From Luteibacter sp. OK325 (lineage in GTDB: Bacteria > Pseudomonadota > Gammaproteobacteria > Xanthomonadales > Rhodanobacteraceae), in the NCBI RefSeq assembly GCF_003050935.1, contig NZ_QAOX01000004.1, positions 186,001 through 250,000 of the forward strand: a stretch of DNA of 64,000 nt, read 5' to 3'. How positions within the stretch are numbered: the stretch's first letter is position 1; every line of letters starts with the position of its first letter. This document shows positions 1 to 64,000 of the stretch, piece after piece. Below the pieces are notes generated by a model that searched no databases, was not told where the DNA came from, and saw only the letters and a program-made list of their open reading frames with translations. The position numbers and the translations under genes were made by a program.

Positions 1-409
1 GATAGACGAACCAGATCAGCACGCTGTCGATCCCGCCAAAGCGGGCTTCGAGATCGTCCAGGTAGCGATCGACGGTGTAGCGCCCCGCCACCGGGTCGTA
101 GAAGTAACGATCCTCCACCATCATCTGCGCGTGGACGAAGTTGCGCTGCGCCCACTGCAATTCGGGCCGGCGATAGTTGGCGTCGTCATAACCAATGCGC
201 GTGAGATGTTCACGGCGCCAGTCGCGCAGTTCGCGTACCCAGTCGTCGGCACTGCCGTCCACGTCCATCTTCCAGTGGCCAATCTCGGCGAAGGGCCAGC
301 CAGGGGCCTTGCCTGGCGTCGGCAGATAACGGCCGGTGGTCACGTGGGAGAACTTGAACTCGTGGGTGACCCGAGGGGTGTCGTCGTGGTCGTCAGGGGA
401 CTGGGTCAT
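1..409 (-). CDS. Conserved protein, N-terminal part only (cut by left edge)
   Basis: The reading frame is open from the ATG at 409 to the window edge and gives about 136 residues, starting MTQSPDDHDD. It is rich in Trp, Tyr and Asp (for example WAQRNFVHAQMMVEDRYFYD and FGGIDSVLIWFVY). The alternation of hydrophobic strands and the ending GGIDSVLIWFVY look like the first strands of a TIM-barrel sugar-active enzyme, but I do not recognise the family firmly. There is no signal peptide. AGG lies 9 nt upstream of the ATG at 409. An alternative in-frame ATG at 430 overlaps the stop of the upstream serine hydrolase as ATGA, so the gene is probably last in an operon with that hydrolase and the TonB receptor. 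Function is unknown; a role in processing an imported substrate is inferred from context only. Confidence 0.7.
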   Translation of the reverse strand, partial: MTQSPDDHDDTPRVTHEFKFSHVTTGRYLPTPGKAPGWPFAEIGHWKMDVDGSADDWVRELRDWRREHLTRIGYDDANYRRPELQWAQRNFVHAQMMVEDRYFYDPVAGRYTVDRYLDDLEARFGGIDSVLIWFVY

Positions 410-426
410 GGCGGGAAACCTGGGGG

Positions 427-1701
427 TCATGGAAGAGCATGGTAGACGAGGTCGTAGAACGGCCGCGCGAGGCGCGGCAGGTCCTTGCGACCGTCGTCGC
501 GAGGCAGGTGCTGGAGCATGAGGATGGCGACCAGGTGCTCATGCGGATCGATCGTATACGTGGTCGATGCCGCGCCGGCCCAGCCGTATTGGCCTATCGA
601 GCCGAGCTGGCCGCGACGGGCGGGATCGATCACCACGTAGCCCCCGATGCCGAAGCCCTCTCCCGCGTTGAACTGGGTCACCGGCGGGTCGAGCATGCCC
701 AGGTGGTTGCGCATCATCCCCTCGACGGTCTTGCGCGCGAGGAGCCTGTGTCCAGCGTAGCGGCCGCCATCGAGCAGCATCTGGGCGAAATGCGCGTAGT
801 CGTCCGCGGTGGAATACAGACCGCCTGCACCACTCATGTAGCGGTTCAGCGGCTCGCCGGGGTGCGCGGCGCTCGGACCGTCGGCGATCACGAGATGGCC
901 GTCGTCCGCCATGCGGGTGATGTCGACCACACGGCCGCGACGGTCGGTTGGAATGCTGAAGCCCGTATCACGCATACCTAGCGGCGTGAAGATCCGCTCC
1001 TGCAGGAAGTCGGCGAACGGCTGCTTCGAAACGACTTCGACGACGCGCGCCACCAGTTCGAGCGAAGCGCCGTCGTAACCGAAGCGGGTGCCGGGGTCGG
1101 CCGCCAGGGGCACGCGGCTCATCCGTTCGGCAAAGCCGGCCAGATCGTTCGCGCCGTGGGGATCGATGCGCTCCATCAGCGTGACGGCCTCGTGCTCACC
1201 CGCCAGGCCTGCCGGGTAACCCGAGGTGTGCGTGAGGAGATCGTGCAGAGTGAGCTTGCGCGATGCGGCGCGCAGCGTCGGTGCCGTGGCCGTCCCACCC
1301 GTCATCACCTGCGGATGCTCGAAGCCAGGCAGCAGCTCAGCCAGTGGCGTGTCCAGCGACACCTTGCCCTCCTCCACCAGCATCATGACCGCTACCGACG
1401 TGACGGTCTTGGTCATCGAGTAGATGCGGAAGATGGCATCGCGCCGCATCGGCCGCTTGCGCGCGAGATCTTCGTAACCGTACGTGCCCACATCGACTAC
1501 GCGTCCATCGTGGACGATCAGCGTGACACCGCCGAGGTATCCTTCCGTCCCCGTGGCATCGCGCATGAACGTGTGCAGTGGGTCCAGCCTGTCTCTGGGC
1601 CACGCATCCGCCGCGATGGCCGCCGAAGCGCAGAGCAGCAGTCCCAGGCACAGCGAAGCCGCGCGCGAGGCGCGGCTTCGCCAGATCGATCGCTCGGTCA
1701 C
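427..1701 (-). CDS. Serine hydrolase, beta-lactamase (class C)/esterase family
   Basis: A 424-residue protein with a signal peptide (cleavage likely after AIA at residue 30), so periplasmic. The SxxK nucleophile/base motif is Ser-Met-Thr-Lys at residues 95-98. The second catalytic motif is Tyr211-Asp-Gly, where class C beta-lactamases have Tyr-x-Asn. The rest follows the EstB/PBP-like family, whose members are esterases, peptidases or lactamases. Translation starts at a GTG whose last bases overlap the TGA of the upstream TonB receptor (GTGA), indicating translational coupling. With an outer-membrane receptor in the same operon, the enzyme probably acts on an imported ester or peptide rather than giving antibiotic resistance. 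The substrate cannot be told from sequence. Confidence 0.9.
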   Translation of the reverse strand: MTERSIWRSRASRAASLCLGLLLCASAAIAADAWPRDRLDPLHTFMRDATGTEGYLGGVTLIVHDGRVVDVGTYGYEDLARKRPMRRDAIFRIYSMTKTVTSVAVMMLVEEGKVSLDTPLAELLPGFEHPQVMTGGTATAPTLRAASRKLTLHDLLTHTSGYPAGLAGEHEAVTLMERIDPHGANDLAGFAERMSRVPLAADPGTRFGYDGASLELVARVVEVVSKQPFADFLQERIFTPLGMRDTGFSIPTDRRGRVVDITRMADDGHLVIADGPSAAHPGEPLNRYMSGAGGLYSTADDYAHFAQMLLDGGRYAGHRLLARKTVEGMMRNHLGMLDPPVTQFNAGEGFGIGGYVVIDPARRGQLGSIGQYGWAGAASTTYTIDPHEHLVAILMLQHLPRDDGRKDLPRLARPFYDLVYHALP

Positions 1702-3956
1702 AGCGTGATCGTATAGGTCAGCGACGTGACGCGGCCACGGCCCGACCAGTAGTTCTGGTAGCCCGCCAGCTGCGACCAGCTGAGGATGTACTGCTTGTCG
1801 AGCAGGTTCTCCACGCCGAGCGACAGCTTGCCGTAGCGTTCCAGGTCGTAATTCACGCCCAGGTCGAACAGGGTGTATCCGTGCGTTTGCTCGCTGTAGC
1901 TGAAGGTCGCCCCGTCATAGGCGCGCGTATCGTTGCCCGACACGTGCCGCCCGAACAGCGAAGTGGCACCGAGCGTGGCGTCGCCGTGCGCCGAATAGTT
2001 CCAGGTGACGGCGTAGGCCAGCTTGTCCGGATTGATGTCGAGCACGCCCAGGGGCTTGTCCAGCGCGCCCGCGCCGTAGTTGCCGGCCGGATCCGCCGAC
2101 CAGAACGCCGTCTTGCCGGTGATATGCGAATAGATCGCGGTCGCCTTCCAGTCCGGGTTGAAGCGCCACTCGCCGGTAAGCTCGGTACCCTCGATACGCA
2201 CAGGTGCACGAGAAAGAATGAAGTCACTGGTGTTCGGATCGATCGCCAGCGACGAGCCGAAGGGGGACTTCGAGATGTAGTGGGTGGCTCCGAAGGCACC
2301 ATGATCACCGCGCCAGTTGAAGCCGAATTCGTTGTTCTTGTAGATGATCGCGTTGAGATCGCTGATCCTGCTCACCGACTGGCCCGGCACGCTGATGTTG
2401 CGCAGCGGGATACCGATGTTCGGCAGCGTGAACCCTTCGCTGTACGAGGCAAAGACCGACCACTCGTCATTGACGCGCCAGATGCCACCGATGTTACGCA
2501 GGTTCTCCTTGTACGACAGCTTGCCGCCCTGCACGAACACGCGATTGCGGTAGTACGTGGTGGTGTAGCTGTCCACGGTGAGACGATCGCTCTCACGACG
2601 ATAACCGCCGCTGATGGTGAACGGCCCGATGTCATACGACAGCTGCGCGTACGGCGCCACGCTGTTGTAGATCATCGGCGGCACCCAGAGGCGATCGGTC
2701 AGGGCAAGGCGCTGCTGTGCCTCGTCGCGACCCACGTCCACGCCCGTGTGGAGCTCCAGGCCGGTCACCAGGAAGTCCGGTCGCGTCCACGAGGTGCGGA
2801 TGCCGCGCTTCTTGGCGGTGATCTCGGACTGGTCGAACAAGGTGTTCAGCGGAGCGATCAGGGGGTCCTGTTTGTCCTCGGTGTTCTCCGGCAGGTAACG
2901 CATGGCCTGGTCGGCCTTGTACACGTTGATATCGAGCGCGCCGCCGAACAGGTTCTTGTTGGTGTACTCGGCGCTGTACTGCTTGAAGTCGTTGAAAGCG
3001 TCCCTCGAGCCGTCGATATGACCGCGCTCGGACGTATTCGTACGCGGCGTCGCGCACGGTGGATCGTCCGTCGGGCCACGGCAACCGAGCACCTGGATGT
3101 AGTCGCCCTTGCCGGTGATCTTGAATTTGCTGAAAGTTGCCTGGAGGCGCTGGTCGTCGCCCTCGCCGAAGTTGTAGCCAAGCTTGGCGAACAGATTGCT
3201 CGAGGTCGAATCGGCCAGCGAGCCGGAGGTGTTCAGGCCAATCCGATGCCCATTACCGTCGTAGGTCATGCCGCGGTCGATATACGAGCCGGAAAGCAGT
3301 ACGTCGTAGCTGGCTTCCTTGCGGGCGAACGTCACCCCGGTCTTCCAGCTGCCGCTGTCCGACTTGCCTTGCGTCTGGTAGCGCGTGGTGATGGTGGTCT
3401 CGTTGCCTTCCTTGGTCGGTGTCTTCGAGAGGTAATTGATGATGCCGCCCGCCGCGCCGATGCCTTCCGATGCCGACGGACCATTGATGACTTCGATGCG
3501 GCCGACGATACCCATGTCGGTGAAGGTGCCGTTGCGGGTACCTTCGCGCAGCGGCGAGCCCTGCGGCACACCGTCGAACAAGCGCAACGGAATACGGCCG
3601 CGCAGGGTTTCACCCGTGTTGCTCATGGCCTGGGACGATTCCGCATAGCCGGGCACCGAGCGCGCCAGCACGGCCGTCGCATCTTCGGTCACTAGCAGTG
3701 TATGGGCGATCTCTTCCTTGTTGACCACGGTGATGGCGCCTGGAATCTCGTCGATCGCCTTGGGCGTGCGCACACCGGTGACGATGACCTGGTCGAGGTT
3801 CACCGGCTGGTCGTTGTTCTTGTCGTCTTTCTTCTTCGTTGCCTTGGGTGCGCTCGGCGCATCGGCCTGCGAGGTCGCGTCCTGCGCATGCGCGCTGGTG
3901 GCGAAGAAAGAGACCAGCAGGATGCTGCCGATCGCGGCGGAAAGTGGTTTGATCAT
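1698..3956 (-). CDS. TonB-dependent outer-membrane receptor
   Basis: A 752-residue protein with a signal peptide (cleavage after SAHA, residue 24), a Lys/Asp-rich linker, a TonB-box-like stretch DQVIVTG near residues 55-61 and a plug domain (GAITVVNKEEI, RIEVINGPSA, GAAGGIINYLSK). A long 22-strand-type barrel follows, with repeated Tyr/Trp-rich amphipathic strands. It resembles siderophore/catecholate-type receptors, but no adjacent siderophore genes exist. The C-terminus ends TITL rather than the usual aromatic residue. Translation of the downstream serine hydrolase is coupled to it through a GTGA overlap. A 15-bp palindrome at 4107-4121 lies about 150 bp upstream of the ATG and may be an operator. 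The ligand is unknown; the neighbouring symporter and CitE-like lyase suggest an organic acid or sugar derivative. Confidence 0.93.
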   Translation of the reverse strand: MIKPLSAAIGSILLVSFFATSAHAQDATSQADAPSAPKATKKKDDKNNDQPVNLDQVIVTGVRTPKAIDEIPGAITVVNKEEIAHTLLVTEDATAVLARSVPGYAESSQAMSNTGETLRGRIPLRLFDGVPQGSPLREGTRNGTFTDMGIVGRIEVINGPSASEGIGAAGGIINYLSKTPTKEGNETTITTRYQTQGKSDSGSWKTGVTFARKEASYDVLLSGSYIDRGMTYDGNGHRIGLNTSGSLADSTSSNLFAKLGYNFGEGDDQRLQATFSKFKITGKGDYIQVLGCRGPTDDPPCATPRTNTSERGHIDGSRDAFNDFKQYSAEYTNKNLFGGALDINVYKADQAMRYLPENTEDKQDPLIAPLNTLFDQSEITAKKRGIRTSWTRPDFLVTGLELHTGVDVGRDEAQQRLALTDRLWVPPMIYNSVAPYAQLSYDIGPFTISGGYRRESDRLTVDSYTTTYYRNRVFVQGGKLSYKENLRNIGGIWRVNDEWSVFASYSEGFTLPNIGIPLRNISVPGQSVSRISDLNAIIYKNNEFGFNWRGDHGAFGATHYISKSPFGSSLAIDPNTSDFILSRAPVRIEGTELTGEWRFNPDWKATAIYSHITGKTAFWSADPAGNYGAGALDKPLGVLDINPDKLAYAVTWNYSAHGDATLGATSLFGRHVSGNDTRAYDGATFSYSEQTHGYTLFDLGVNYDLERYGKLSLGVENLLDKQYILSWSQLAGYQNYWSGRGRVTSLTYTITL

Positions 3957-4106
3957 ATCGGGTCCGTGTTGCCGTTGGATCGATCGCCCAAGCGGGCGGG
4001 TGCGGCGTGCCCCCTGTGACGGCGCGCCCGGGCAAGAAACTGTCTGCTGCGTTGGCTACGCCCTCCCCGGCGCACCACTGACCTTCGTCTCGGTGATGGT
4101 GAGCCT

Positions 4107-4121
4107 ATGCGCTTAGCGCAT
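4107..4121. promoter_or_regulatory. Perfect palindrome, candidate operator
   Basis: ATGCGC-TTA-GCGCAT, 6-bp arms around a 3-bp centre. It lies in the 264-bp gap between the LysR gene and the TonB receptor gene, ~150 bp upstream of the receptor ATG. A LysR or other dimeric regulator could bind it; this is inference from symmetry and position. Confidence 0.4.
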
Positions 4122-4220
4122 GGCAAGAAACCGCGGACGGGTATGTTCAGAGACTAGTTTTTGTTGCTTACGAAGGAAGGAAAACTATGCGGCGACGCAA
4201 CATGCGCGACACATTCGCGA

Positions 4221-5105
4221 TCACCGCGATGGCATCGCCGCCATCGCCTTGCGGCTTTCCTGGAGCAGCACGGTGACCAACCGCACGCGCACGCTCGAGC
4301 GTGACCAGACGATGCCGATGCGGCGCGGTTCGGATGGGTTCGGCAACGGCATGCGAACCAGATCCAGGCCTTCCGGCCAGGGCTTGGCCCAGTCAGGAAC
4401 CAGCGAGACGCCGAGGCCGCGGTCGACCATCACGGCGATCGCGTTCAGTGCATTGAGTTCGAAGCGCTCGCGCGGCACGATGCCGTTCGCACGCAGGTAG
4501 TCATCGGCCTGGCGGCCGCCCCATTGATTGCGGTCGTAGCGGATGAGCGGCTCGGTGGCGAGCAGTTCATGCGGGTCCCGTCCCGCCAGTGCACGTGGTG
4601 CCAGCACGATCAGCGGCTCCTCGCGCAGCAGCTGCCACTCGCAGGTCTTCGGCAATGGAAAAGGCGCCTGCAGCACCACGGCGGCGTCCAGGTCGCCCTT
4701 CTCCACATCGTTGTACAGATCCACCGAGTAACCCGGCTTGATGAAGACGTTGATGCGCGGGAAGGTCTCGACCATTCGCGCGAGCACGTCGGGAAGCATG
4801 CCTGCCAGGGCCGTGGGACAAGCGCCGAGCCGCAACTCGCCCGATACCCCGCTCTCATTGGCGACGCTGCGCAGGTCGGCCACGTTACGCAGTACGTCTC
4901 GCGAACGCTGCAAGATGCGCGAACCTTCTTCGGTGACGCTTACCGTGCGCCCGACGCGAGCGATAAGGGTCGTGCCTATCTCTCGTTCCAGCGTGCGTAT
5001 CTGCTGCGCCACAGCAGCCGGCGTGATATTGAGCAATCGCGCCGCCGCCGCCATCGACCCATGGTCGGCGACGGTGATGAAGGTATTGAGGAACTGGGTT
5101 TCCAC
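4221..5105 (-). CDS. LysR-family transcriptional regulator
   Basis: A 294-residue LTTR. The N-terminal winged HTH spans about residues 1-60 (FLNTFITVADHGSMAAAARL, ITPAAVAQQIRTLEREIG). It is followed by a two-lobed periplasmic-binding-protein-like effector domain. The start is GTG (METQFLNTF). It lies 40 bp downstream of the symporter gene on the same strand and upstream of the TonB receptor, so it is the obvious candidate regulator of the uptake cluster. The effector is unknown. A clear palindrome lies on its downstream (receptor-proximal) side. Confidence 0.93.
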   Translation of the reverse strand: METQFLNTFITVADHGSMAAAARLLNITPAAVAQQIRTLEREIGTTLIARVGRTVSVTEEGSRILQRSRDVLRNVADLRSVANESGVSGELRLGACPTALAGMLPDVLARMVETFPRINVFIKPGYSVDLYNDVEKGDLDAAVVLQAPFPLPKTCEWQLLREEPLIVLAPRALAGRDPHELLATEPLIRYDRNQWGGRQADDYLRANGIVPRERFELNALNAIAVMVDRGLGVSLVPDWAKPWPEGLDLVRMPLPNPSEPRRIGIVWSRSSVRVRLVTVLLQESRKAMAAMPSR

Positions 5106-5145
5106 GTCATCTCACTGGCGGTCGGCGGGTGAGCGCCATGGTAGG

Positions 5146-7503
5146 TCATTCGCCTTCGCGATCGCGATGAATCGTCAGGCCGCGAAGCGATCGTGTCGGT
5201 GCCGGGAAGAACAGGCTGGCGATATAGCCGATCACGATGCAAAGGCAGATCGAGATCGCCAGGTAGAAGTACGGGTGGACCAGCTTGAAGATCCAGGCGA
5301 TGAAGGTCAGTGCCGTGCTCGATGCGATACCGATCGCCACGCCCGGTGAGTTCGCCCTGCGCGTGAACATGCCCAGCGTATAGGCACCGGCGAAGCCGCC
5401 GCCGAGCAAACCAGCCAGCTCGATCGATACATCGAACAACGAATGCACGTCGAACCGCGACAGCAGCAGCGCCAGACCGATACCGACCAGTCCGACAACG
5501 ACCGTCGTTACCTCGGCGAAGATCACGTTCTGCTTCGGCGTGCGGTTCTTCACCAGCCGATCGTAGAAGTCCACGGAAACCAGGGTGGCCACACTGTTCA
5601 TGATGCCCGAGAGAGTCGCCATGGCCGCCGCGAAGATGCCCGCCACGATGAGCCCGGTCACCCCCATCGGCAGTTCGGCCGCGATGAACAGCGGGAATGT
5701 GGCGTCGATCGGCAGCATCGGGTTCATCCGCTCAGGATGCGCTTTGTAGAACACGAACAACGCCGTGCCGATCATGTAGAAGACCAATCCGCCCGGGATC
5801 ATGATCGCCGCGAACGCCCAGATCGAGCGACCGGCTTCCCTGGCGGACGGGGTGGACAAGGTGCGCTGCATGAGTACCTGGTCCTTCGGGAAGGTCAGCA
5901 CGACGTCGAATAGCACGAGGAAAAGAAAGCCCCAGACCGTCGCCTTGGTCAGGTCGAAACTGAAATCCAGCAGGTGCATCTTGCGATCGGCCATCGCCGT
6001 ACTGAGGAACTCGCCGAAACCGCCGTGCAAGTGCCAGATGATGAAGCCAATGGCGAAAATCGCGCCGCCCATCTTGACGATCACCTGCACCACGTCCGTC
6101 CAGATCACCGCCTTCATCCCGCCCATGGCGGTGTAGATGATGGTGAAGCCGCCCATCAGGATCACGCTCAGCGTCGTGCTGATGCCGGTGATCGTGGCGA
6201 TGGCCAGCGCAGGCAGGAACAGGATCACGCTCATCCGGCTGCCGAGCTGGGTGAGGATGGCCAGCGCGCTGGCGATCATGCGGATAGCGGGATGGAAGCG
6301 GGTTTCCAGATACGAGAACACCGACATCAGGTCCAGCCGGCGCAGCAGCGGAACGATCCACACGGCGACGAACATCAGGCCGAACACGGCGATGAGGTTG
6401 TTCGTCATGTACTGCCAGTTGCTCTCGAAGGCCTTCGCCGGAATGGCGATGAAGCTGATCGAGCTGGTGTTCGCGGCATACAGGCTCACGCCCGCGGCCC
6501 AGAACGGAATACTGCGGCCGCCGACGAAGAAATTCGCGGTCGAGTTGCGCTTCTCACGCAGGTAGAAATACAGGCCGATGCCGATCATGCCACCGAGATA
6601 GACGATGATCACCAGCCAGTCGAGCCAGCGTAGAAGCAGTTTGCTCGACTGTACCTGGGCGGACGCGACCATCGTCTTCACGCCATCCGTCGACGACCAG
6701 ATGAAGCCGTCGTTCCAGGTCGCCGCCGACGTTACCCCAGCGAACTGAACGCCCGGAAGCCCAGCCCAGGCGCGAGTCACTACCTGGAATGTCATGGCGC
6801 GGGCCGTTGTGGCATCGCCAACGAGGTAGGCCACGTTGGCCTGGCCCATCGGTCGCGCCATGCCCGGGAGAATCGGGGCCGGCGCGGTGCCGCGTTCGCT
6901 CCAGCCGCCGTCGGGCACCCAGCGCCACACTGTATTGCCGACGGTGGCAAAGACGCCCGCGCCCTGGACCACGAGCGTGGACGGTGGCGCACCGGACGGG
7001 AGGCTCGCCAGCTTTACCCAAGCGGGCTGGACCGCACCGGGATCGATGCGTAGCAGCGCCGATGCGCCATTCTCGATACCGGCGACATAGACGGCGCTGT
7101 CGTTCGACGCGACACGCGCGCCGACGATGGGATGTGGAAAGGGTGGCAAAGGTTTCAGGACCAGACCCGTCGCGTCCAGCGACAGACGCGCGACGGAAGT
7201 AGCGACCGAGGCGTCATCGCCCAACAACACGTAGCCGCGCGAGGCATCGCCGAACAATGCCGATAGCGCTTTCGGTGCGACACCCGCGGACCAGGCCAGC
7301 GAGCGCCAGCTGCCCTGGCCTTCGTCGAGGATCCAGGCGCGGTCGTCGACCACCGCGACGAGCCGGCCATCCACGGTGGCGAAGCCATGCACGGTTCCCA
7401 CCATGGGCAGCGAAGGCAGCGCGCTACCACGCAAGGGCGTGAGCGCCTCGGCGTGTGCCATGCCTGAGGTAAGCAAGCAAAGGAGCAGGAGCAGACGCAT
7501 CAT
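5146..7503 (-). CDS. Sodium:solute symporter (SSS) with N-terminal exported beta-propeller domain
   Basis: A 785-residue two-part protein. Residues 1-18 are a signal peptide (ending MAHA). Residues ~20-285 form Kelch-like beta-propeller blades (repeated G..V.VAGIENG, VYVAG, AYLVGD, ending W..GFIWSSTDG). From ~290 a full SSS transporter follows with about 13 membrane segments (LDWLVIIVYLGGMIGIGLYF, VGGRSIPFWAAGVSLYAANT, and so on). Fusions of a NanM-like propeller to an SSS permease are known in sialic-acid and other sugar systems. The propeller should be periplasmic and may isomerise or present the substrate. The gene overlaps the upstream CitE-like gene by 4 nt (ATGA), so the two are co-translated. 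Substrate unknown; sialic acid or a related acid is a guess from the fusion type. Confidence 0.9.
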   Translation of the reverse strand: MMRLLLLLCLLTSGMAHAEALTPLRGSALPSLPMVGTVHGFATVDGRLVAVVDDRAWILDEGQGSWRSLAWSAGVAPKALSALFGDASRGYVLLGDDASVATSVARLSLDATGLVLKPLPPFPHPIVGARVASNDSAVYVAGIENGASALLRIDPGAVQPAWVKLASLPSGAPPSTLVVQGAGVFATVGNTVWRWVPDGGWSERGTAPAPILPGMARPMGQANVAYLVGDATTARAMTFQVVTRAWAGLPGVQFAGVTSAATWNDGFIWSSTDGVKTMVASAQVQSSKLLLRWLDWLVIIVYLGGMIGIGLYFYLREKRNSTANFFVGGRSIPFWAAGVSLYAANTSSISFIAIPAKAFESNWQYMTNNLIAVFGLMFVAVWIVPLLRRLDLMSVFSYLETRFHPAIRMIASALAILTQLGSRMSVILFLPALAIATITGISTTLSVILMGGFTIIYTAMGGMKAVIWTDVVQVIVKMGGAIFAIGFIIWHLHGGFGEFLSTAMADRKMHLLDFSFDLTKATVWGFLFLVLFDVVLTFPKDQVLMQRTLSTPSAREAGRSIWAFAAIMIPGGLVFYMIGTALFVFYKAHPERMNPMLPIDATFPLFIAAELPMGVTGLIVAGIFAAAMATLSGIMNSVATLVSVDFYDRLVKNRTPKQNVIFAEVTTVVVGLVGIGLALLLSRFDVHSLFDVSIELAGLLGGGFAGAYTLGMFTRRANSPGVAIGIASSTALTFIAWIFKLVHPYFYLAISICLCIVIGYIASLFFPAPTRSLRGLTIHRDREGE

Positions 7504-8348
7504 CCTGCCGATGCCAGCAGCGCCTGCGCGCGTTTGAGGAATGGCAGGTCGATCATCCGGCCGTCGACCACGAAGGCACCGTGGCCCGCGCGCCCCGCTT
7601 CGACCGAGGCCGCGACAATGCGACGTGCCAGCGCGATCTCCCCGGACGACGGTGCGAACACCTCATTGGCAAGGGCTACCTGCCGCGGATGGACGCAGCT
7701 CTTGCCGACGAAGCCGAGTCGACGCGCCATGCGCGCTTCGGCCTCATAGCCCGCCACGTCGTCGATCGCGGCAAAGGCGGCGTCGATCGCGAACACGCCA
7801 GCTGCCGCCGAAGCGATCTTCACCGCGAACATCGCAGCGTGTACCGCCGCCACGTCGCCACGGTCGATGCCGTGCGGCTCGAAAAGATCCGCCAGCCCCA
7901 GCTGGAGGCCGGCGACACGAGGATGCGCGGCGGCGATCGCGGCGGCCTGGTCGAGTGCCCTGGGCGTTTCGATGTTGACCAGCAGGCCGACCGAGCCATC
8001 CAGGCCGCGCTCTGCCTCGACGTGCTCCATCATCGCGATGACGGCAAGCAAGGCCTCCGGCGATTCCACCTTGGGCACATTGAGCAAGGTCAGCCCCGGC
8101 GTCAGTACCGCCGCAAGATCGTCTTCGAACCATTCGGTGTCCGGGGCATTCACCCGCACGATGATCGCCTTGGCGGCGCTGCGAACGGCGTTCGAGGCGA
8201 CGAAGGCGGCCACATCGGCCCGGGCACCGGCCTTCACCGCGGCAGGCACCGAATCCTCGAGATCGAACGACAAGGCATCCGCCGGCCCGGCCAGCGCCTT
8301 GGCGAACAGTTCCGGACGCCCGCCGGGCACGAACAACTTGCTGCGCAT
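7500..8348 (-). CDS. HpcH/HpaI aldolase/citrate lyase beta (CitE-like) family protein
   Basis: A 282-residue single-domain TIM barrel of the CoA-ester lyase family. It begins MRSKLFVPGGRPELFAKAL and has the family motif DALSFDLEDSVP (Asp/Glu cluster binding Mg), RVNAPDTEWFEDDL, LLVNIETPRAL and GKSCVHPRQV near the C-terminus. Relatives cleave citramalyl-CoA, malyl-CoA or similar. The chosen ATG at 8348 is preceded by a GGGGGAAGG stretch and matches the family N-terminus; an in-frame ATG 21 codons upstream is less likely. It is first in a minus-strand run with the symporter (4-nt overlap), so it probably catabolises what that transporter imports. Confidence 0.88.
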   Translation of the reverse strand: MRSKLFVPGGRPELFAKALAGPADALSFDLEDSVPAAVKAGARADVAAFVASNAVRSAAKAIIVRVNAPDTEWFEDDLAAVLTPGLTLLNVPKVESPEALLAVIAMMEHVEAERGLDGSVGLLVNIETPRALDQAAAIAAAHPRVAGLQLGLADLFEPHGIDRGDVAAVHAAMFAVKIASAAAGVFAIDAAFAAIDDVAGYEAEARMARRLGFVGKSCVHPRQVALANEVFAPSSGEIALARRIVAASVEAGRAGHGAFVVDGRMIDLPFLKRAQALLASAG

Positions 8349-8475
8349 ACCTTCCCCCGCCACCCATGGCGCACCGATAGTCGGGGATTCTGGCCCATCG
8401 CACCAAAGCAATCGAGCCGGGGCCCGACGTTCAATCGATACTTTTCCTATGTTCCGGACTGAATGCCATATCCCC

Positions 8476-8559
8476 CTGTGGGAGCCGCTTCAGCGGCGAT
8501 GGCTGCTCGCGGAAACCCGGCCCGCTGCCGCGGGATCGCCGATGAATCGGCTCCTACAG
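8476..8559. repeat. REP pair (inverted)
   Basis: CTGTGGGAGCCGCTTCAGCGG.. at 8476-8502 and the inverse GATCGCCGATGAATCGGCTCC.. at 8535-8559, spaced by ~32 bp. It is one of at least seven sites in this window with the same GTGGGAGCCG head and an internal CGCTTCAGCG or CGATTCATCG stem. Confidence 0.9.
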
Positions 8560-8611
8560 CGGGTGGCGGGCCATCTGGAGCGACTGCGCAAGGATGGAAA
8601 CGAACGCCCTG

Positions 8612-9031
8612 TTAGCCGCCGCCATCATGAAGGTCGACGACGTCGCGAACGCTGTACACGTCGATCGCGTAAGGCGACTGCGCGTCACCCGTCGAGCGGA
8701 AGCGGCCCGACACGGTCGCATTCGCGTGGGCACCATTGGATGCCACGGCCCGCTTGAACGACGTAATGTCGCGCTTGCGACTGCCGCTGTCGTCGAGGGT
8801 GAGGCTCACGCTGCCCTTGCACTGGTCGTCGGAGAGCGTCGTCACCTTGCCGGCCGACGACGCCACGCCGCGTACGGTTACCGTGGTGCCGAGATAGCGC
8901 GAGGCGGTCCCGATCACGGTGCAGAGCGTATCCGGCGGGGTGTCATCCGCCGAACGGGCTGCGGCCGGACCCGCGGCGAGGGCCATAACCAGGGCGAACG
9001 TCGTCGCCCGACAGATCGATTTCGTATACAT
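8612..9031 (-). CDS. Small exported hypothetical protein
   Basis: A 139-residue protein. MYTKSICRATTFALVMALAA is a signal peptide, cleaved after GPAAA (about residue 25). The mature ~115 residues have two Cys (LCTVIG, DQCKGS) that could form a disulfide, and are rich in short beta strands (TVTVRGVASSAGKVT, GSVSLTLDD, NATVSGRFRS), which suggests an OB-like or beta-sandwich fold. I do not recognise a named family. The ATG at 9031 has a GGGGGGAAG Shine-Dalgarno-like run just upstream. It is divergent from the DMT transporter; a REP pair lies downstream. Function unknown. Confidence 0.75.
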   Translation of the reverse strand: MYTKSICRATTFALVMALAAGPAAARSADDTPPDTLCTVIGTASRYLGTTVTVRGVASSAGKVTTLSDDQCKGSVSLTLDDSGSRKRDITSFKRAVASNGAHANATVSGRFRSTGDAQSPYAIDVYSVRDVVDLHDGGG

Positions 9032-9175
9032 AGGTCTTCCCCCCTTGTTACCCGGCCCCAGGACGGGCCGTGCCGATTGGATGGCTAAACGCAGGACACC
9101 GCGTTTGCGGCGTCGCGTCAATAAGAAAATTGGGCAGTAAACTCGCCATCCTTGCCGATTTCGCTGGAGCCACCC

Positions 9176-10108
9176 TTGGACGAACGTGCACGACTGGGAC
9201 TGGGGATCGGCTTCGGCGTGGCCGCTGGCGCCTTGTGGGGACTGGTCTTCCTGGCACCCGAACTGGCCCGGGATTTCACGGCCGTGCAACTGGCCGCCGG
9301 CCGCTATCTCGTCTACGGGCTCATTTCGGCCTGCCTCCTGGTGCCGCGCTGGCGGCCCCTGAAAGTCTGGCTGGAAGGGCGCCACTGGCGCGGGCTGGTG
9401 GGCCTTAGCCTGCTGGGAAACATTCTCTACTACGTGCTCCTGGCCAGCGCCGTGCAGTGGGGAGGCGTGGGCATGACCTCGCTGGTGATCGGCTTCCTGC
9501 CCGTCGCGGTCACCCTGGTTGGCAGCCGCGCGACAGGTGCTGTCCCTTTACACCGACTCGCCCCATCGTTGTGGCTGAGCGCCGTGGCGATCGGCTGCAT
9601 CGCGTGGCAGGCGATGGCCGGCGCTCACGTCCAGACCCAACCTCATAGGCTCGCCGGATTGCTCTGCGCCATGGGTGCCCTCGCCGCATGGACCGCCTAT
9701 GCCGTGATCAACGCACGCTGGCTTGCCCGCCTGGAACACGTCTCCGCACATGACTGGAATCTGCTGACCGGCGTAGTCACCGGGGCACTTGCCCTGCTCC
9801 TGATCCCGGTGGCTGTGCTTACCGACGCGGCCACGCACGGCGGCGCGGCGTGGATTCGATTCGCGGCCATCAGCACGGGCATCGCCGTCTTCGCGTCCAT
9901 CCTGGGCAACGGGCTGTGGAACCGGATGAGTCGCCTGCTGCCGCTCACCCTGGTCGGGCAGATGATCCTGTTCGAGACGCTGTTCGCCCTGCTCTACGGT
10001 TTCCTGTGGGAACGGCGGCTGCCGACCGCGGTCGAATTGCTGGCCGTGGTCGCCCTGGTCACCAGCGTGCTGCTTTGTGTCCGTGTCCACCGACCACACA
10101 CGGCCTGA
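9176..10108 (+). CDS. DMT-superfamily (EamA) transporter
   Basis: A ~310-residue protein with ten hydrophobic segments in two EamA repeats (GLGIGFGVAAGALWGLVFLA..., and GLLCAMGALAAWTAYAVINA...). It is an inner-membrane metabolite or drug exporter. No ATG fits. A TTG at 9176 has GGAG six bases upstream; a second TTG at 9152 has no ribosome-binding site, so 9176 is preferred. It is convergent with the DUF1345 gene with a 5-bp gap; the two stop codons lie inside one hairpin (10102-10120). The substrate cannot be assigned from sequence. Confidence 0.88.
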   Translation: MDERARLGLGIGFGVAAGALWGLVFLAPELARDFTAVQLAAGRYLVYGLISACLLVPRWRPLKVWLEGRHWRGLVGLSLLGNILYYVLLASAVQWGGVGMTSLVIGFLPVAVTLVGSRATGAVPLHRLAPSLWLSAVAIGCIAWQAMAGAHVQTQPHRLAGLLCAMGALAAWTAYAVINARWLARLEHVSAHDWNLLTGVVTGALALLLIPVAVLTDAATHGGAAWIRFAAISTGIAVFASILGNGLWNRMSRLLPLTLVGQMILFETLFALLYGFLWERRLPTAVELLAVVALVTSVLLCVRVHRPHTA

Positions 10109-10120
10109 GGTTGTCAGGCC
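10102..10120. terminator. Hairpin spanning two convergent stop codons
   Basis: GGCCTGA-GGTTG-TCAGGCC, a perfect 7-bp stem. Each arm contains the stop codon of one of the two convergent genes. There is no T-run, so termination activity is uncertain. Confidence 0.35.
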
Positions 10121-10803
10121 TTGCCCGCGGCGATGTTCACGCTGATAGCGATGATGAACACATTGAAGAAGAACGCGATCGCGCTGTGCATCAGGCCGAT
10201 ACGGCGAAGGTAGCGCGTGGTGATCTGCACGTCGGAGACCTGGAAGGTCATGCCGATGGTGAACGAGAAATACGCAAAGTCCCAATAATCCGGCTCTTCA
10301 TCACCCGGGAAATCGAGGCCTTTGTGCTTCGCACCGAACTCACCGTAGTAACCATGTGCATAGTGCAGGGCGAACAAGGTGTTCATGAACATCCACGACA
10401 GGATGATTGTCGCCGCCGCCACCGCGATCGCGAAGGCGCCGCCCTTGCTGCCCGAATTGAGCTCGGTAGTGACAGCGATCAGCACGATGGCCGAGAGCGC
10501 GACGCCGCTGAGCAGAGTGGTCCAGCGCCCGGAGTCCTGCATGCGAGCCTGCCTGCGCATGGTGGCCTGGGTCGCCCCGAAGAAGATCCGCAGGATCATC
10601 AACAGGTACGCCAGCGCGCCGATGTCGAAGCCGAGCAGAAGCGCCACGCTGCGCTGCAGGCCCGTGAACTCCAGGCCTGCGGCAGCCACGACGGCGATCA
10701 CGGCGGCGATCAGCAGGCGCGGCCGGGAGCGCGCGTAGCGGACCGGACCCCAGCCCTTCTTGCGGCGATGGGCTGCCGCCGGCTCCTGGGTTTCTTCGCT
10801 CAT
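10114..10803 (-). CDS. DUF1345 family integral membrane protein
   Basis: A 229-residue inner-membrane protein with a charged cytosolic N-terminus and about five or six transmembrane helices (LLIAAVIAVVAAAGLEF, LLLGFDIGALAYLLMILRIFF, GAFAIAVAAATIILSWMFMN). The middle contains the DUF1345 signature HYAHGYYG followed by GLDFPGDEEPDYWDFAYFSF, similar in feel to the pore helix of ion-channel proteins. The family is uncharacterised. ATG start at 10803. No operon partner: the next gene upstream is the TonB receptor, whose 3' end lies 48 bp away on the same strand. Confidence 0.9.
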   Translation of the reverse strand: MSEETQEPAAAHRRKKGWGPVRYARSRPRLLIAAVIAVVAAAGLEFTGLQRSVALLLGFDIGALAYLLMILRIFFGATQATMRRQARMQDSGRWTTLLSGVALSAIVLIAVTTELNSGSKGGAFAIAVAAATIILSWMFMNTLFALHYAHGYYGEFGAKHKGLDFPGDEEPDYWDFAYFSFTIGMTFQVSDVQITTRYLRRIGLMHSAIAFFFNVFIIAISVNIAAGKA

Positions 10804-10851
10804 GCCATCGCTCCGCTGGTTCAGGTGGCGCGACTATAGCGGAGGCGGTGA

Positions 10852-13269
10852 TCACTTCCACCGGTAGGTCACGCTGGCGTAGTAGTAGCGCCCGTTCCAG
10901 CTGAGGGGCGAAAACAGGCTGTACTTGAAGTTGCCGTTGGTGGAGTTCGCATACTTGACCTGTTCCGGTCGCGCGTTGAATGCGTTGTCCGCTCCGGCGC
11001 TGAAGGTCCAGTTGTCGAGGTTGTAGTCAGCCGAAAGGTCCAGTGTCCAGCGATGCGCGAAGTTCTGGTCGAGCGCGACACCGCTGTTGCTGTACACGGT
11101 GTAGTTGCCGTAACGCTGTACGTTCGCATGGCCCGCCCACCGACCGTGCAGGTAATCGAAGCCGAGGTCCAGCTTGGTGCGTGGATTGGTGTCACCAAGC
11201 AGGCCGAGCCGCTCGCGACGCTCCACACGTTGCACCGCCACGCCCAGTTCGTCGAGGATCGCCGGGTTCGGCTTCACCCTGGTCACTTCATTTTCGTTGT
11301 ACGCCCAGCCCACCGTGGTATTCAGGCGATCGCCGTTGGCGAAGTCGAAGGCGTACTGGCTGACGAAGTCCAGCCCGCGCGTGCGCGTGTCCACCGCGTT
11401 GGTGAAGTAGCGGATCGACTGGTAATTGGCGTCGACGCCGTTGGCCAGGAGATAGGTGCTGACCGCCGGGGTGTTGACCGGGATGTTCGACGACAGGTTG
11501 ATGCGGTTGGTAATCTTGATCCAGTAAGCGTCGACGCTCACGTTCCAACCGGTGAGCGGTTCGAGCACGAGGCCCAGCGTCGCGCTGCGCGATTTCTCCG
11601 GCTTGAGCTTCTCGGCGCCGAGAAGACTCGCCGCCTGGGCATCCACCGGGAAGGTGCCCGACTGGACCAGCACCTGTCCCTGCCCGAGGTCCTGCAGCTG
11701 CTGGGAAATATCGGCGTAGTGCTGCTGCACAAGCGTCGGCGCGCGGAAACCGGTGCCCACGCTGCCGCGTAAAGCCACGCGCGGCGTGAAATCGAAGCGA
11801 CCGGAAAGCGAGCCGGACGTCGTCCCGCCGAAGTCGCTGTATTGTTCGTGGCGACCGGCGAGTGACAGCGCGAAACGGTCGGTGATGTTGCTTTCGAGAT
11901 CGATGTATTCGGATACATCGTGACGCTGCCAGTTGCCTTGCAGGTCCCCGGTGATACCGCCATTCGGCCCATACTGCGACACGGCGTCACCCGGGGTCAC
12001 CTTATAAGCCTGGCGCAGATACTCCACACCGAACGAAACACTCACCGGGTTGGCCAGCCAGGACGGCGAGAACTCCTTGCTGATATCCACGTTGCCGACC
12101 TGCTGGTTGGTCTTGTAATCGGCACCCTGGATGAAGAACGGCGTATAGCCGTAGGTCTTGTACCAGTCGGCGTTGATCGACTGGCTGCGCTGGTCGTATT
12201 CGTTGGAGCCGTGGCTGGCCGATACGTCGTAATGCCAGCCATCGCCGAGCTCGCCGCGAAGACCGGCCGTGAGCGTCGTGTCGCTGACGATGGGAATGCT
12301 TACCGGCAGGTAGCCTTCGGGGTAAATGGCAACGACGTTGGTGGAGTCGCCGCGGTGCCGGTAGAGGCTGGCAGTTTCATCGCGGTCGCGGCGATACAAC
12401 GCCTCGAAATACACTTCCGCCGCCTTGCTGAACTCGTACTGCCCGACCAAAGACACCTTGTTCGACTGCACGCCGGGATCGCCGAGCCGGTAAACCTTCT
12501 GGTTGTATGTCGTGCCCTTCGCCGCCGGCGTCTGGTCGGGACCGGCACGATTGGTGTAGTCGTTGTTCTGCGTATCGATCGCGACATGGATCGAGCCCTT
12601 CTCGCCGAGCTTGAATCCCGTATCCGCACTGAGCTGCCGCTGCAGGCCATCACCTGCGTCGTAACCGCCGAACTTCGCCGTCACCTGGCCGCCCTCTCCG
12701 CCTTTCTTCAGGATCACGTTGATCACGCCACCGATGGCATCCGAGCCATAGCGCGCCGACTGGCCGTCACGGAGCACCTCGATCCGCTCGATCGCCGAGA
12801 TCGGAATGGCGTTGAGGTCCACCGGGTTCGAACCGCGGCCGATCGCGCCGCCCAGGTTGAGGAAGGCGCCGCTGTGCTGGCGTTTGCCGTCGATCAGCAC
12901 CAGGACCTGGTCGGGGCTGAGACCGCGCAAGGTCACCGGCCGGGCCACTTCCGCACCGCTGATCGTGGTCGGCTGCGGAAAGCTCAGCGAGGGCACCAGG
13001 CGCGCCAGCGCCGCGGTGAGCTGGGTCGCGCCGCTCTGCTGCAACTGCTGCGGCGTGATGACGTCGATCGGCTGCAGCGAGCTCGATACCGTGCGTTCCG
13101 TGCTGCGGGTGCCAGTGACGATGACGGTATCGAGCTGGCTGGCCTTTGCGGACTCGGGCTTGTCCGCGGTCGGGGCATCCTGCGCGAGGACGGGTCCCGC
13201 CGAGACCGCCAGGGCCAGCGAAACGGCGATAAACAAGGGTGTGCGGCGACGCGGAACGAGAGCGAACAT
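10852..13269 (-). CDS. TonB-dependent receptor (second copy type)
   Basis: An 805-residue outer-membrane receptor. The signal peptide ends AGPVLA (residue 29). It has a short Asp/Lys linker, then LDTVIVTGTRS and a typical plug (PIDVITPQQLQQSG, VLVLIDGKRQHSG, IERIEVLRDGQSARYGSDAIGGVINVILK). The barrel ends in YYYASVTYRWK. It belongs to the colicin-I/vitamin-B12-receptor-like class common in Xanthomonadales and is not close to the receptor at 1698-3956. The ATG at 13269 fits the signal peptide and has AGGGGAA about 11 nt upstream; an in-frame start 23 codons earlier gives an Arg-rich non-signal extension. No neighbour reveals the ligand. Confidence 0.93.
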   Translation of the reverse strand: MFALVPRRRTPLFIAVSLALAVSAGPVLAQDAPTADKPESAKASQLDTVIVTGTRSTERTVSSSLQPIDVITPQQLQQSGATQLTAALARLVPSLSFPQPTTISGAEVARPVTLRGLSPDQVLVLIDGKRQHSGAFLNLGGAIGRGSNPVDLNAIPISAIERIEVLRDGQSARYGSDAIGGVINVILKKGGEGGQVTAKFGGYDAGDGLQRQLSADTGFKLGEKGSIHVAIDTQNNDYTNRAGPDQTPAAKGTTYNQKVYRLGDPGVQSNKVSLVGQYEFSKAAEVYFEALYRRDRDETASLYRHRGDSTNVVAIYPEGYLPVSIPIVSDTTLTAGLRGELGDGWHYDVSASHGSNEYDQRSQSINADWYKTYGYTPFFIQGADYKTNQQVGNVDISKEFSPSWLANPVSVSFGVEYLRQAYKVTPGDAVSQYGPNGGITGDLQGNWQRHDVSEYIDLESNITDRFALSLAGRHEQYSDFGGTTSGSLSGRFDFTPRVALRGSVGTGFRAPTLVQQHYADISQQLQDLGQGQVLVQSGTFPVDAQAASLLGAEKLKPEKSRSATLGLVLEPLTGWNVSVDAYWIKITNRINLSSNIPVNTPAVSTYLLANGVDANYQSIRYFTNAVDTRTRGLDFVSQYAFDFANGDRLNTTVGWAYNENEVTRVKPNPAILDELGVAVQRVERRERLGLLGDTNPRTKLDLGFDYLHGRWAGHANVQRYGNYTVYSNSGVALDQNFAHRWTLDLSADYNLDNWTFSAGADNAFNARPEQVKYANSTNGNFKYSLFSPLSWNGRYYYASVTYRWK

Positions 13270-13714
13270 GGACGTGGATTCCCCTGGGAACGAGTCGAGA
13301 CGCCGACGCCTCCGGGCGCCGGGTGTGGAAGACGGCAACGCCCCCGGCGACGCAACAACGCGACGCCGGCCAGGCGACCGGATGAACGAGGAGGGAGAGG
13401 GACCGCGGGCGGCGCCGCGATGTCTACGTCAGGGCGTCAGGCGCCGGACGTGAAGACGACTCAGGCCAGTCGACAACAACAACACGCGCAGTCCACCGAA
13501 CAACACGGCATGGCCGTGAACGTCATCGGGGAGGTCTTTGCGCTGTGGTTGAGTGCGTTCACTGGTGAGTAGGTTGCCTGGCAGAGGGCCTGGAGGGCTA
13601 TTTGTTGCACTGCGTCGCAGCTTTGTCAACCACAGCGAATGGCCGTCCAACTGTCTTCGGGGCGTTTTTGCCCCGGTGTGCGATCATCACGGTCTGTCCC
13701 ACAGGCCAATCCCC
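13270..13714. other. Divergent intergenic region
   Basis: 445 bp between the TonB receptor and the acidic protein gene, with no convincing gene. A stem CGGGGC-GTTTTT-GCCCCG lies at 13658-13675 in the leader of the plus-strand gene; it could be an attenuator or a regulator site. Confidence 0.4.
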
Positions 13715-14248
13715 ATGAGCTCTTACGACGACGAATCCTACGAAGAACGCGACTACGACGATGACGACAGCGAGGACACCGTCGAAAAGCACGTCTGGCA
13801 GCTGCTCCTGATGATCAACCCCGGCGACGAGGAAGCCGCCAAGAAGCAGTTCAGCGACTATCGCAACGAAGTGGAAGACCAGGGTGACGATGATCCCATT
13901 CGCCTGGTCGGCCAGGTAACGGACTGGCGCTCCAGCTTCGAAGTGGATGCCGACGACACGCGTGCACTGGTCGAGGCGCTTCAGGAACTGATATCGCGCT
14001 TCCAAGATGTCAGCATGGATTGGGACGGCGATCCGGACGACGACGAGTACCATGAGGACATCGACGCCGCCGAGATCTTCAACCGCGCCTACGACCAGCT
14101 CAAGCCGCACGGCTATACCCTGTGGTCGCGCGAGGCGGACGACGACGTCTCCGCCGGCTGGATCACTTCCTCGAGTGACGATGAGTCGATGCTGGTCGTC
14201 GCCACGGCGCTGCACATCAACCTGCGCCGCGGCGACCAGATGAGCTGA
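13715..14248 (+). CDS. Acidic cytosolic protein, DUF6630-like
   Basis: A 177-residue, strongly acidic protein. Residues 1-20 are nearly all Ser/Asp/Glu/Tyr (MSSYDDESYEERDYDDDDSE), followed by EKHVWQLLLMINPGDEE and a compact alpha/beta domain ending ESMLVVATALHINLRRGDQM. The layout fits what I remember as DUF6630, whose function is unknown. The start at 13715 was chosen because the codons upstream read as non-protein-like. No signal peptide or membrane segment. It is convergent with the oxidoreductase gene; a hairpin covers the stop codons. Confidence 0.8.
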   Translation: MSSYDDESYEERDYDDDDSEDTVEKHVWQLLLMINPGDEEAAKKQFSDYRNEVEDQGDDDPIRLVGQVTDWRSSFEVDADDTRALVEALQELISRFQDVSMDWDGDPDDDEYHEDIDAAEIFNRAYDQLKPHGYTLWSREADDDVSAGWITSSSDDESMLVVATALHINLRRGDQMS

Positions 14249-14279
14249 CCGTCTGGGCGATCGCGGCTAGACGGTGAGC
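14244..14279. terminator. Convergent hairpin, candidate bidirectional terminator
   Basis: An 11-bp stem with one mismatch, GCTGACCGTCT / AGACGGTGAGC, contains both convergent stop codons or their immediate flanks. No strong T-run. Confidence 0.35.
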
Positions 14280-15220
14280 ACCGTCTTACCGCGCTTGGCC
14301 CTTGACTCCGCGTCGAGAAACGCCTGCCGTGCTTCGCCGAGACGGTAGGTGCGATCGACCTGCGCGGTGATGCGCCCGTCCGCTACCCAGCGAATGATTT
14401 CCGCCAGCTGCGCGGGATCGGGTTTGACGATGAACCAGAACGCTTCGATGCCGAGCTTTTTCGCGCGTTCCGGCGAAGGTGCATCCTCGGCCTCACCCGA
14501 AATGGTGACCAGGCGCGCGCCGGGTTCGACGAACTGCCAGCTGCGTTCGAGCAGGTCGCGGCCCACCGTGTCGAACACGACATCCACGGGCCCGGCCACG
14601 TCCTCGAAACGAGTGGTTGTTGTGTCGATCGCCTCGTCCGCACCCAGTTCACGGCACAGCGCCAGGGCTTCGACCCCGCGCGCGGTGGCGATGACGCGCG
14701 CACCGACGCCCTTGGCGATCTGGATGGCGAACGTGCCGACCGCACCCGCGCCGCCGTGAACCAGCAGCGTCTCGCCGGCCTTCAACCTGGCGAAATCAAA
14801 GAGTGCCTGCCAGGCCGTCAGTGCACCGATGGGGAGGGTCGATGCTTCCACCGCGGAGACCGCATCAGGAAGCGCTGTAATCTCCGACGGCAGGACGCTG
14901 GCCTGCTGCGCCGCGGCGCCGTTGCGCCAGAAATCGATCAGCCCGACCACGCGATCGCCGACTGAAAAGCCATTCGTCGCGGCACCGACATGGGCGATGC
15001 GCCCTGCGAACTCGTGCCCGATGATGACCGGGAGCGGTCGTTTCGAACCGTCCGGCAAGGCCATGGTTCCATTGGTAACCCAATGCGGCTCACCGAAGGT
15101 CAGACCCGTGGCCTCCACGTTCACCAGCAAGCGGTCATCGGCATGTGCGGGCGCCTCCGTATCGCCCACGCGAATGGACAGGTCACCACCTGCCGCGTCG
15201 GAAATCCATGCAGCCTTCAT
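14267..15220 (-). CDS. NADP-dependent quinone-type oxidoreductase (zinc-independent MDR family)
   Basis: A 317-residue medium-chain dehydrogenase/reductase. The N-terminal GroES-like part includes VIIGHEFAGRIAHVG, and the Rossmann nucleotide-binding motif is HGGAGAVGTFAIQIAKG around residues 155-170. Zinc-ligand cysteines of true alcohol dehydrogenases are absent, so a quinone- or enone-reductase-like activity is likely. It follows the LysR gene on the same strand with a 120-bp gap that contains a perfect 16-bp palindrome (15312-15327), and may be controlled by that LysR. Such LysR/MDR/NmrA trios often respond to electrophiles or quinones; that role is inferred here. Confidence 0.88.
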   Translation of the reverse strand: MKAAWISDAAGGDLSIRVGDTEAPAHADDRLLVNVEATGLTFGEPHWVTNGTMALPDGSKRPLPVIIGHEFAGRIAHVGAATNGFSVGDRVVGLIDFWRNGAAAQQASVLPSEITALPDAVSAVEASTLPIGALTAWQALFDFARLKAGETLLVHGGAGAVGTFAIQIAKGVGARVIATARGVEALALCRELGADEAIDTTTTRFEDVAGPVDVVFDTVGRDLLERSWQFVEPGARLVTISGEAEDAPSPERAKKLGIEAFWFIVKPDPAQLAEIIRWVADGRITAQVDRTYRLGEARQAFLDAESRAKRGKTVLTV

Positions 15221-15311
15221 GGTGCGGCTCCCTTTTCCATACCGATTACCTCTGTCGTTCGTGGCCGCAGCGTTTCACGAGGACACACCATCGGCTTGGA
15301 CAGCCGTACCG

Positions 15312-15327
15312 GGAATTCGCGAATTCC
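15312..15327. promoter_or_regulatory. Perfect 16-bp palindrome upstream of the oxidoreductase
   Basis: GGAATTCGCGAATTCC, fully symmetric, 92 bp upstream of the oxidoreductase ATG and just after the LysR stop. Candidate operator. Confidence 0.4.
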
Positions 15328-15340
15328 AGCCCTGCGTATC

Positions 15341-16234
15341 TCACGACCCCAGACGTTCACGTAGAAGGTCGATGAATGCCCGCACTTTTACCGAGGGCTG
15401 GCGTCCTGGATAGACCGCATGCACACCGCCTTCGGGCAAGCGAAAGTCGGGCAGCAACGACACCAGCCGGCCTGCTGCCAGGTCGTCGTCCACCACGTAA
15501 TCCGGCAGCACCGACGCGCCCATGCCGGCGACGACGAACGCATGCGCAGCCAACGTACTGTTGGCGCTGGCTACGCTGCGCATCTGCACCGCATGTTCGG
15601 CCCCGCTTGCGTCGACAAAGGTCCAGCGGGTGGGCGAGGCCAGCACGGTCAGCGCGACCCATCGGTGGCTCGCCAGTGCGTCGGGTGTGCCTGGCGTGCC
15701 GTGTGCCGCGAGATAGGCCGGCGAGGCGACGAGGCATTGGCGAAAGCTCGCCAGCTTCGCGGCACGCAGGCTCGAATCGCGCAACCAGCCCAGGCGGATC
15801 GACAGGTCGAAGCGTTCGGCAATGAGGTCGACCAGGCTGTCGCTGACCACCAGTTCCACGCTCACCTGCGGATAGCGCTCGGCGAAGGCGGCCAGTGCGG
15901 GCGCGACGATCGCCGGCCCGTGGTCGCCTGCCGCAGCTACGCGCAGCACGCCCATGGGCGTATCCCGGCACTCACCGAGGCGGGCGATGGCGGATTCGGC
16001 ATCGGCAAGGACGCGCGCGCAGTCCTCATGGAAGCGCTCGCCCGCGTCGGTGAGCGACATTTTCCGCGTACTGCGCACGAGAAGGGTCACGCCGAGCTCT
16101 TCCTCCAGCCTGGCCAGGTGCTGGCTGACCATCGCCTTGGTGGTGCCCAGCTGCCGGGCCGCCTCAGTGAACGATCCCGCACGGATCAGGGCGACGAAGA
16201 CACCGAGGCGGTTGAGGTTGATTTCGGCGGCCAT
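15341..16234 (-). CDS. LysR-family transcriptional regulator
   Basis: A 297-residue LTTR. The winged HTH is INLNRLGVFVALIRAGSFTE with QLGTTKAMVSQHLARLEEEL at residues ~1-60. The effector domain includes GVLRVAAAGDHGPAIVAPAL. The ATG at 16234 is preferred over the in-frame ATG at 16258, because the latter lies inside a perfect 10-bp inverted repeat (16245-16269) that looks like the regulator's own operator, and because 16234 gives the usual LTTR N-terminus. It is divergent from the NmrA-like reductase and upstream of the MDR oxidoreductase, so it probably controls both. A CrgA/DsdC-like quinone responder is possible but unproven. Confidence 0.92.
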   Translation of the reverse strand: MAAEINLNRLGVFVALIRAGSFTEAARQLGTTKAMVSQHLARLEEELGVTLLVRSTRKMSLTDAGERFHEDCARVLADAESAIARLGECRDTPMGVLRVAAAGDHGPAIVAPALAAFAERYPQVSVELVVSDSLVDLIAERFDLSIRLGWLRDSSLRAAKLASFRQCLVASPAYLAAHGTPGTPDALASHRWVALTVLASPTRWTFVDASGAEHAVQMRSVASANSTLAAHAFVVAGMGASVLPDYVVDDDLAAGRLVSLLPDFRLPEGGVHAVYPGRQPSVKVRAFIDLLRERLGS

Positions 16235-16244
16235 CACCCGTATC

Positions 16245-16269
16245 CATCGTAAAGCCATACTTTACGATG
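16245..16269. promoter_or_regulatory. Perfect inverted repeat in divergent LysR/NmrA promoter region
   Basis: CATCGTAAAG-CCATA-CTTTACGATG: 10-bp arms, 5-bp centre. It lies 10 bp upstream of the chosen LysR start and ~85 bp upstream of the reductase ATG, as expected for an LTTR recognition site that also autoregulates. Confidence 0.6.
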
Positions 16270-16351
16270 AATTCCTCCAGCGGGCGTATTTCCGGAACGA
16301 TGCGGGGCGCATCCTTACTCCCATCCTTTCTCTCTACAGGCCCCACCGCTT

Positions 16352-16987
16352 ATGAAGATCGTCCTGTTCGGCGCCACCGGCAATATCGGCAACGTGATCC
16401 TCGACGAGGCCCTCAACCGCGGCCACCAGGTGGTTGCCGTGGTTCGAGACCCGGCCAGACTCGCCACGAAGCACGCCGCCCTGACCGTGGTCCAGGGCGA
16501 CGTCGCCCAGCCCACGTCGTACGCCGGCGCCTTGCCTGGCGCTGAGGCAGCCATTGCCAGCCTGAACGACCATGCCGACCCGGCGAATGTGCCTCGCCAG
16601 GCCACGCTGCTGCTCGACGCGCTTTCCGCTGGTGGCGTGCGCCGCTTCGTCTGGGTGGGAGGGGCCGGCAGCCTGGAAACCGCGCCGGGTGTGCGCGTCA
16701 TCGACGATCCGGGCTTCCCCGAGGCCTGGAAGACTCCCGCCAATGCGCAGATCGATGCGCTCGAGGTCTTCCGCGCCAGCAAAGCCCCGATCGACTGGAC
16801 CTATATCAGCCCCGCCGCCGAGATCGCGCCGGGCGAGCGCAAGGGCAGTTTCCGTGTCGGTGGCGAGCAGTTGCTGACGGATGCGCAGGGCCACAGCAGG
16901 ATTTCGATCGCGGATTTCGCCATTGGCGTGCTGGACCGGGTCGAGAAGGGCGATGCCGTGAAAAACCGGGTCACCCTCGCCTACTGA
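16352..16987 (+). CDS. NmrA-like NAD(P)-binding reductase (atypical SDR)
   Basis: A 211-residue protein starting MKIVLFGATGNIGNVILDEA; GATGNIG is the atypical-SDR dinucleotide motif. VVRDPARL follows the second strand and RRFVWVGGAGSLE the catalytic region. There is no canonical YxxxK, as in NmrA/flavin-reductase-like proteins that act as redox sensors or reduce quinones or flavins. It is divergent from the LysR gene and shares the 16245-16269 operator candidate. The Shine-Dalgarno is weak (CAGG, 12 nt upstream). A REP pair follows. Confidence 0.88.
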   Translation: MKIVLFGATGNIGNVILDEALNRGHQVVAVVRDPARLATKHAALTVVQGDVAQPTSYAGALPGAEAAIASLNDHADPANVPRQATLLLDALSAGGVRRFVWVGGAGSLETAPGVRVIDDPGFPEAWKTPANAQIDALEVFRASKAPIDWTYISPAAEIAPGERKGSFRVGGEQLLTDAQGHSRISIADFAIGVLDRVEKGDAVKNRVTLAY

Positions 16988-16997
16988 GGCTGGCTCT

Positions 16998-17063
16998 ATG
17001 CGGGAGCCGATTCATCGGCGATGCTCCCGCGAGCACCCATCGCCGCTGAAGCGGCTCCCACAA
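16998..17063. repeat. REP pair (inverted)
   Basis: GCGGGAGCCGATTCATCGGCG.. at 16999-17023 and inverse ATCGCCGCTGAAGCGGCTCC.. at 17039-17062. The two halves have different stem cores (ATTCAT versus CTGAAG), so this pairs two REP subtypes. It lies between the NmrA-like gene and rlmJ. Confidence 0.9.
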
Positions 17064-17100
17064 GAAGCGAGCCAGTCCACGGCCCCGCTATACTGCCCCG

Positions 17101-18003
17101 ATGAATTACCGCCACGCGTACCATGCCGGCAACTTTGCCGATGTCCTCAAGCACATGGTGCTCGTGGCCCTGATCGACTCGCTGAAGCAGAAAGCCTCGC
17201 CCTTCTGCTACATCGACACCCATGCCGGCAGCGGCCGTTACGACCTTCGCGGCACCGAAGCCCGCAAGACCGGCGAAGCCGACGACGGCGTCAACGTTCT
17301 CAAGACCGCCACGGGCCTGCCGCCGCTGCTGTGGAAATGGCTGGAGATCGTGCGCGCCTGCAATCCAGGTGACGACTCCCTCCGCTACTACCCGGGTTCG
17401 CCCTGGTTCGCCGCGCACCTCATGCGCGCCACCGACACCGCCCAGATGGTGGATACGCGAAACGACGAATCGGGCGCCCTGCGCCAGCTGTTCCATCACG
17501 ACAAGCGCATCCATGTGCATGAACGTGACGGCTACGAAGCCCTCAAGGCCTTCGTTCCGCCGAAGGAAAAGCGCGGCCTCGTGCTGATCGATCCGCCGTT
17601 CGAAGCCCAGGAAGCCGAGTTCCGCATCATCGAGAAGACGCTCAAGGCCGCCCTCGAGAAATGGCCGACCGGCATGTACGCCGTGTGGTACCCCATCAAG
17701 GTGCGCAGCCATGTCCAGCCGTTCCACCGCTGGCTGACCAAGTGCGGGGCGAAGCGCGTGCTCGTCGCCGAAGTGCTTCTGCGCCCGGACAATTCGCCAC
17801 TGACCCTCAACGGCACCGGTATCGCCATCGTCAATGCGCCGTGGAAGCTGGATGAAACGATCCGCGACTCACTGCGCATGCTGCCAAAACTGCTCGGCAA
17901 GCCCGGTGAGTCCGAGTACCGGCTGACCTGGCTGGTCGAGGACAACAAGGACGAAGAACCGCCCCGCGGACCGCACTCCCCCCGTTCACTCCATCGGCGC
18001 TAA
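17101..18003 (+). CDS. rlmJ: 23S rRNA (adenine-2030-N6)-methyltransferase RlmJ
   Basis: A 300-residue methyltransferase acting on domain V of 23S rRNA. It opens with the RlmJ signature MNYRHAYHAGNFADVLKHMV, has FCYIDTHAGSGRYDL as the SAM-binding region, and the catalytic LIDPPFE (DPPF-type, for amino-group methylation of adenine) near residue 162. Length is slightly above the E. coli protein (280) because of a charged C-terminal tail. A TATACT box at 17089-17094 sits only 6 bp before the ATG. If it is a -10 element, the transcript would be nearly leaderless; otherwise the promoter lies further up. Confidence 0.95.
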   Translation: MNYRHAYHAGNFADVLKHMVLVALIDSLKQKASPFCYIDTHAGSGRYDLRGTEARKTGEADDGVNVLKTATGLPPLLWKWLEIVRACNPGDDSLRYYPGSPWFAAHLMRATDTAQMVDTRNDESGALRQLFHHDKRIHVHERDGYEALKAFVPPKEKRGLVLIDPPFEAQEAEFRIIEKTLKAALEKWPTGMYAVWYPIKVRSHVQPFHRWLTKCGAKRVLVAEVLLRPDNSPLTLNGTGIAIVNAPWKLDETIRDSLRMLPKLLGKPGESEYRLTWLVEDNKDEEPPRGPHSPRSLHRR

Positions 18004-18031
18004 AGTTCAGGTACCTGCCAGGAGCTGACTC

Positions 18032-18538
18032 ATGCGCCCGAACGTCGTCCGTCTAGCCGTCCCTGCCGCCCTGCTCACGCTGGCTCTCGCCGGCTGTGCA
18101 CCCGCGCCGATCTACAAGCCCACGGCGAACAACGTCGCGGTACCGCCCTCGCAGGTGGCACGCGAGCCGGAACGCTACGGCACATCCGACGTCATCTGGG
18201 GTGGTCGCATCGTGCAGGTGCGCAATTTCGCCGACCACAGCGAAATTGAGATCCTCGCCTACCCGCTCGACGGCTCGCAGCGCCCGCAATCGAACGACAC
18301 CGGCAACGGTCGTTTCATCGCGGCCATGCCGGGCTACGTCGAGAGCCTCGACTATCCCGCGGGTGGCCTGGTGACCGTGGCCGGCCGCATCAACGGCACG
18401 CGCGCCAGCAATGTCGGTGAGGCTTCGTACACCTTCCCCCTGATCGCAGTGAACCAGTCCCACGTATGGACGGCCAAGGAAATGTCCGGCGGCCATCCGA
18501 ACGTGAGCTTCGGCGTGGGTGTCGGCGTCATACGGTAA
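18032..18538 (+). CDS. slp: Slp-family outer-membrane lipoprotein
   Basis: A 168-residue lipoprotein. The lipobox LALAGC puts the modified Cys at residue 22. The mature part begins APAPIYKPTANNVAVPPSQV and contains VIWGGRIVQVRNFADHSEIE, RFIAAMPGYVESLDYPAGGLVTVAG and the family C-terminal YTFPLIAVNQSHVW. Slp proteins are induced on starvation or acid stress in E. coli and lie in the outer membrane; their exact role is unclear. AGGAGC lies 6 nt upstream of the ATG. It lies 28 bp after rlmJ on the same strand. Confidence 0.93.
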   Translation: MRPNVVRLAVPAALLTLALAGCAPAPIYKPTANNVAVPPSQVAREPERYGTSDVIWGGRIVQVRNFADHSEIEILAYPLDGSQRPQSNDTGNGRFIAAMPGYVESLDYPAGGLVTVAGRINGTRASNVGEASYTFPLIAVNQSHVWTAKEMSGGHPNVSFGVGVGVIR

Positions 18539-18572
18539 GATCTTTCGATCGATCACCGGGACAGGGAACCAC

Positions 18573-19481
18573 ATGTCGGGACATGCCGATTCGAAGCGCG
18601 CCATTTTCCTCGCGCTCGGAGCCAACTTCGCCATCTTCATCGCCAAGCTGGTCGCCGCCCTGTTCACCGGGTCGGGCGCCATGCTCGCCGAAGCCGTCCA
18701 TTCGGCGGCCGACTGCGGCAACCAGGGGCTGCTCCTGCTCGGCATGAAGCAGGCCAAACGCCCGCCCTCGCCGGACTACCCGCTGGGCTGGGGACGTGCG
18801 CTCTACTTCTGGTCGTTCCTGGTCGCCATCCTGCTATTCAGCGTCGGCGGCATGTTCTCGCTTTACGAGGGCGTGCATAAGCTGACGAATCCCGAGCCAC
18901 TCAAATGGCCCTGGCTTGCGGTCGGCGTGCTCGCCTTCTCCATCGTCACCGAAGGCATTTCCATGCACGGCTGCATGCAGGAAGTGAACAAGGCGCGCGA
19001 AGGCCAGCCCCTTTGGCAATGGTTCCGCGAAACGCGTGCCAGCGAGCTGCTGGTGATCTTCGGCGAAGACCTCGCCGCCCTGATCGGCCTCTGCCTGGCC
19101 ATGCTGGCCGTGGTTGCGACCATTCTCACGGGCAACCTGGTTTACGACGCGATCGGCACCATCGCCATCGGCGTGCTGCTCATCGTCGTAGCCGTGGCCG
19201 TGGCCCGCGAGGTGAAAGCACTGCTCATCGGCCAGGGCGTCGAACCCAAACGCCGGGCGGAGATGGTCGCCTTCCTCAGTGCCCGCGAAGAGATCGACTC
19301 CGTCTACAACCTGCTGACCGTGCAGATGGGCACGGACGTGATGGTCGCGATCAAGGCCAAAATGGCGCCGGCGCCCACCGCCAGGGCCATGATCGAGGCG
19401 ATCAACATCGTCGAGGCCGACTTCAAGGCGGAATTCAAGGACGTGCGCTGGAGCTTCTTCGAGCCGGATATCGCCGACTAA
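18573..19481 (+). CDS. Cation diffusion facilitator (CDF) metal transporter
   Basis: A 302-residue inner-membrane metal exporter. Residues 1-200 hold six helices with the CDF metal-site signature MLAEAVHSAADCGNQ (HSxxD) in helix 2 and ELLVIFGEDLAALIG in helix 5 (ExxxD). A cytosolic C-terminal domain of ~90 residues follows (VAFLSAREEIDSVYNLLTVQMG). It is likely a Zn, Fe or Mn exporter. The start at 18573 has AGGGAA before it. An in-frame upstream start would overlap slp and add residues unlike the family. Confidence 0.92.
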   Translation: MSGHADSKRAIFLALGANFAIFIAKLVAALFTGSGAMLAEAVHSAADCGNQGLLLLGMKQAKRPPSPDYPLGWGRALYFWSFLVAILLFSVGGMFSLYEGVHKLTNPEPLKWPWLAVGVLAFSIVTEGISMHGCMQEVNKAREGQPLWQWFRETRASELLVIFGEDLAALIGLCLAMLAVVATILTGNLVYDAIGTIAIGVLLIVVAVAVAREVKALLIGQGVEPKRRAEMVAFLSAREEIDSVYNLLTVQMGTDVMVAIKAKMAPAPTARAMIEAINIVEADFKAEFKDVRWSFFEPDIAD

Positions 19482-19549
19482 GCCCACACAACCCCTTCGC
19501 CCCCGGGTAGTACAATCAGCGGCTTGCCCGCAGATGCCAAGCCGACTTC

Positions 19550-22500
19550 ATGCCTGTAGCGCTCCCCCGTCCGCCGCTCCCCGCCAACGCCAAGACCCGC
19601 CGCTACTGGGCCGTGCCCCATGGCTCATCGTGGGCGCTGGAGGTGGCCGAGGCGGCCCGGGCGCACGAGGGCCTGCTGGTGGTCGTGGCACGCGATACAC
19701 GCAGCGCCGACAACCTCGAAGGCGAGCTTGCCGTGTTCGCCGGCGAACTACCGGTATTGCACTTCCCTGACTGGGAAACCCTGCCCTACGACGTCTTCAG
19801 TCCGCATCCGGAAGTCGTCTCCCAGCGCATCGCCACGCTCTACCGCCTGCCGAGCATCAAGCGCGGCGTGCTGGTGGTGCCAGTCGCCACGCTGATGCAG
19901 CGCATCGCGCCGCGTACCCACATCACCGGATCGGGCCTGGTCCTGCGCAAGGGCCAGAAACTCGATATCAGTGCCGAACAGCGCCGCCTGGAAGCCGCTG
20001 GTTACCGCAACGTGCCGCAGGTGGGCGAACCGGGCGACTTTGCCGTGCGCGGCGCGCTGATCGACATCTTTGCGATGGGCGCGAACGAACCGTATCGCGT
20101 CGAGCTGTTCGACGACGAAGTGGAATCGATCCGCACTTTCGACACCGAAACACAGCGCTCACAACACCAGGTCGAAAGCGTCGACCTGCTGCCCGCGCGC
20201 GAATTCCCGGTGACCGACGAGGCCGCGAAGAACTTCCGCGCCAACCTGCGTGAGCGCTTCCCCATCGATACACGGCGCTGCCCGCTCTACCAGGACATGA
20301 AGGAAGGCGTGACGCCCGGCGGCATCGAGTACTACCTGCCGCTGTTCTTCCCGGTGACGGAAACCCTGTTCGACTACATCGCCGGTGACGCCCTCTTCGT
20401 CCTCGGTGACGGCGTACTCGATGCAGCCGAGCAGTTCTGGACGCAGACGTCCGAGCGCTACGACCAGCGTGCGCATGATATCGAGCGCCCAGTGCTGCCG
20501 CCCGCCGAAATCTATCTGCCGCCGGAACAATTGCGTGAGCGCCTCAACAAGCAGGTCCGCATCGACGTCGTGCCGAAGGGCCAGGAGCATGCCGTCGACC
20601 TCGGCACGATGCCCGCGCCCGAGGTGCCACTGAATCGCAAGGGCGAAGAACCCGGCACCTCGCTGCGTCACTTCCTTGCCAGCTACAAGGGCAGCGTTCT
20701 GATCGCCGCCGACTCGGCCGGCCGTCGCGAAGCCCTTATCGAGCAGCTCGCCGGCGCCGGTGGCATGAAGCCCGTCTACGTCGACGACTGGAAAGACTTC
20801 CTCGCCAGGGACGAACGCTTCGCCATCACCGTCGCCTCGCTCGAGCAGGGTTTTGCCCTGACGAAGCCGGCGCTTACGGTGCTCACCGAGCGCGAACTCT
20901 TCGGCGAGCGCGTGCGCACCGACCGCAAGAAGCGCGTCGGTGCCGCACGCGACCCTGAAAGCATCATCAAGGACCTCACCGAGCTATCCATCGGCTCGCC
21001 CATCGTCCATATCGACCACGGCGTGGGTCGTTACCAGGGCCTGGTGTCGCTCGATGTCGGCGACATGCCGGGTGAGTTCCTCACCATTGAATACGCGAAG
21101 GGCGACAAGCTCTACGTACCCGTCGCACAGCTTGGCCTGGTCAGCCGTTATACCGGCACCGCACCCGAACTCGCGCCGCTGCATTCGCTGGGCGGCGACG
21201 CCTGGGAACGTGCGCGCAAGAAGGCTGCGGAGAAAGTCCGCGATGTCGCCGCCGAGCTGCTCGCGATCTACGCGCAGCGCGAGGCACGCCAGGGCGAATC
21301 GCTGTCGATCGACCGGCAGATGCTCGAAGAATTCGCCGCGACCTTCCCGTTCGAAGAAACCGCCGACCAGCAGGCGGCTATCGACGCCGTCATCGTCGAC
21401 CTCGCCGCGCCGCGCGCGATGGATCGCGTGGTCTGCGGCGACGTCGGCTTCGGCAAGACGGAAGTCGCCCTGCGTGCCGCCTTCGCTGCAGCTACCGCCG
21501 GCAAACAGGTCGCTGTGCTGGTACCGACCACCCTGCTCGCCCAGCAGCACTACCGTAACTTCGCCGACCGCTTCGCCGACTGGCCAGTGCGCGTAGACGT
21601 GGTCTCGCGCTTCAAGTCGAAGAAAGAAACCGATGCCGCACTGGAGCGGCTCGCCGACGGGCAGATCGACGTCATGGTCGGCACGCACAAGCTGCTGCAG
21701 TCCGACATCCGTTTCAAGAACCTCGGCCTGGTCATCGTCGACGAGGAACAGCGCTTCGGCGTGCGTCAGAAGGAGCAGCTGAAGAAGCTGCGTGCCGAAG
21801 TCGACCTGCTTACGCTCACTGCGACACCGATCCCGCGCACACTGAACATGGCGATGAGCGGCCTGCGCGATCTTTCCATCATCGCCACGCCGCCCGCGCA
21901 CCGCACCGCCGTGCGCACGCTGATCTCCACCTACCAGCCCGCCCTGATTCGTGAAGCGATCCAGCGCGAGCTGGCGCGCGGCGGCCAGGTGTACTTTCTG
22001 CACAACGAAGTGGAATCGATCGAGCGCGTCGCGCGTGAACTAGGCGAATTGGTACCCGAGGCACGCATTCGCGTCGCCCACGGCCAGATGCCGGAGCGCG
22101 AACTGGAACAGGTCATGGCGGATTTCCATCGCCAGCGTTTTAACGTGCTCGTGTCGACGACCATCATCGAATCGGGTATCGACATTCCTACCGCGAACAC
22201 CATCGTGGTCAACCGTGCCGATCGCTTCGGTCTCGCACAGTTGCACCAGCTTCGTGGGCGCGTGGGTCGTTCGCATCATCGCGCTTACGCCTACCTTATC
22301 GTGCCCGATCGCAAGGCAATGACGGCTGACGCCGAGAAACGCCTCGAAGCGCTGGCCTCACTGGAGGAACTCGGCGCGGGCTTCACCCTCGCCACCCACG
22401 ACCTCGAAATCCGTGGCGCCGGCGAAATGCTCGGCGACGAACAGTCCGGCCAGATCCAGGAAATCGGCTTCGGCCTCTACACCGAGTTGCTCGATCGCGC

Positions 22501-23002
22501 GGTGCGCGCGCTGAAGTCTGGCAAGGTGCCCGACTTCGATCTCACCTCCGAGCACGAGACCGAGGTAGAGCTGCATTTGCCCGCCCTGATCCCGAACGAC
22601 TACCTGCCCGACGTACATGCGCGCCTGACGCTGTACAAGCGCATCGCCAGCGCGCGCAACGACGAAGGCCTGCGCGAGCTACAGGTGGAGATGATCGACC
22701 GTTTCGGCCTGCTTCCCGACCAGACCAAGTGCCTGTTCGCCGTCGCCCAGCTGAAGCTCATGGCCACGCCGCTAGGTATCCGCAAGGTCGACTTCGGTGC
22801 CAGCGGCGGTCGCATCACCTTCCGCGACAAACCGGACATCGACCCGGTCGCCCTGATCAGGCTGATCCAGACCCAGCCGCGCATTTTCAAGATGGACGGT
22901 CAGGACAAGCTACGCGTGATCATGGAGCTACCTGGCTCCGCCGAGCGTATTCGCACGGCGCAGGAAACGCTGGTATCGCTAGGCGCCCGCCGCCCGTCCT
23001 GA
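19550..23002 (+). CDS. mfd: Transcription-repair coupling factor Mfd
   Basis: A 1150-residue SF2 translocase that removes stalled RNA polymerase and recruits UvrA. The UvrB-like N-terminal modules include DWETLPYDVFSPHPEVVSQR. The CarD-like RNAP-interaction domain is GSPIVHIDHGVGRYQGLVSL (~475-500). The helicase has GDVGFGKTEVALRAAF (Walker A), DEEQRFGVRQKEQLK (DEEQ box), TATPIPRTLNMAMSGLRDLS and QLRGRVGRS. The C-terminal D7 domain follows. Length is typical (E. coli 1148). A TACAAT -10-like box is at 19511-19516. The gene ends 6 bp before a large REP inverted repeat. Confidence 0.97.
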   Translation: MPVALPRPPLPANAKTRRYWAVPHGSSWALEVAEAARAHEGLLVVVARDTRSADNLEGELAVFAGELPVLHFPDWETLPYDVFSPHPEVVSQRIATLYRLPSIKRGVLVVPVATLMQRIAPRTHITGSGLVLRKGQKLDISAEQRRLEAAGYRNVPQVGEPGDFAVRGALIDIFAMGANEPYRVELFDDEVESIRTFDTETQRSQHQVESVDLLPAREFPVTDEAAKNFRANLRERFPIDTRRCPLYQDMKEGVTPGGIEYYLPLFFPVTETLFDYIAGDALFVLGDGVLDAAEQFWTQTSERYDQRAHDIERPVLPPAEIYLPPEQLRERLNKQVRIDVVPKGQEHAVDLGTMPAPEVPLNRKGEEPGTSLRHFLASYKGSVLIAADSAGRREALIEQLAGAGGMKPVYVDDWKDFLARDERFAITVASLEQGFALTKPALTVLTERELFGERVRTDRKKRVGAARDPESIIKDLTELSIGSPIVHIDHGVGRYQGLVSLDVGDMPGEFLTIEYAKGDKLYVPVAQLGLVSRYTGTAPELAPLHSLGGDAWERARKKAAEKVRDVAAELLAIYAQREARQGESLSIDRQMLEEFAATFPFEETADQQAAIDAVIVDLAAPRAMDRVVCGDVGFGKTEVALRAAFAAATAGKQVAVLVPTTLLAQQHYRNFADRFADWPVRVDVVSRFKSKKETDAALERLADGQIDVMVGTHKLLQSDIRFKNLGLVIVDEEQRFGVRQKEQLKKLRAEVDLLTLTATPIPRTLNMAMSGLRDLSIIATPPAHRTAVRTLISTYQPALIREAIQRELARGGQVYFLHNEVESIERVARELGELVPEARIRVAHGQMPERELEQVMADFHRQRFNVLVSTTIIESGIDIPTANTIVVNRADRFGLAQLHQLRGRVGRSHHRAYAYLIVPDRKAMTADAEKRLEALASLEELGAGFTLATHDLEIRGAGEMLGDEQSGQIQEIGFGLYTELLDRAVRALKSGKVPDFDLTSEHETEVELHLPALIPNDYLPDVHARLTLYKRIASARNDEGLRELQVEMIDRFGLLPDQTKCLFAVAQLKLMATPLGIRKVDFGASGGRITFRDKPDIDPVALIRLIQTQPRIFKMDGQDKLRVIMELPGSAERIRTAQETLVSLGARRPS

Positions 23003-23007
23003 GGCTT

Positions 23008-23081
23008 TGTGTGGGAGCCGCTTCAGCGGCGATGCTCTTGGGGAGAAGCCAAAGCATCGCCGCTGAAGCGGCTCCCACACG
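23008..23081. repeat. REP pair forming a long hairpin between mfd and egtD
   Basis: TGTGTGGGAGCCGCTTCAGC.. (23009-23036) and its near-perfect inverse ..GCTGAAGCGGCTCCCACAC (23053-23080) form ~28-bp arms. It sits between convergent mfd and egtD and can act as a bidirectional transcription barrier. Confidence 0.9.
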
Positions 23082-23103
23082 AAGCAGGAATCGGTAACCG
23101 CGC

Positions 23104-24087
23104 TCAGGCCGCCGGCGTTGAACGCACGAGGTACTGCACGCTGAAGCGGTGGTCGTCGTCCATCCAGACCTTCGCCACGCTGAGCCCGGCCTTGGCCGCC
23201 ATCTGCGCGAAGTCCTCGAGCGAGTACTTGCAGCTGTACTCGACGTGCATGGCTTCCTCTTCGCGGAAGGCAAAGGTGTCATGACCGACGTGTACGTCCT
23301 GCCGCTTCGTGCTCACCAGGGCGGTTTCGATACGGCCGGCAAGTGCGTTGTAACGCGCACGGTGGCGGAACGCACTCACGTCGAAGTCGGTACCGATCTC
23401 GCGATTCAGGCGAACCAGCATATTGAGCGTAAAGTCGTTCGTCACGCCTGCCGCATCGTTGTAAGCGGCCTCGATCTCGGCAGGATCCTTCTTGAGGTCC
23501 ACGCCGACGATGATGCCACCGCCGTCGCTCATCTCCGTACGCATCAGGCGAAGGATGCGGATCGCCTCTTTCGACTCAAAGTTGCCGATGGTCGAACCGG
23601 GAAAGTAGATCGCCGTGCGACGCGGCGAACGCGCAGCCACGGGAAGACGCAGCGGTTGGGTAAAGTCGGCGCAAACCGGCTGCATCGGGACATCCGGAAA
23701 ACGCGTGGCCAGTTCGGCAACGCTTTCCATCAACGCCGAACGCGAGATCTCCACCGGCACGTATGCCACAGGCGTCACCAGGTGCTCAAGCAACATGCGC
23801 GTCTTGATGCCGCTACCGCTGCCGTATTCGACCAGACGCACGTCGGGGCCAAGCGTGTCGGCGATATCGCCCGCGTGCTCGCGCATGATCGCGATCTCGG
23901 TGCGGGTGAGGTAGTACTCGGGCTGCTCGCAGATCGCCTCGAAAAGCGCTGACCCGCGTTCATCGTAGAACAGCCGCGAAGGAAGCTTTTTCGTCTTGGC
24001 GGTGAGGCCACGACGAACGGTATGCAGCGTGTCCTCGACATCCGGATGACGGTCGTCTACGCGGATGTCTTTCGGTTGAGCGCTCAT
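23104..24087 (-). CDS. egtD: L-histidine N(alpha)-methyltransferase EgtD (ergothioneine)
   Basis: A 327-residue SAM-dependent enzyme that trimethylates histidine to hercynine, the first step of ergothioneine synthesis. Diagnostic stretches are SRLFYDERGSALFEAICEQP and YYLTRTEIAIM, the SAM loop LVEYGSGSGIKTRMLLEHL, and YFPGSTIGNFESKEA. The start codon overlaps the end of egtB by 4 nt (ATGA), so egtB-egtD is a translationally coupled operon with egtB first. No egtA, egtC or egtE is nearby. Confidence 0.95.
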   Translation of the reverse strand: MSAQPKDIRVDDRHPDVEDTLHTVRRGLTAKTKKLPSRLFYDERGSALFEAICEQPEYYLTRTEIAIMREHAGDIADTLGPDVRLVEYGSGSGIKTRMLLEHLVTPVAYVPVEISRSALMESVAELATRFPDVPMQPVCADFTQPLRLPVAARSPRRTAIYFPGSTIGNFESKEAIRILRLMRTEMSDGGGIIVGVDLKKDPAEIEAAYNDAAGVTNDFTLNMLVRLNREIGTDFDVSAFRHRARYNALAGRIETALVSTKRQDVHVGHDTFAFREEEAMHVEYSCKYSLEDFAQMAAKAGLSVAKVWMDDDHRFSVQYLVRSTPAA

Positions 24088-25352
24088 CGATCATTTCCCA
24101 GTCGTATCCCCGAAAACTGCCAACGGGCATGGGGAGGAAAGAAGTTCCGGTAAGTCGCACGAACGTGGTCGGCGGGCGTGGCACAAGAGCCTCCGCGGAG
24201 GATCCACTGCCCATTCATGAACTTGCCATTGTATTCGCCAAGGGCTCCGGCCAAAGTGCGGAATCCCGGGTAACTGACATATGGGCTCATTGTCCATTCC
24301 CAAACGTCGCCGTACATCTGCCCGAGCAGGGTCTCGAACGAGGCGGCACGGGGTTGGAACGCCCCGGTGTCCTGAAGGTTCCCGCGCACGGGCAATGCTG
24401 CCGCCATGGTTTCCCATTCCACCTCGGTGGGAAGCCGCGCACCGGCCCAGCGCGCGAACGCGTCGGCTTCGAAATAGCTGATGTGGCACACGGGCGCATG
24501 CGGGTCGATCGCACGGCGCCCCTGCAGGGTGAATTCGCTCTCCAGCGCCTGGTCCCAGTACAAGGGGCGCTGCCACTGCTCGGCCTGCACGGTGGCCCAG
24601 CCATCGGCCAGCCACAACGTGGGCTGGCGGTAGCCTCCATCGCTGACGAAGGCCTTGAACTCCGCGTTGGTCACCGGACGATTGGCGAGAGAACCCGCCT
24701 GCCGATAGGTACGATGACGCGGGCCCTCGTTGTCGAACGAGAAGCCGTCACCGTCGTATCCGACCTCGACGATACCTTCGTCGAACGGCACGAACGCCAG
24801 GGCGGGTGCGGCAATGGACAACGAGCGCGGCGCGTCCGGCGCAAACGCCGGCTCGAGCGGATTCTGCGCGAAGGCGTGCTTGATGTCGGTGAGCAGGAGC
24901 TCCTGGTGCTGCTGCTCGTGCTGTACGCCCAGTTCGATGAGGGCCGGCAATGTTGCGTCGTCGCCGCGCGCGATCAGGCGGGCGATCGCCTCGTCCACGC
25001 GACATCGATAGTCCCGGACCTCGTCCAGCGACGGCCGGGTAAGCAGGCCGCGCTTCGGCCGGGCATGCATCGGGCCAACCGACTGGTAGTACGAGTTGAA
25101 CAGGTAATGCCATTCCGGGTTCGGCGAAACATAGGCCGCGTGGCGCGACAGGATGAACTGCTCGAAGAACCACGTGGTATGCGCAAGGTGCCACTTGGTC
25201 GGGCTGGCATCCGGCATGGACTGGACCACGGTGTCCTCGGGCTTCAGTCGCGACGCCAGCTCCGCCGTACGGTGGCGGATGTTGAGAAAGCGTTGGGCGA
25301 GGTCCGCGCTGGCCGGCGGGTGGGGGGCGATGCCAAGCGGTCGGACGGTCAT
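24084..25352 (-). CDS. egtB: Ergothioneine biosynthesis sulfoxide synthase EgtB
   Basis: A 422-residue iron-dependent enzyme joining a thiol (gamma-Glu-Cys or Cys) to hercynine with O2. The N-terminal DinB-like four-helix domain carries iron ligands in KWHLAHTTWFFEQF and HEQQHQEL (HxxxHxE). The C-terminal FGE-sulfatase domain ends RGGSCATPADHVRATYRNFF..FSGIRLGN. First gene of the egtBD operon. Upstream, a 15-bp inverted repeat at 25416-25430 lies in the divergent promoter region. Without a neighbouring egtA or egtC, the sulfur donor and the processing of the sulfoxide product are open. Confidence 0.95.
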   Translation of the reverse strand: MTVRPLGIAPHPPASADLAQRFLNIRHRTAELASRLKPEDTVVQSMPDASPTKWHLAHTTWFFEQFILSRHAAYVSPNPEWHYLFNSYYQSVGPMHARPKRGLLTRPSLDEVRDYRCRVDEAIARLIARGDDATLPALIELGVQHEQQHQELLLTDIKHAFAQNPLEPAFAPDAPRSLSIAAPALAFVPFDEGIVEVGYDGDGFSFDNEGPRHRTYRQAGSLANRPVTNAEFKAFVSDGGYRQPTLWLADGWATVQAEQWQRPLYWDQALESEFTLQGRRAIDPHAPVCHISYFEADAFARWAGARLPTEVEWETMAAALPVRGNLQDTGAFQPRAASFETLLGQMYGDVWEWTMSPYVSYPGFRTLAGALGEYNGKFMNGQWILRGGSCATPADHVRATYRNFFPPHARWQFSGIRLGNDR

Positions 25353-25415
25353 AAGGTGGGTCTTCCTGCACTGCCGACGGACTCGTCAGTCATTACCGAA
25401 ACCTTGCCAGCGGAA

Positions 25416-25430
25416 ACGTTCAACGAACGT
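25416..25430. promoter_or_regulatory. Inverted repeat in egtB upstream region
   Basis: ACGTTC-AAC-GAACGT, perfect 6-bp arms, 64 bp upstream of the egtB start and 111 bp upstream of the divergent DUF6491-like gene. Candidate operator. Confidence 0.35.
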
Positions 25431-25540
25431 GATCGGACCCGACCGCCGCCTTAACGGCAGGTGCACCGAGACCGCCTTTTCGCTCGTTTCGAGGCACAAA
25501 CAGGCTTAACGTGCTGATTCATACGAAGGAGAGCCCGGCC

Positions 25541-25993
25541 ATGAAAGTCCGTCATCTGTTTGTCGCATCCCTGCTCCTCACCGTGGCCGCCCACGCCGCC
25601 GACCAGGCGCCCACCGCCGGCCCTGCACCGGCTACCAAGCCCCTCGAGTTCAACGACTGCATGCGGACGGACAGGATCACCGACTGGAAGGTGATCGACG
25701 ACCGGACCCTCGTCGTCGCGACAGGCCCCGACCACTTCCTGGTCAAGACCGACGTAGCGTGTCCGCGCATGGGCCTGGGTGGGGGTGTCCGCTTCAAGAC
25801 CGCCGAGAGCAACAAGGCGATCGGAGGCTTCCGCATCTGCGGCACGCCGACCGAGAAGGTGGACCGCATCAACAACGACCCGCCGTGCAGCATCCAGTCG
25901 GTTAGCCAGATCGACAAGGCCACCTACCAGGCCATGTCGAAGAAGGCGAAGCTCAGCGGCTCCGGCGCCGGCACCAGCGGTTCGAAACCGTAA
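25541..25993 (+). CDS. Exported DUF6491-like protein
   Basis: A 150-residue protein. The signal peptide MKVRHLFVASLLLTVAAHA is cleaved after residue 19. The mature domain has four Cys (FNDCMRTD, VACPRMG, FRICGTPT, PCSIQS), likely two disulfides, and the phrase LEFNDCMRTDRITDWKVIDD typical of DUF6491 proteins of Xanthomonadales. The C-terminal 15 residues are a Ser/Gly tail. AAGGAGA upstream of the ATG at 25541 decides the start over an earlier in-frame ATG. Function unknown. A REP cluster and a strong terminator follow. Confidence 0.85.
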   Translation: MKVRHLFVASLLLTVAAHAADQAPTAGPAPATKPLEFNDCMRTDRITDWKVIDDRTLVVATGPDHFLVKTDVACPRMGLGGGVRFKTAESNKAIGGFRICGTPTEKVDRINNDPPCSIQSVSQIDKATYQAMSKKAKLSGSGAGTSGSKP

Positions 25994-26030
25994 AGGCAAA
26001 GAAGGCGGTCGGCTTTCTGTGCCCTGCTGT

Positions 26031-26138
26031 CTGTGGGAGCCGCTTCAGCGGCGATAGCCACGCCGCCTCAACCCCATCGCCGGCATAGCCGGCTCCCACA
26101 CAAAGCCGGCTCCTACAAGAAAGCCGGCTCCTACAAGA
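26031..26138. repeat. REP cluster with tandem half-REPs
   Basis: A full REP at 26031-26057, an inverse REP of the GCCGGCATAGCCGGC subtype at 26076-26101, then an 18-bp unit AAGCCGGCTCCTACAAGA repeated exactly twice (26103-26120, 26121-26138). The 18-bp unit is a half-REP that has duplicated. Confidence 0.9.
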
Positions 26139-26145
26139 AAGCCAA

Positions 26146-26178
26146 AAAAGAAGCCCGGCTATAAGCCGGGCTTCTTTT
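26146..26178. terminator. Bidirectional intrinsic terminator
   Basis: A perfect 15-bp stem (AAAAGAAGCCCGGCT / AGCCGGGCTTCTTTT) with ATA loop. The A-run and T-run flanks serve the plus-strand DUF6491-like gene and the minus-strand Gly/Tyr-rich gene. Confidence 0.92.
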
Positions 26179-26204
26179 TCAACCACTCACCTGCTCAGCG
26201 AAGA

Positions 26205-26624
26205 TCAATAGCCATCATCACGCACGTAGCGCGTGGTGCCGTAGCCATCGTCCACATACGTGGTGGTGGTTACGCGACGGGTTACGACCGGGGCGTCCTG
26301 GTAGACGACCGTTGCCGGGCGGCTGTAATAGCCCGGGCCGTCGTCATAGACGACCGTGCGCGGCTGCGTGGCATTGGCGACGAGGCCGACGACCGCACCG
26401 GCCACAATGGCTCCGGCGATCCAGCGACCGGCGTTGTCGTAGTGACCCCGGCCGTAGTAACCGCCGTGATAGCCGCCACGGTAGCCGTAGCCGCCGTGGT
26501 AGCCGCCGTAACCGCCATGGTAGCCACCACCGTAGCCATACCCGCGTGCGAACGCACCAGGTGCGAACGCCATCAGGCCCGCGGCAGCGAGCAGGAGGGC
26601 GGATTTAGCAAACTTAGCTTTCAT
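26205..26624 (-). CDS. Exported Gly/Tyr/His-rich protein with glycine-zipper segment
   Basis: A 139-residue protein. The signal peptide is MKAKFAKSALLLAAAGLMAF..AFA (about residue 27). A repeat zone rich in GGY, GYHGG and YRGG follows (residues ~28-60), then a hydrophobic stretch RWIAGAIVAGAVVGLVANAT that could insert in or cross a membrane, then a Val/Thr/Asp tail (TRRVTTTTYVDDGYGT). GGAGGT lies 7 nt upstream of the ATG at 26624. Similar small proteins in proteobacteria are surface- or envelope-associated; function is unknown. A strong terminator follows. Confidence 0.8.
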   Translation of the reverse strand: MKAKFAKSALLLAAAGLMAFAPGAFARGYGYGGGYHGGYGGYHGGYGYRGGYHGGYYGRGHYDNAGRWIAGAIVAGAVVGLVANATQPRTVVYDDGPGYYSRPATVVYQDAPVVTRRVTTTTYVDDGYGTTRYVRDDGY

Positions 26625-26701
26625 GACAATTACCTCCGGGTGTTGAGCGCAGATTCGCGCTCGGCCACTGAATCCGGACTGAAGTTTTCTCCACCGCCCG
26701 T

Positions 26702-28842
<2,141 letters not shown>

Positions 28843-28846
<4 letters not shown>

Positions 28847-29361
28847 GCGAGGTTCCCCAGGAAGCGAAGGAACTCGGCTTCGATGTCGGGCAAGGTGGCG
28901 CCTAGGCGGTGGTCGTCCTGCACGAGCAGGGCGGGAATGGCGTGGTCACGGGCAAAGGCCAGCGCCTCGTCCAGGGGGCAGACGTCGTCGGCATAGCCAT
29001 GGACAAGGAACGAGGGCACATCGGCCCGGATCGAGAACTCGCGAGGGTAGCCCGGGATGGATGTCGGCAGGGCCAGCAGGAACAGGCCGGCTACCGGCGC
29101 GTCCAGCGAGGCCAGCCCCGAGACGAAGGCGCCCATGCTCGAGCCCACCAGGACCGGGGGCACCGGCGAGGCCGCGATGGCCTTCGCCAGCTGGGCCAGG
29201 CGCGGGTCGATGCTGCCGGCATAGCCGCGGATGTCGTCCTCACGGTAATCGGGGCGGACCGTGGTCCAGCCCTGCGATTCGGCCAGGGCCGCCAGGGCGC
29301 TCACCTTGGTGGCGTCGGGGCCCGAATCGGAACCGTGGGAAAGAATGATGTGGCCGCGCAT
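28843..29361 (-). CDS. Small alpha/beta hydrolase
   Basis: A 172-residue minimal alpha/beta hydrolase. The nucleophile elbow is Gly-Ser-Ser-Met-Gly (VLVGSSMGAFVSGLAS, Ser ~96), the acid is in VHGYADDVCPLDEA, and the His is in DDHRLGATL. It begins MRGHIILSHGSDSGPDATKV. No signal peptide. It resembles the YqiA/dienelactone-hydrolase-like small esterases. It is first in a two-gene operon with rlmKL, divergent from ampD. Substrate unknown. Confidence 0.87.
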
Positions 29362-29406
29362 GGCGGTCTCCGGACGCGGAATGACCGGCTATGTTATCAA
29401 AGCGCC

Positions 29407-29961
29407 ATGATCGACATTCTCGACACCCCCTTGCCCTATGTCGCCCGCCTGCCTGAACGGGCTGCGGAAACCATCGACCTCGTGGTCATCCACTGCACCG
29501 AGCTGCCCGACCTGGCCATGGCCCGGGAGTACGGCGAGAAGGTGCTGTACGACACCGGGGCCGGCAACAGTGGCCATTACTACGTCGACCGGGACGGCGC
29601 CGTGCTCTGCTACGTGGATCCGCTACGCGTCGCCCATCACACCCGCGGCTATAACCCGCGCTCCATCGGCATCGAGCTGGTCAATACGGGGCGTTACCCG
29701 GACTGGTTCCATTCGGCGAAGCAGACCATGACCGAGCCGTACCCGGAGGTGCAGATTGCCGCCCTGCGCGCCCTGCTCGATCATCTGGTCGGACGTTTCC
29801 CCTCGCTCAGGCACATCGCCGGCCACGAAGACCTGGACACCGCCATGGTCCCGTCCAGCGACGACCCCGAGAACGAAGTGCCGCGCAAGCGCGATCCCGG
29901 TCCGCAGTTCCCCTGGGTCCGCGCCTATGACGCCGGGCGCCTGGGCCGGATCGAAGGCTGA
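29407..29961 (+). CDS. ampD: 1,6-anhydro-N-acetylmuramyl-L-alanine amidase (AmpD family)
   Basis: A 184-residue Amidase_2 protein without signal peptide, as for cytosolic AmpD, which removes peptides from anhydro-muropeptides in cell-wall recycling. Likely zinc ligands are VVIHCTELP (His), a central His such as in VAHHTRG, and IAGHEDLD (His), with acidic/basic residues near KRDPGPQFPW. Motifs GNSGHYYVDRDGAV and SIGIELVNTG are conserved. A TATGTT box just upstream could be the -10. It is divergent from the hydrolase/rlmKL operon. Confidence 0.9.
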   Translation: MIDILDTPLPYVARLPERAAETIDLVVIHCTELPDLAMAREYGEKVLYDTGAGNSGHYYVDRDGAVLCYVDPLRVAHHTRGYNPRSIGIELVNTGRYPDWFHSAKQTMTEPYPEVQIAALRALLDHLVGRFPSLRHIAGHEDLDTAMVPSSDDPENEVPRKRDPGPQFPWVRAYDAGRLGRIEG

Positions 29962-30010
29962 CCCCCGCTATACTTCGCGCTCCATCGCGCCCCGTTCAGA
30001 AGGCACTCTC

Positions 30011-30877
30011 ATGTCGGAAACTCACGTCGGCGAACTCGTCGACCTCCTCGAACTCGAACGCCTGGAAGACAACCTCTTCCGTGGCCAGAGTCGGGACATC
30101 GGCACACGCTTCGTCTTCGGTGGCCAGGTGCTCGGCCAGGCACTCTCGGCCGCGCAGCGCACCGTGGACGCCAAGCGTGAAGCGCACTCGCTGCATGCCT
30201 ATTTCCTGCGTGCCGGCGACATCAACGCACCGATCGTCTACAGCGTGGAACGCACGCGCGACGGCGGTTCGTTTTCGTCGCGTCGCGTGGTCGCCATCCA
30301 GCACGGCCAGCCCATCCTCAACGGGTCCATCTCGTTCCAGGAGCCGGAAACCGGCTATGAGCACCAGATGACGATGCCGGAAGTGCCTGCGCCGGAAGAC
30401 ATCGAACCGATGCACGCGATGAACGCCGAGCAGGTGGCCAAGCTGCCAGAGAAGACCCAGCGCTGGCTCGGCATCAACGGTCCATTCGAATTTCGCCACG
30501 TGTGGCCACGCGACGAAATGCGTCCGGCCAAGCGTCCGCCCTACCAGCACATCTGGTTCCGGCTGACCGCGCCGATCGAAGACACGCAGGCACTGCACCA
30601 GGCGCTACTCGCCTACGCTTCCGACTTCCATCTGATCGGCACGGCGACGCTGCCGCACGGCATCTCCTACCTCACCCGCAACATGCAGATGGCGAGCCTG
30701 GACCACGCACTGTGGTTCCATCGTCCGTTCCGCATCGACGAGTGGCTGTTGTACTCATTCGACAGCCCGACCTCGCAGGGTGCGCGCGGTCTCGCACGCG
30801 GCATGATCTACACGCGTGACGGCCGGCTCGTCGCCTCCACGGCGCAGGAAGGCCTGATCCGCGTTCGCCCCGACTGA
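30011..30877 (+). CDS. tesB: Acyl-CoA thioesterase II (TesB)
   Basis: A 288-residue double-hotdog thioesterase that hydrolyses medium- and long-chain acyl-CoA. Motifs: RFVFGGQVLGQALSAAQRTV, HSLHAYFLRAGD, YASDFHLIGTATLPHG (catalytic Asp in YASDF), SLDHALWFHRPFRIDEWLLY and GRLVASTAQEGLIR (catalytic Gln). Length matches E. coli TesB (286). The start at 30011 follows a TATACT -10 candidate (29969-29974). A LysR gene begins 4 bp after its stop, so the two are probably co-transcribed. Confidence 0.95.
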   Translation: MSETHVGELVDLLELERLEDNLFRGQSRDIGTRFVFGGQVLGQALSAAQRTVDAKREAHSLHAYFLRAGDINAPIVYSVERTRDGGSFSSRRVVAIQHGQPILNGSISFQEPETGYEHQMTMPEVPAPEDIEPMHAMNAEQVAKLPEKTQRWLGINGPFEFRHVWPRDEMRPAKRPPYQHIWFRLTAPIEDTQALHQALLAYASDFHLIGTATLPHGISYLTRNMQMASLDHALWFHRPFRIDEWLLYSFDSPTSQGARGLARGMIYTRDGRLVASTAQEGLIRVRPD

Positions 30878-30881
30878 TCCC

Positions 30882-31772
30882 ATGAGCATCGAGCTACGGC
30901 ACCTGCGTTACTTCATCGCCGTAGCCGATGAGCTGCATTTCAGTCGCGCCGCCGAGCGGCTGGGTATTTCCCAGCCGCCGCTCAGTCAGCAGATACGCGA
31001 TCTCGAAGGCATGCTTGGCTTGAGGTTGCTGCGGCGGACCAACCGGCGCGTGGAGCTGACCGATGCGGGGCGCGTTTACCTCGATGCCGCCCGGGACATC
31101 CTTTCACGCGTCGACGAAGCCGGCGATCTTGCTCGCCGCGCCGAACGTGGCGAGATCGGTGAACTGCATGTCGGGTTTACGCAGAGCACGCCGTTGATAG
31201 CGCGCTTTCCTCGTGCTGTTCGTGCGTTTCGAGAGGCCTTTCCGGCCGTGCGCCTGGTGCTGAAGGAACACAATACCCTGCAGCAGATCGAACGGTTGCT
31301 CGACGGAAGCCAGCAAGTGGGGCTGATTCGCGGCACCGATCTGCCGCCGGCACTGATCGCGCGCAAGCTGGTGGAGGATCCACTGGTTGCGGTGCTGCGC
31401 GCTGATCATCCGCTGGCAAAAGGCCGCCGACCGCGCGTGCGTGTCGAGCAACTCGCCGAGGAGCCGTTCGTCGTGTTCAGCCGAAACGCTGGCACGGGTG
31501 TCGCCGCGCAGGTCCAGGCCATGTGTCGCCGGGCAGGCTTCGCGCCACGCGTTGCCCAGGAGGCCGGCGAGTCCTCCACCATGGTTGGCCTGGTCGCCGC
31601 CGGGCTCGGCGTTGCCGTGCTTCCTCAGTCCATGAGTCAGGTGCATGTCGAAGGCGTGGCCTACGTACCCATCGAATCGCCCGATGCGGCAAGCGCGCTC
31701 TATCTGGTGCACCGCCGAAGCGACACGTCGCCGCTGGTGAAAGCCTTCATGCAGCTGATGCTGAAGGCCTGA
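30882..31772 (+). CDS. LysR-family transcriptional regulator
   Basis: A 296-residue LTTR of the BenM/CatM/CbbR-like type: MSIELRHLRYFIAVADELHF, then ERLGISQPPLSQQIRDLE for the HTH, then an effector domain (LHVGFTQSTPLIARFPRAVR). It is 4 bp downstream of tesB and convergent with the MFS gene, overlapping its 3' end by 26 bp. It may regulate the MFS exporter or a distant aromatic-acid pathway; the sequence does not decide. Confidence 0.92.
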   Translation: MSIELRHLRYFIAVADELHFSRAAERLGISQPPLSQQIRDLEGMLGLRLLRRTNRRVELTDAGRVYLDAARDILSRVDEAGDLARRAERGEIGELHVGFTQSTPLIARFPRAVRAFREAFPAVRLVLKEHNTLQQIERLLDGSQQVGLIRGTDLPPALIARKLVEDPLVAVLRADHPLAKGRRPRVRVEQLAEEPFVVFSRNAGTGVAAQVQAMCRRAGFAPRVAQEAGESSTMVGLVAAGLGVAVLPQSMSQVHVEGVAYVPIESPDAASALYLVHRRSDTSPLVKAFMQLMLKA

Positions 31773-33006
31773 GGCGGCGTAGCTTCAGCGCAATGGCGAG
31801 GCCGGCGACGACCAACACGGCAACATACGCAACGACACCATTCCACCCCGCGTGAGTCCACGCGATGCCACCAAGCGAGCCGGCGATACTCGAGCCCATG
31901 TAGTACGAGAACAGGTAGAACGAAGAGGCATGCGCGCGTGCGAACGTTGCGCGCTTGCCCACCCAGCCGCTGGCAATTGAGTGGCCGCCGAAGAAACCGA
32001 AGGTCATCATCGCAATGCCGGCCACGATCGCCCACAGCGATGAACTCGCCGTCAGTACGACGCCTGCCAGCATGATCACGAAGGTAGTCCAGAGTACGCG
32101 CGGACGTCCGAGCCGGTCGGCCACCTTACCCATCCACGCCGAGCTCGCCACGCCCACGACGTAGACCATGAACACGGCGCCGACATGCGATTGCGACAGC
32201 GAGAACGGCGCTGCGAGAAGACGATAGGCAACGTAGTTATAGATGGTGACAAAGGCACCCATCAGCAGGAAGCCCTCGGCAAACAGCCAGGGCAATCCCT
32301 TGTCGCGCCAGAGGGAACCGAACGAAGCGAGCAGCTCGCGTGGATGAGCACGACGTTTCTCGAAGTGCACCGATGCAGGCAAGCCGCGGGCGACGAGCAC
32401 CGACGCGATCAGGCCCAGTGCGCCGATGATCGCCACCGCCACGCGCCACGAGGCGTGATCCGCCGCGAAGCCGGAGATCAATCGACCACCCATGCCGCCG
32501 ATGGCATTGCCGCCGATGTAGAGGCCCATGGCGAAGCCCAGCGAGTCACCGTGGATCTCTTCGCTTACGTAAGTCATTGCCACGGCGGGCAAGCCCGCCA
32601 GGGTGATGCCGAGCAGCGCCCTCAGGACGAGGAACGAGCCCCAGTTCGGCGCCATGGCGCTCAACAGCACCAACAGCGATGAGCCAAGTAACGACGCCAG
32701 CATGATCGGTTTGCGACCGAACACATCCGAGATCGCACCGGCGAACAACATCGATACGGCGAGCACGCCCGTCGTCAGTGATAGCGACAGGCTGCTTGAC
32801 GCCGCGTCCAGCGAAAAGGCGCGCGAGAACGCCGGCAGTAAGGGCTGCACGCAATACAGCAGACCGAACGTGGCGAAACCCGACGAGAACAACGCCAGGT
32901 TGGTACGCCGGAACGCCGGCGTGCCATGACGAATGCGCCGATCCACGACAACCGCCGGCGCAGCGGACGATGAGCCGTCCACGGGAACCTCCAGGGAATG
33001 AGCCAT
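31747..33006 (-). CDS. Major facilitator superfamily exporter (DHA1, YnfM-like)
   Basis: A 419-residue 12-helix transporter with RRTNLALFSSGFATFGLLYC at helix 1, AGAISDVFGRKPIML (loop 2-3 signature), AVAMTYVSEEIHGDSLGFAM (loop 4-5, as in YnfM-type proteins) and GKVADRLGRPRVL (repeated loop 8-9). The C-terminus is SASAA. It is an inner-membrane proton-driven exporter of unknown drug or metabolite. Its 3' end overlaps the convergent LysR gene by 26 bp. Confidence 0.92.
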   Translation of the reverse strand: MAHSLEVPVDGSSSAAPAVVVDRRIRHGTPAFRRTNLALFSSGFATFGLLYCVQPLLPAFSRAFSLDAASSSLSLSLTTGVLAVSMLFAGAISDVFGRKPIMLASLLGSSLLVLLSAMAPNWGSFLVLRALLGITLAGLPAVAMTYVSEEIHGDSLGFAMGLYIGGNAIGGMGGRLISGFAADHASWRVAVAIIGALGLIASVLVARGLPASVHFEKRRAHPRELLASFGSLWRDKGLPWLFAEGFLLMGAFVTIYNYVAYRLLAAPFSLSQSHVGAVFMVYVVGVASSAWMGKVADRLGRPRVLWTTFVIMLAGVVLTASSSLWAIVAGIAMMTFGFFGGHSIASGWVGKRATFARAHASSFYLFSYYMGSSIAGSLGGIAWTHAGWNGVVAYVAVLVVAGLAIALKLRRLRPSASAA

Positions 33007-33103
33007 ATGACAAGGCTAATCCCTGAATTGAGTCGGATCGAGATAGCGCAGGCACCGATTCCATAGGTGCAACGTATCAATCGTTTCGGTCGCGCTGCGC
33101 AGG

Positions 33104-33209
33104 GATCGCCGATGAATCGGCTCCCACAGAGAGCTGGGCCTCATCGGATGATGGGCCTCATCGGATGATTGGCAGGTCTTATGTGGGAGCCGATTCATCG
33201 GCGATAAGG
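33104..33209. repeat. REP pair with internal 17-bp tandem duplication
   Basis: GATCGCCGATGAATCGGCTC.. at 33104-33129 and inverse ..GTGGGAGCCGATTCATCGGC.. at 33183-33208 are separated by an exact 2x repeat of GGGCCTCATCGGATGAT (33136-33152, 33153-33169). It sits between the MFS gene and a small exported protein gene. Confidence 0.9.
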
Positions 33210-33217
33210 TGCCCGCC

Positions 33218-33670
33218 TCACCGCGCAACCGTCCCCGACTGCCCCCCATCCCACTCAACCGCCGACGCCAGCTCCGCGTCGGTCAACGCCAGGTCCCCCG
33301 CATCCGCCTCGGCCTTTACCGCCACCACGTGCCCGTCATACCGGGACAACTCGCGGTTACCCGTCGCCACCAAGGCGTTCGACCGAACCTCATCCGTCGC
33401 CAGCAAGACCAGCAAGGTTTTCGACCCGGCAACGAACCGCACCCCGCTGGTGGCGCCCGACTTCGCCAGCGCCTTCGAATCCAGCGGCACGGCCTTCACC
33501 TTTCCTGCCCAGCGCGGCGGTGCGACGAACGTGTAACCGGCCGCCTCGTCCCGCCATGCGAATCGCTTCATCGGTTCAGGCAGCGGTGCGGCATGACCGT
33601 GTGTGCCCGGGGTCTGCGCCGAAGCCATCAGCGGGAGGCCGAGCAGCAACGCGAGCGTGAGCGATTTCAT
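33218..33670 (-). CDS. Small exported hypothetical protein
   Basis: A 150-residue protein. The signal peptide MKSLTLALLLGLPLMASA is cleaved near residue 18. The mature part is HGHAAPLPEPMKRFAWRDEA, then AGYTFVAPPRWAGKVKAVPL and SGATSGVRFVAGSKTLLVLL, a beta-rich pattern without cysteines. AGGAGA 7 nt upstream sets the ATG at 33670. No family recognised; Xanthomonadales-restricted exported proteins of this style are common. It lies downstream of the EmrE-like exporter on the same strand (53 bp). Confidence 0.75.
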   Translation of the reverse strand: MKSLTLALLLGLPLMASAQTPGTHGHAAPLPEPMKRFAWRDEAAGYTFVAPPRWAGKVKAVPLDSKALAKSGATSGVRFVAGSKTLLVLLATDEVRSNALVATGNRELSRYDGHVVAVKAEADAGDLALTDAELASAVEWDGGQSGTVAR

Positions 33671-33723
33671 GGCGATGTCTCCTGGATTCGCTTGCAGCCT
33701 ACGCTTCACGCGTGGCGGTGGCG

Positions 33724-34701
33724 TCAAGCACCACGGTCGGCCACCGCTGCCTCGGCGTCAGGGGCGCTTTCCCTGCCACTGACCCAGGCGAACAAGGCGA
33801 TACCGACGATGATGGCCACGGCACCCAGGGCGGCCGTCGGCCCGGGGACCGCTTCGTGCAGGAAGATCACACCGATCAACGTCGCAAAGAGCAACTCCGC
33901 CGCCTGCATGGCCTCGACGCCGGCCAGCGCCGTCGGCTGCCGCCCTACCATCTCGGTGGCATGGAAAAACAGCACCGTGGCGATGACGCCCGACGACAAC
34001 GCCACGCCGCCGGCCAGCAGCGCCTCGCGGAGCGTCGGTGGCCCGATGGTGATCCATGTGACGACGGCGATCAGTAACCATAACGGCCAACTCGCCAGCG
34101 TCATGCCGAATACCCGCTGCACCGCGCCCAGCTTCGTCCCCGTGCGTTCCAGGTGCAGCAGGATCATCCGGTTGCCCAGCGGATAGGCAAACGCGGCAAA
34201 CACGACCGCACCCACGGCGAGCCAGGCCGAGGCGTCCAGCGCCCCATGCGAATGGCCAAACTGCAGCAACATCACGCCGAGAACGATCAACACGCCGATG
34301 GACAACGCGGCGACATGCCAGCGCGCCCGTTCATCACGATAGATGAAGGGCGCGAGCAAGGGGCCCGCAAGCACCGTGGTCTGGAAACTACCTGCAACAA
34401 GCCATGACGGCCCGCTACTTGCCGCCCACGTCAGGGGCACCCCGAACAACACGAAGCCCACGCTGCTCCACGTCAGCCACTGGCGCGCATGCGTACGCAA
34501 CTCGTGCGGTAAGGCACCGAACCCGCCCTGGAACGGCAGCACCACCGCCAGCAACGGCAGTGTGATCAGGTAACGGAGGATCACCGCCCATTGCCAATGG
34601 CCGCCGCCACTGACGACGGCACGGTTGAGGACATAAGTGAGCGTGAAGAACAGCGCCGAGAGCAGCGCGATCGCCACCGCCTTGAGGGCTTGGGAACGCA
34701 T
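33724..34701 (-). CDS. EmrE-type multidrug resistance efflux transporter (DMT superfamily)
   Basis: A 325-residue protein with ten membrane segments (ALLSALFFTLTYVLNRAVVS, LRYLITLPLLAVVLPFQGGF, WLVAGSFQTTVLAGPLLAPF, ELLFATLIGVIFLHEAVPGP). It is of the longer EmrE-like class in which two four/five-helix halves are fused. Likely an inner-membrane efflux pump of unknown specificity. ATG start at 34701. The protein ends in an acidic tail. Confidence 0.87.
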   Translation of the reverse strand: MRSQALKAVAIALLSALFFTLTYVLNRAVVSGGGHWQWAVILRYLITLPLLAVVLPFQGGFGALPHELRTHARQWLTWSSVGFVLFGVPLTWAASSGPSWLVAGSFQTTVLAGPLLAPFIYRDERARWHVAALSIGVLIVLGVMLLQFGHSHGALDASAWLAVGAVVFAAFAYPLGNRMILLHLERTGTKLGAVQRVFGMTLASWPLWLLIAVVTWITIGPPTLREALLAGGVALSSGVIATVLFFHATEMVGRQPTALAGVEAMQAAELLFATLIGVIFLHEAVPGPTAALGAVAIIVGIALFAWVSGRESAPDAEAAVADRGA

Positions 34702-34753
34702 GGAAGACCTTGCATGAAGCGAAGGCCGAGTGTGCCAGTGTCGTGCCGGTGCG

Positions 34754-35095
34754 TCAGCCGGTTTCGTTCAATTCCAGGAAGAGTTCCTGGAGTTCGCCGC
34801 CGATGGGATGCCCACCGACCGACAGCGTCACGTCGGCCTCGATGCCCGATACGGGGCAGCAACCGTCGACGATGCCGAGCAGGTTTGCCGTCGTGTCGAT
34901 CATGATGTTGCGGATCACTTCGATGAGCGTCTCCTTGCCCTCGTCGTCGAGCGAATTGAACATCGTCAGGGCGCGGATCCACAGGGGATCCACGGCACAT
35001 TCCACCGGCGTGGTGCGAAACATCTCGTCGTAGACCGCGAGGTTGTCGCGGACCACGGCGTTCTGAATGGCCAGGACAAAACGATCGGGGGACAT
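34754..35095 (-). CDS. Small cytosolic hypothetical protein
   Basis: A 113-residue protein, MSPDRFVLAIQNAVVRDNLA.., acidic and mostly helical (VDPLWIRALTMFNSLDDEGK, LIEVIRNIMIDTTANLLGIV), with a Cys pair GCCPVSG and a short beta-rich C-terminus. No signal peptide. AGGTGG lies five bases before the ATG at 35095, which is preferred over an in-frame GTG three codons upstream. Family unknown. Confidence 0.65.
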   Translation of the reverse strand: MSPDRFVLAIQNAVVRDNLAVYDEMFRTTPVECAVDPLWIRALTMFNSLDDEGKETLIEVIRNIMIDTTANLLGIVDGCCPVSGIEADVTLSVGGHPIGGELQELFLELNETG

Positions 35096-35134
35096 GGGTG
35101 CCACCTGCTAAGGGGACGGGTTAAGTGATGCACC

Positions 35135-35497
35135 CTATGTGTGGGAGGGAGGCGTCCGGGTCAATGGGGCACGTGGCGGGCAGCGCGATGCCGGCACATA
35201 GCCCGGCCAGATGGCGTCGTAGAAGTAGCGTTCAAGGTCTGAAGGCGGTTCGTAGGTCCGACCCGGCGCGGGAATCAGCTTCCTGAGGCGGGCTTCGTTG
35301 TGTTCCGCCCAGCGCATCACCATGCGCTGCATGAGGGAAACGCCCCGCATGGTGGTGCCTTGCCCGCGCCGCGGCCCGTAGCGCCAGCGTACGACCCAGT
35401 CACCGTCCTGCGGGCTCACCCGGGCAAAGGCCCGCGACGTCCCTTCCAGGATCGCGTACTGCCGTTCCCCCATCTGGACCCAGTGAACCATCGCCAT
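35135..35497 (-). CDS. Small hypothetical protein, Arg/Trp-rich
   Basis: A 120-residue basic protein: MAMVHWVQMGERQYAILEGT, WVVRWRYGPRRGQGTTMRG, MQRMVMRWAEHNEARLRKLI, with a C-terminal Pro/Arg/Thr tail. No signal peptide, membrane helix or known motif. Coding is supported by a clean frame between neighbours on the same strand, but no family is recognised. An in-frame ATG two codons in is also possible. Confidence 0.55.
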   Translation of the reverse strand: MAMVHWVQMGERQYAILEGTSRAFARVSPQDGDWVVRWRYGPRRGQGTTMRGVSLMQRMVMRWAEHNEARLRKLIPAPGRTYEPPSDLERYFYDAIWPGYVPASRCPPRAPLTRTPPSHT

Positions 35498-35599
35498 GAG
35501 GCGAGATTAGGCGGGCGCCGTCTCACGGATGTGGACGGGGCGGCAGGTTTACCCGAGGTTTATCGGGCAACCTCTTGGGCCTGACCGACATATGGGCAA

Positions 35600-36031
35600 T
35601 CAATGGCTCGGCGGAAACCAGACCTTCACGATCTGGCCATCGCGTACCTCGTAGATCGCCGCCATATCGGGCACGACCTTGCCCGAGGGCAATCCGACGA
35701 CATGTTCTTTGTCGATCACCGTAGGGCCGGCAAGCGTGCGCTGGACGATCTGCACACCCATCTCCTTGGGCATCGTCCTGAGGAAGGCGAACTTCTCGAG
35801 AAGTTCCGCCCGTCCCCGGATCGCCGGCTGCGAACTATCAAGGTAGACCATCTCCACGTTCTCGGCATAGCAACCGGCGAAGGCTTCGACGTTATGCGCG
35901 TTGTAGTAGGCGAACTGCGCGTCGACCACGGCCGTTGGACCGGGCTCGACACCGCGTTCCAGGCAGGCGGCATGCGCTCCGCTCGCCACCAGGTCGAGAA
36001 AGCCGACCAGAAACACGCGCCGAGCGATCAT
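35600..36031 (-). CDS. SnoaL/NTF2-like exported protein
   Basis: A 143-residue protein with a possible signal sequence (ending ASGAHA, about residue 21) and an NTF2-like cone fold: AVVDAQFAYYNAHNVEAFAG, AENVEMVYLDSSQPAIRGRA, EVRDGQIVKVWFPP. The ending is typical of SnoaL-like polyketide-cyclase or steroid-isomerase relatives that bind small hydrophobics. The start overlaps the upstream gene by 4 nt (ATGA); that gene also encodes an NTF2-like protein, so the pair is probably one operon of related folds. Substrate unknown. Confidence 0.8.
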   Translation of the reverse strand: MIARRVFLVGFLDLVASGAHAACLERGVEPGPTAVVDAQFAYYNAHNVEAFAGCYAENVEMVYLDSSQPAIRGRAELLEKFAFLRTMPKEMGVQIVQRTLAGPTVIDKEHVVGLPSGKVVPDMAAIYEVRDGQIVKVWFPPSH

Positions 36032-36534
36032 TTCGCAGGATCCAGAATGATCGAATAAAGCATCGCGTTGATCTTCCAGCCGTCGTCGGTGCGCACTACC
36101 TGCCAGGTCTCATTCCCATGGTTGGTCGGCTTGCCGTCGAGAAGGAACACATAGTCGAAATACACCGAGCCCACCGTGCCATCCGTGTCGATGCGCACGT
36201 TGTCGAACTTCTCTTCGATGGCATGGGTCGTGCTGCCGACGAACTTCGTAAAGCCCTTATAGGCATCCGGCTCCGCCCTGAAGCGCTTGGCGTCGGGCTT
36301 CTTCGCGCGCATCTGCTCGAGCGAGGTCTGGTCCAGTGCGGAGAACCAGCTACTGCTTTCGGCGACGAAAAGCGTGTCGAGCTTCTTGCCATCCTTCGCG
36401 AGGATGGCAGCCTTGAAGGTCTCGACGAGCTGGTTTATGTCCGTCTTCGCCGCGGCAGGCGATGGCACGGCGGCCTGGGCGAGAGGCGCAATGAGCAGTG
36501 CGGTGGCAAACGTGACAAGGGTGCGAGAAAGCAT
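36028..36534 (-). CDS. Exported NTF2-like hypothetical protein
   Basis: A 168-residue protein. The signal peptide MLSRTLVTFATALLIAPLAQ ends near residue 21 (AQA). The mature part is INQLVETFKAAILAKDGKKL, LFVAESSSWFSALDQTSLEQ, TDGTVGSVYFDYVFLLDGKP and ETWQVVRTDDGWKINAMLYS. The pattern fits a nuclear-transport-factor-2-like fold. Translation is coupled by ATGA to the SnoaL-like gene. The start at 36534 follows a weak AGGGA. Role unknown. Confidence 0.78.
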   Translation of the reverse strand: MLSRTLVTFATALLIAPLAQAAVPSPAAAKTDINQLVETFKAAILAKDGKKLDTLFVAESSSWFSALDQTSLEQMRAKKPDAKRFRAEPDAYKGFTKFVGSTTHAIEEKFDNVRIDTDGTVGSVYFDYVFLLDGKPTNHGNETWQVVRTDDGWKINAMLYSIILDPAK

Positions 36535-36640
36535 TCCGTTGTATCCCTGAGACTGAAGGTGAGCCCAGCCTAGGAGCATTGTTCAGCGCGTTCTACGCGG
36601 CTGCGGCAAAGCGGTTACTCCGCGCGTCGAACCGTTGGAC

Positions 36641-38353
36641 TCAGCCCGCCGGTTCCATATGCGTCAGCAACAACCGCAAACTCTCCCTGCCCTGCCAGTC
36701 ATTGACCGATAACTCATATGCCACGCGCATGCGATCCGGCGGCGGCGTGCCGTCGTAGCAATTGAACATCACGGCGTCGAGCGGCGCACCACCCTGCGTG
36801 TGGCGCAGCTGCAAGCGCAGATGGCGGCTGCCCATCGGTTTCCACGAGGCGCATTCGAAGCGCGCTTCGAAGATCGGTGGCGGGAAGCCCTGGCCCCACG
36901 GACCGGTATAGCGGATCTGCCTGGCCAGATCGAGGGTGTGGTCGCGGTAGTCGAGTTCGCCATCGGTGTGGACGAGCGCCTGGAGGCGCTCATCGTCGAG
37001 ATGCGTGCGCGCGGTCGCGTCAAATGCAGCTGCAAAGCGATCGAAGTTGCTGGCATGCATACTCAGACCGGCAGCCATGGCGTGGCCACCGAAGCGCAGG
37101 ATCAGTCCGGGATGCTTCGCGTCGATTTCCGCCAGCGCGTCGCGAATGTGGAAGCCGGGAATCGAACGCGCCGATCCACGCAGCTCGTCGCTATCGTCAC
37201 CGGCCGGTGCGAATGCCATCACCGGGCGATGCAGCTTTTCCTTGAGCTTGGAGGCAATAAGGCCAACGATGCCGGGATGCCAGCCTTCGTCGAATAGTGC
37301 GACCCCCACCGAGTCGATGTGCGCTGCACGCGCCACCATGACTTCGGCTTCTTCGACCATGCCCGCCTGCATCTCGCGGCGTTCCTGGTTGATCGTCGAC
37401 AGCTGCTCGGCGTAACGACGGGCCATGCCCACGTCATCGGTGAGCAGGCAGGCGACGCCTAGCGACATGTCTTCGAGACGGCCGGCCGCGTTGAGTCGAG
37501 GACCGATAGCGAAGGCGAGATCGGTCGCGCCAACGGTCGCCAACGAGCGGCCGCTCGCTTCGATCAGGGCGGTAATGCCGGCACAGGCTTTGCCGGCGCG
37601 CATGCGCTTCAGTCCTGCTTCGACCAGCACCCGGTTGTTGAAATCGAGCGGTACCAGATCGGCAACGGTACCGAGCGCGACCAGATCGAGCAACGCGCTC
37701 AGGTCCGGCTCGCCACCGGCGAAGTGACCGGCCTCGCGCATCGCGGCGCGCAGCGCCAGCAACAGATAGAACATCACGCCGACGCCGGCGAGTGCCTTGC
37801 TCGGGAAGCCGTCACCGGCAAGGTTCGGGTTAACCATCGCATGAGCGTCGGGTAAGGTATCGCCCGGCAGATGATGATCGGTAATCAGTACGGCGATATC
37901 GCGTGCGCGTGCCGCGGCGACACCAGCGACGCTCGCCACGCCGTTATCGACGGTGACGATGAGATCGGGCGACGGGTCAAGCGAAGCAACCAGTGCTTCG
38001 CTCAGGCCATAGCCGTGGACGAAACGATTGGGCACCACGTGGCGAACATGCCGCGCGCCCAGCAGGCGCAGGCCACGCTCGGCCACCGCCGTGCCGGTGG
38101 CGCCGTCGCAGTCGTAATCGCCTGCGATGACGATGTGCTTGTCACTCGCGATGGTTTCCATCAGCAAGGCAACGGCCGCGTCCATGCCACCCAGTAATGT
38201 CGGCGAGAGCATCCTCGCGAGGCGATGCTCGGCTCCGTCAGGCGTGGATACGCCACGCGCGGCGTAGATGCGCTGGATAACCGGATGTACATGCGGCGGC
38301 CAGCCGCTCGGTGCGGCGGCGGCCAGACGCTGACGCCAGACGCGCCCGGTCAT
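36641..38353 (-). CDS. recJ: Single-stranded-DNA-specific exonuclease RecJ
   Basis: A 570-residue 5'-3' ssDNA exonuclease of the DHH family for RecF recombination and mismatch or base-excision repair. Metal-binding motifs in order: VIAGDYDCDGATGTA (DYD), LIVTVDNGVAS, AVLITDHHLPGD (DHH), and RFGGHAMAAGLSM of the DHHA1 domain; a C-terminal OB-like domain follows. The length fits the family. The ATG at 38353 overlaps the TGA of the rpfE-like gene (ATGA), and longer in-frame extensions are Arg-rich and unlike RecJ. It is the last gene of the ABC-F, rpfE, recJ operon. Confidence 0.96.
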   Translation of the reverse strand: MTGRVWRQRLAAAAPSGWPPHVHPVIQRIYAARGVSTPDGAEHRLARMLSPTLLGGMDAAVALLMETIASDKHIVIAGDYDCDGATGTAVAERGLRLLGARHVRHVVPNRFVHGYGLSEALVASLDPSPDLIVTVDNGVASVAGVAAARARDIAVLITDHHLPGDTLPDAHAMVNPNLAGDGFPSKALAGVGVMFYLLLALRAAMREAGHFAGGEPDLSALLDLVALGTVADLVPLDFNNRVLVEAGLKRMRAGKACAGITALIEASGRSLATVGATDLAFAIGPRLNAAGRLEDMSLGVACLLTDDVGMARRYAEQLSTINQERREMQAGMVEEAEVMVARAAHIDSVGVALFDEGWHPGIVGLIASKLKEKLHRPVMAFAPAGDDSDELRGSARSIPGFHIRDALAEIDAKHPGLILRFGGHAMAAGLSMHASNFDRFAAAFDATARTHLDDERLQALVHTDGELDYRDHTLDLARQIRYTGPWGQGFPPPIFEARFECASWKPMGSRHLRLQLRHTQGGAPLDAVMFNCYDGTPPPDRMRVAYELSVNDWQGRESLRLLLTHMEPAG

Positions 38354-39342
38354 GCCTTGCGCCAGAAGCGCAGGCGGTGGCTCTTGCGTACGACCATGCG
38401 CTGGCCGTCGGCGAAGGCGAGGCGAATGTCGGTGCCGGCTTCGAGGCGGGTTTCGATGGCGGGCCACCAGACCTGTTCGAACTCGGCGGGTTGGATGTCC
38501 TGGAGGTCGAGCAGGCTGTAAGCCACCTCTGTGGGAGCCGCTTTAGCGGCGATAGCAACCTTGCCACGAACCCCATTCGCCGCTGAAGCGGCTCCCACAG
38601 AAGCAGTCCCAGCAGAAGAGTCCACAAAAGCGGAGCGAGGTTGGACATCGACGTTCGCGCGATGGCCTAGCGCCCAGGCGAGCAAATCGTCACTGTAGAT
38701 ACGGCCGAGGCCGCACTCGACCCAGTCGGGCAAGGCACCGGCACCCCACAGCCACACGCTATTGACCGGCGGCAGGCCACGCGCTACACGCGCGGCATTG
38801 ACCGGATGGTTATGCAGCACCACCTGCGCCTCGTTGATCAGCGCGCGCCAGCGCCGGCCTTCCTCGCCCTTGGGAAGCTGCTCGAACAGGTCGGCGCCCA
38901 GGGCCTCCTCCGGCTCGGGGAACGAGGGAACGTCGACATACTTGGGCAGGCGCAACTGCCAGTGCTGTGAATCGCCGACGAGCAGCTTCATGCCTTCGGC
39001 TTCAAAGGTCTCGGCGAGCGCAGTGACCAGCGCCATCGACTCTTCGGGACGCAGGCCAAGATTGCCGCAGGCGAGCAGGCGCGCGCCATTGAGTTCCGGC
39101 TGCACCCAGGCGGGATCCGCAGAGAGCCACAACGCGTCGCCGGCATCACCGGCCACCGACTGACGGATGAGCGCGGCGGCCGGGAGCGGGCCACTCGGCC
39201 AGTGGAACTGTTCTGCCGTGGCAACGAGGTAACCGGGCAGCGCCGCAGGCAACGTGGTGGCGCGCGCGAGCCACGCCGCGAAGGCGGGTACGTAGCGAAG
39301 CTTGTCGCGACTCGGCAGCAGGACGTTGACGGCGGCGCTCAT
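38350..39342 (-). CDS. rpfE: RpfE-type regulatory protein / phosphoglycerate-mutase-like
   Basis: A 330-residue protein starting MSAAVNVLLPSRDKLRYVPA. The pairing with recJ, translationally coupled by an ATGA overlap, is the arrangement of rpfE-recJ in the Xanthomonas rpf cluster. RpfE affects extracellular enzyme and polysaccharide levels there, and the mechanism is unclear. There is no signal peptide or membrane helix. Residues ~248-272 (SVGAASAANGVRGKVAIAAK..) are encoded by a 72-bp REP pair that keeps the frame; it is an Ala/Gly-rich insertion between VDVQPRSAFVDSSAG and AYSLLDLQDIQP. No other rpf gene is in the window. It starts 2 bp after the ABC-F stop. Confidence 0.8.
   Translation of the reverse strand: MSAAVNVLLPSRDKLRYVPAFAAWLARATTLPAALPGYLVATAEQFHWPSGPLPAAALIRQSVAGDAGDALWLSADPAWVQPELNGARLLACGNLGLRPEESMALVTALAETFEAEGMKLLVGDSQHWQLRLPKYVDVPSFPEPEEALGADLFEQLPKGEEGRRWRALINEAQVVLHNHPVNAARVARGLPPVNSVWLWGAGALPDWVECGLGRIYSDDLLAWALGHRANVDVQPRSAFVDSSAGTASVGAASAANGVRGKVAIAAKAAPTEVAYSLLDLQDIQPAEFEQVWWPAIETRLEAGTDIRLAFADGQRMVVRKSHRLRFWRKA
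38529..38600. repeat. REP pair inside the rpfE-like coding sequence
   Basis: CTGTGGGAGCCGCTTTAGCGG.. (38529-38556) and inverse ..GCTGAAGCGGCTCCCACAG (38575-38600). The total is 72 bp, a multiple of three, and is read through without a stop on the minus strand. Confidence 0.93.
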
Positions 39343-39344
39343 GC

Positions 39345-41234
39345 TCAGACCTCGATCTGTTCCAGGATCCCGAGCCATTCCAGCTCGAGTGCTTCTTTCT
39401 CGCCACGCAACTCGGCCTGACGCTGGCCGAGCTTCATCAGGTCCGACGTGCTGCCACCGTAGACCGTCGGATCGGCGAGCTTGCCTTCAATGTCGGTGAG
39501 TTCCTGGTCCATCGTCGCGATCAGCGTCTCGATTTTTTTCACGCGGGCACGCAGCGGCTTCTCTTTCTCGCGCTCGTCGGCGCTGAGCTTGCGCTTTTCC
39601 TTGGCGGCTTCCTGCACCGGCGCGTTCTGCGGTGCCGACGCGACGGCAGCGGTCTTGCGCGTGGTGCCACGCGTGCGCAGCCACTTGGCGTAGTCGTCGA
39701 GGTCGCCGTCGAAGGCTTCCGCCTTGCCGTCGGCCACGCGCCAGAACTCGTCGCAAACCATGCCCAGAAGGTGACGATCATGCGAGACCAGTACCAGTGC
39801 GCCATCGAATTCAGCCAGCGCATCGGCCAGCGCTTCACGCATGTCGAGGTCGAGATGGTTGGTCGGTTCGTCGAGCAGCAACAGGTTCGGTTTATCCCAG
39901 GCGATCAGCGCCAGTGCAAGACGCGCGCGTTCGCCACCGGAAAACTTGTCGACCGGTTCGAACACGCGATCGGCCGGGAAATTCCACGTACCCAGGTAGT
40001 CGCGCAGCACCTGCGCGCCGGCGTTCGGCGCTTTCTCCTGCAGATGGTCGAACGCGCTCCAGCCTTCGTGCAGGCTTTCGACCGTGTGCTGGGCGAAGTA
40101 GCCGATCTTCATGTCCTTGTGGAAGGTGCGCTCACCGACCATCGGCTCGAGCTCGCCGACCAGGGACTTCACCATCGTCGACTTACCGGCGCCGTTCGGA
40201 CCGAGCAGGCCGATGCGGTCGCCCGCCTCCAGGCCGAAGGCGATATCGTGAAGCACGACGTGATCGCCGTAGCCTGCATCGATGTGATCGAGCTGCAGCA
40301 TGGAGGTCGGCAACCGGTCGGGCGTGGGGAACGTGAAGCTGAAGGAACGCTCCGCGCGCACGGCTTCGGTACCGGCCATCTTTTCCAGACGCTTCATGCG
40401 CGACTGCGCCTGCTTGGCTTTCGAAGCCTTGGCCTTGAAGCGGTCGATAAAGGACTGCAGATGCGCGCGCTCGGCCTGTTCGCGCACGTGCGCGATCTGC
40501 TGCTGGCGCAGGTGTTCGGCACGCTGGCGTTCGAAGGCGGTGTAGTCGCCGGTGTAGAGCTTGGCCTTGCCTTCGTGCAGGTGCAGCGTGTGCGAGATCA
40601 CGCCGTCGAGGAATTCGCGATCGTGCGAGATGATCAGCAGCGTGCCCGGATAACGGCGCAGCCACTCTTCGAGCCAGAGCACGGCATCGAGATCCAGATG
40701 GTTAGTCGGCTCATCGAGCAGAAGCAGGTCCGAGGGCGCCATCAGCGCACGCGCCAGGTTCAGGCGTACACGCCAGCCACCCGAGAACGAGGCGACGGGC
40801 TGCTCGTGGGTCTCCGGGCTGAACCCGAGGCCGTGCATGAGGCGTCCGGCACGCGCACGGGCGTCGTAGCCGTTGACCTCTTCGATGCGCATGTTCGCCC
40901 GGGCCACGGCTTCGTAGTCTTCCGCGTCGTAGGCATCGGCTTCCATCTTCAGCGCGGCAGCCACTTCCACGTCGCCGCCGAGCACGTACTCGATCGCCGG
41001 GTCGGGCAAGGCCGGCGTTTCCTGGGCCACGGAAGCCAGGCGGATCTTCGAGGGCATGTCCAGGTCGCCGACCTCCGGCTCGAGCTCGCCCTTCAGGGCG
41101 GCGAACAGGGTCGACTTGCCACAGCCGTTACGGCCGATGACGCCAAGGGCCCACCCGCTCTGGATGGTGAGGTCCATCTGCGAGAGCAGCGTGCGGCTGC
41201 CCCGGCGCAGGGCGAGGTTGCGAAAAGAGATCAT
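39345..41234 (-). CDS. ABC-F family ATPase (YheS-like)
   Basis: A 629-residue protein with two fused ABC ATPase domains and no membrane part. The first Walker A is GRNGCGKST and signature FSGGWRVRLNLARAL; the first Walker B is LLLLDEPTNHLDLD. A linker of ~60 charged residues (FIDRFKAKASKAKQAQSRMK) is the P-site tRNA interaction motif of ABC-F factors. The second has GPNGAGKST, FSGGERARLAL and LLLLDEPTNHLDLD. The C-terminal Lys/Glu coiled coil is KRKLSADEREKEKPLRARVK. The order matches E. coli YheS, a translation factor acting on ribosomes. It is first in the operon with rpfE and recJ. Confidence 0.93.
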   Translation of the reverse strand: MISFRNLALRRGSRTLLSQMDLTIQSGWALGVIGRNGCGKSTLFAALKGELEPEVGDLDMPSKIRLASVAQETPALPDPAIEYVLGGDVEVAAALKMEADAYDAEDYEAVARANMRIEEVNGYDARARAGRLMHGLGFSPETHEQPVASFSGGWRVRLNLARALMAPSDLLLLDEPTNHLDLDAVLWLEEWLRRYPGTLLIISHDREFLDGVISHTLHLHEGKAKLYTGDYTAFERQRAEHLRQQQIAHVREQAERAHLQSFIDRFKAKASKAKQAQSRMKRLEKMAGTEAVRAERSFSFTFPTPDRLPTSMLQLDHIDAGYGDHVVLHDIAFGLEAGDRIGLLGPNGAGKSTMVKSLVGELEPMVGERTFHKDMKIGYFAQHTVESLHEGWSAFDHLQEKAPNAGAQVLRDYLGTWNFPADRVFEPVDKFSGGERARLALALIAWDKPNLLLLDEPTNHLDLDMREALADALAEFDGALVLVSHDRHLLGMVCDEFWRVADGKAEAFDGDLDDYAKWLRTRGTTRKTAAVASAPQNAPVQEAAKEKRKLSADEREKEKPLRARVKKIETLIATMDQELTDIEGKLADPTVYGGSTSDLMKLGQRQAELRGEKEALELEWLGILEQIEV

Positions 41235-41408
41235 TTATAGGGTTACTGCAATGAGCGACTGCCCATGATAGCTGGCCCGCCCTCCGACGGGGCCGAAACG
41301 CGACGCAGCACACAGCCGCGACGCCCGGCACACGCCGCCCATGGCGCCCGATGGGGCGGCATGTTAAAACGGCGTCTTGCGCCGCATGGGGAGCGCGACG
41401 GAGCCATC

Positions 41409-41747
41409 ATGAATACCTTCAAGCCTGTTTTCACTGCGATCGCCCTGGCGATCGTGTCCGCCTCCGTGGCGCCTTCGGTTCATGCCGACAGCCTGCTGAT
41501 GCAGCGTGTCCAGCAGGAAAAGGGCATGAGCCTGCCCAAGAAGGGCATGAGCATGGCCGAGGTGGAACGCCAGTTCGGCGCGCCCACCTCCAAGCTCGAC
41601 GCCCGCGGCGGCGGCAGCGCCAAGCAGCCGGTCATCAACCGCTGGATGTATCCGGGCTACATCGTCTATTTCGAGAAGAGCCACGTGGTTCACACCGTGC
41701 TGAACACGCCGGCAGGGAACAATACGAACCCGCAAGCGCCGAAATAA
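41409..41747 (+). CDS. Small exported protein, BamE/SmpA-like motif
   Basis: A 112-residue protein. The signal peptide MNTFKPVFTAIALAIVSASV ends at VHA (residue ~26). The mature part has LPKKGMSMAEVERQFGAPTS and NRWMYPGYIVYFEKSHVVHT, a G-M-S-x-x-E-V-x-x-x-F-G-x-P pattern like SmpA/OmlA (BamE) repeats, but no lipobox Cys. Possibly a periplasmic relative; function unknown. GGAG lies 5 nt before the ATG at 41409. A 338-bp giant palindrome follows the stop by 24 bp and may end the transcript. Confidence 0.8.
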   Translation: MNTFKPVFTAIALAIVSASVAPSVHADSLLMQRVQQEKGMSLPKKGMSMAEVERQFGAPTSKLDARGGGSAKQPVINRWMYPGYIVYFEKSHVVHTVLNTPAGNNTNPQAPK

Positions 41748-41771
41748 GGTTCTTTGCGACGTACGGAGGCG

Positions 41772-42109
41772 GGCTCGCCTTCGGCGTCGCGTTTGCGCTC
41801 GCTTTGCGTCGCAAGAGCCGGCGGGTATCACCCTCGGGGCCACGCTGCGGCGTCCCGCTGGGGAGGGCCGCAAGAGCGGCCGTTTATCTATTGCCCTTCG
41901 GGCCGGGCCGGCGACCCACCGGAGGTTTTCGACGCGACAGGAGTCGCGTCGAAAACCCCCAGCCGAAGCCCGGCCCGGCCCGAAGGGCAATAAGCAAATG
42001 GCCGCTCTTGCGGCCCTCCCCAGCGGGACGCCGCAGTCGTGGCCCCGAGGGTGGCACCCGCCGGCTCTCGCGACGCAGAGCGAGCCCAACGCAATGCCAA
42101 AGGCGAGCC
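41772..42109. repeat. Giant imperfect palindrome (element A, MITE-like)
   Basis: 338 bp, symmetric about 41940/41941. The innermost stem is TTTTCGACGCGAC-AGGA-GTCGCGTCGAAAA, and the arms stay alignable by eye (around nine of ten bases paired) out to GGCTCGCC / GGCGAGCC. A 22-bp terminal-inverted-repeat-like segment (41815-41836: GAGCCGGCGGG..ACCCTCG; 42046-42067 the inverse) resembles the ends of the two units at 46322-46803. Internal hairpins GGCCGC-AAGA-GCGGCC and CCCTTCGGG repeat in both arms. No convincing gene lies inside. Confidence 0.9.
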
Positions 42110-42181
42110 AGCGCCACTAAAGCAGGTGTAACCCGGAAGCCCTACAATAGCCGGCTTCCCCATCTGCCTCCCCCGCCCGCC

Positions 42182-43219
42182 ATGACCGACCGCACTTCTT
42201 ACCGACTTCCCGCCGAATGGGAGCCGCAGGCCGGCGTGCTGATCGCCTGGCCACATGCGGACACCGACTGGGCCGATCGCCTGGCCGAGGTCGAGACGAC
42301 CTATGTGGCGCTGGCGACCGCGGTGACCCGATTCGAACCGCTGCACATCATCGTGGCCGACGCCGCGCTGCGCGAGCGCGCCCGCCTGGCAATTACCGCA
42401 GCCGGTGCGGACCTCTCGCGGGTGCACTTCATCGAACTGCCCTACGACGACACCTGGCTGCGTGACTCGGGCCCGATCACGCTCACTGGCCCGGACGGCG
42501 TGCTGCTCAACGATTACCGTTTCACCGGCTGGGGCGGCAAGTTCGGCGCCGAGCAGGACGACGCGCTGATCTCCGGTCTGCTCGAACGCGGCGTGCTCTC
42601 GGGCCTGCCGCACAAGCGCATCGACTGGGCACTGGAAGGCGGCGGCATCGAGAGCGACGGCCGCGGCACCATCCTGACCACCTGGAAGTGCCTCAACCAG
42701 CGCCATCCGGAGCTGTCCCGCGAGACGATGACCGAGACGCTCGCCACCACCCTGCACGCCGAACGCGTGCTGTGGCTGGACCACGGTTACCTTGAAGGCG
42801 ACGACACCGACGCCCATATCGACACGCTGGCGCGCTTCTCCGAGGACGGCGGCATCGTGTACCAGGCTTGCGACGACCAAAGCGATCCGCACTTCGCCGA
42901 ACTGGGCCAGATGGGCTCGGAACTCGCCGCGCTGCGTTCGCCGGAAGGCAAGCCCTACCCGCTGCATCCGCTGCCCTGGGCGCAGCCGATCCTCGACGAA
43001 GGTCGTCGCCTGGCGGCGTCCTACGCGAACTACCTGATCGTCAATGGCGCGGTACTCGTGCCCGCGTATGGCGACAGCAAGGACGCGGAAGCAGCGCGGA
43101 TCATCGGCCTGGCCCACCCGGGTCGCGAAGTCGTCCAGGTGCCGTGCCGCCCGTTGATCTGGCAGAACGGCAGCCTGCATTGCATCACCATGCAGCTGCC
43201 CGCCGCGATTGCCCAGTAA
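42182..43219 (+). CDS. aguA: Agmatine deiminase
   Basis: A 345-residue enzyme converting agmatine to N-carbamoylputrescine in arginine-derived putrescine synthesis. It begins MTDRTSYRLPAEWEPQAGVL and contains the guanidino-group binding PYDDTWLRDSGPI, FTGWGGKFGAEQDD, and the catalytic Cys in NGSLHCITMQLP near the C-terminus. The length fits AguA/PPAD-type enzymes (~350-370). A TACAAT -10-like box (42144-42149) sits between inverted GGAAGCC / GGCTTCC. aguB follows after 18 bp, so the two steps are encoded together. Confidence 0.95.
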   Translation: MTDRTSYRLPAEWEPQAGVLIAWPHADTDWADRLAEVETTYVALATAVTRFEPLHIIVADAALRERARLAITAAGADLSRVHFIELPYDDTWLRDSGPITLTGPDGVLLNDYRFTGWGGKFGAEQDDALISGLLERGVLSGLPHKRIDWALEGGGIESDGRGTILTTWKCLNQRHPELSRETMTETLATTLHAERVLWLDHGYLEGDDTDAHIDTLARFSEDGGIVYQACDDQSDPHFAELGQMGSELAALRSPEGKPYPLHPLPWAQPILDEGRRLAASYANYLIVNGAVLVPAYGDSKDAEAARIIGLAHPGREVVQVPCRPLIWQNGSLHCITMQLPAAIAQ

Positions 43220-43237
43220 CCCTGAGGAAGACAACCG

Positions 43238-44128
43238 ATGACCCGCAAGACCCTCAAGGTCGCCCTGCTCCAGGAAACCGACCGCGGCAGCCGCGACGCC
43301 AACCTGGATGCCATCGAAGCTGGCCTGCGCGAAGCCGCGAAGGCTGGCGTCGAACTGGTGCTGCTGCAGGAACTGCACAACGGCCCGTACTTCTGCCAGC
43401 GCGAGAGCGTGGACGTCTTCGACCTCGCCGAGACCATTCCCGGCCCGGGCACCGAGCGCATCGGCAAGCTGGCCGAAGAGCTCAAGCTGGTCGTCATCGC
43501 CTCGATTTTCGAGAAGCGCGCCACTGGGCTTTATCACAACACCGCCGTGGTCTTCGATCGCTCGCGCGCGATCGCCGGCAAGTACCGCAAGATGCATATC
43601 CCCGACGACCCGGCCTTCTACGAGAAGTTCTACTTCACGCCGGGCGACCTCGGTTTCGACCCGATCCAGACCTCGGTTGGCAAGCTCGGCGTGCTGGTGT
43701 GCTGGGACCAGTGGTATCCGGAAGCCGCGCGCCTGATGGCGCTTGCCGGCGCCGATATCCTGTTCTATCCCACCGCCATTGGCTGGGACCCGAACGACGA
43801 CGACGCCGAGAAAGCCCGTCAGCGCGACGCCTGGATCACCGTTCAACGCGGCCACGCCGTCGCCAACGGCCTGCCCCTGCTCTCGTGCAACCGCACGGGT
43901 TACGAGGCGGATCCGTCCAATGTCGGCAGTGGCATCCAGTTCTGGGGTTCGAGCTTCGTGGCCGGGCCGCAGGGCGAGTTCATCGCACAAGCCGGCACCG
44001 ATGGCCGCGAGTTGCTCATCTGCGACGTCGACATGGAACGCAGCGAGCACGTTCGCCGAATCTGGCCGTTCCTGCGCGACCGCCGCATCGACGCCTACGG
44101 CGACCTGACCAAGCGCTACCGCGACTGA
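43238..44128 (+). CDS. aguB: N-carbamoylputrescine amidase
   Basis: A 296-residue nitrilase-superfamily amidase that releases CO2 and ammonia from N-carbamoylputrescine to give putrescine. The triad is Glu in LVLLQELHNGPYF, Lys in KYRKMHIPDDPAFYEKFYFT, and Cys in LGVLVCWDQWYPEAARLMAL. The segment YEKFYFTPGD is characteristic of AguB. It is downstream of aguA in one operon; the TraB gene follows after 24 bp. Confidence 0.96.
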   Translation: MTRKTLKVALLQETDRGSRDANLDAIEAGLREAAKAGVELVLLQELHNGPYFCQRESVDVFDLAETIPGPGTERIGKLAEELKLVVIASIFEKRATGLYHNTAVVFDRSRAIAGKYRKMHIPDDPAFYEKFYFTPGDLGFDPIQTSVGKLGVLVCWDQWYPEAARLMALAGADILFYPTAIGWDPNDDDAEKARQRDAWITVQRGHAVANGLPLLSCNRTGYEADPSNVGSGIQFWGSSFVAGPQGEFIAQAGTDGRELLICDVDMERSEHVRRIWPFLRDRRIDAYGDLTKRYRD

Positions 44129-44152
44129 CCCCCTCTCAAGGACTCCGAGCGC

Positions 44153-45388
44153 ATGATCCCTGCCGAGCACGACGCACCGCTTCCCGCGGCCCTGGAAGGC
44201 CAGCCCATCGAGCGCATGAGGCGCGACGGCGTTGACTACGTCATCCTCGGCACGGCTCACGTTTCCCGCGCGAGCGTGCACGCGGTCGAAGCCCTGCTCG
44301 AGACCGAGCACTTCGATGCGGTGGCCGTCGAGCTCTGCGCCAGCCGTGCGCAGGGCATCCGCGACCCGGAAGCCTTCAAACAGCTCGACCTGTTCCAGGT
44401 CATCCGCCAGGGCAAGGCCGGCATGGTCGCGGCGAGCCTCGTACTCGGCTCGTTCCAGAAACGTCTTGCTGCGCAGTACGGTACCGAGCCCGGCGCTGAG
44501 ATGAAGGCCGCGATGGATGGTGCCGATGCGCGCAACATCCCGGTGTGGCTGGTCGATCGCGAAGTAGGCACGACGCTCAAGCGCGCCTGGCGCAGCGTCG
44601 GCTTCTTCCAGCGCTTCGGCCTGATGGCCGGCATGCTTGGCAGCGTGTTCGAGCGCGAAGAGATCGCCGAAGCCGATATCGAGAAACTGAAGGAATCCGA
44701 CCTTCTCGAAAGCGCCTTCAGTGAGTTCGCCACCAGTTCGGCGCCTCTCTACAACGCCCTGATCGCCGAGCGCGATACGTTCATGGCCGCCCGCCTGCGT
44801 GAGAACGGCATGCGCATGGACACCGAGGCGCCGACGCGCAAGGTGCTCGTCGTTATTGGTGCAGGTCACCTGAAGGGCATGAGCGAGCAGCTGGCGCACC
44901 AGCACGGCGACGCGCAGGCCCTCGCGGATGACCTCGCGATCACGCCACCCGCCTCGAAGTGGCCGAAGATCATCGCCGTGGGCCTGGTCCTGGCGATTTT
45001 CGTCGCCATCGGCTTCGCCTTCTACCGCAGCCCCAGCCTGGGCGCCGATGCGGTGAAGAACTGGATCCTGCTCACCGGCGGCCTGTCGGCGCTCGGTGCC
45101 CTCATCGCCGGCGGCCATCCGCTGTCGATCATTGCGGCCTTCATCGCAGGCCCGCTCAAGCCGTTCCGACCCGGCATCCCCTCCGGCGCCATCAGCGCCA
45201 TGGCCGAGGCCTGGATCCGCAAGCCGCGTGTGCTCGACTTCGAGCGACTGCGCGACGACATCACCCACTGGACGGGCTGGTGGAAGAACCGCGTGGCGCG
45301 GACCCTGCTCAATTTTTTCCTGGTCAGCATGGGCACCATCGCCGGTGAATACATCGCTGGCTTCCACATCATTCGAAGCCTGCTCTGA
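44153..45388 (+). CDS. TraB/PrgY-family membrane protein
   Basis: A 411-residue protein. The N-terminal TraB domain (~15-250) opens YVILGTAHVSRASVHAVEAL with LETEHFDAVAVELCASRAQG, matching the GTAHVS / ELC signature of the TraB/PrgY family. It is followed by a hydrophobic region with several membrane segments (IIAVGLVLAIFVAIGFAF, ILLTGGLSALGALIAGGHPL, FFLVSMGTIAGEYIAGFHI). TraB proteins are metalloprotease-like and PrgY inhibits a peptide pheromone. It is 24 bp after aguB; the function with polyamine genes is not evident. Confidence 0.9.
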   Translation: MIPAEHDAPLPAALEGQPIERMRRDGVDYVILGTAHVSRASVHAVEALLETEHFDAVAVELCASRAQGIRDPEAFKQLDLFQVIRQGKAGMVAASLVLGSFQKRLAAQYGTEPGAEMKAAMDGADARNIPVWLVDREVGTTLKRAWRSVGFFQRFGLMAGMLGSVFEREEIAEADIEKLKESDLLESAFSEFATSSAPLYNALIAERDTFMAARLRENGMRMDTEAPTRKVLVVIGAGHLKGMSEQLAHQHGDAQALADDLAITPPASKWPKIIAVGLVLAIFVAIGFAFYRSPSLGADAVKNWILLTGGLSALGALIAGGHPLSIIAAFIAGPLKPFRPGIPSGAISAMAEAWIRKPRVLDFERLRDDITHWTGWWKNRVARTLLNFFLVSMGTIAGEYIAGFHIIRSLL

Positions 45389-45408
45389 GGCGCCAGCCTC
45401 CCCCTGAG

Positions 45409-45438
45409 TTGTCCGCTGTCGCGACAGCCCTCTATACT
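45409..45438 (+). promoter_or_regulatory. Sigma-70-like promoter with embedded palindrome
   Basis: TTGTCC (-35, 45409-45414), 18 bp, TATACT (-10, 45433-45438), ahead of the two cytochrome genes. A perfect 14-bp palindrome GCTGTCGCGACAGC (45415-45428) fills the spacer; a bound dimeric repressor there would block RNA polymerase. Confidence 0.6.
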
Positions 45439-45486
45439 TCGACGGCTTTTCAACCCCGGCCCCGCCCGGCACCCAGGGAACTTTTA

Positions 45487-45807
45487 ATGAAGCGTCTGCA
45501 ACTGGTTGGTCTGATCGCTGTAGCACTGTGCGCCGCATCCGCTGCGCACGCCGAAGGGGACAAGGCCAAGGGACGGACGCTGGTCTATACCTGCAACGGC
45601 TGCCACGGCGTGCCGGGCTATGCCAACGCTTATCCCGAATATCACGTGCCGCACATCGCCGGCCAGAACGAGCAGTACATCGTCAACGCCCTCAAGGCTT
45701 ACAAGAGCGGCGAGCGCACCCACCCGACGATGGGTATCCAGGCGCAGAGCATGTCCGATGAGGAAATCGCGGACATTGCCGCCTACCTCTCCAGTCTCGC
45801 CAAGTAA
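45487..45807 (+). CDS. Class I cytochrome c (small, exported)
   Basis: A 106-residue c-type cytochrome. The signal peptide MKRLQLVGLIAVALCAASAAHA is cleaved after residue 22. The heme motif is CNGCH in TLVYTCNGCHGVPGYANAYP, and the likely axial Met is in THPTMGIQAQSMSDEEIADI. It is a periplasmic electron carrier of the c4/c553-like type. A second cytochrome follows after 14 bp, forming a two-gene operon from the promoter at 45409-45438. Confidence 0.93.
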   Translation: MKRLQLVGLIAVALCAASAAHAEGDKAKGRTLVYTCNGCHGVPGYANAYPEYHVPHIAGQNEQYIVNALKAYKSGERTHPTMGIQAQSMSDEEIADIAAYLSSLAK

Positions 45808-45821
45808 GCCGCCGAGGACGA

Positions 45822-46178
45822 ATGATGATCCGTGGGTTTTCCCTGCTAGCCCTGGGCGCGCTGCTCGCGCTGACCGCCACCCAGACCTTCGCCGCCGGTG
45901 ATCCCGTGCGCGGCAAGACCAAGATCGCCACCTGCGTGGCCTGCCACGGCCAGGACGGCAATGCGGTGGACCCGCAGTACCCGCGCCTGGCTGGCCAGTA
46001 CGCCGACTACCTCGGCATGGCCCTGCATGAGTACAAGGATGGCCGCCGCGGCAATCTCGTGATGAAGGGCTTCGCTGCCACGCTCTCCGACCAGGACATC
46101 GACGATGTCTCGGCCTATTTCGCCACGATGCCGACCAAGCTCGATGGACTGGAGCATCACGTGCAGGGCAGCGATTAA
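45822..46178 (+). CDS. Class I cytochrome c (c553/c4-like)
   Basis: A 118-residue exported cytochrome. The signal peptide runs to FAA (about residue 24) and the heme motif is CVACH (KIATCVACHGQDGNAVDPQY). The likely axial Met is in RGNLVMKGFAATLSDQDIDD. The pair of tandem one-heme cytochromes resembles a c4 cytochrome split in two. A REP and an intrinsic terminator (46246-46270) follow. Confidence 0.93.
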   Translation: MMIRGFSLLALGALLALTATQTFAAGDPVRGKTKIATCVACHGQDGNAVDPQYPRLAGQYADYLGMALHEYKDGRRGNLVMKGFAATLSDQDIDDVSAYFATMPTKLDGLEHHVQGSD

Positions 46179-46183
46179 CCAAA

Positions 46184-46206
46184 GGTGGGAGCCGCTTCAG
46201 CGGCGA
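46184..46206. repeat. Single REP
   Basis: GGTGGGAGCCGCTTCAGCGG.. directly after the second cytochrome gene; unpaired, unlike most copies in the window. Confidence 0.85.
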
Positions 46207-46245
46207 AACCCAACGGAGCGGTTTAGCCGAAGCCCCACATTAAAG

Positions 46246-46270
46246 AAGCCCGCTTGCGCGGGCTTTTTTT
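46246..46270 (+). terminator. Intrinsic terminator of the cytochrome operon
   Basis: AAGCCCGC-TTGC-GCGGGCTT followed by a T-run (46264-46270). Confidence 0.92.
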
Positions 46271-46321
46271 GGTTCATCGCGGAATTCCGGGGACGCCGAA
46301 GGCGGCGGACGTCGCGGCGCA

Positions 46322-46462
46322 GAGCCTTCGGTGCCCACCCTCGCTGCTCAGACAGTCCTCCGCGTTTCGTAGCGGAAAGGCCGCTGCGCGGCCCGTGTTC
46401 TTATTGGCCTACGGCCGCTCCACTTGTGCGGAACTCGCCTCGAGGGTGGACACCGAAGGCTC
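46322..46462. repeat. MITE-like palindromic unit B1
   Basis: 141 bp bounded by 22-bp terminal inverted repeats (46322-46343, GAGCCTTCGG..ACCCTCG; 46441-46462 the inverse with one mismatch). It contains hairpins GGCCGC-TGC-GCGGCC and GGCCTACGGCC separated by TTCTTATT. Inverted copy of unit B2 and structurally like element A. Confidence 0.88.
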
Positions 46463-46663
46463 TCCCGAGCCCTGAGGTTCATGTGGGTCGAGCCAAAGCG
46501 CGCGGCAGCATCGTCGGCCGGCATGCCAGCACGGGCGCGAGGAGGGTGTTGGGCAACCGGGTGCTAGCAACCGCGTCCGCATCGCCCCGGGGCTCCGGGA
46601 GCGGCCGGGACCGACGACGGCACCACGCTACGGATCTCCTTCCAATCAACCGTATCGTCGTGA

Positions 46664-46803
46664 GAGGCCTTGGTGTCCACCCTCGAGGCGAGTTCCGCAC
46701 AAGTGGAGCGGCCGTAGGCCAGATAGATACATGGGCCGCGAAGCGGCCTTCCGCACCGAACGCGGAGGACTGTCTGAGCAGCGAGGGTGGGCGCCAAGGT
46801 CTC
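46664..46803. repeat. MITE-like palindromic unit B2
   Basis: 140 bp, reverse complement of B1 with roughly one difference in seven by eye. TIRs at 46664-46685 and 46782-46803. The 201 bp between B1 and B2 (46463-46663) holds no convincing gene. Confidence 0.88.
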
Positions 46804-46852
46804 CCCCGCGAGACGCCCAAGTGTAGAGAGCGATGGCGAAGCCGAGCCATGC

Positions 46853-46880
46853 GCGAGGTGCGAGGTGCGAGGTGCGAGGT
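46853..46880. repeat. 7-bp tandem repeat
   Basis: GCGAGGT repeated four times exactly, then a partial fifth (GCGAC). Non-coding; a slippage-type microsatellite next to unit B2. Confidence 0.9.
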
Positions 46881-46960
46881 GCGACGAACCGTTTTCTTGT
46901 GGGGCGGATGCTATGTGCGGGAACCGGGTTATCGGCAATCGGGGGCCTGCCGCGATCTGC

Positions 46961-46985
46961 CATCGCCGCTGAAGCGGCTCCCACA
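46961..46985. repeat. Single REP (inverse orientation)
   Basis: CATCGCCGCTGAAGCGGCTC.. 11 bp from the nfuA stop. Confidence 0.85.
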
Positions 46986-46996
46986 TTCCTAAATGT

Positions 46997-47590
46997 TTAG
47001 CCGGCGGACTTGGCGAAATACGGCTGCTCGCCGGTTTCGTGATCGGTGACGTCGCGCACTTCGGTGATTTCCGGGATGCGCTCGCGCAGGGTTTTCTCCA
47101 CGCCGTTCTTCAGCGTCACATCCACCATGCCGCAGCCATGGCAGCCACCGCCGAAACGCAGCACCACGATATTGCCGGCGGCGACTTCCACCAGCGAAAT
47201 GCGCCCGCCGTGCGAAGCGATCTGCGGCGCGATCTCCGACTCGAGCACGAACTGCACACGTTCGATGAGCCCGGCGCCTTCACCGGGCGCCTCGCCCTTG
47301 ATCCGCGGAGCGCGGATATTGAGCTGGCTGCCGGTCTCGGTGGTCTCGTAATCGATGCTGGCGGGATCCAGCCAGCGCGCGCTCTCGCCGTCGACATAGA
47401 GGTTGAAGCCCGTGCATTCCACGGTCCATTCGTCGCCGGCGAGCTCCGCGGTGGAGCAGAATTCCAGCTCGCATTGAGCCGACGGTGTGCCGGCATGGAC
47501 CACGCGCACGCGAATGCCGAGGTCGTCGTCGCCCTGCTGCGAGAGCAGGCGTTGGAAATGCGCCTGGGCGCGCTCCGAAATGTCGATCAT
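46997..47590 (-). CDS. nfuA: Fe-S biogenesis protein NfuA
   Basis: A 197-residue iron-sulfur carrier that delivers [4Fe-4S] clusters and protects them under oxidative or iron stress. The N-terminal degenerate A-type domain (MIDISERAQAHFQRLLSQQG, residues ~1-95) lacks the cluster cysteines, as in E. coli NfuA. The C-terminal Nfu domain carries CxxC in VLRFGGGCHGCGMVDVTLKN. GGAG lies six bases before the ATG at 47590. Length matches E. coli (191). It is divergent from phhB. Confidence 0.95.
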   Translation of the reverse strand: MIDISERAQAHFQRLLSQQGDDDLGIRVRVVHAGTPSAQCELEFCSTAELAGDEWTVECTGFNLYVDGESARWLDPASIDYETTETGSQLNIRAPRIKGEAPGEGAGLIERVQFVLESEIAPQIASHGGRISLVEVAAGNIVVLRFGGGCHGCGMVDVTLKNGVEKTLRERIPEITEVRDVTDHETGEQPYFAKSAG

Positions 47591-47729
47591 GGAAGGCTCC
47601 GAACTGAGGTCCGGCGTGGGGAGCACCGGATATAGCACCATTCTAGTACTGTTTCCAAATGAGCGCCGCCTTTTGACAATTCAACCGCGACCGCCGACGC
47701 TTCGCGCATTCTCCGGACGGACGCCCCGC

Positions 47730-48071
47730 ATGACCCTTTCCCCCCTCGCCAGCCAGCACTGCACGCCGCGCAAGGGCGCCGAACATGCGCTCGACCGTGC
47801 CGCCGTCGACGGCCACCTGGCAACCCTCCCCGGCTGGAAGGTCACGACCGACGGCAAGGCCATCGTCAAGGATTTCCGTTTCCCGGACTTCCACCACACG
47901 CTCGGCTTCATCAATGCCGTGGGCTTCATGGCCAACCAGGAGGACCACCATCCGGACCTCGAGGCCGGCTACGGCCATTGCCAGGTGCTCTGGTCGACCC
48001 ACGACGTCGGCGGCCTGTCGCTGAACGACATGATCTGCGCCGCTCGCGTCGAGGCCCTCCTCGATCGCTGA
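47730..48071 (+). CDS. phhB: 4a-hydroxytetrahydrobiopterin dehydratase (PhhB/PCD)
   Basis: A 113-residue dehydratase that recycles the pterin cofactor of phenylalanine hydroxylase. The active-site motif is in FMANQEDHHPDLEAGYGHCQ (EDHHP) and the family ending is GLSLNDMICAARVEAL. ATG start at 47730. The CPBP-like gene begins 10 bp later. No phenylalanine hydroxylase is in the window. Confidence 0.93.
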   Translation: MTLSPLASQHCTPRKGAEHALDRAAVDGHLATLPGWKVTTDGKAIVKDFRFPDFHHTLGFINAVGFMANQEDHHPDLEAGYGHCQVLWSTHDVGGLSLNDMICAARVEALLDR

Positions 48072-48081
48072 GGGTCGCACG

Positions 48082-49500
48082 GTGTCGCCCCGCCGGACCG
48101 CCGTCATGGCGGTGTTGCTCGCGCTCGCCTCGCTGCTCGCCCTGCCCTGGCTCGCCGCGAACATCGTTCGTGGGGCGATCGAGCGTGACAGCGCGAAGGA
48201 CCGCGCCGCCTATGCCGCAGGATCGTCACCATGGCACTGGCATCTCCGCGACAGCGGTGATGTCGTGGCCGGACGCGCCTTCGGCGGAGGCCAACTGGAC
48301 GCGCTATCGAACGGCCTTCAGGTGCGGGCGACGGACGGCACGCCCTTCGAGATCGGCCTGCCGTTGCGCCGTCAGGCTGACCTGCGCGCGCTGACCACCT
48401 TGCGCCTTGACGCTGGCGCCTCGGCTCGCGGCCACTACGGACTCGACGTGCGCCAGACGCTGCAAGCGCCCGTGGTGCATGCGGACCTGGGCGATCTGGC
48501 GCCGGATAGCCTGTCGCGGGCCGTGCGACTGGATCGCATGAAGTGGCTCGACGCCGCGGGCCACGTGGTCAACGCGCCCGTCCGGGCAGCCATGCTGCGA
48601 CTCACCGCCACGCTTCCCGCTGGCCAGACGTTGACCCTGCGAGAGGCCTCGCTGGTGCCGCCTCCGGCATGGCTACCGCCAACCCCCCTCGTGTTACCGG
48701 GCGGACTGACCGCCGAGGGCCTCCTCGACTGGCGCGACGCCCGACTGATCACCTCGCCGACTGAGACCTTCGGCCATGCCCAGGCGCAGCCGCCACCTCC
48801 CGCGTGGCAGCCATGGGCGACACCACTTCTTTATCTCCTGCTACTGCTGATCGTGCCGGCGACACGCGCGGCCATGAAGCCCACTACGGAGACCGCGGCG
48901 CCGTCCGCGCGGGCGGGTGCGGTCGACGCCCTACTCGTCATCGTCGGGCCGCTCTGGTTCATTGCGGGTCTTGGGCTGTCACCACGGCCGGGCGCCCCGG
49001 GCATCGCCATGTTCCTGCTCGGGTTGGCCTACGCGCTCGTACTGGCGATCCGGCGACGGCTTCCGCGCTGGCACTGGCTAGGCGCCTGGCGCAACGCGGG
49101 CTGGCCGCTGCTTGCGCTGCCGGTGACCATCGCCATTGTCGCGGTAGCCGGCCACGCGCCCGTGTGGCCAACGGCTGGGCGGGCCCTTCTCTATATAGGC
49201 TGGGCCTTCGTCCAGCAGTGGCTGATCCTGGCCGTGGTCGCCGCGCTGGTCGCGCGGGTCCTCCCGCGGCCCATGGCCGTGCTGATCGCCGCCGTGGCTT
49301 TCGCCCTGCTGCACACGCCGAACGGCCTGTTGATGCAGCTGTGTTTCGTCGCCGAGCTGGGCTGGGCCTGGTGGTACCTGCATCGCCGCGCCCTCTTCCC
49401 GGTGGCGCTGGCCCATGCGCTCAGCGCCCTGCTCCTGCAGGCCTGCCTGACCGGTGGAATCCTGCGCTCACTGGAAGTGAGCGCCCGGTTCCTCGGCTGA
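48082..49500 (+). CDS. CPBP-like membrane protein with substituted catalytic Glu motif
   Basis: A 472-residue protein. An N-terminal signal anchor (MAVLLALASLLALPWLAANI) is followed by a ~210-residue periplasmic region and a C-terminal block of six to eight membrane helices. The last part resembles CPBP (Abi/CAAX prenyl protease) intramembrane proteases: FALLHTPNG fits motif 2 (FxxxH) and LAHALSALLLQ motif 3 (H). Motif 1, normally EExxxR, reads QQWLIL here, so the metal-activating glutamates are missing. It may be a pseudo-enzyme, or the Glu may be supplied elsewhere. GTG start with GAGGGT upstream, 10 bp after phhB. Confidence 0.8.
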   Translation: MSPRRTAVMAVLLALASLLALPWLAANIVRGAIERDSAKDRAAYAAGSSPWHWHLRDSGDVVAGRAFGGGQLDALSNGLQVRATDGTPFEIGLPLRRQADLRALTTLRLDAGASARGHYGLDVRQTLQAPVVHADLGDLAPDSLSRAVRLDRMKWLDAAGHVVNAPVRAAMLRLTATLPAGQTLTLREASLVPPPAWLPPTPLVLPGGLTAEGLLDWRDARLITSPTETFGHAQAQPPPPAWQPWATPLLYLLLLLIVPATRAAMKPTTETAAPSARAGAVDALLVIVGPLWFIAGLGLSPRPGAPGIAMFLLGLAYALVLAIRRRLPRWHWLGAWRNAGWPLLALPVTIAIVAVAGHAPVWPTAGRALLYIGWAFVQQWLILAVVAALVARVLPRPMAVLIAAVAFALLHTPNGLLMQLCFVAELGWAWWYLHRRALFPVALAHALSALLLQACLTGGILRSLEVSARFLG

Positions 49501-49521
49501 ACCGGCCGAAGCGGCTCAGCC
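49495..49521. terminator. Hairpin spanning convergent stop codons
   Basis: Outer stem GGCTGA / TCAGCC, where the TGA and TCA are the stop codons of the CPBP-like gene (+) and rluC (-). Inner CCGGCC..GCGG pairing. No T-run. Confidence 0.35.
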
Positions 49522-50463
49522 AGCCAGTTTGTCGAGGAACGCCTTCAATTCGTCGGGCAACGGCGAGGAAAAGTCGTAGTTCTTGCCATCAAGATCGAAA
49601 CTCATCCGCGCCGCATGCAGGAACATCCGCTTCAGGCCCATGGCCCGGAAACGCTTGTTCGCCGCCTCGTCGCCATATTTCGGGTCGCCGGCCAGCGGGT
49701 GTCCGGCGTACTGGGCGTGCACACGGATCTGGTGGGTACGGCCGGTACCCAGGGTGGCCTGCATCAGCCGGGCGTTCGGGTACTGCTCCAGTTCCTTGAA
49801 GTAGGTGAGCGAAGGCTTGCCGGCGTCGTCGACGCGGACCAGCCGCTCGCCACCATGCATGACCGACTTGAGCAGCGGCGCATTGACGTCGAATTTGGCT
49901 TTACGCGGCGTCCCGGTCATCAGGCAGAGGTACTGCTTGGTTACCGTGTTTTCCCGGATCAGCGCCTGCAGGCCGGTCAGCCCCGACCGGGACTTCGCCA
50001 GCACGAGCACGCCACTGGTATCGCGGTCGAGGCGATGGACCAGTTCCAGGTGGTCGTTGGGCCGCGCGGCACGCAGCAGCTCGATGGCGCCATGGCTGAC
50101 ACCGCTGCCGCCATGCGCGGCAATGCCGACCGGCTTGTCGATCACCAGGAAGTGCTTGTCTTCGAAGATAACGGCATCGGCCACCGACCGGACCATGCCG
50201 GAGGGGGCCTCGTTTTCTTCGCGCTCGGCCACGCGGACCGGCGGAATCCGCAACATATCGCCCAAGGCGAGGCGCGTATCCGGCTTGGCCCGCTTGCCGT
50301 TGATCCGGACCTGACCCGTTCTCAGGATGCGGTAGACCAGGCTGCGCGGTACGCCCTTGAGCATGGTCATCAGGGCGTTGTCCACGCGCTGGCCATCCCG
50401 CTCGGGGCCGATTTCGACGATGCGCACACCTTGGCCGCCGTCGAGGGAAGTTACCGTCTGCAT
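49516..50463 (-). CDS. rluC: 23S rRNA pseudouridine synthase RluC
   Basis: A 315-residue enzyme for pseudouridines 955, 2504 and 2580 in 23S rRNA. The N-terminal S4 RNA-binding domain (RVDNALMTMLKGVPRSLVYR, VRINGKRAKPDTRLALGDML) is followed by the RluA-type catalytic domain with VIDKPVGIAAHGG, the catalytic Asp in LVHRLDRDTSGVLVLAKS, and HQIRVHAQYAGHPLAGDPKY. It is divergent from rne, the usual rluC-rne arrangement in gammaproteobacteria. The -35 box of the rne promoter overlaps its start codon. Confidence 0.96.
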   Translation of the reverse strand: MQTVTSLDGGQGVRIVEIGPERDGQRVDNALMTMLKGVPRSLVYRILRTGQVRINGKRAKPDTRLALGDMLRIPPVRVAEREENEAPSGMVRSVADAVIFEDKHFLVIDKPVGIAAHGGSGVSHGAIELLRAARPNDHLELVHRLDRDTSGVLVLAKSRSGLTGLQALIRENTVTKQYLCLMTGTPRKAKFDVNAPLLKSVMHGGERLVRVDDAGKPSLTYFKELEQYPNARLMQATLGTGRTHQIRVHAQYAGHPLAGDPKYGDEAANKRFRAMGLKRMFLHAARMSFDLDGKNYDFSSPLPDELKAFLDKLAG

Positions 50464-50491
50464 TGATAAAACTCGAATTTGATAGGATACT
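50463..50491 (+). promoter_or_regulatory. Sigma-70-like promoter of rne
   Basis: TTGATA (50463-50468), 17 bp, GATACT (50486-50491), giving a transcription start near 50498 and a leader of ~315 nt. Confidence 0.65.
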
Positions 50492-50497
50492 CGGCGA

Positions 50498-50813
50498 GCG
50501 CCAGGCTCCGCTGAAGACTTATCTCTCGCGGGGTGCCTGTACCGTCACGTAAGGCGAGTGTCATGCCATTCCGTCCGAGGGGTCGGAAGGTGAGCACACC
50601 CCACATCGTAGCGGTTCGGGTTGCGGTTGTCCGGCTAATCCGTAAGGACGCGGACCGGTTGCAAGGCGCTTATCACGAATCACGCCGGGTCCAGGTATCG
50701 GTCCCGGATCCCATGCCGCTTGAAGCCTCACCGCTGCGGCGCGATCCCCGGCAGGCCGCCCCAAAGGGCGCCACCGCGGCCCGCGGCCGCGCGGCAAGGT
50801 CGAGGAACTTACA
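50498..50813 (+). other. Long 5' untranslated leader of rne
   Basis: About 315 nt without a convincing gene. It is GC-rich near the start codon (CGGCCCGCGGCCGCGCGG). Long structured rne leaders in E. coli mediate autoregulation by RNase E cleavage; a similar role is inferred. Confidence 0.5.
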
Positions 50814-53800
50814 ATGAAGCGTATGTTGATCAACGCGACTCAGCGCGAAGAGTTGCGCGTGGCCATCGTCGATGGCCAGAATCTTTACGATCTCGATATC
50901 GAAATCCCGTCCCGGGAACAGAAAAAAGCCAACATCTACAAGGGACGCATCACCCGCGTCGAGCCGTCCCTCGAAGCCTGCTTCGTCGACTACGGCGCCG
51001 AGCGCCACGGCTTCCTTCCGCTGAAGGAAGTAGCCCGCGAGTACTTCAACCCCAACGCGGAAGGCAAGTCCAACATCCGCGAGCTGTTGAAGGAAGGCCA
51101 GGAAATCATCGTCCAGGTCGAGAAGGAAGAGCGCGGCAACAAGGGTGCCGCTCTCACCACCTTCATCAGCCTCGCCGGCCGTTACATGGTGCTGATGCCG
51201 AACAACCCCCGTGCCGGCGGCGTGTCCCGTCGCATCGAGGGTGAAGACCGCCAGGCCCTGAAGGAAGCGATGGAGCACCTCTCGGTGCCCGACGACATGG
51301 GCCTGATCGTGCGCACCGCCGGTATGGGCCGCGACGCCGAAGAGCTCCAGTGGGACCTCGACTACCTCCTGCAGCTGTGGAAGTCGGTCTCCGGCGCGGC
51401 GAACTCGCAGAAAGCCCCGTTCCTGATCTATCAGGAATCCAAGCTCTTCATCCGCGCCCTGCGCGATTACCTGCGTAACGACATCGGCGAGATCCTGATC
51501 GACGAGGAGCAGCTGTTCAGCGACGCCCGCGACTTCGTCCAGCAGGTGATGCCGAACAACCTGCGCAAGCTCAAGCTCTACCAGGATCCCACCCCGCTCT
51601 TCTCGCGGTACCAGATCGAAACCCAGATCGAGAGCATCTTCGAGCGCAACGTCCGCCTTCCCTCCGGCGGTTCGATCGTGATCGACCAGACCGAAGCCCT
51701 CACCGCCATCGACATCAACTCGTCGAAGGCGACCAAGGGCAGCGACATCGAAGAGACGGCGTTCAACACCAATCTCGAAGCCGCCAGCGAAATTGCCCGC
51801 CAGCTGCGCATCCGCGATGCCGGTGGCCTGATCGTCATCGACTTTATCGACATGGACAGCCCGCGCCACCAGCGCGAGGTGGAAGAGCGCCTCAAGGATG
51901 CCCTCAAGGCGGACCGCGCCCGCGTCCAGATCGGTCGTATCTCGCGTTTCGGCCTGCTCGAAATGTCGCGTCAGCGCCTACGTCCGAGCCTGGGTGAAGC
52001 CACCCAGATCGTCTGCCCGCGTTGCGAAGGTCATGGCCACATCCGCAGCGTCGAATCGCTGGCCCTGTCCACCCTGCGTCTCATCGAAGAGCACGCGATG
52101 AAGGAAAACACCGGGCAGGTCCTGGTCCAGGCGCCGCCCGCGGTCGCCAACTTCATGCTCAACGAGAAGCGCGCCAGCGTCGTCGAGATCGAACTGCGCC
52201 ATAACGTGCACGTGGTCGTCGTCGCCGACGACAAGCTCGAGACCCCGCACCTTGAGATCACCCGCATCCGCGAAGCGGACATGGGCGAGCACAGCAAGCC
52301 GAGCTACGAGCGCACCACCCCGGTGGTCGCCGTCGCCCTGCCGAAGATGGGCCAGGCCCTGGGCAGCGGTGAGCAGCCGTTGGTGACCGGCGTAGTGCCG
52401 TCCACCCCGGCCCCCATCCGTGACGACGAAGACGAAACCTCTGCTGCGCCCGTCGCTGCCGCCAAGGCACGCCCGGTGGCGGCTGCCCCGGCCGCCAAGG
52501 GTGGCTTCTTCTCGCGTCTGTTCGGTGGCCTGTTCGGCTCCTCCGAACCGGCAGCACCGGCCGCCGAACCGGCACCGGCCCGTCGCGACGAATCGCGCCA
52601 GGGCAGCAGTGGTCGTAACGAGCGCAATCCGCGCCGTGACGACCGTCGTGGCAACGAAGGCCGCAACAAGAACAACGAACAGCGCCAGCGTGGCGAGCGC
52701 AGCGAACGCGGCGAGCGCAAGGACAACGCGCTGCAACAGCCGAAGGGCCAGCAGCAGGCCAAGGGCGGCAACAAGCAGGCTCGTAATGAGCCGCGCCAGG
52801 GCGAAGAGAAGCCGCCGCGTCAGCCGAAGGAACAGCAGCAGGGTGGCCGCCAGGGCGGTCGCCAGGAGCAGCAGGTTCAGGGCGAAGGCCGTCGCCAGCC
52901 GCGCGGCGAGCGTCAGCCGCAGGGTGAGAAGGTAGAGAAGATTGAAAAGGCCACGACGCTGGTCGCCGGGGCTGCCCAGGCTGTCGCGCCGGGTGCCGTG
53001 CGCGTGCCGGCCGAGAAGCCCAATGCGCCGCTGAACGACGACGAAGGCATTTCGCCGGTCGTCACCGACGAGGCCCTGACCCAGGTCGAAGGATCGCTCG
53101 CCGCCGACGGCAGCGCGCCCTCCACCGAGTCCAAGGACACCGAAGGTGGCCAGCGCCGTCGTCGTGGCCGTCGCGGCGGTCGCCGTCGTCGTCGCCAGGA
53201 AGACGGTACGCAGGCCGGTTCGATCGAGGGCGACAACGTCGACGACCTCGATGACGAAGATGGCGAGAACGACGACGCCGTCGACGCCGCACCGGCTCGC
53301 ACCACGCGCGACAGCGCCAGCGTGCCGCCAATGCTGGATACGGCCGCCGCCGCCGAGAACGCGTTTGCGGTGGAAGCACCGCGCAATGAAGCCACCCGTC
53401 CGGGTCCCGGTACGGTCACGGCGACGGTTTCGGCGACGGATGAAGAGTCGGTGCCTTCGGCGCTCACCCTGACGTCGCTGCCCAAGCTCCCGCCGATCCC
53501 GGGCACGTCCACCCCGGCTACGCCGCACGCGCATCCTGTCGACCCGGCAACGCCGGCCGACTCGGCGCAGGCACGTACCACCGAGCGTCGCCAGACCGAA
53601 TCGGGCGCCCCGCTGACGACCACTGCAGTCTCGGCCGAAGCTTCGGCTCCTGCCCCGACCCCGGCTCCGGTTGCTCCGACGACCCCGGCAGCGGAAGAGG
53701 CCTCCATCGAGCTCTCGACCTCGGCCAGGCAGTCGTCCGTGCTGGACACGCCCGCTCGCGGCATGCTGCCGGAAACGGCGAACGAAGCTCCGGCTCCGAT

Positions 53801-54263
53801 CGTCGAAGCACCGGTCGTCGAAGCGCCGGTCGAGGCAGTCGCTCCGACCCCGGTCGAAGCGCCGAAGTCCGTCGTTGAAACGCCGGCCCCGGCTCCCGCG
53901 CCGGTCGTCGCCACACCGACGCCTGTCGCGACGGAAACCAAGGCTCCGGAAGTACACAACGAGCAGGCGCCTGTTGCCTCTCCGGCACCGGCACCGGCAC
54001 CGGCGCCCACGCCGGCTCCGGTCGCGGCACCGGCGCCCGTTGCAGCACCGACGCCGGCTCCGACCATCGCCTCGACCCCGGTCGAGTCGACGCCGGCTGC
54101 CGCAGCACCGGTGACGCCGCACGCTCCGGACGCACCGGACGTATCGCCGGTGTCCCATGCACCGTCGAACGATTCGTCCTGGACGCCGCCGGCACAAGGC
54201 GATCTCCTGACGCGTCCGCGCCAGGAACCGCCGCACGGTGAAACACCGCGCGACGAGCACTAA
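50814..54263 (+). CDS. rne: Ribonuclease E
   Basis: A 1149-residue endoribonuclease, the core of mRNA decay and rRNA/tRNA processing. Start [20 protein letters not shown]. The S1 domain is at ~35-120 ([20 protein letters not shown]). The DNase-I-like site has [15 protein letters not shown] and [15 protein letters not shown] (the two metal-binding Asp). The Zn-link is [11 protein letters not shown]. After ~residue 510 the tail is disordered: an Arg/Gly/Asn/Gln-rich RNA-binding stretch (~590-720), [15 protein letters not shown] (~780), then over 300 residues of Pro/Ala/Thr/Val-rich repeats ([20 protein letters not shown]). The catalytic half is conventional; the tail is unlike E. coli. Two terminators follow. 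Confidence 0.97.
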
Positions 54264-54271
54264 GCAAAAAC

Positions 54272-54300
54272 GCAGGGAGGCTTCGGCCTCCCTGCTTCGT
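54272..54300 (+). terminator. Intrinsic terminator after rne
   Basis: GCAGGGAGGC-TTCG-GCCTCCCTGC, perfect 10-bp stem with UUCG loop, then TTCGTTT. Confidence 0.85.
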
Positions 54301-54313
54301 TTCAGGTACCAAA

Positions 54314-54340
54314 AAAACGCCGGGCAGTGCCCGGCGTTTT
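54314..54340. terminator. Bidirectional intrinsic terminator
   Basis: AAAACGCCGGGC-AGT-GCCCGGCGTTTT, perfect 12-bp stem with A-run and T-run. It closes rne (+) and the response regulator gene (-). Confidence 0.9.
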
Positions 54341-54363
54341 CGTGTCAACGACTGCGAACTATC

Positions 54364-55017
54364 TCAACTGCCGACCTGATGATTGTGCGTGTCGAGCAGG
54401 CCATGCACCGTCATCAGGTGGGCGAGACCCACCACATGATCGACGTGCAGCTTTTCCATCAGGCGCTGCTTGTACGTGGACACCGTCTTGGGGCTCAGGT
54501 TGAGACGCTCACCGATCGACGTGAGCGGCATGCCGCGAACCAACATCATCGAGACTTCCATCTCGCGGGTGGATAGCGTGTCGAACGGCGACTCCGAGCC
54601 GTCCAGTGTGGCGAGGGCAAGTTGCTGCGCCACGGACGGCGCGAGATAACGCCGACCTGAAGCTACCTGACGTACGGCGCTGAGCAGTTCGTCCGACGAG
54701 CAGCCCTTGGTGAGATATCCGAGCGCGCCAGCGTCGAGCAGTCGCTTGGGGAAGCGTGCGTCGTCGACGATGGTGAGAATGACGATGTTGGTGCGCAGCT
54801 TGGCGCGCACCACGCGCTCGGTAAGCTCCACACCACTCATGCCCGGCATGTGTACATCCACGAGTGCGATGTCCGGTGCGAGTGTACGGATGAGCCGCAG
54901 GCCCTCTTCCGCCGTACCCGCTTCACCCCTGACCCGGAAATCTGCTTGCTGCTGCAGGATCATCCGGAAACCGGTCCTGACCAGCTCGTGGTCGTCGACC
55001 AATACAACGTTAATCAT
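54364..55017 (-). CDS. NarL/FixJ-family response regulator, GacA/UvrY-like
   Basis: A 217-residue two-domain regulator. The receiver (1-120) begins MINVVLVDDHELVRTGFRMI with phospho-acceptor Asp54 (DIALVDVHMPGMSG) and Lys in GYLTKGCSSDELLSAVRQVA. The C-terminal LuxR-type HTH (LSTREMEVSMMLVRGMPLTS, IGERLNLSPKTVSTYKQRLM) matches GacA/UvrY/VarA closely. These activate small RNAs that sequester CsrA/RsmA. No sensor kinase is adjacent. It is convergent with rne, separated by two terminators. Candidate binding sites of the right shape occur at 59098-59115 and partly at 55223-55240. Confidence 0.93.
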   Translation of the reverse strand: MINVVLVDDHELVRTGFRMILQQQADFRVRGEAGTAEEGLRLIRTLAPDIALVDVHMPGMSGVELTERVVRAKLRTNIVILTIVDDARFPKRLLDAGALGYLTKGCSSDELLSAVRQVASGRRYLAPSVAQQLALATLDGSESPFDTLSTREMEVSMMLVRGMPLTSIGERLNLSPKTVSTYKQRLMEKLHVDHVVGLAHLMTVHGLLDTHNHQVGS

Positions 55018-55222
55018 TAAGTGCCCTCCCTGGGCCGACTGTGCTTCATTGCGCGCCGATCAATCGCGCGCGGCCTGCGGATGCATACAATGCCAGATGT
55101 GCAGGCGAGACAACCAGCGTGTGCATATCATCGACCTCGGCCACGACGGCCTGTAGCGGTAGACGCCGTGCCGCGTGAGGTGACATGACCTGATGTTCGT
55201 GTCATCTTCGCCCACGCCTGTT

Positions 55223-55240
55223 TGTAGGCGTACACCTAAG
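55223..55240. promoter_or_regulatory. Partial GacA-box-like site
   Basis: TGTAGG-CGTACA-CCTAAG: the first half-site equals that of 59098-59115 and the second differs in two bases. It lies just before the small gene at 55256 and could also be that gene's leader. Confidence 0.3.
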
Positions 55241-55255
55241 GACATGCTTTTTCTC

Positions 55256-55549
55256 ATGGAAGACCAAACCTACCTCCTCGGTAAACTTGCCGCGCTTGAA
55301 TCGGCGCTGGAGGCGGCAATCGCCACGCATCCCGATCCGGCAGCGCTGATCGCCGCCCTGGCCGAAGCCATGTGTCGGTATACACCGGCATGCCGCCCGC
55401 AAGATGAGAGCTCATTCGCAGAAGGATGGATGGCGATCGTGACACCCCTGTTGACCGACCAGGCGTGTCGCGCAACTTCGTCCGTATTCGCCAGTTTCAC
55501 CACACCCGGCGATGCGCTGGGCGGCAGCCGGAAACGCAAGGCGCACTAG
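55256..55549 (+). CDS. Small helical hypothetical protein
   Basis: A 97-residue protein starting MEDQTYLLGKLAALESALEA and continuing HPDPAALIAALAEAMCRYTP, mostly Leu/Ala helices, then SSFAEGWMAIVTPLLTDQAC and a basic tail GGSRKRKAH. No signal peptide or known domain. The start is uncertain: ATG at 55244 is preceded by AAGGA at 1 nt, ATG at 55256 by AAGGA at 13 nt, and an ATG at 55193 is also in frame. It is divergent from the GacA-like regulator with a 175-bp gap, and the neighbourhood suggests regulatory linkage only. Confidence 0.6.
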   Translation: MEDQTYLLGKLAALESALEAAIATHPDPAALIAALAEAMCRYTPACRPQDESSFAEGWMAIVTPLLTDQACRATSSVFASFTTPGDALGGSRKRKAH

Positions 55550-55641
55550 GCGCCGACCACACTGCCGTCACGTCTCGGGCACGACATCGTCAACGGCATC
55601 GAATCATGGTGGACCCTCCCCTATCCGAAGGAGCGCACCTC

Positions 55642-55791
55642 GTGGCCAATGAGAAAAATCGCCCACCACAGCATCCGGGCCAGAACGATCCGCCGAGCGA
55701 CCCGCGTAACCCGACCCGCCAGCCGGAGACCGACGCCTCCGGCGATCCGCTGGACGACACCGGCGAAGATAATCACCAGACGAAGAAGTAA
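55642..55791 (+). CDS. Small Pro/Asp/Asn-rich disordered protein
   Basis: A 49-residue protein from GTG at 55642 with an excellent AAGGAG eight bases before it. Sequence style: ANEKNRPPQHPGQNDPPSDP, then TRQPETDASGDPLDD and a NHQTKK tail. It is highly hydrophilic with no hydrophobic core, so intrinsically disordered. It ends 77 bp before the antiporter start. Too short to place in a family; the strong ribosome site is the main evidence for expression. Confidence 0.55.
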   Translation: MANEKNRPPQHPGQNDPPSDPRNPTRQPETDASGDPLDDTGEDNHQTKK

Positions 55792-55868
55792 GCGACCCGG
55801 GCGGGCCTCGGCGCGTCAGCCGTCAGGCCGGCGCGTCGAGGGCCATCTCGAGGAGCTTGCATCGGCCC

Positions 55869-57233
55869 ATGGGTTACTTCGCCTGGATTATTTTCATCGG
55901 CGCGCTGCTGGTCGTCACCTCGATGGCCGCGGGCGTCATTCGGCGTGGCCCGATCACATCCTTCGCCGTCTATCTCGCGGCGGGCGTGGCCGTAGGTCCC
56001 GCGCTGCTGGGACTTGCCCGGGTGTCCTTCGATCACGACAACGCCGGCTGGCTACGCGCGGTGACCGAGACCGGTCTGGTGGTCTCGCTCTTCATCACCG
56101 GACTGAAGCTGCGTGTGCCCTTCCGGCACGGCGGCTGGCTGACCGCCGCACGTCTTGCCGTGCCAGGCATGCTGCTTACCATCGCGGGTATCACCGTGTT
56201 CGTCCATCTGGCGCTCGGTTGGGCGTGGCCCCTGGCGTTGGCGCTCGCCGCGATCCTCTCGCCCACCGATCCCGTGCTGGCCAGCCTGGTTTCCGTGGAC
56301 GATGCCCGTGACGACGACGCGCTCCGCGTGGCGCTGTCCGGAGAGGCCGGTCTCAACGACGGCACGGCCCTACCCTTTCTCCTCCTGGCCCTGGGCCTGC
56401 TGACGGCGAGCGAGGTGGGCGCCGACCTCTGGTTGCGTTGGCTAGGCGTGGACCTTGCCTGGAACTGGCTGGCCGGCATCGGCCTGGGCTTCGCTATCGG
56501 CTGGCTGGTTGGCTATGCGGGGACGCACATGCGCCACGTGACACAGGATGTCGCACCCAGCGACTTCCTCGCCCTGGGCATCATGGCGCTGGCCTATGGC
56601 GGCGCCGAACTGCTGCACGCTTCCGGCTTCCTTGCCGCCTTCGGCGCCGGCGTGGGTCTGCGTCGGGTCGAACTGCGCGTCGCTGCGCAGCACTCGGTGG
56701 AGAACGACGACGACACCCCGACCGATGGCTCGACGGCGCCGGCGGAATTGCTCGTGCGACCGAACGAGCGCAGCACCGCCGGCAACGATCACCCGGTGCA
56801 AACCGTAGGCTGGGTGGTCTCCGATGCCCTCTCGTTCGGCGACACCATCGAGCGGCTGATCGGCGCCTTGCTGGTCTTCGTCGTCGGCCTGGCGGTACTG
56901 CCTGCTGTCAGCTGGGACGGCGCTCTGGTGGCACTTGTTCTTTTCATGGGTATCCGTCCGGTATCGGTATGGTTATCGACCGTCCGGGACCGGTTGCCAT
57001 GGCAGCGTCGCCTGCTGCTCGGCTGGTTCGGCATCCGCGGGCTCGGCAGCCTCAACTACCTGGCCTACGCTCTCACCCATGGGCTGGCAGGACGGGAGGG
57101 TGACGATCTCGCCACTATCGTGGTGACCGTCGTGGCCCTGAGCATCTTCGTCCATGGCGTGAGCACCACCCCGCTGATGACCTGGCGGGGGGAACTCCTC
57201 GAGCGGCGAGAGCGAGATTCCGGCATTAGGTAG
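55869..57233 (+). CDS. Sodium/proton antiporter, CPA1 family
   Basis: A 454-residue inner-membrane antiporter with 12-13 helices. Characteristic CPA1/NhaP motifs: AILSPTDPVLASLVSVDDAR, with the transport-site ND in SGEAGLNDGTALPFLLLALG, and LGWFGIRGLGSLNYLAYALT near the end. A ~35-residue hydrophilic loop (VENDDDTPTDGSTAPAELLV) interrupts the middle and is probably cytosolic. The start is ATG at 55869; a TTG four codons upstream is possible. Likely role is Na+ or K+/H+ exchange for pH or salt tolerance. Confidence 0.92.
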   Translation: MGYFAWIIFIGALLVVTSMAAGVIRRGPITSFAVYLAAGVAVGPALLGLARVSFDHDNAGWLRAVTETGLVVSLFITGLKLRVPFRHGGWLTAARLAVPGMLLTIAGITVFVHLALGWAWPLALALAAILSPTDPVLASLVSVDDARDDDALRVALSGEAGLNDGTALPFLLLALGLLTASEVGADLWLRWLGVDLAWNWLAGIGLGFAIGWLVGYAGTHMRHVTQDVAPSDFLALGIMALAYGGAELLHASGFLAAFGAGVGLRRVELRVAAQHSVENDDDTPTDGSTAPAELLVRPNERSTAGNDHPVQTVGWVVSDALSFGDTIERLIGALLVFVVGLAVLPAVSWDGALVALVLFMGIRPVSVWLSTVRDRLPWQRRLLLGWFGIRGLGSLNYLAYALTHGLAGREGDDLATIVVTVVALSIFVHGVSTTPLMTWRGELLERRERDSGIR

Positions 57234-57318
57234 AACTACGGTGGCGAGGGACCGCCGTTTCACGCGTACTCATCGGCGCGGACGTCACAGCCAGATGTCC
57301 TTTCGGGAGATTCCACCC

Positions 57319-57657
57319 ATGGGCAACGTCCATCCCACATCCACCCGGTTGGCGCCACATCGCCATCGCGCTAACTACACGCCCAGGCGCGAATCTCGTG
57401 TCACCGCTCCGAATGATGGGGCGCAACTCAACCGTCGCGCGAATCTCCGCGGCGTGCTGATCGAGCTGGACTGGCTGGGTGTCTGCTCATACGAGAACCA
57501 GGCAGCCTTCCTTGGCCTGGGAAAGCGACAGATCCTGACCGACCTCCTGCGCGGTACCGACATCACGACAGCCGCCGCGCGCGACATCGAATGGGCCATG
57601 CAGAAACGATCCGGCTGGATGGACGAAGACCATCGCGACGAACCGCTCGACGACTGA
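57319..57657 (+). CDS. Small HTH-like hypothetical protein
   Basis: A 112-residue protein. The N-terminal half is basic and disordered (Pro/His/Arg-rich). The C-terminal ~60 residues read RGVLIELDWLGVCSYENQAA, FLGLGKRQILTDLLRGTDIT, ARDIEWAMQKRSGWMDEDHR. The ending DIEWAMQKRSGWMD is very like the last helices of phage-type Cro/CI repressors (RIEEALG.P.GWMD), but the usual Ser/Thr-rich recognition helix is short. GGGAGA lies eight bases before the ATG at 57319. Possibly a DNA-binding regulator or a relic of one; no other phage genes are near. Confidence 0.65.
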   Translation: MGNVHPTSTRLAPHRHRANYTPRRESRVTAPNDGAQLNRRANLRGVLIELDWLGVCSYENQAAFLGLGKRQILTDLLRGTDITTAAARDIEWAMQKRSGWMDEDHRDEPLDD

Positions 57658-57806
57658 GCGCCGCGTTTACGCCCTCTGGCCGCCATTAGGTTCGACGTCC
57701 TGATTTTTGTTTCACCGGCCCCTCACGCGTCGCGTTTTCTTCACGAATTCGGCACGTATCGTGCGCAAACATCCCGCCCCGCATCCAGCGCAAGGGAGGA
57801 CAGTGA

Positions 57807-58181
57807 GTGAACGGCACGACGTATCGCCCTCCGCGCGTCCTCATCGTCGAAGACGATCCGGCGCTCGGCGCCACGCTCATCCAGGCACTGAGCCTGACAG
57901 GCAAGCGCGTCGTCGGATGCGCTCGCGACAGCAGGAGCGCTGCCAGCATGCTCGCGCTCGGCCCGACCGTCGCTCTCGTCGACTACAACCTGCTCGATGG
58001 CCCCTGCGACCAACTTCTCGATACGCTGGCGCTGGCCGGCATACCGGTCGCACTTCTCACCGGGTACCGCCCGAACGAACTGCCTGCGTCCTGCCGGCGA
58101 TTTCCGATCCTGACGAAACCCTTCGGCATCGATGCGCTCAGCAACATGGTCGATGAACTGTCCGGGCGGCTGGCGGAATAG
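57807..58181 (+). CDS. Single-domain response regulator receiver
   Basis: A 124-residue CheY-like protein with no output domain. PRVLIVEDDPALGATLIQAL contains the acidic pair, the phospho-acceptor is Asp59 in TVALVDYNLLDGPCDQLLDT, and Lys is in RRFPILTKPFGIDALSNMVD. GTG start with GGAGGA six bases upstream. Stand-alone receivers act in phosphorelays or as cofactors of kinases; no histidine kinase is in the window. Confidence 0.9.
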   Translation: MNGTTYRPPRVLIVEDDPALGATLIQALSLTGKRVVGCARDSRSAASMLALGPTVALVDYNLLDGPCDQLLDTLALAGIPVALLTGYRPNELPASCRRFPILTKPFGIDALSNMVDELSGRLAE

Positions 58182-58184
58182 CGG

Positions 58185-58919
58185 TCAGCTGGTCGGCACC
58201 ATCTTCCCAACGACTTTGCCGTTCGAGTCGAGCATCTCCAACGACGGACTACCATCCGCCGCCACTTTCATCACGATGCGCGGGTGCCCCGCGGTGTCCG
58301 CCATGGTCAACGTCACGCCGTCGTCCTTGCCGTCCTTGCCACCGCGATTGAGGGTCATGCGAGGCGTGGGTCGACCGCGTTCGTTGAAGAATGCCTCCAG
58401 CTTCGCGTTGCGCTGTTCGTCAGACATGCCCTTGGCGGCATCGAACACCTTCATCAGTTCCATGAGCGAATAGTCGGGATAGTCGACGAACTGCAGCGAC
58501 GCCGTACGCTGTTTCCCATGCTGCCCTGAGCCGAGCGACATGGTCTGGTCCTGCTCGTAGGCATCGAATGAAAGATGCCCGTTCGAATTCTTGACGCCAT
58601 CGGGCCCCATCTCACCGCCGAAACTCAGGCCGCCGTTCTCCGTGCCTTCCGCGTTCATGAAAAGGAAACCGGCCTGCTTGCGTCCCATGGGATGAGGAAA
58701 ATCTTTTCCCTTGATGTAGATGCCCGGTGCCTTGCCCGCGCTGGTCATCACCATCCGTAGCGTTCCGTCCGGTTCGCGCAGGTTGATGCGCTGCACGTCG
58801 AGCTGATCGAGCGTCATGGTTCTTGGCGAAACGACAAACCCGCTGGCGACCGTGACGACGAAGACCGCCGTCAGAACGCCTGAGTAGATCATCAGAAAAC
58901 GCTGCCCCGGTGCTTTCAT
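58185..58919 (-). CDS. Membrane-anchored hypothetical protein
   Basis: A 244-residue protein. N-terminal anchor MKAPGQRFLMIYSGVLTAVF, VVTVASGFVV. The outside domain repeats the pattern LDVQRINLREPDGTLRMVMT, SAGKAPGIYIKGKDFPHPMG and ASLQFVDYPDYSLMELMKVF, ending PRIVMKVAADGSPSLEMLDS NGKVVGKMVP. The N-terminal and C-terminal strands share a D-G-x-L-R-hydrophobic motif suggesting an internal duplication. GGGAGG before the ATG at 58919. It is convergent with the receiver gene (3-bp gap). Homologues occur as uncharacterised proteins; function unknown. Confidence 0.75.
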   Translation of the reverse strand: MKAPGQRFLMIYSGVLTAVFVVTVASGFVVSPRTMTLDQLDVQRINLREPDGTLRMVMTSAGKAPGIYIKGKDFPHPMGRKQAGFLFMNAEGTENGGLSFGGEMGPDGVKNSNGHLSFDAYEQDQTMSLGSGQHGKQRTASLQFVDYPDYSLMELMKVFDAAKGMSDEQRNAKLEAFFNERGRPTPRMTLNRGGKDGKDDGVTLTMADTAGHPRIVMKVAADGSPSLEMLDSNGKVVGKMVPTS

Positions 58920-59097
58920 GGTTCCATCCCTCCCCGAATGAAGTGCGCGCAATGCCGTGGGCAAGGCTGCATCGCACTTCGTGGCGATTACAAGTGCCAC
59001 CGGCCGGCGTCGTGGCAAATGTGCCGATTCGTCGTGGTTTTACGGGTTCGTCGATGGAGCCGTAGGCTCCGTGTGACCGAGTTCGCGCAACAGCAAA

Positions 59098-59115
59098 TGT
59101 AGGACTTTGCCTACA
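59098..59115. promoter_or_regulatory. GacA-box-like palindrome
   Basis: TGTAGG-ACTTTG-CCTACA, perfect 6-bp arms with a 6-bp spacer: the geometry of the GacA/UvrY site TGTAAG-N6-CTTACA with one substitution per arm. It lies ~100 bp upstream of the ATG of the exported-protein array. Confidence 0.5.
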
Positions 59116-59216
59116 ACATTTTCAGCCTCGACCTACAGCAATTTCCTCACCCGCGTTCCAATGATGCCCGCGCCCCGCCGAAAGGACGAGGGGACATAAC
59201 CATCAAGGGGAACCGC

Positions 59217-59555
59217 ATGAAGAAACTTTCCTTTCGCACCGCCGTCGTCTCGTTAGCGTTGGCTGTTTCGATCCTGGTAGCTGGGACAGCCAGTGCCTCG
59301 ACAACGATCGATGCCACGGTCAACAGCTGGCTCGTCCAGGACTACCCCTCAGGCCAGGGCATTGTCCTCTGGTACACAGGTTCAACCTGCACGAACGGAC
59401 AGCTTCTTTTCAATGTGGGCGAACCGGTGGAGCGGCATAACAGGCTCCTCGCGATGATCCTCTCGGCGAAAGCGATGGGCGCCAGGATGCACGTGACCTA
59501 CAACGTCGTTAACGGGTCGTGCCTCATCAACGACTTCGGCGTGACCGGCCCCTGA
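59217..59555 (+). CDS. Small exported two-cysteine protein A1
   Basis: A 112-residue protein. The signal peptide MKKLSFRTAVVSLALAVSIL is cleaved near TASA (residue ~28). The mature ~84 residues contain IVLWYTGSTCTNGQLLF and LAMILSAKAMGARMHVTYNV followed by NGSCLINDFGV. The two Cys should form one disulfide. It is homologous to A2 (61777-62109): both share YTGS.C..G.L, a LSAKA.G helix and a NG..C.I strand. AAGGGGAA six bases before the ATG. First gene of the A1-B1-A'-B2-A2 array, just downstream of a GacA-box-like site. Family not recognised; a structural or toxin/inhibitor role cannot be told apart. Confidence 0.8.
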   Translation: MKKLSFRTAVVSLALAVSILVAGTASASTTIDATVNSWLVQDYPSGQGIVLWYTGSTCTNGQLLFNVGEPVERHNRLLAMILSAKAMGARMHVTYNVVNGSCLINDFGVTGP

Positions 59556-59591
59556 TCTCCCCACCACCTGCCCTCACGTGGGAGATCTATC

Positions 59592-60593
59592 GTGCTGATG
59601 AAGCGTACATCGCTACTCGCGTTCATGCTTGTGACCTCCGCGGCAAGTGCTCAATCCGTCCCCGAGAAGTATTTCGGCTATTTCGGCGGCGACTACGTCA
59701 GCGAGAATCCGTCCAACCCGGGGATGGGAACGACCCTTAGCGAAATGAAGGACCACACGAACATCTACTCGATCGGCGCATGGTCATACGACACCAGTCC
59801 CGCGGGCAAGATTGCCTCCGAGAACTACGTCCTCGGAGAGCTGGCCGCCGCCAAGGCCGCGCACCTGCATGCCGTCGCTCCGGCCACCCCGTTCGTTTTC
59901 CAGGGCGCCGGAACGGGTTGCAGGTTCATGGACCCGGACGCGAACCGTGCTTGGGCCAGCTTTGCCCAGAAGATGATCGACCAGGGCTATCTCATCCCGA
60001 ACGATCCCGTACGAAGCACGGTCGTCGCCGTCTATCTCGTCGACGAGCCGAACGGCGATGGCTGTCTGGATGATGTCGACGGCGCTGTGAATCCCATTCT
60101 GCAAAATGCGATCAATGCCATCAGGACCTTTCCGGGTACCGTCACCCTTCCCATGGCGTCCATCCTGACGACGGACTTCAAGAGCTTCAAGAAAGGCATT
60201 GAGCTCATCGACTGGCTTGGCTTTGACCAGTATGGCGACAGCGACAAGAACTGGGCTGGCCACATGAGCAGTTTGAAGAACTACGCGCCAGGGAAGAAGT
60301 TCATCGTGGTGCCCGGAGCGATGCAAGGTTGCAAGGATGTCGACGTTGATGATACCGGTCGATTTACCGATGCCCTGACCAACGATCCTGATGTCGTGTG
60401 GCTCGCGCCTTTCATGTGGATATCCACGTCATCGACATGCCTTGGCGTGCGCGACCTCCCCAATCTGCGGGCCACCTATGCGCAGTTCGGTCTATCCATC
60501 AAGGCGCAGCAGTGCAACTCGTCGCCTGCAGCCAAGGGGTTCTGCCAGTCGACGAACATTTCGCCGGCTATCGACTTGCTGCTCAACAACTAA
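59592..60593 (+). CDS. Exported TIM-barrel-like protein B1 with DEPN motif
   Basis: A 333-residue protein. The signal peptide MLMKRTSLLAFMLVTSAASA is cleaved before Q21. The mature protein begins VPEKYFGYFGGDY. Alternating strands and helices suggest an eight-stranded barrel: NIYSI (b1/2), HLHAVAPATPFVF (b3), VVAVYLVDEPNGD (b4), TLPMASILTTD (b5/6), IDWLGFDQYG (b6), KFIVVPGAMQGC (b7), VVWLAPFMWIS (b8). DEPN at the end of b4 is the position of the acid/base Glu in clan A glycosidases, but no second Glu is evident at b7. Six Cys are conserved with B2. GTG start with GGGAG seven bases upstream. Likely periplasmic or secreted; substrate unknown. Confidence 0.8.
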   Translation: MLMKRTSLLAFMLVTSAASAQSVPEKYFGYFGGDYVSENPSNPGMGTTLSEMKDHTNIYSIGAWSYDTSPAGKIASENYVLGELAAAKAAHLHAVAPATPFVFQGAGTGCRFMDPDANRAWASFAQKMIDQGYLIPNDPVRSTVVAVYLVDEPNGDGCLDDVDGAVNPILQNAINAIRTFPGTVTLPMASILTTDFKSFKKGIELIDWLGFDQYGDSDKNWAGHMSSLKNYAPGKKFIVVPGAMQGCKDVDVDDTGRFTDALTNDPDVVWLAPFMWISTSSTCLGVRDLPNLRATYAQFGLSIKAQQCNSSPAAKGFCQSTNISPAIDLLLNN

Positions 60594-60628
60594 CGCCAGC
60601 ACATCCGTTAACTCGGAAGGGGAACACC

Positions 60629-60709
60629 ATGAAGAAGATGCTTTTCCGCTGTAAGGCGGTGGCCAAGTGCGCGCCCCAACGGCCCCGATTTCCAACATCA
60701 CCCACCTAA
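60629..60709 (+). pseudogene. Remnant of a third A copy (A')
   Basis: A 26-codon frame with its own GGAAGGGGAACACC leader. The first ten codons (MKKMLFRCKA) parallel A1 (MKKLSFRTAV), and the leader (GGGGAAC) matches A1's. Its end (CGGCCCCGATTTCC) matches the A1 stop region (CGGCCCCTGATCTCC). The body between is missing, an internal deletion of about 280 bp. It lies between B1 and B2, so the array was once (A-B)(A-B)A. Confidence 0.6.
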
Positions 60710-60724
60710 GATAGGAGATCCGTT

Positions 60725-61741
60725 GTGCCGATCAATCGCCTATCGTTAATGACTTTCCTGTTTCTTACCTCGGCGGTCAGTGCCCAATCCGCCCCCGAGA
60801 AGTACTTCGGATACTTCGGTGGAGACTACCCTGTCACACCCGGTGCATCAGTGGGCTCCGGACTCGCCGAGATGAAGGATCACATCAACCTCTATTCACT
60901 CCAGAACTGGTCCGGCCTTACCACATCGGACGCTAGAATCGACAATCAGGCCAGGGTTCTCGCGCGTCTGGCGCAAGCAAAAGCTGCGCATGTACATGCC
61001 ATGGTTCCAGCTCACCCGTTCGTATTCCAAGCAGTAAGAGACAGCGGCTCAGGACAGACAACATGCTGGAACAATGACCCGACGGCTGCCGCCTCGTGGG
61101 CATCACTTTCCCAAGCGATGGTGGATCAGGGGTATCTCATTCCCGGGGACCCTGTGCGCAGCACGGTCGTTGCTGTCTACATAGTGGACGAACCGAACGG
61201 GGACGTCTGCCTGTCCGATACCCACGGACAAGCGAACCCAAGCTTTGTCAACGCCATAAATGCAGTCCGGCAGGATCCACGGACGGCATCACTTCCCATT
61301 GCGTCGATTCTGAGTCGAGACGCGGACAACTTTGAGCAGGGCGCGAAGTTGCTTGATTGGGTGGGTTTCGACTACTACCCAGACGATGGTGCGCAGTGGA
61401 AGAATGACTTTGCGTCGTTCAAGGCTTCGGTTCCCGGCAAGAAATACATTGTCGTTCCAGGCGCCAGAGAAAACTGCGGCACCGACGTTAGAAACAACGA
61501 CCCCGCCGCCTTCCTGGATGCGATGAACAATGATCCTTCGGTAGTTTGGCTGGCGCCGTTCATGTGGATCTCCGGTGATCCTCCGTGTAAGGGAGTTCGA
61601 GACCTTCCGGACCGTCGGGCGACCTACACGCAGGAGGGCATGAACATCCGCAATGCGCAGTGCAGCAGCTCTCCGGCGGACAAGGCGTTCTGCCGCGGTT
61701 CGTCAAACGTCAGTGCAGCCGTAGAGCTGCTTCTCAACTGA
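60725..61741 (+). CDS. Exported TIM-barrel-like protein B2 with DEPN motif
   Basis: A 338-residue paralogue of B1, roughly half identical by eye. The signal peptide MPINRLSLMTFLFLTSAVSA precedes QSAPEKYFGYFGGDY. Conserved landmarks: AQAKAAHVHAMVPAHPFVFQ, VVAVYIVDEPNGDVCLSDTH, LLDWVGFDYYPDD, KKYIVVPGARENC, VVWLAPFMWISGDPPCKGVR. The six Cys align with B1. GTG start with AGGAGA before it. The gene has visibly lower GC and more AT-ending codons (ATA, AGA) than B1, so it has a different history despite tandem position. Confidence 0.8.
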   Translation: MPINRLSLMTFLFLTSAVSAQSAPEKYFGYFGGDYPVTPGASVGSGLAEMKDHINLYSLQNWSGLTTSDARIDNQARVLARLAQAKAAHVHAMVPAHPFVFQAVRDSGSGQTTCWNNDPTAAASWASLSQAMVDQGYLIPGDPVRSTVVAVYIVDEPNGDVCLSDTHGQANPSFVNAINAVRQDPRTASLPIASILSRDADNFEQGAKLLDWVGFDYYPDDGAQWKNDFASFKASVPGKKYIVVPGARENCGTDVRNNDPAAFLDAMNNDPSVVWLAPFMWISGDPPCKGVRDLPDRRATYTQEGMNIRNAQCSSSPADKAFCRGSSNVSAAVELLLN

Positions 61742-61776
61742 AGCGTTCATCCACGCGTTTCCAATTAGGGCCACAC

Positions 61777-62109
61777 ATGAACAAAGTCATCAACAAGGCT
61801 TTCGCGTGCGCAACCATCGTCGCCCTGGGAGCCATGAGCACCGCCGCCATGGCGACCGCGCATATCGATGTCCTGGCATCGTCGATCCTGCCCAAGAACG
61901 ACGTCGGTGGCGTCGTCACGCTTTACTACACCGGCTCTGTATGTAGTTCAGGTCATCTCAGCATGGACAGTAGCGACACCCCGGACCGAGTGAAGACACT
62001 GTGGGCGACGGTCATGTCCGCCAAGGCAGCGGGTCAGTCGTTGGGTTTCGATTACGACTTCAACGGCGACACGTGCATTATTCGGGCGTTTACCATCGTG
62101 CCGGGATGA
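61777..62109 (+). CDS. Small exported two-cysteine protein A2
   Basis: A 110-residue protein. The signal peptide MNKVINKAFACATIVALGAM ends near AAMA (residue ~26). The mature part is VVTLYYTGSVCSSGHLSMDS, LWATVMSAKAAGQSLGFDYD, then FNGDTCIIRAFTIV. Same two-Cys plan as A1; the core YTGS.C..GHL and MSAKAAG align directly. AGGG six bases before the ATG at 61777. Last gene of the array; a strong terminator follows 17 bp after its stop. Confidence 0.8.
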   Translation: MNKVINKAFACATIVALGAMSTAAMATAHIDVLASSILPKNDVGGVVTLYYTGSVCSSGHLSMDSSDTPDRVKTLWATVMSAKAAGQSLGFDYDFNGDTCIIRAFTIVPG

Positions 62110-62125
62110 GCGAATCGTGTTGTTG

Positions 62126-62155
62126 AAAGGCCGTGCATCGCTGCACGGCCTTTTT
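62126..62155 (+). terminator. Intrinsic terminator of the A/B array
   Basis: AAAGGCCGTGCA-TCGC-TGCACGGCCTTT, perfect 12-bp stem, then TTC. It closes the plus-strand array before the convergent methyltransferase gene. Confidence 0.92.
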
Positions 62156-62209
62156 CTTTGGGAAAGCCTGTTGCCTTACCGCCGGCACGGCGGGACGGTC
62201 ACACCGGTC

Positions 62210-63172
62210 TCAGTGCCTTACCGAACGCGCCAACTTCGCCATGCGCCTGAGGGGTTCAGTGATTCGCCAGGATCGCGATGCCTTAATAGCGTTTAGCTCC
62301 GACGTGGCATTTTCCAGTGCCTTATGCAGCTCACCCACATCCCGACTTCCTGGTGTTCCCAGTCGGGACGCCGCGGCAGCTACTCGCTCCCAACTGGCGA
62401 CAGCAGCTGGTCGGTCAGCGCTTCGACGAAGGAACACGGCGAATTCGATGGTTCCTTCCTGGGTGTCCTGGAACTCGTGGCATTCGAGATCGATCAGGTC
62501 GTGCTGAACCATCGTGGCCATCAGGTTGGCGAAGCTCTCCGGCGTGAACACCCAGCAGTGGACATCGTGATAGTCCTCGGTGTGGATGGTGCTCTCGGCA
62601 AGGGAAAAAGCTTGTTCAAACGTGTGTAGATTCGGGATGCGCTCAAGGGGCAGTGGCCCTTGCCATGCGGCGTTGCCGTCGACCGCCCGCACGTTCAGGA
62701 CGTGGTCGAGAATGTTCCACAGCTGAGGACGCCTTGCCCGCCTCACATGTGCCTCAATGACCTCAGGCATTTCCGTAGGGCGGCGGGTGTAGTCAAAGGT
62801 GAATCGTTTGTCTGGCACAACGAGGCGAATCTCACCGTTCTCGTTAAGGATCGACGAGAGTTCCTTGAGCCAGGTGATGAGGTCCGGGACATGTTCAATC
62901 ACATGTGAGGCGATAACGTAATCCACCTTGCGGCCTGCGAGGCAATCGGCCAGCGAGTTCTGTCCCCAGACCGCGTCGACATCGACGATTTCCGATGGGT
63001 CAAACCCGTGTCCGACGGCGTACTTCCGCCTCAATGTCTCCGTGTCTGCGTGATCAACATAGATGACATTCGTTTCGCTTTTGCGAATGAAGGGCTTATT
63101 GAGCGCCCCAATTTCCATGATCGATATACGGTCGAACGGTAGATCCTTGCGGATGAGCTCGCGGGTGTTCAT
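62210..63172 (-). CDS. Class I SAM-dependent methyltransferase
   Basis: A 320-residue protein. The methyltransferase-11 type Rossmann core has SIMEIGALNKPFIRKSETNV (altered motif I), VDYVIASHVIEHVPDLITWL and LVVPDKRFTFDYTRRP. The C-terminal coiled and basic tail LNAIKASRSWRITEPLRRMA is a sequence often seen at the ends of polysaccharide glycosyltransferases and methyltransferases. ATG at 63172 preferred over TTG one codon earlier. With the adjacent acyltransferase it suggests a surface-glycan locus continuing past the window. Slightly lower GC than average. Confidence 0.87.
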   Translation of the reverse strand: MNTRELIRKDLPFDRISIMEIGALNKPFIRKSETNVIYVDHADTETLRRKYAVGHGFDPSEIVDVDAVWGQNSLADCLAGRKVDYVIASHVIEHVPDLITWLKELSSILNENGEIRLVVPDKRFTFDYTRRPTEMPEVIEAHVRRARRPQLWNILDHVLNVRAVDGNAAWQGPLPLERIPNLHTFEQAFSLAESTIHTEDYHDVHCWVFTPESFANLMATMVQHDLIDLECHEFQDTQEGTIEFAVFLRRSADRPAAVASWERVAAAASRLGTPGSRDVGELHKALENATSELNAIKASRSWRITEPLRRMAKLARSVRH

Positions 63173-63222
63173 CAATGACTCGGACAGCCCCTGGAACCCG
63201 TAGAAGTATCATAGGCACGCGA

Positions 63223-64000
63223 TCACGAATGTGAATTTTTTGCGAATCCGTCCTGGACCGCCGACGTGGACGGCCTCGTGTACTTCGCACGCAGGCCAAG
63301 GAATGGTTTTTCAATCGCATAGTAGGAGAGCGCGGAGATGGCAAGCACCGCCGGGAAGACGATCAGGACGATCGTGAGGGCGACGTCGTACTTAGGGACT
63401 CCCGTCCACCGCAGCAACCATCCGCTCATCCCGATGATGATCAGGATTGAGACGTGCAGGAGATAAGTGCTGTAGCTGATCTCCCCGATGCCCGATGCGA
63501 CGGCTGAAAGAAACCTGGGGACCTTTTTCGCAACAGGAAGGTAAGTGAAGATCACCAATGCCCAGGCAACCCCTTCAATCGTCGGCCACACCCCTTTCCA
63601 GTTCGCGACGACGGGCCATCCGCCGAGCCTGTGGAATCCGTAGACGACCGCGACGATCAACGCGGCGGCCCCGACAAAGCTCCAAGTATTTGCCTTCTCA
63701 GGCGAATGGTGATCGGCGTACAACTTGGCCGCAATCATCCCGATGAGAAACTGATCGATCCGGCCCAGACTGGTCCAGTACGACACGTCCCTGATGTTTG
63801 AACCGTAAAACGTCGTGCCGTAACGAATGAGGATCGCCAAGGCGATGATGGCTAGCAAAGGGCGGATACCGCGCTCGTTCAACACACGGATCAGGAAAGG
63901 AAACACCAGGTAGAACTGAAATTCGACGGCAACCGCCCAGAACATGGACCCGACGACGCCCATGGAAGCGACTGCCGGAAAGTAGCCGGTCGGCAGAACG
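63223..64000 (-). CDS. Acyltransferase 3 family membrane protein, C-terminal part (cut by right edge)
   Basis: The frame is open to the window edge; 258 residues are visible. Membrane helices recur (VLPTGYFPAVASMGVVGSMF, WAVAVEFQFYLVFPFLIRVL, LISYSTYLLHVSILI-type segments, SALSYYAIEKPFLGL). SMFWAVAVEFQFYLVFP corresponds to the SLWSLAVEEQFYLLWP motif of OafA/acyltransferase-3 proteins, which O-acetylate LPS or exopolysaccharide. The N-terminal catalytic His helix lies outside the window. Upstream of the methyltransferase by 50 bp, same strand. Confidence 0.88.
   Translation of the reverse strand, partial: VLPTGYFPAVASMGVVGSMFWAVAVEFQFYLVFPFLIRVLNERGIRPLLAIIALAILIRYGTTFYGSNIRDVSYWTSLGRIDQFLIGMIAAKLYADHHSPEKANTWSFVGAAALIVAVVYGFHRLGGWPVVANWKGVWPTIEGVAWALVIFTYLPVAKKVPRFLSAVASGIGEISYSTYLLHVSILIIIGMSGWLLRWTGVPKYDVALTIVLIVFPAVLAISALSYYAIEKPFLGLRAKYTRPSTSAVQDGFAKNSHS

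What the first reader, a model, noticed from the sequence alone, without database searches (positions are those of the whole stretch)
59217..62109. Tandem array of two unfamiliar exported protein types (A1-B1-A'-B2-A2)
Small two-Cys exported proteins (A) alternate with exported ~335-residue barrel proteins (B), the whole array carrying its own leader and a strong terminator. The alternation suggests A and B work as a pair (for example enzyme plus accessory, inhibitor or binding partner). I recognise neither family. The duplications imply selection for dose or diversity.
Basis: partly seen in the sequence, partly recalled or inferred. Interest (0 to 1): 0.72.

Follow-up and report, generated by a model that had tools for sequence, protein, structure and literature searches.

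The report
Modular AB5-like secreted protein carrier genes
Soil bacteria related to Luteibacter appear to make secreted complexes built like cholera-type AB5 toxins, in which small ring-forming carrier proteins are paired with quite different payload proteins that end in a similar short docking tail.

Summary
The array is real: A1-B1-A'-B2-A2 at 59217-62109. Pfam, NCBIfam and PDB sequence searches recognise neither A nor B; predicted structures do. A is an OB fold whose listed PDB neighbours are mostly AB5-toxin B subunits (44 of 50 listed; best E 3.3e-3). B is a clan GH-A-like TIM barrel with the beta-4 Glu but no conserved beta-7 nucleophile. B ends in a Cys and a short hydrophobic tail (ISPAIDLLLNN). 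That tail is the key. Tailed B genes have A-like genes beside them (12 of 13); tailless ones do not (0 of 5). Similar tails end unrelated payloads beside A-like genes: Ig-like proteins, RHS proteins, a PKD protein and a subtilase. By eye they resemble the stretch by which SubA enters the SubB pentamer. A second module, A3-Ig-A4, lies just past the window. Best reading: AB5-architecture complexes with interchangeable payloads on a shared A2-like docking tail, in environmental bacteria. Linkage and tail are shown by comparison; ring formation, docking, glycan binding and catalysis are inferred. A' is a 26-codon relic, not a protein.

The parts
59217..59555 (+). A1: exported 112-aa OB-fold protein, AB5 B-subunit-like (predicted carrier/binding subunit)
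   Evidence: ORF; AF2 pLDDT 83.1; Foldseek PDB: 44 of the 50 listed matches are AB5 B subunits, none at E<=1e-3
59592..60593 (+). B1: exported 333-aa clan GH-A-like TIM-barrel payload with C-terminal tail
   Evidence: AF2 pLDDT 88.7; Foldseek PDB best E 6.2e-6, 78 hits at E<=1e-3; 44 of the 50 listed are glycosidases of clan GH-A families (clan assignment recalled), the others GH18, psicose epimerase, isocitrate lyase
60558..60590 (+). B1 docking tail ISPAIDLLLNN (residues 323-333), after Cys318
   Evidence: low confidence in the monomer model (residues 321-333 mean pLDDT 54)
60629..60709 (+). A': 26-codon relic with an A1-type leader and start
   Evidence: local alignment against shuffles
60725..61741 (+). 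B2: exported 338-aa barrel payload, 56-58% identical to B1
   Evidence: fold inferred from B1
61709..61738 (+). B2 docking tail VSAAVELLLN
61777..62109 (+). A2: exported 110-aa paralogue of A1; closest relatives an A of G113 (60%) and A3 beyond the window (48%)
62125..62154 (+). terminator-like hairpin followed by a T-rich run

Best explanation
The array encodes secreted AB5-architecture complexes. A proteins are OB-fold subunits that most likely form a (hetero)pentameric ring binding surface glycans. B proteins are glycosidase-fold payloads that plug into the ring pore by a C-terminal A2-like tail, roughly h-x-[P/A]-h-h-x-x-h-h at the very end. The tail is a modular docking tag: unrelated payloads (GH-A-like barrel, Ig-like, PKD, RHS, subtilase) carry it beside A-type genes. 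Shown: the genes, their linkage, similar tails across unrelated payloads, the predicted folds. Inferred: ring formation, pore docking, glycan binding, type II secretion, and what the barrel does (glycan cleavage, or glycan binding if catalysis is lost).
For: A fold: 44 of the 50 listed Foldseek PDB matches are AB5 B subunits, from LT-IIb through CT, pertussis toxin, ArtB, PltC and SubB. B fold: 44 of 50 listed are GH-A-type barrels. B tail (classed by eye; the five tailless C-termini score -1.3 to -14.1) against A-like neighbour: 12 of 13 tailed, 0 of 5 tailless (Fisher p 7e-4 by gene, 2e-3 by locus). Tail matrix trained on B tails only: 5 of 66 non-B genes within 600 bp of an A-like on the same strand score >=10, against 0 of 451 others (p 3e-5). 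Ig-like payload searched by its own profile: 14 of 15 ORFs have an A-like gene within 170 bp on the same strand, 10 of 15 score >=4 (3 of 451 others do); without the 4 seed genes, 10 of 11 and 7 of 11. Control: 0 of 30 own-genome pieces hold an A-like. Subtilase ending YDYLPVIISYILS beside an A-like in G1070. Published SubA: Cys-331, and Lys-Lys-Tyr-Ile-Pro-Val (333-338) enters the B pentamer (PMC8876466 passages). Fusion to the A2 peptide suffices to assemble non-native cargo with LT B subunits (PMC6107655 passages). Own genome: the four tail-pattern matches that end an ORF >=80 aa are B1, B2, the Ig protein and one protein without an obvious signal peptide. GspD secretins present.
Against: No hit of A to AB5 subunits by sequence; the fold match is modest (best E 3.3e-3, none at 1e-3, TM about 0.5), and other OB folds (SilF, eIF5A) are among the 50 listed. 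One tailed B (G113:C1:585100) has no A-like in its 15-kb locus. In 27 of the 40 further A-like loci fetched, 18 of 20 outside the order, I saw no tailed neighbour. RHS tails of family f2 score poorly on the B-trained matrix (3.7, 0.6, -5.7). The wide A profile was partly seeded from B neighbourhoods; the narrower first profile already found or contained A-likes at 8 of the 9 positive B loci, G051 needed the wide one. The Ig tail of the own genome prompted the tail idea, and related genomes are not independent, so p-values are nominal. The resemblance to SubA is by eye over four residues. Payloads include non-enzymes (Ig, PKD), unlike classical A subunits. No complex was modelled.
Confidence: 0.7

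Rival explanations
1. The tail is a sorting or secretion signal (for example recognised by a type II or other export machine), and A-like proteins are co-secreted lectins or chaperones that do not form an AB5 complex.
For: The tail is short, C-terminal and shared by unrelated exported proteins; three type II secretins above cut-off in the genome.
Against: A general secretion tag should occur on secreted proteins away from A genes. In this genome the two tail patterns tried found, among ORFs with a signal peptide, only B1, B2 and the Ig protein between A3 and A4 (the patterns are narrow and miss other tail spellings). Tailless B homologues lack A neighbours.
Confidence: 0.15
2. A proteins are inhibitors or immunity proteins that neutralise the payloads (toxin-immunity pairs), as expected for RHS polymorphic toxins.
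For: One or more small genes directly beside a larger secreted protein; RHS-repeat payloads, a class that includes polymorphic toxins (recalled).
Against: A1 has an AB5 B-subunit-like predicted fold; six different A-likes follow one payload in G436 and five (plus one on the other strand) follow one in G090; the common element across payloads is the tail, not the catalytic domain, and the Ig and PKD payloads have no obvious toxin domain.
Confidence: 0.08
3. Ordinary extracellular polysaccharide-degrading enzymes next to an unrelated small protein; the linkage is a by-product of local duplication.
For: Glycosidase-type fold; tandem copies in one locus.
Against: Linkage recurs across genera with divergent A subfamilies and several payload folds; B lacks a conserved beta-7 nucleophile.
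Confidence: 0.07

Closest known systems
Subtilase cytotoxin SubAB
   Same: OB-fold binding subunit and a payload whose C-terminal A2 helix, held by a disulphide, enters the B pentamer through residues that include Tyr-Ile-Pro-Val (PMC8876466 passages); one relative found here (G1070) has a subtilase payload with tail YDYLPVIISYILS
   Different: In the window the payload is a GH-A-like barrel; other payloads are Ig-like, PKD or RHS. No sequence match of A to SubB, and the tailed subtilase is closest to deseasin MCP-01, with no SubA among the 60 shown of 150 PDB sequences
Cholera and heat-labile enterotoxin family (CT, LT-IIb)
   Same: Closest listed structural neighbours of A; A2 tail in the B5 pore, A2 fusion is enough to carry non-native cargo (PMC6107655 passages)
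   Different: No ADP-ribosyltransferase payload; no detectable sequence similarity of A to the B subunits
Pertussis and typhoid toxins (hetero-oligomeric or alternative B rings)
   Same: Several different OB-fold-like subunit genes with one payload, as in G436, G090, G116 and G076
   Different: RHS or GH-A-like payloads; hetero-ring not shown
Clan GH-A glycoside hydrolases (GH113, GH42, GH2, GH35 and others; family and clan names partly recalled)
   Same: TIM barrel with an invariant Asp-Glu-Pro at the end of beta-4
   Different: No Pfam or NCBIfam family; no conserved acid at beta-7; C-terminal tail

Membership tests
AB5-type toxin/complex | OB-fold binding subunit of about 100 aa with a helix between beta-3 and beta-4 and a disulphide | tested here: met
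   AF2 model E28-34, E39-43, E48-52, H71-87, E90-98, E101-110; Cys58 and Cys102; Foldseek: 44 of 50 listed are AB5 B subunits, best E 3.3e-3. Fold similarity only; the disulphide itself is inferred
AB5-type toxin/complex | Payload with a C-terminal A2 segment that docks in the ring | tested here: inconclusive
   Tail found and tied to A-like neighbours; resembles SubA 333-338 by eye; docking not tested
AB5-type toxin/complex | Five B subunits per payload | not testable with these tools
   No multimer prediction or experiment
AB5-type toxin/complex | Adjacent genes, both with Sec signal peptides; type II secretion available | tested here: met
   GspD in own genome, three above cut-off. Signal peptides by inspection only
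AB5-type toxin/complex | B subunit binds cell-surface glycans; payload acts on a host | not testable with these tools
   No glycan data; the one named relative is Luteibacter rhizovicinus
Clan GH-A glycoside hydrolase | (beta/alpha)8 barrel with catalytic Glu at the end of beta-4 | tested here: met
   AF2 model and Foldseek; Asp151-Glu152-Pro153, right after strand 144-148, invariant in 16 of 18 B genes aligned (a broken and a partial copy left out)
Clan GH-A glycoside hydrolase | Catalytic nucleophile Glu at the end of beta-7 | tested here: not met
   After strand 236-239 the invariant residues are Val240-Pro241; no conserved acid follows in the 16 aligned. Asp212 (after beta-6) is invariant instead
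Subtilase cytotoxin family (SubAB) | Payload is a subtilase | tested here: not met
   B1/B2: GH-A-like barrel; only the G1070 relative has a subtilase
DUF5992 (PF19454) | Pfam match above gathering score | tested here: not met
   2 of 23 A-superfamily members match weakly, best E 0.0087; A1 none

The most novel reading that the evidence does not exclude
An unrecognised, widespread class of AB5-architecture carriers in environmental Gammaproteobacteria, in which one kind of docking tail lets OB-fold rings (often mixed from several different subunits) carry interchangeable payloads: glycosidase barrels, Ig/PKD domains, subtilases and whole RHS proteins. This makes AB5 a general modular secretion-and-targeting chassis rather than a handful of animal toxins.
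Probability: 0.55. Interest if true: 0.9.

Novelty: new variant of a known kind. Interest (0 to 1): 0.82.

Why it matters
AB5 complexes are known mainly as a few animal toxins with a handful of enzymatic A subunits. If the tail is a docking tag, this locus shows the same chassis used with many payloads in environmental bacteria. That gives a sequence rule (tail plus adjacent small OB-fold genes) for finding such complexes in genomes, bears on where the known toxins came from, and offers a testable explanation for RHS proteins that travel with rows of small exported genes.

Tried and rejected
Pfam and NCBIfam gave nothing above cut-off for A or B; PHROGs and PADLOC were not run. PDB sequence searches gave only chance-level hits. 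B in plasmids: none. B in a phylum sample: own genome only, 1 of 398. An early reading that B1/B2 are plain polysaccharide hydrolases was dropped when the tail turned up on unrelated neighbours. The idea that the A genes at G113:C1:413118, G115, G120, G102 and G141 were orphans was dropped after the Ig-like profile found a payload (broken in G113) beside each; the gene caller had not listed these, so the adjacent counts are probably low. The consensus terminator scan did not list the hairpin that folding shows. The looser own-genome tail pattern is not enriched as such (13 matches, 21 for its reversed control, 11 of the 13 ending in TGG rather than a stop); the stricter one gave 3 matches, control 0. 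Literature searches (listings, plus passages of PMC3482391, PMC6107655 and PMC8876466) showed no description of AB5-like complexes with GH-A or RHS payloads, nor any paper naming DUF5992; this says only that those searches did not find one.

Rows dropped before counts: two of the 18 B genes (a broken copy in G113 and a partial one in G109) were left out of the B alignment but kept in the 13 and 5; one fragment of the broken B was removed from the adjacent set (67 to 66); genes with identical last 12 or 45 residues were collapsed and genes whose C-terminus ran off a locus left out; one partial Ig hit (L207, which does have an A-like beside it) gave no ORF at the threshold and is not in the 15.
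Full report
What is there. The window lies in a 4.94-Mb genome (contig C4:186001-250000) of a genus that includes G113, whose contig matches in length the one named hit, Luteibacter rhizovicinus. A' is a 26-codon ORF that keeps only an A1-type leader and start, so it is taken as a relic. A hairpin with a T-rich run follows A2. Beyond the window, on the same strand, lie A3, an Ig-like exported protein and A4. A2 finds itself, A3 and A1 by BLAST; A4 is found by profile, and all four A-profile hits of the genome lie within 6.6 kb.

Families by sequence. Neither A nor B matches Pfam or NCBIfam above cut-off or any PDB sequence beyond chance. B occurs in 13 of 233 genomes of its family, in none of 72,556 plasmid records at E 1e-5, and only in the own genome among 398 genomes sampled from the phylum.

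Folds. The A1 model (pLDDT 83.1) has strands 28-34, 39-43 and 48-52, a helix 71-87, then strands 90-98 and 101-110. Of the 50 PDB matches listed, 44 are AB5-toxin B subunits, from LT-IIb at E 3.3e-3 through cholera, pertussis, ArtB, PltC and SubB; the other six are SilF and eIF5A chains. No match reaches 1e-3 and TM is about 0.5, so this is fold similarity, not demonstrated homology. The B1 model (pLDDT 88.7) is a TIM barrel; 44 of 50 listed matches are glycosidases of clan GH-A families (best E 6.2e-6), the others GH18, psicose epimerase and isocitrate lyase (clan assignments recalled). Across the 16 homologues aligned, Asp151-Glu152-Pro153 after strand beta-4 is invariant, as is Asp212 after beta-6, but no acid is conserved after beta-7. 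The standard retaining pair is therefore absent: either a different mechanism or a non-catalytic glycan binder.

The tail. After the barrel B1 has two Cys (308, 318) and then ISPAIDLLLNN at the C-terminus; residues 321-333 are as uncertain in the model as the signal peptide. By eye, 13 of the 18 B genes found have such a tail; five (G078.C2, G088, G077, G109, G075) end otherwise and score -1.3 to -14.1 on the tail matrix, against 12.9 to 25.3 for the 13 that trained it. With a wider A profile (27 seeds) A-like genes were found beside 12 of the 13 tailed B genes, adjoining or overlapping as stop-to-stop frames, and in none of the five loci with tailless B (Fisher p 7e-4 by gene, 2e-3 by locus). 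The exception is G113:C1:585100. Two cautions: related genomes are not independent, and some seeds of the wider profile came from B neighbourhoods. The first, narrower profile already found or contained A-likes at 8 of the 9 positive loci and at none of the tailless ones; G051 needed the wider one.

The tail on unrelated payloads. I trained a matrix on the B tails alone and scored other called genes in 65 loci. Non-B genes within 600 bp of an A-like on the same strand scored >=10 in 5 of 66 cases, against 0 of 451 for the rest (p 3e-5); at >=4 it was 7 of 66 against 3 of 451. The five are an RHS protein of 1551 aa in G076 (24.0), an Ig-like protein in G112 (22.2), a PKD-domain protein in G1070 (14.3), an RHS protein of 1540 aa in G090 (12.0) and the own Ig-like protein (12.0, the one that prompted the idea). 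In G1070 the A-like between lies beside a subtilase ending YDYLPVIISYILS (4.5) as well. RHS proteins of family f2 end DIVPLLYQLLLNG or similar, alike by eye but poorly scored (3.7, 0.6, -5.7).

Independent check. I searched the Ig-like payload by its own four-sequence profile: 14 of 233 family genomes have it. Of 15 ORFs recovered, 14 have an A-like gene within 170 bp on the same strand (the other, L199, is at a contig end), 10 score >=4 on the B-trained matrix, and 14 end in a tail by eye, the exception being a broken copy in G113; one of the 14 (L206) scores -8.5. The four seeds had been chosen because they lie by A genes; without them it is 10 of 11 beside an A-like and 7 of 11 scoring >=4. 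Four of these places (L199, L202, L204, L205) had not come up in any A search, and 3 of them have an A-like. None of 30 control pieces of the own genome held an A-like. In the own genome two narrow tail patterns gave four matches that end an ORF of 80 aa or more: B1, B2, the Ig protein and one protein without an obvious signal peptide.

Comparison with known tails. In SubA the A1 and A2 parts are held by Cys-288/Cys-331, and residues Lys-333 to Val-338 (Lys-Lys-Tyr-Ile-Pro-Val) penetrate the B pentamer (PMC8876466, passages). Tails here with a similar outline are YDYLPVIISYILS, WLIPIINLLLN and NISPIINFILEDDD; B2 and several Ig tails lack the Pro. A Cys lies a short way upstream in B, the subtilase, L141 and the RHS proteins, but not in the Ig-like and PKD proteins or L167. 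This likeness is by eye and was not tested statistically. [quoted passage not shown] Some B subunits are known without A subunits (PMC9120245, abstract start in the listing), which would fit A-like genes without a tailed neighbour.

Mechanism, with status. Shown by comparison: both proteins look exported, are genetically linked across genera, and the link follows the tail and not the payload fold. Inferred: A forms a ring (perhaps mixed where several different A-likes occur, as with six in G436), the tail sits in its pore, the ring binds glycans, type II secretion exports the complex (GspD present), and the barrel acts on or holds the bound glycan. The target (plant, fungus, protist, other bacteria) is unknown.

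Scope and limits. A-like genes were found in 22 of 274 genomes sampled from the class and 26 of 200 from the order, own genome included. Of 40 such loci fetched and read, I saw a tailed neighbour in 13 (11 of 20 in the order, four of them from one genus; 2 of 20 outside it) by eye and by the Ig search. So the wider superfamily need not all work this way.

Verdict. The finding is real and its pairing idea is right at the genetic level; the better description is an AB5-architecture carrier with interchangeable payloads. New variant of a known kind; interest 0.82.

Noticed in passing
   Followed up: yes
window 62210-63175 (-) and 63223-64000 (-), continuing in L029 to 10372: A methyltransferase and an Acyl_transf_3 acyltransferase separate the two modules; an Acyl_transf_3 gene also lies near the A genes of G112 and a methyltransferase near those of G117. 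They might alter surface glycans that the carrier binds; speculative.
   Followed up: partly
L070:4995-7666 (G436), L132:10267-15680 (G090), L068:4012-7868 (G076): Rows of four to six different A-like small exported genes by RHS proteins (one in G090 and one more in G076 on the other strand); looks like subunits of mixed rings.
   Followed up: partly
L154:5417-8130 (G1070): A-like gene flanked by a tailed subtilase and a tailed PKD-domain protein, an arrangement reminiscent of SubAB in a different family of the class.
   Followed up: partly
L031:5807-6802 and L201 (both G113): One B copy and one Ig-like copy are broken by a stop in G113 while an A-like gene remains beside each.
   Followed up: no
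L042, L044 (G088, G077): Tailless B homologues carry an extra C-terminal stretch of roughly 110 residues without a Pfam match, also present before the tail in L043 and L045.
   Followed up: no
L172-L175 (G000:C6 and C1): Own genome has three GspD-type secretins above cut-off and a fourth below it, so perhaps more than one type II-like system.
   Followed up: no
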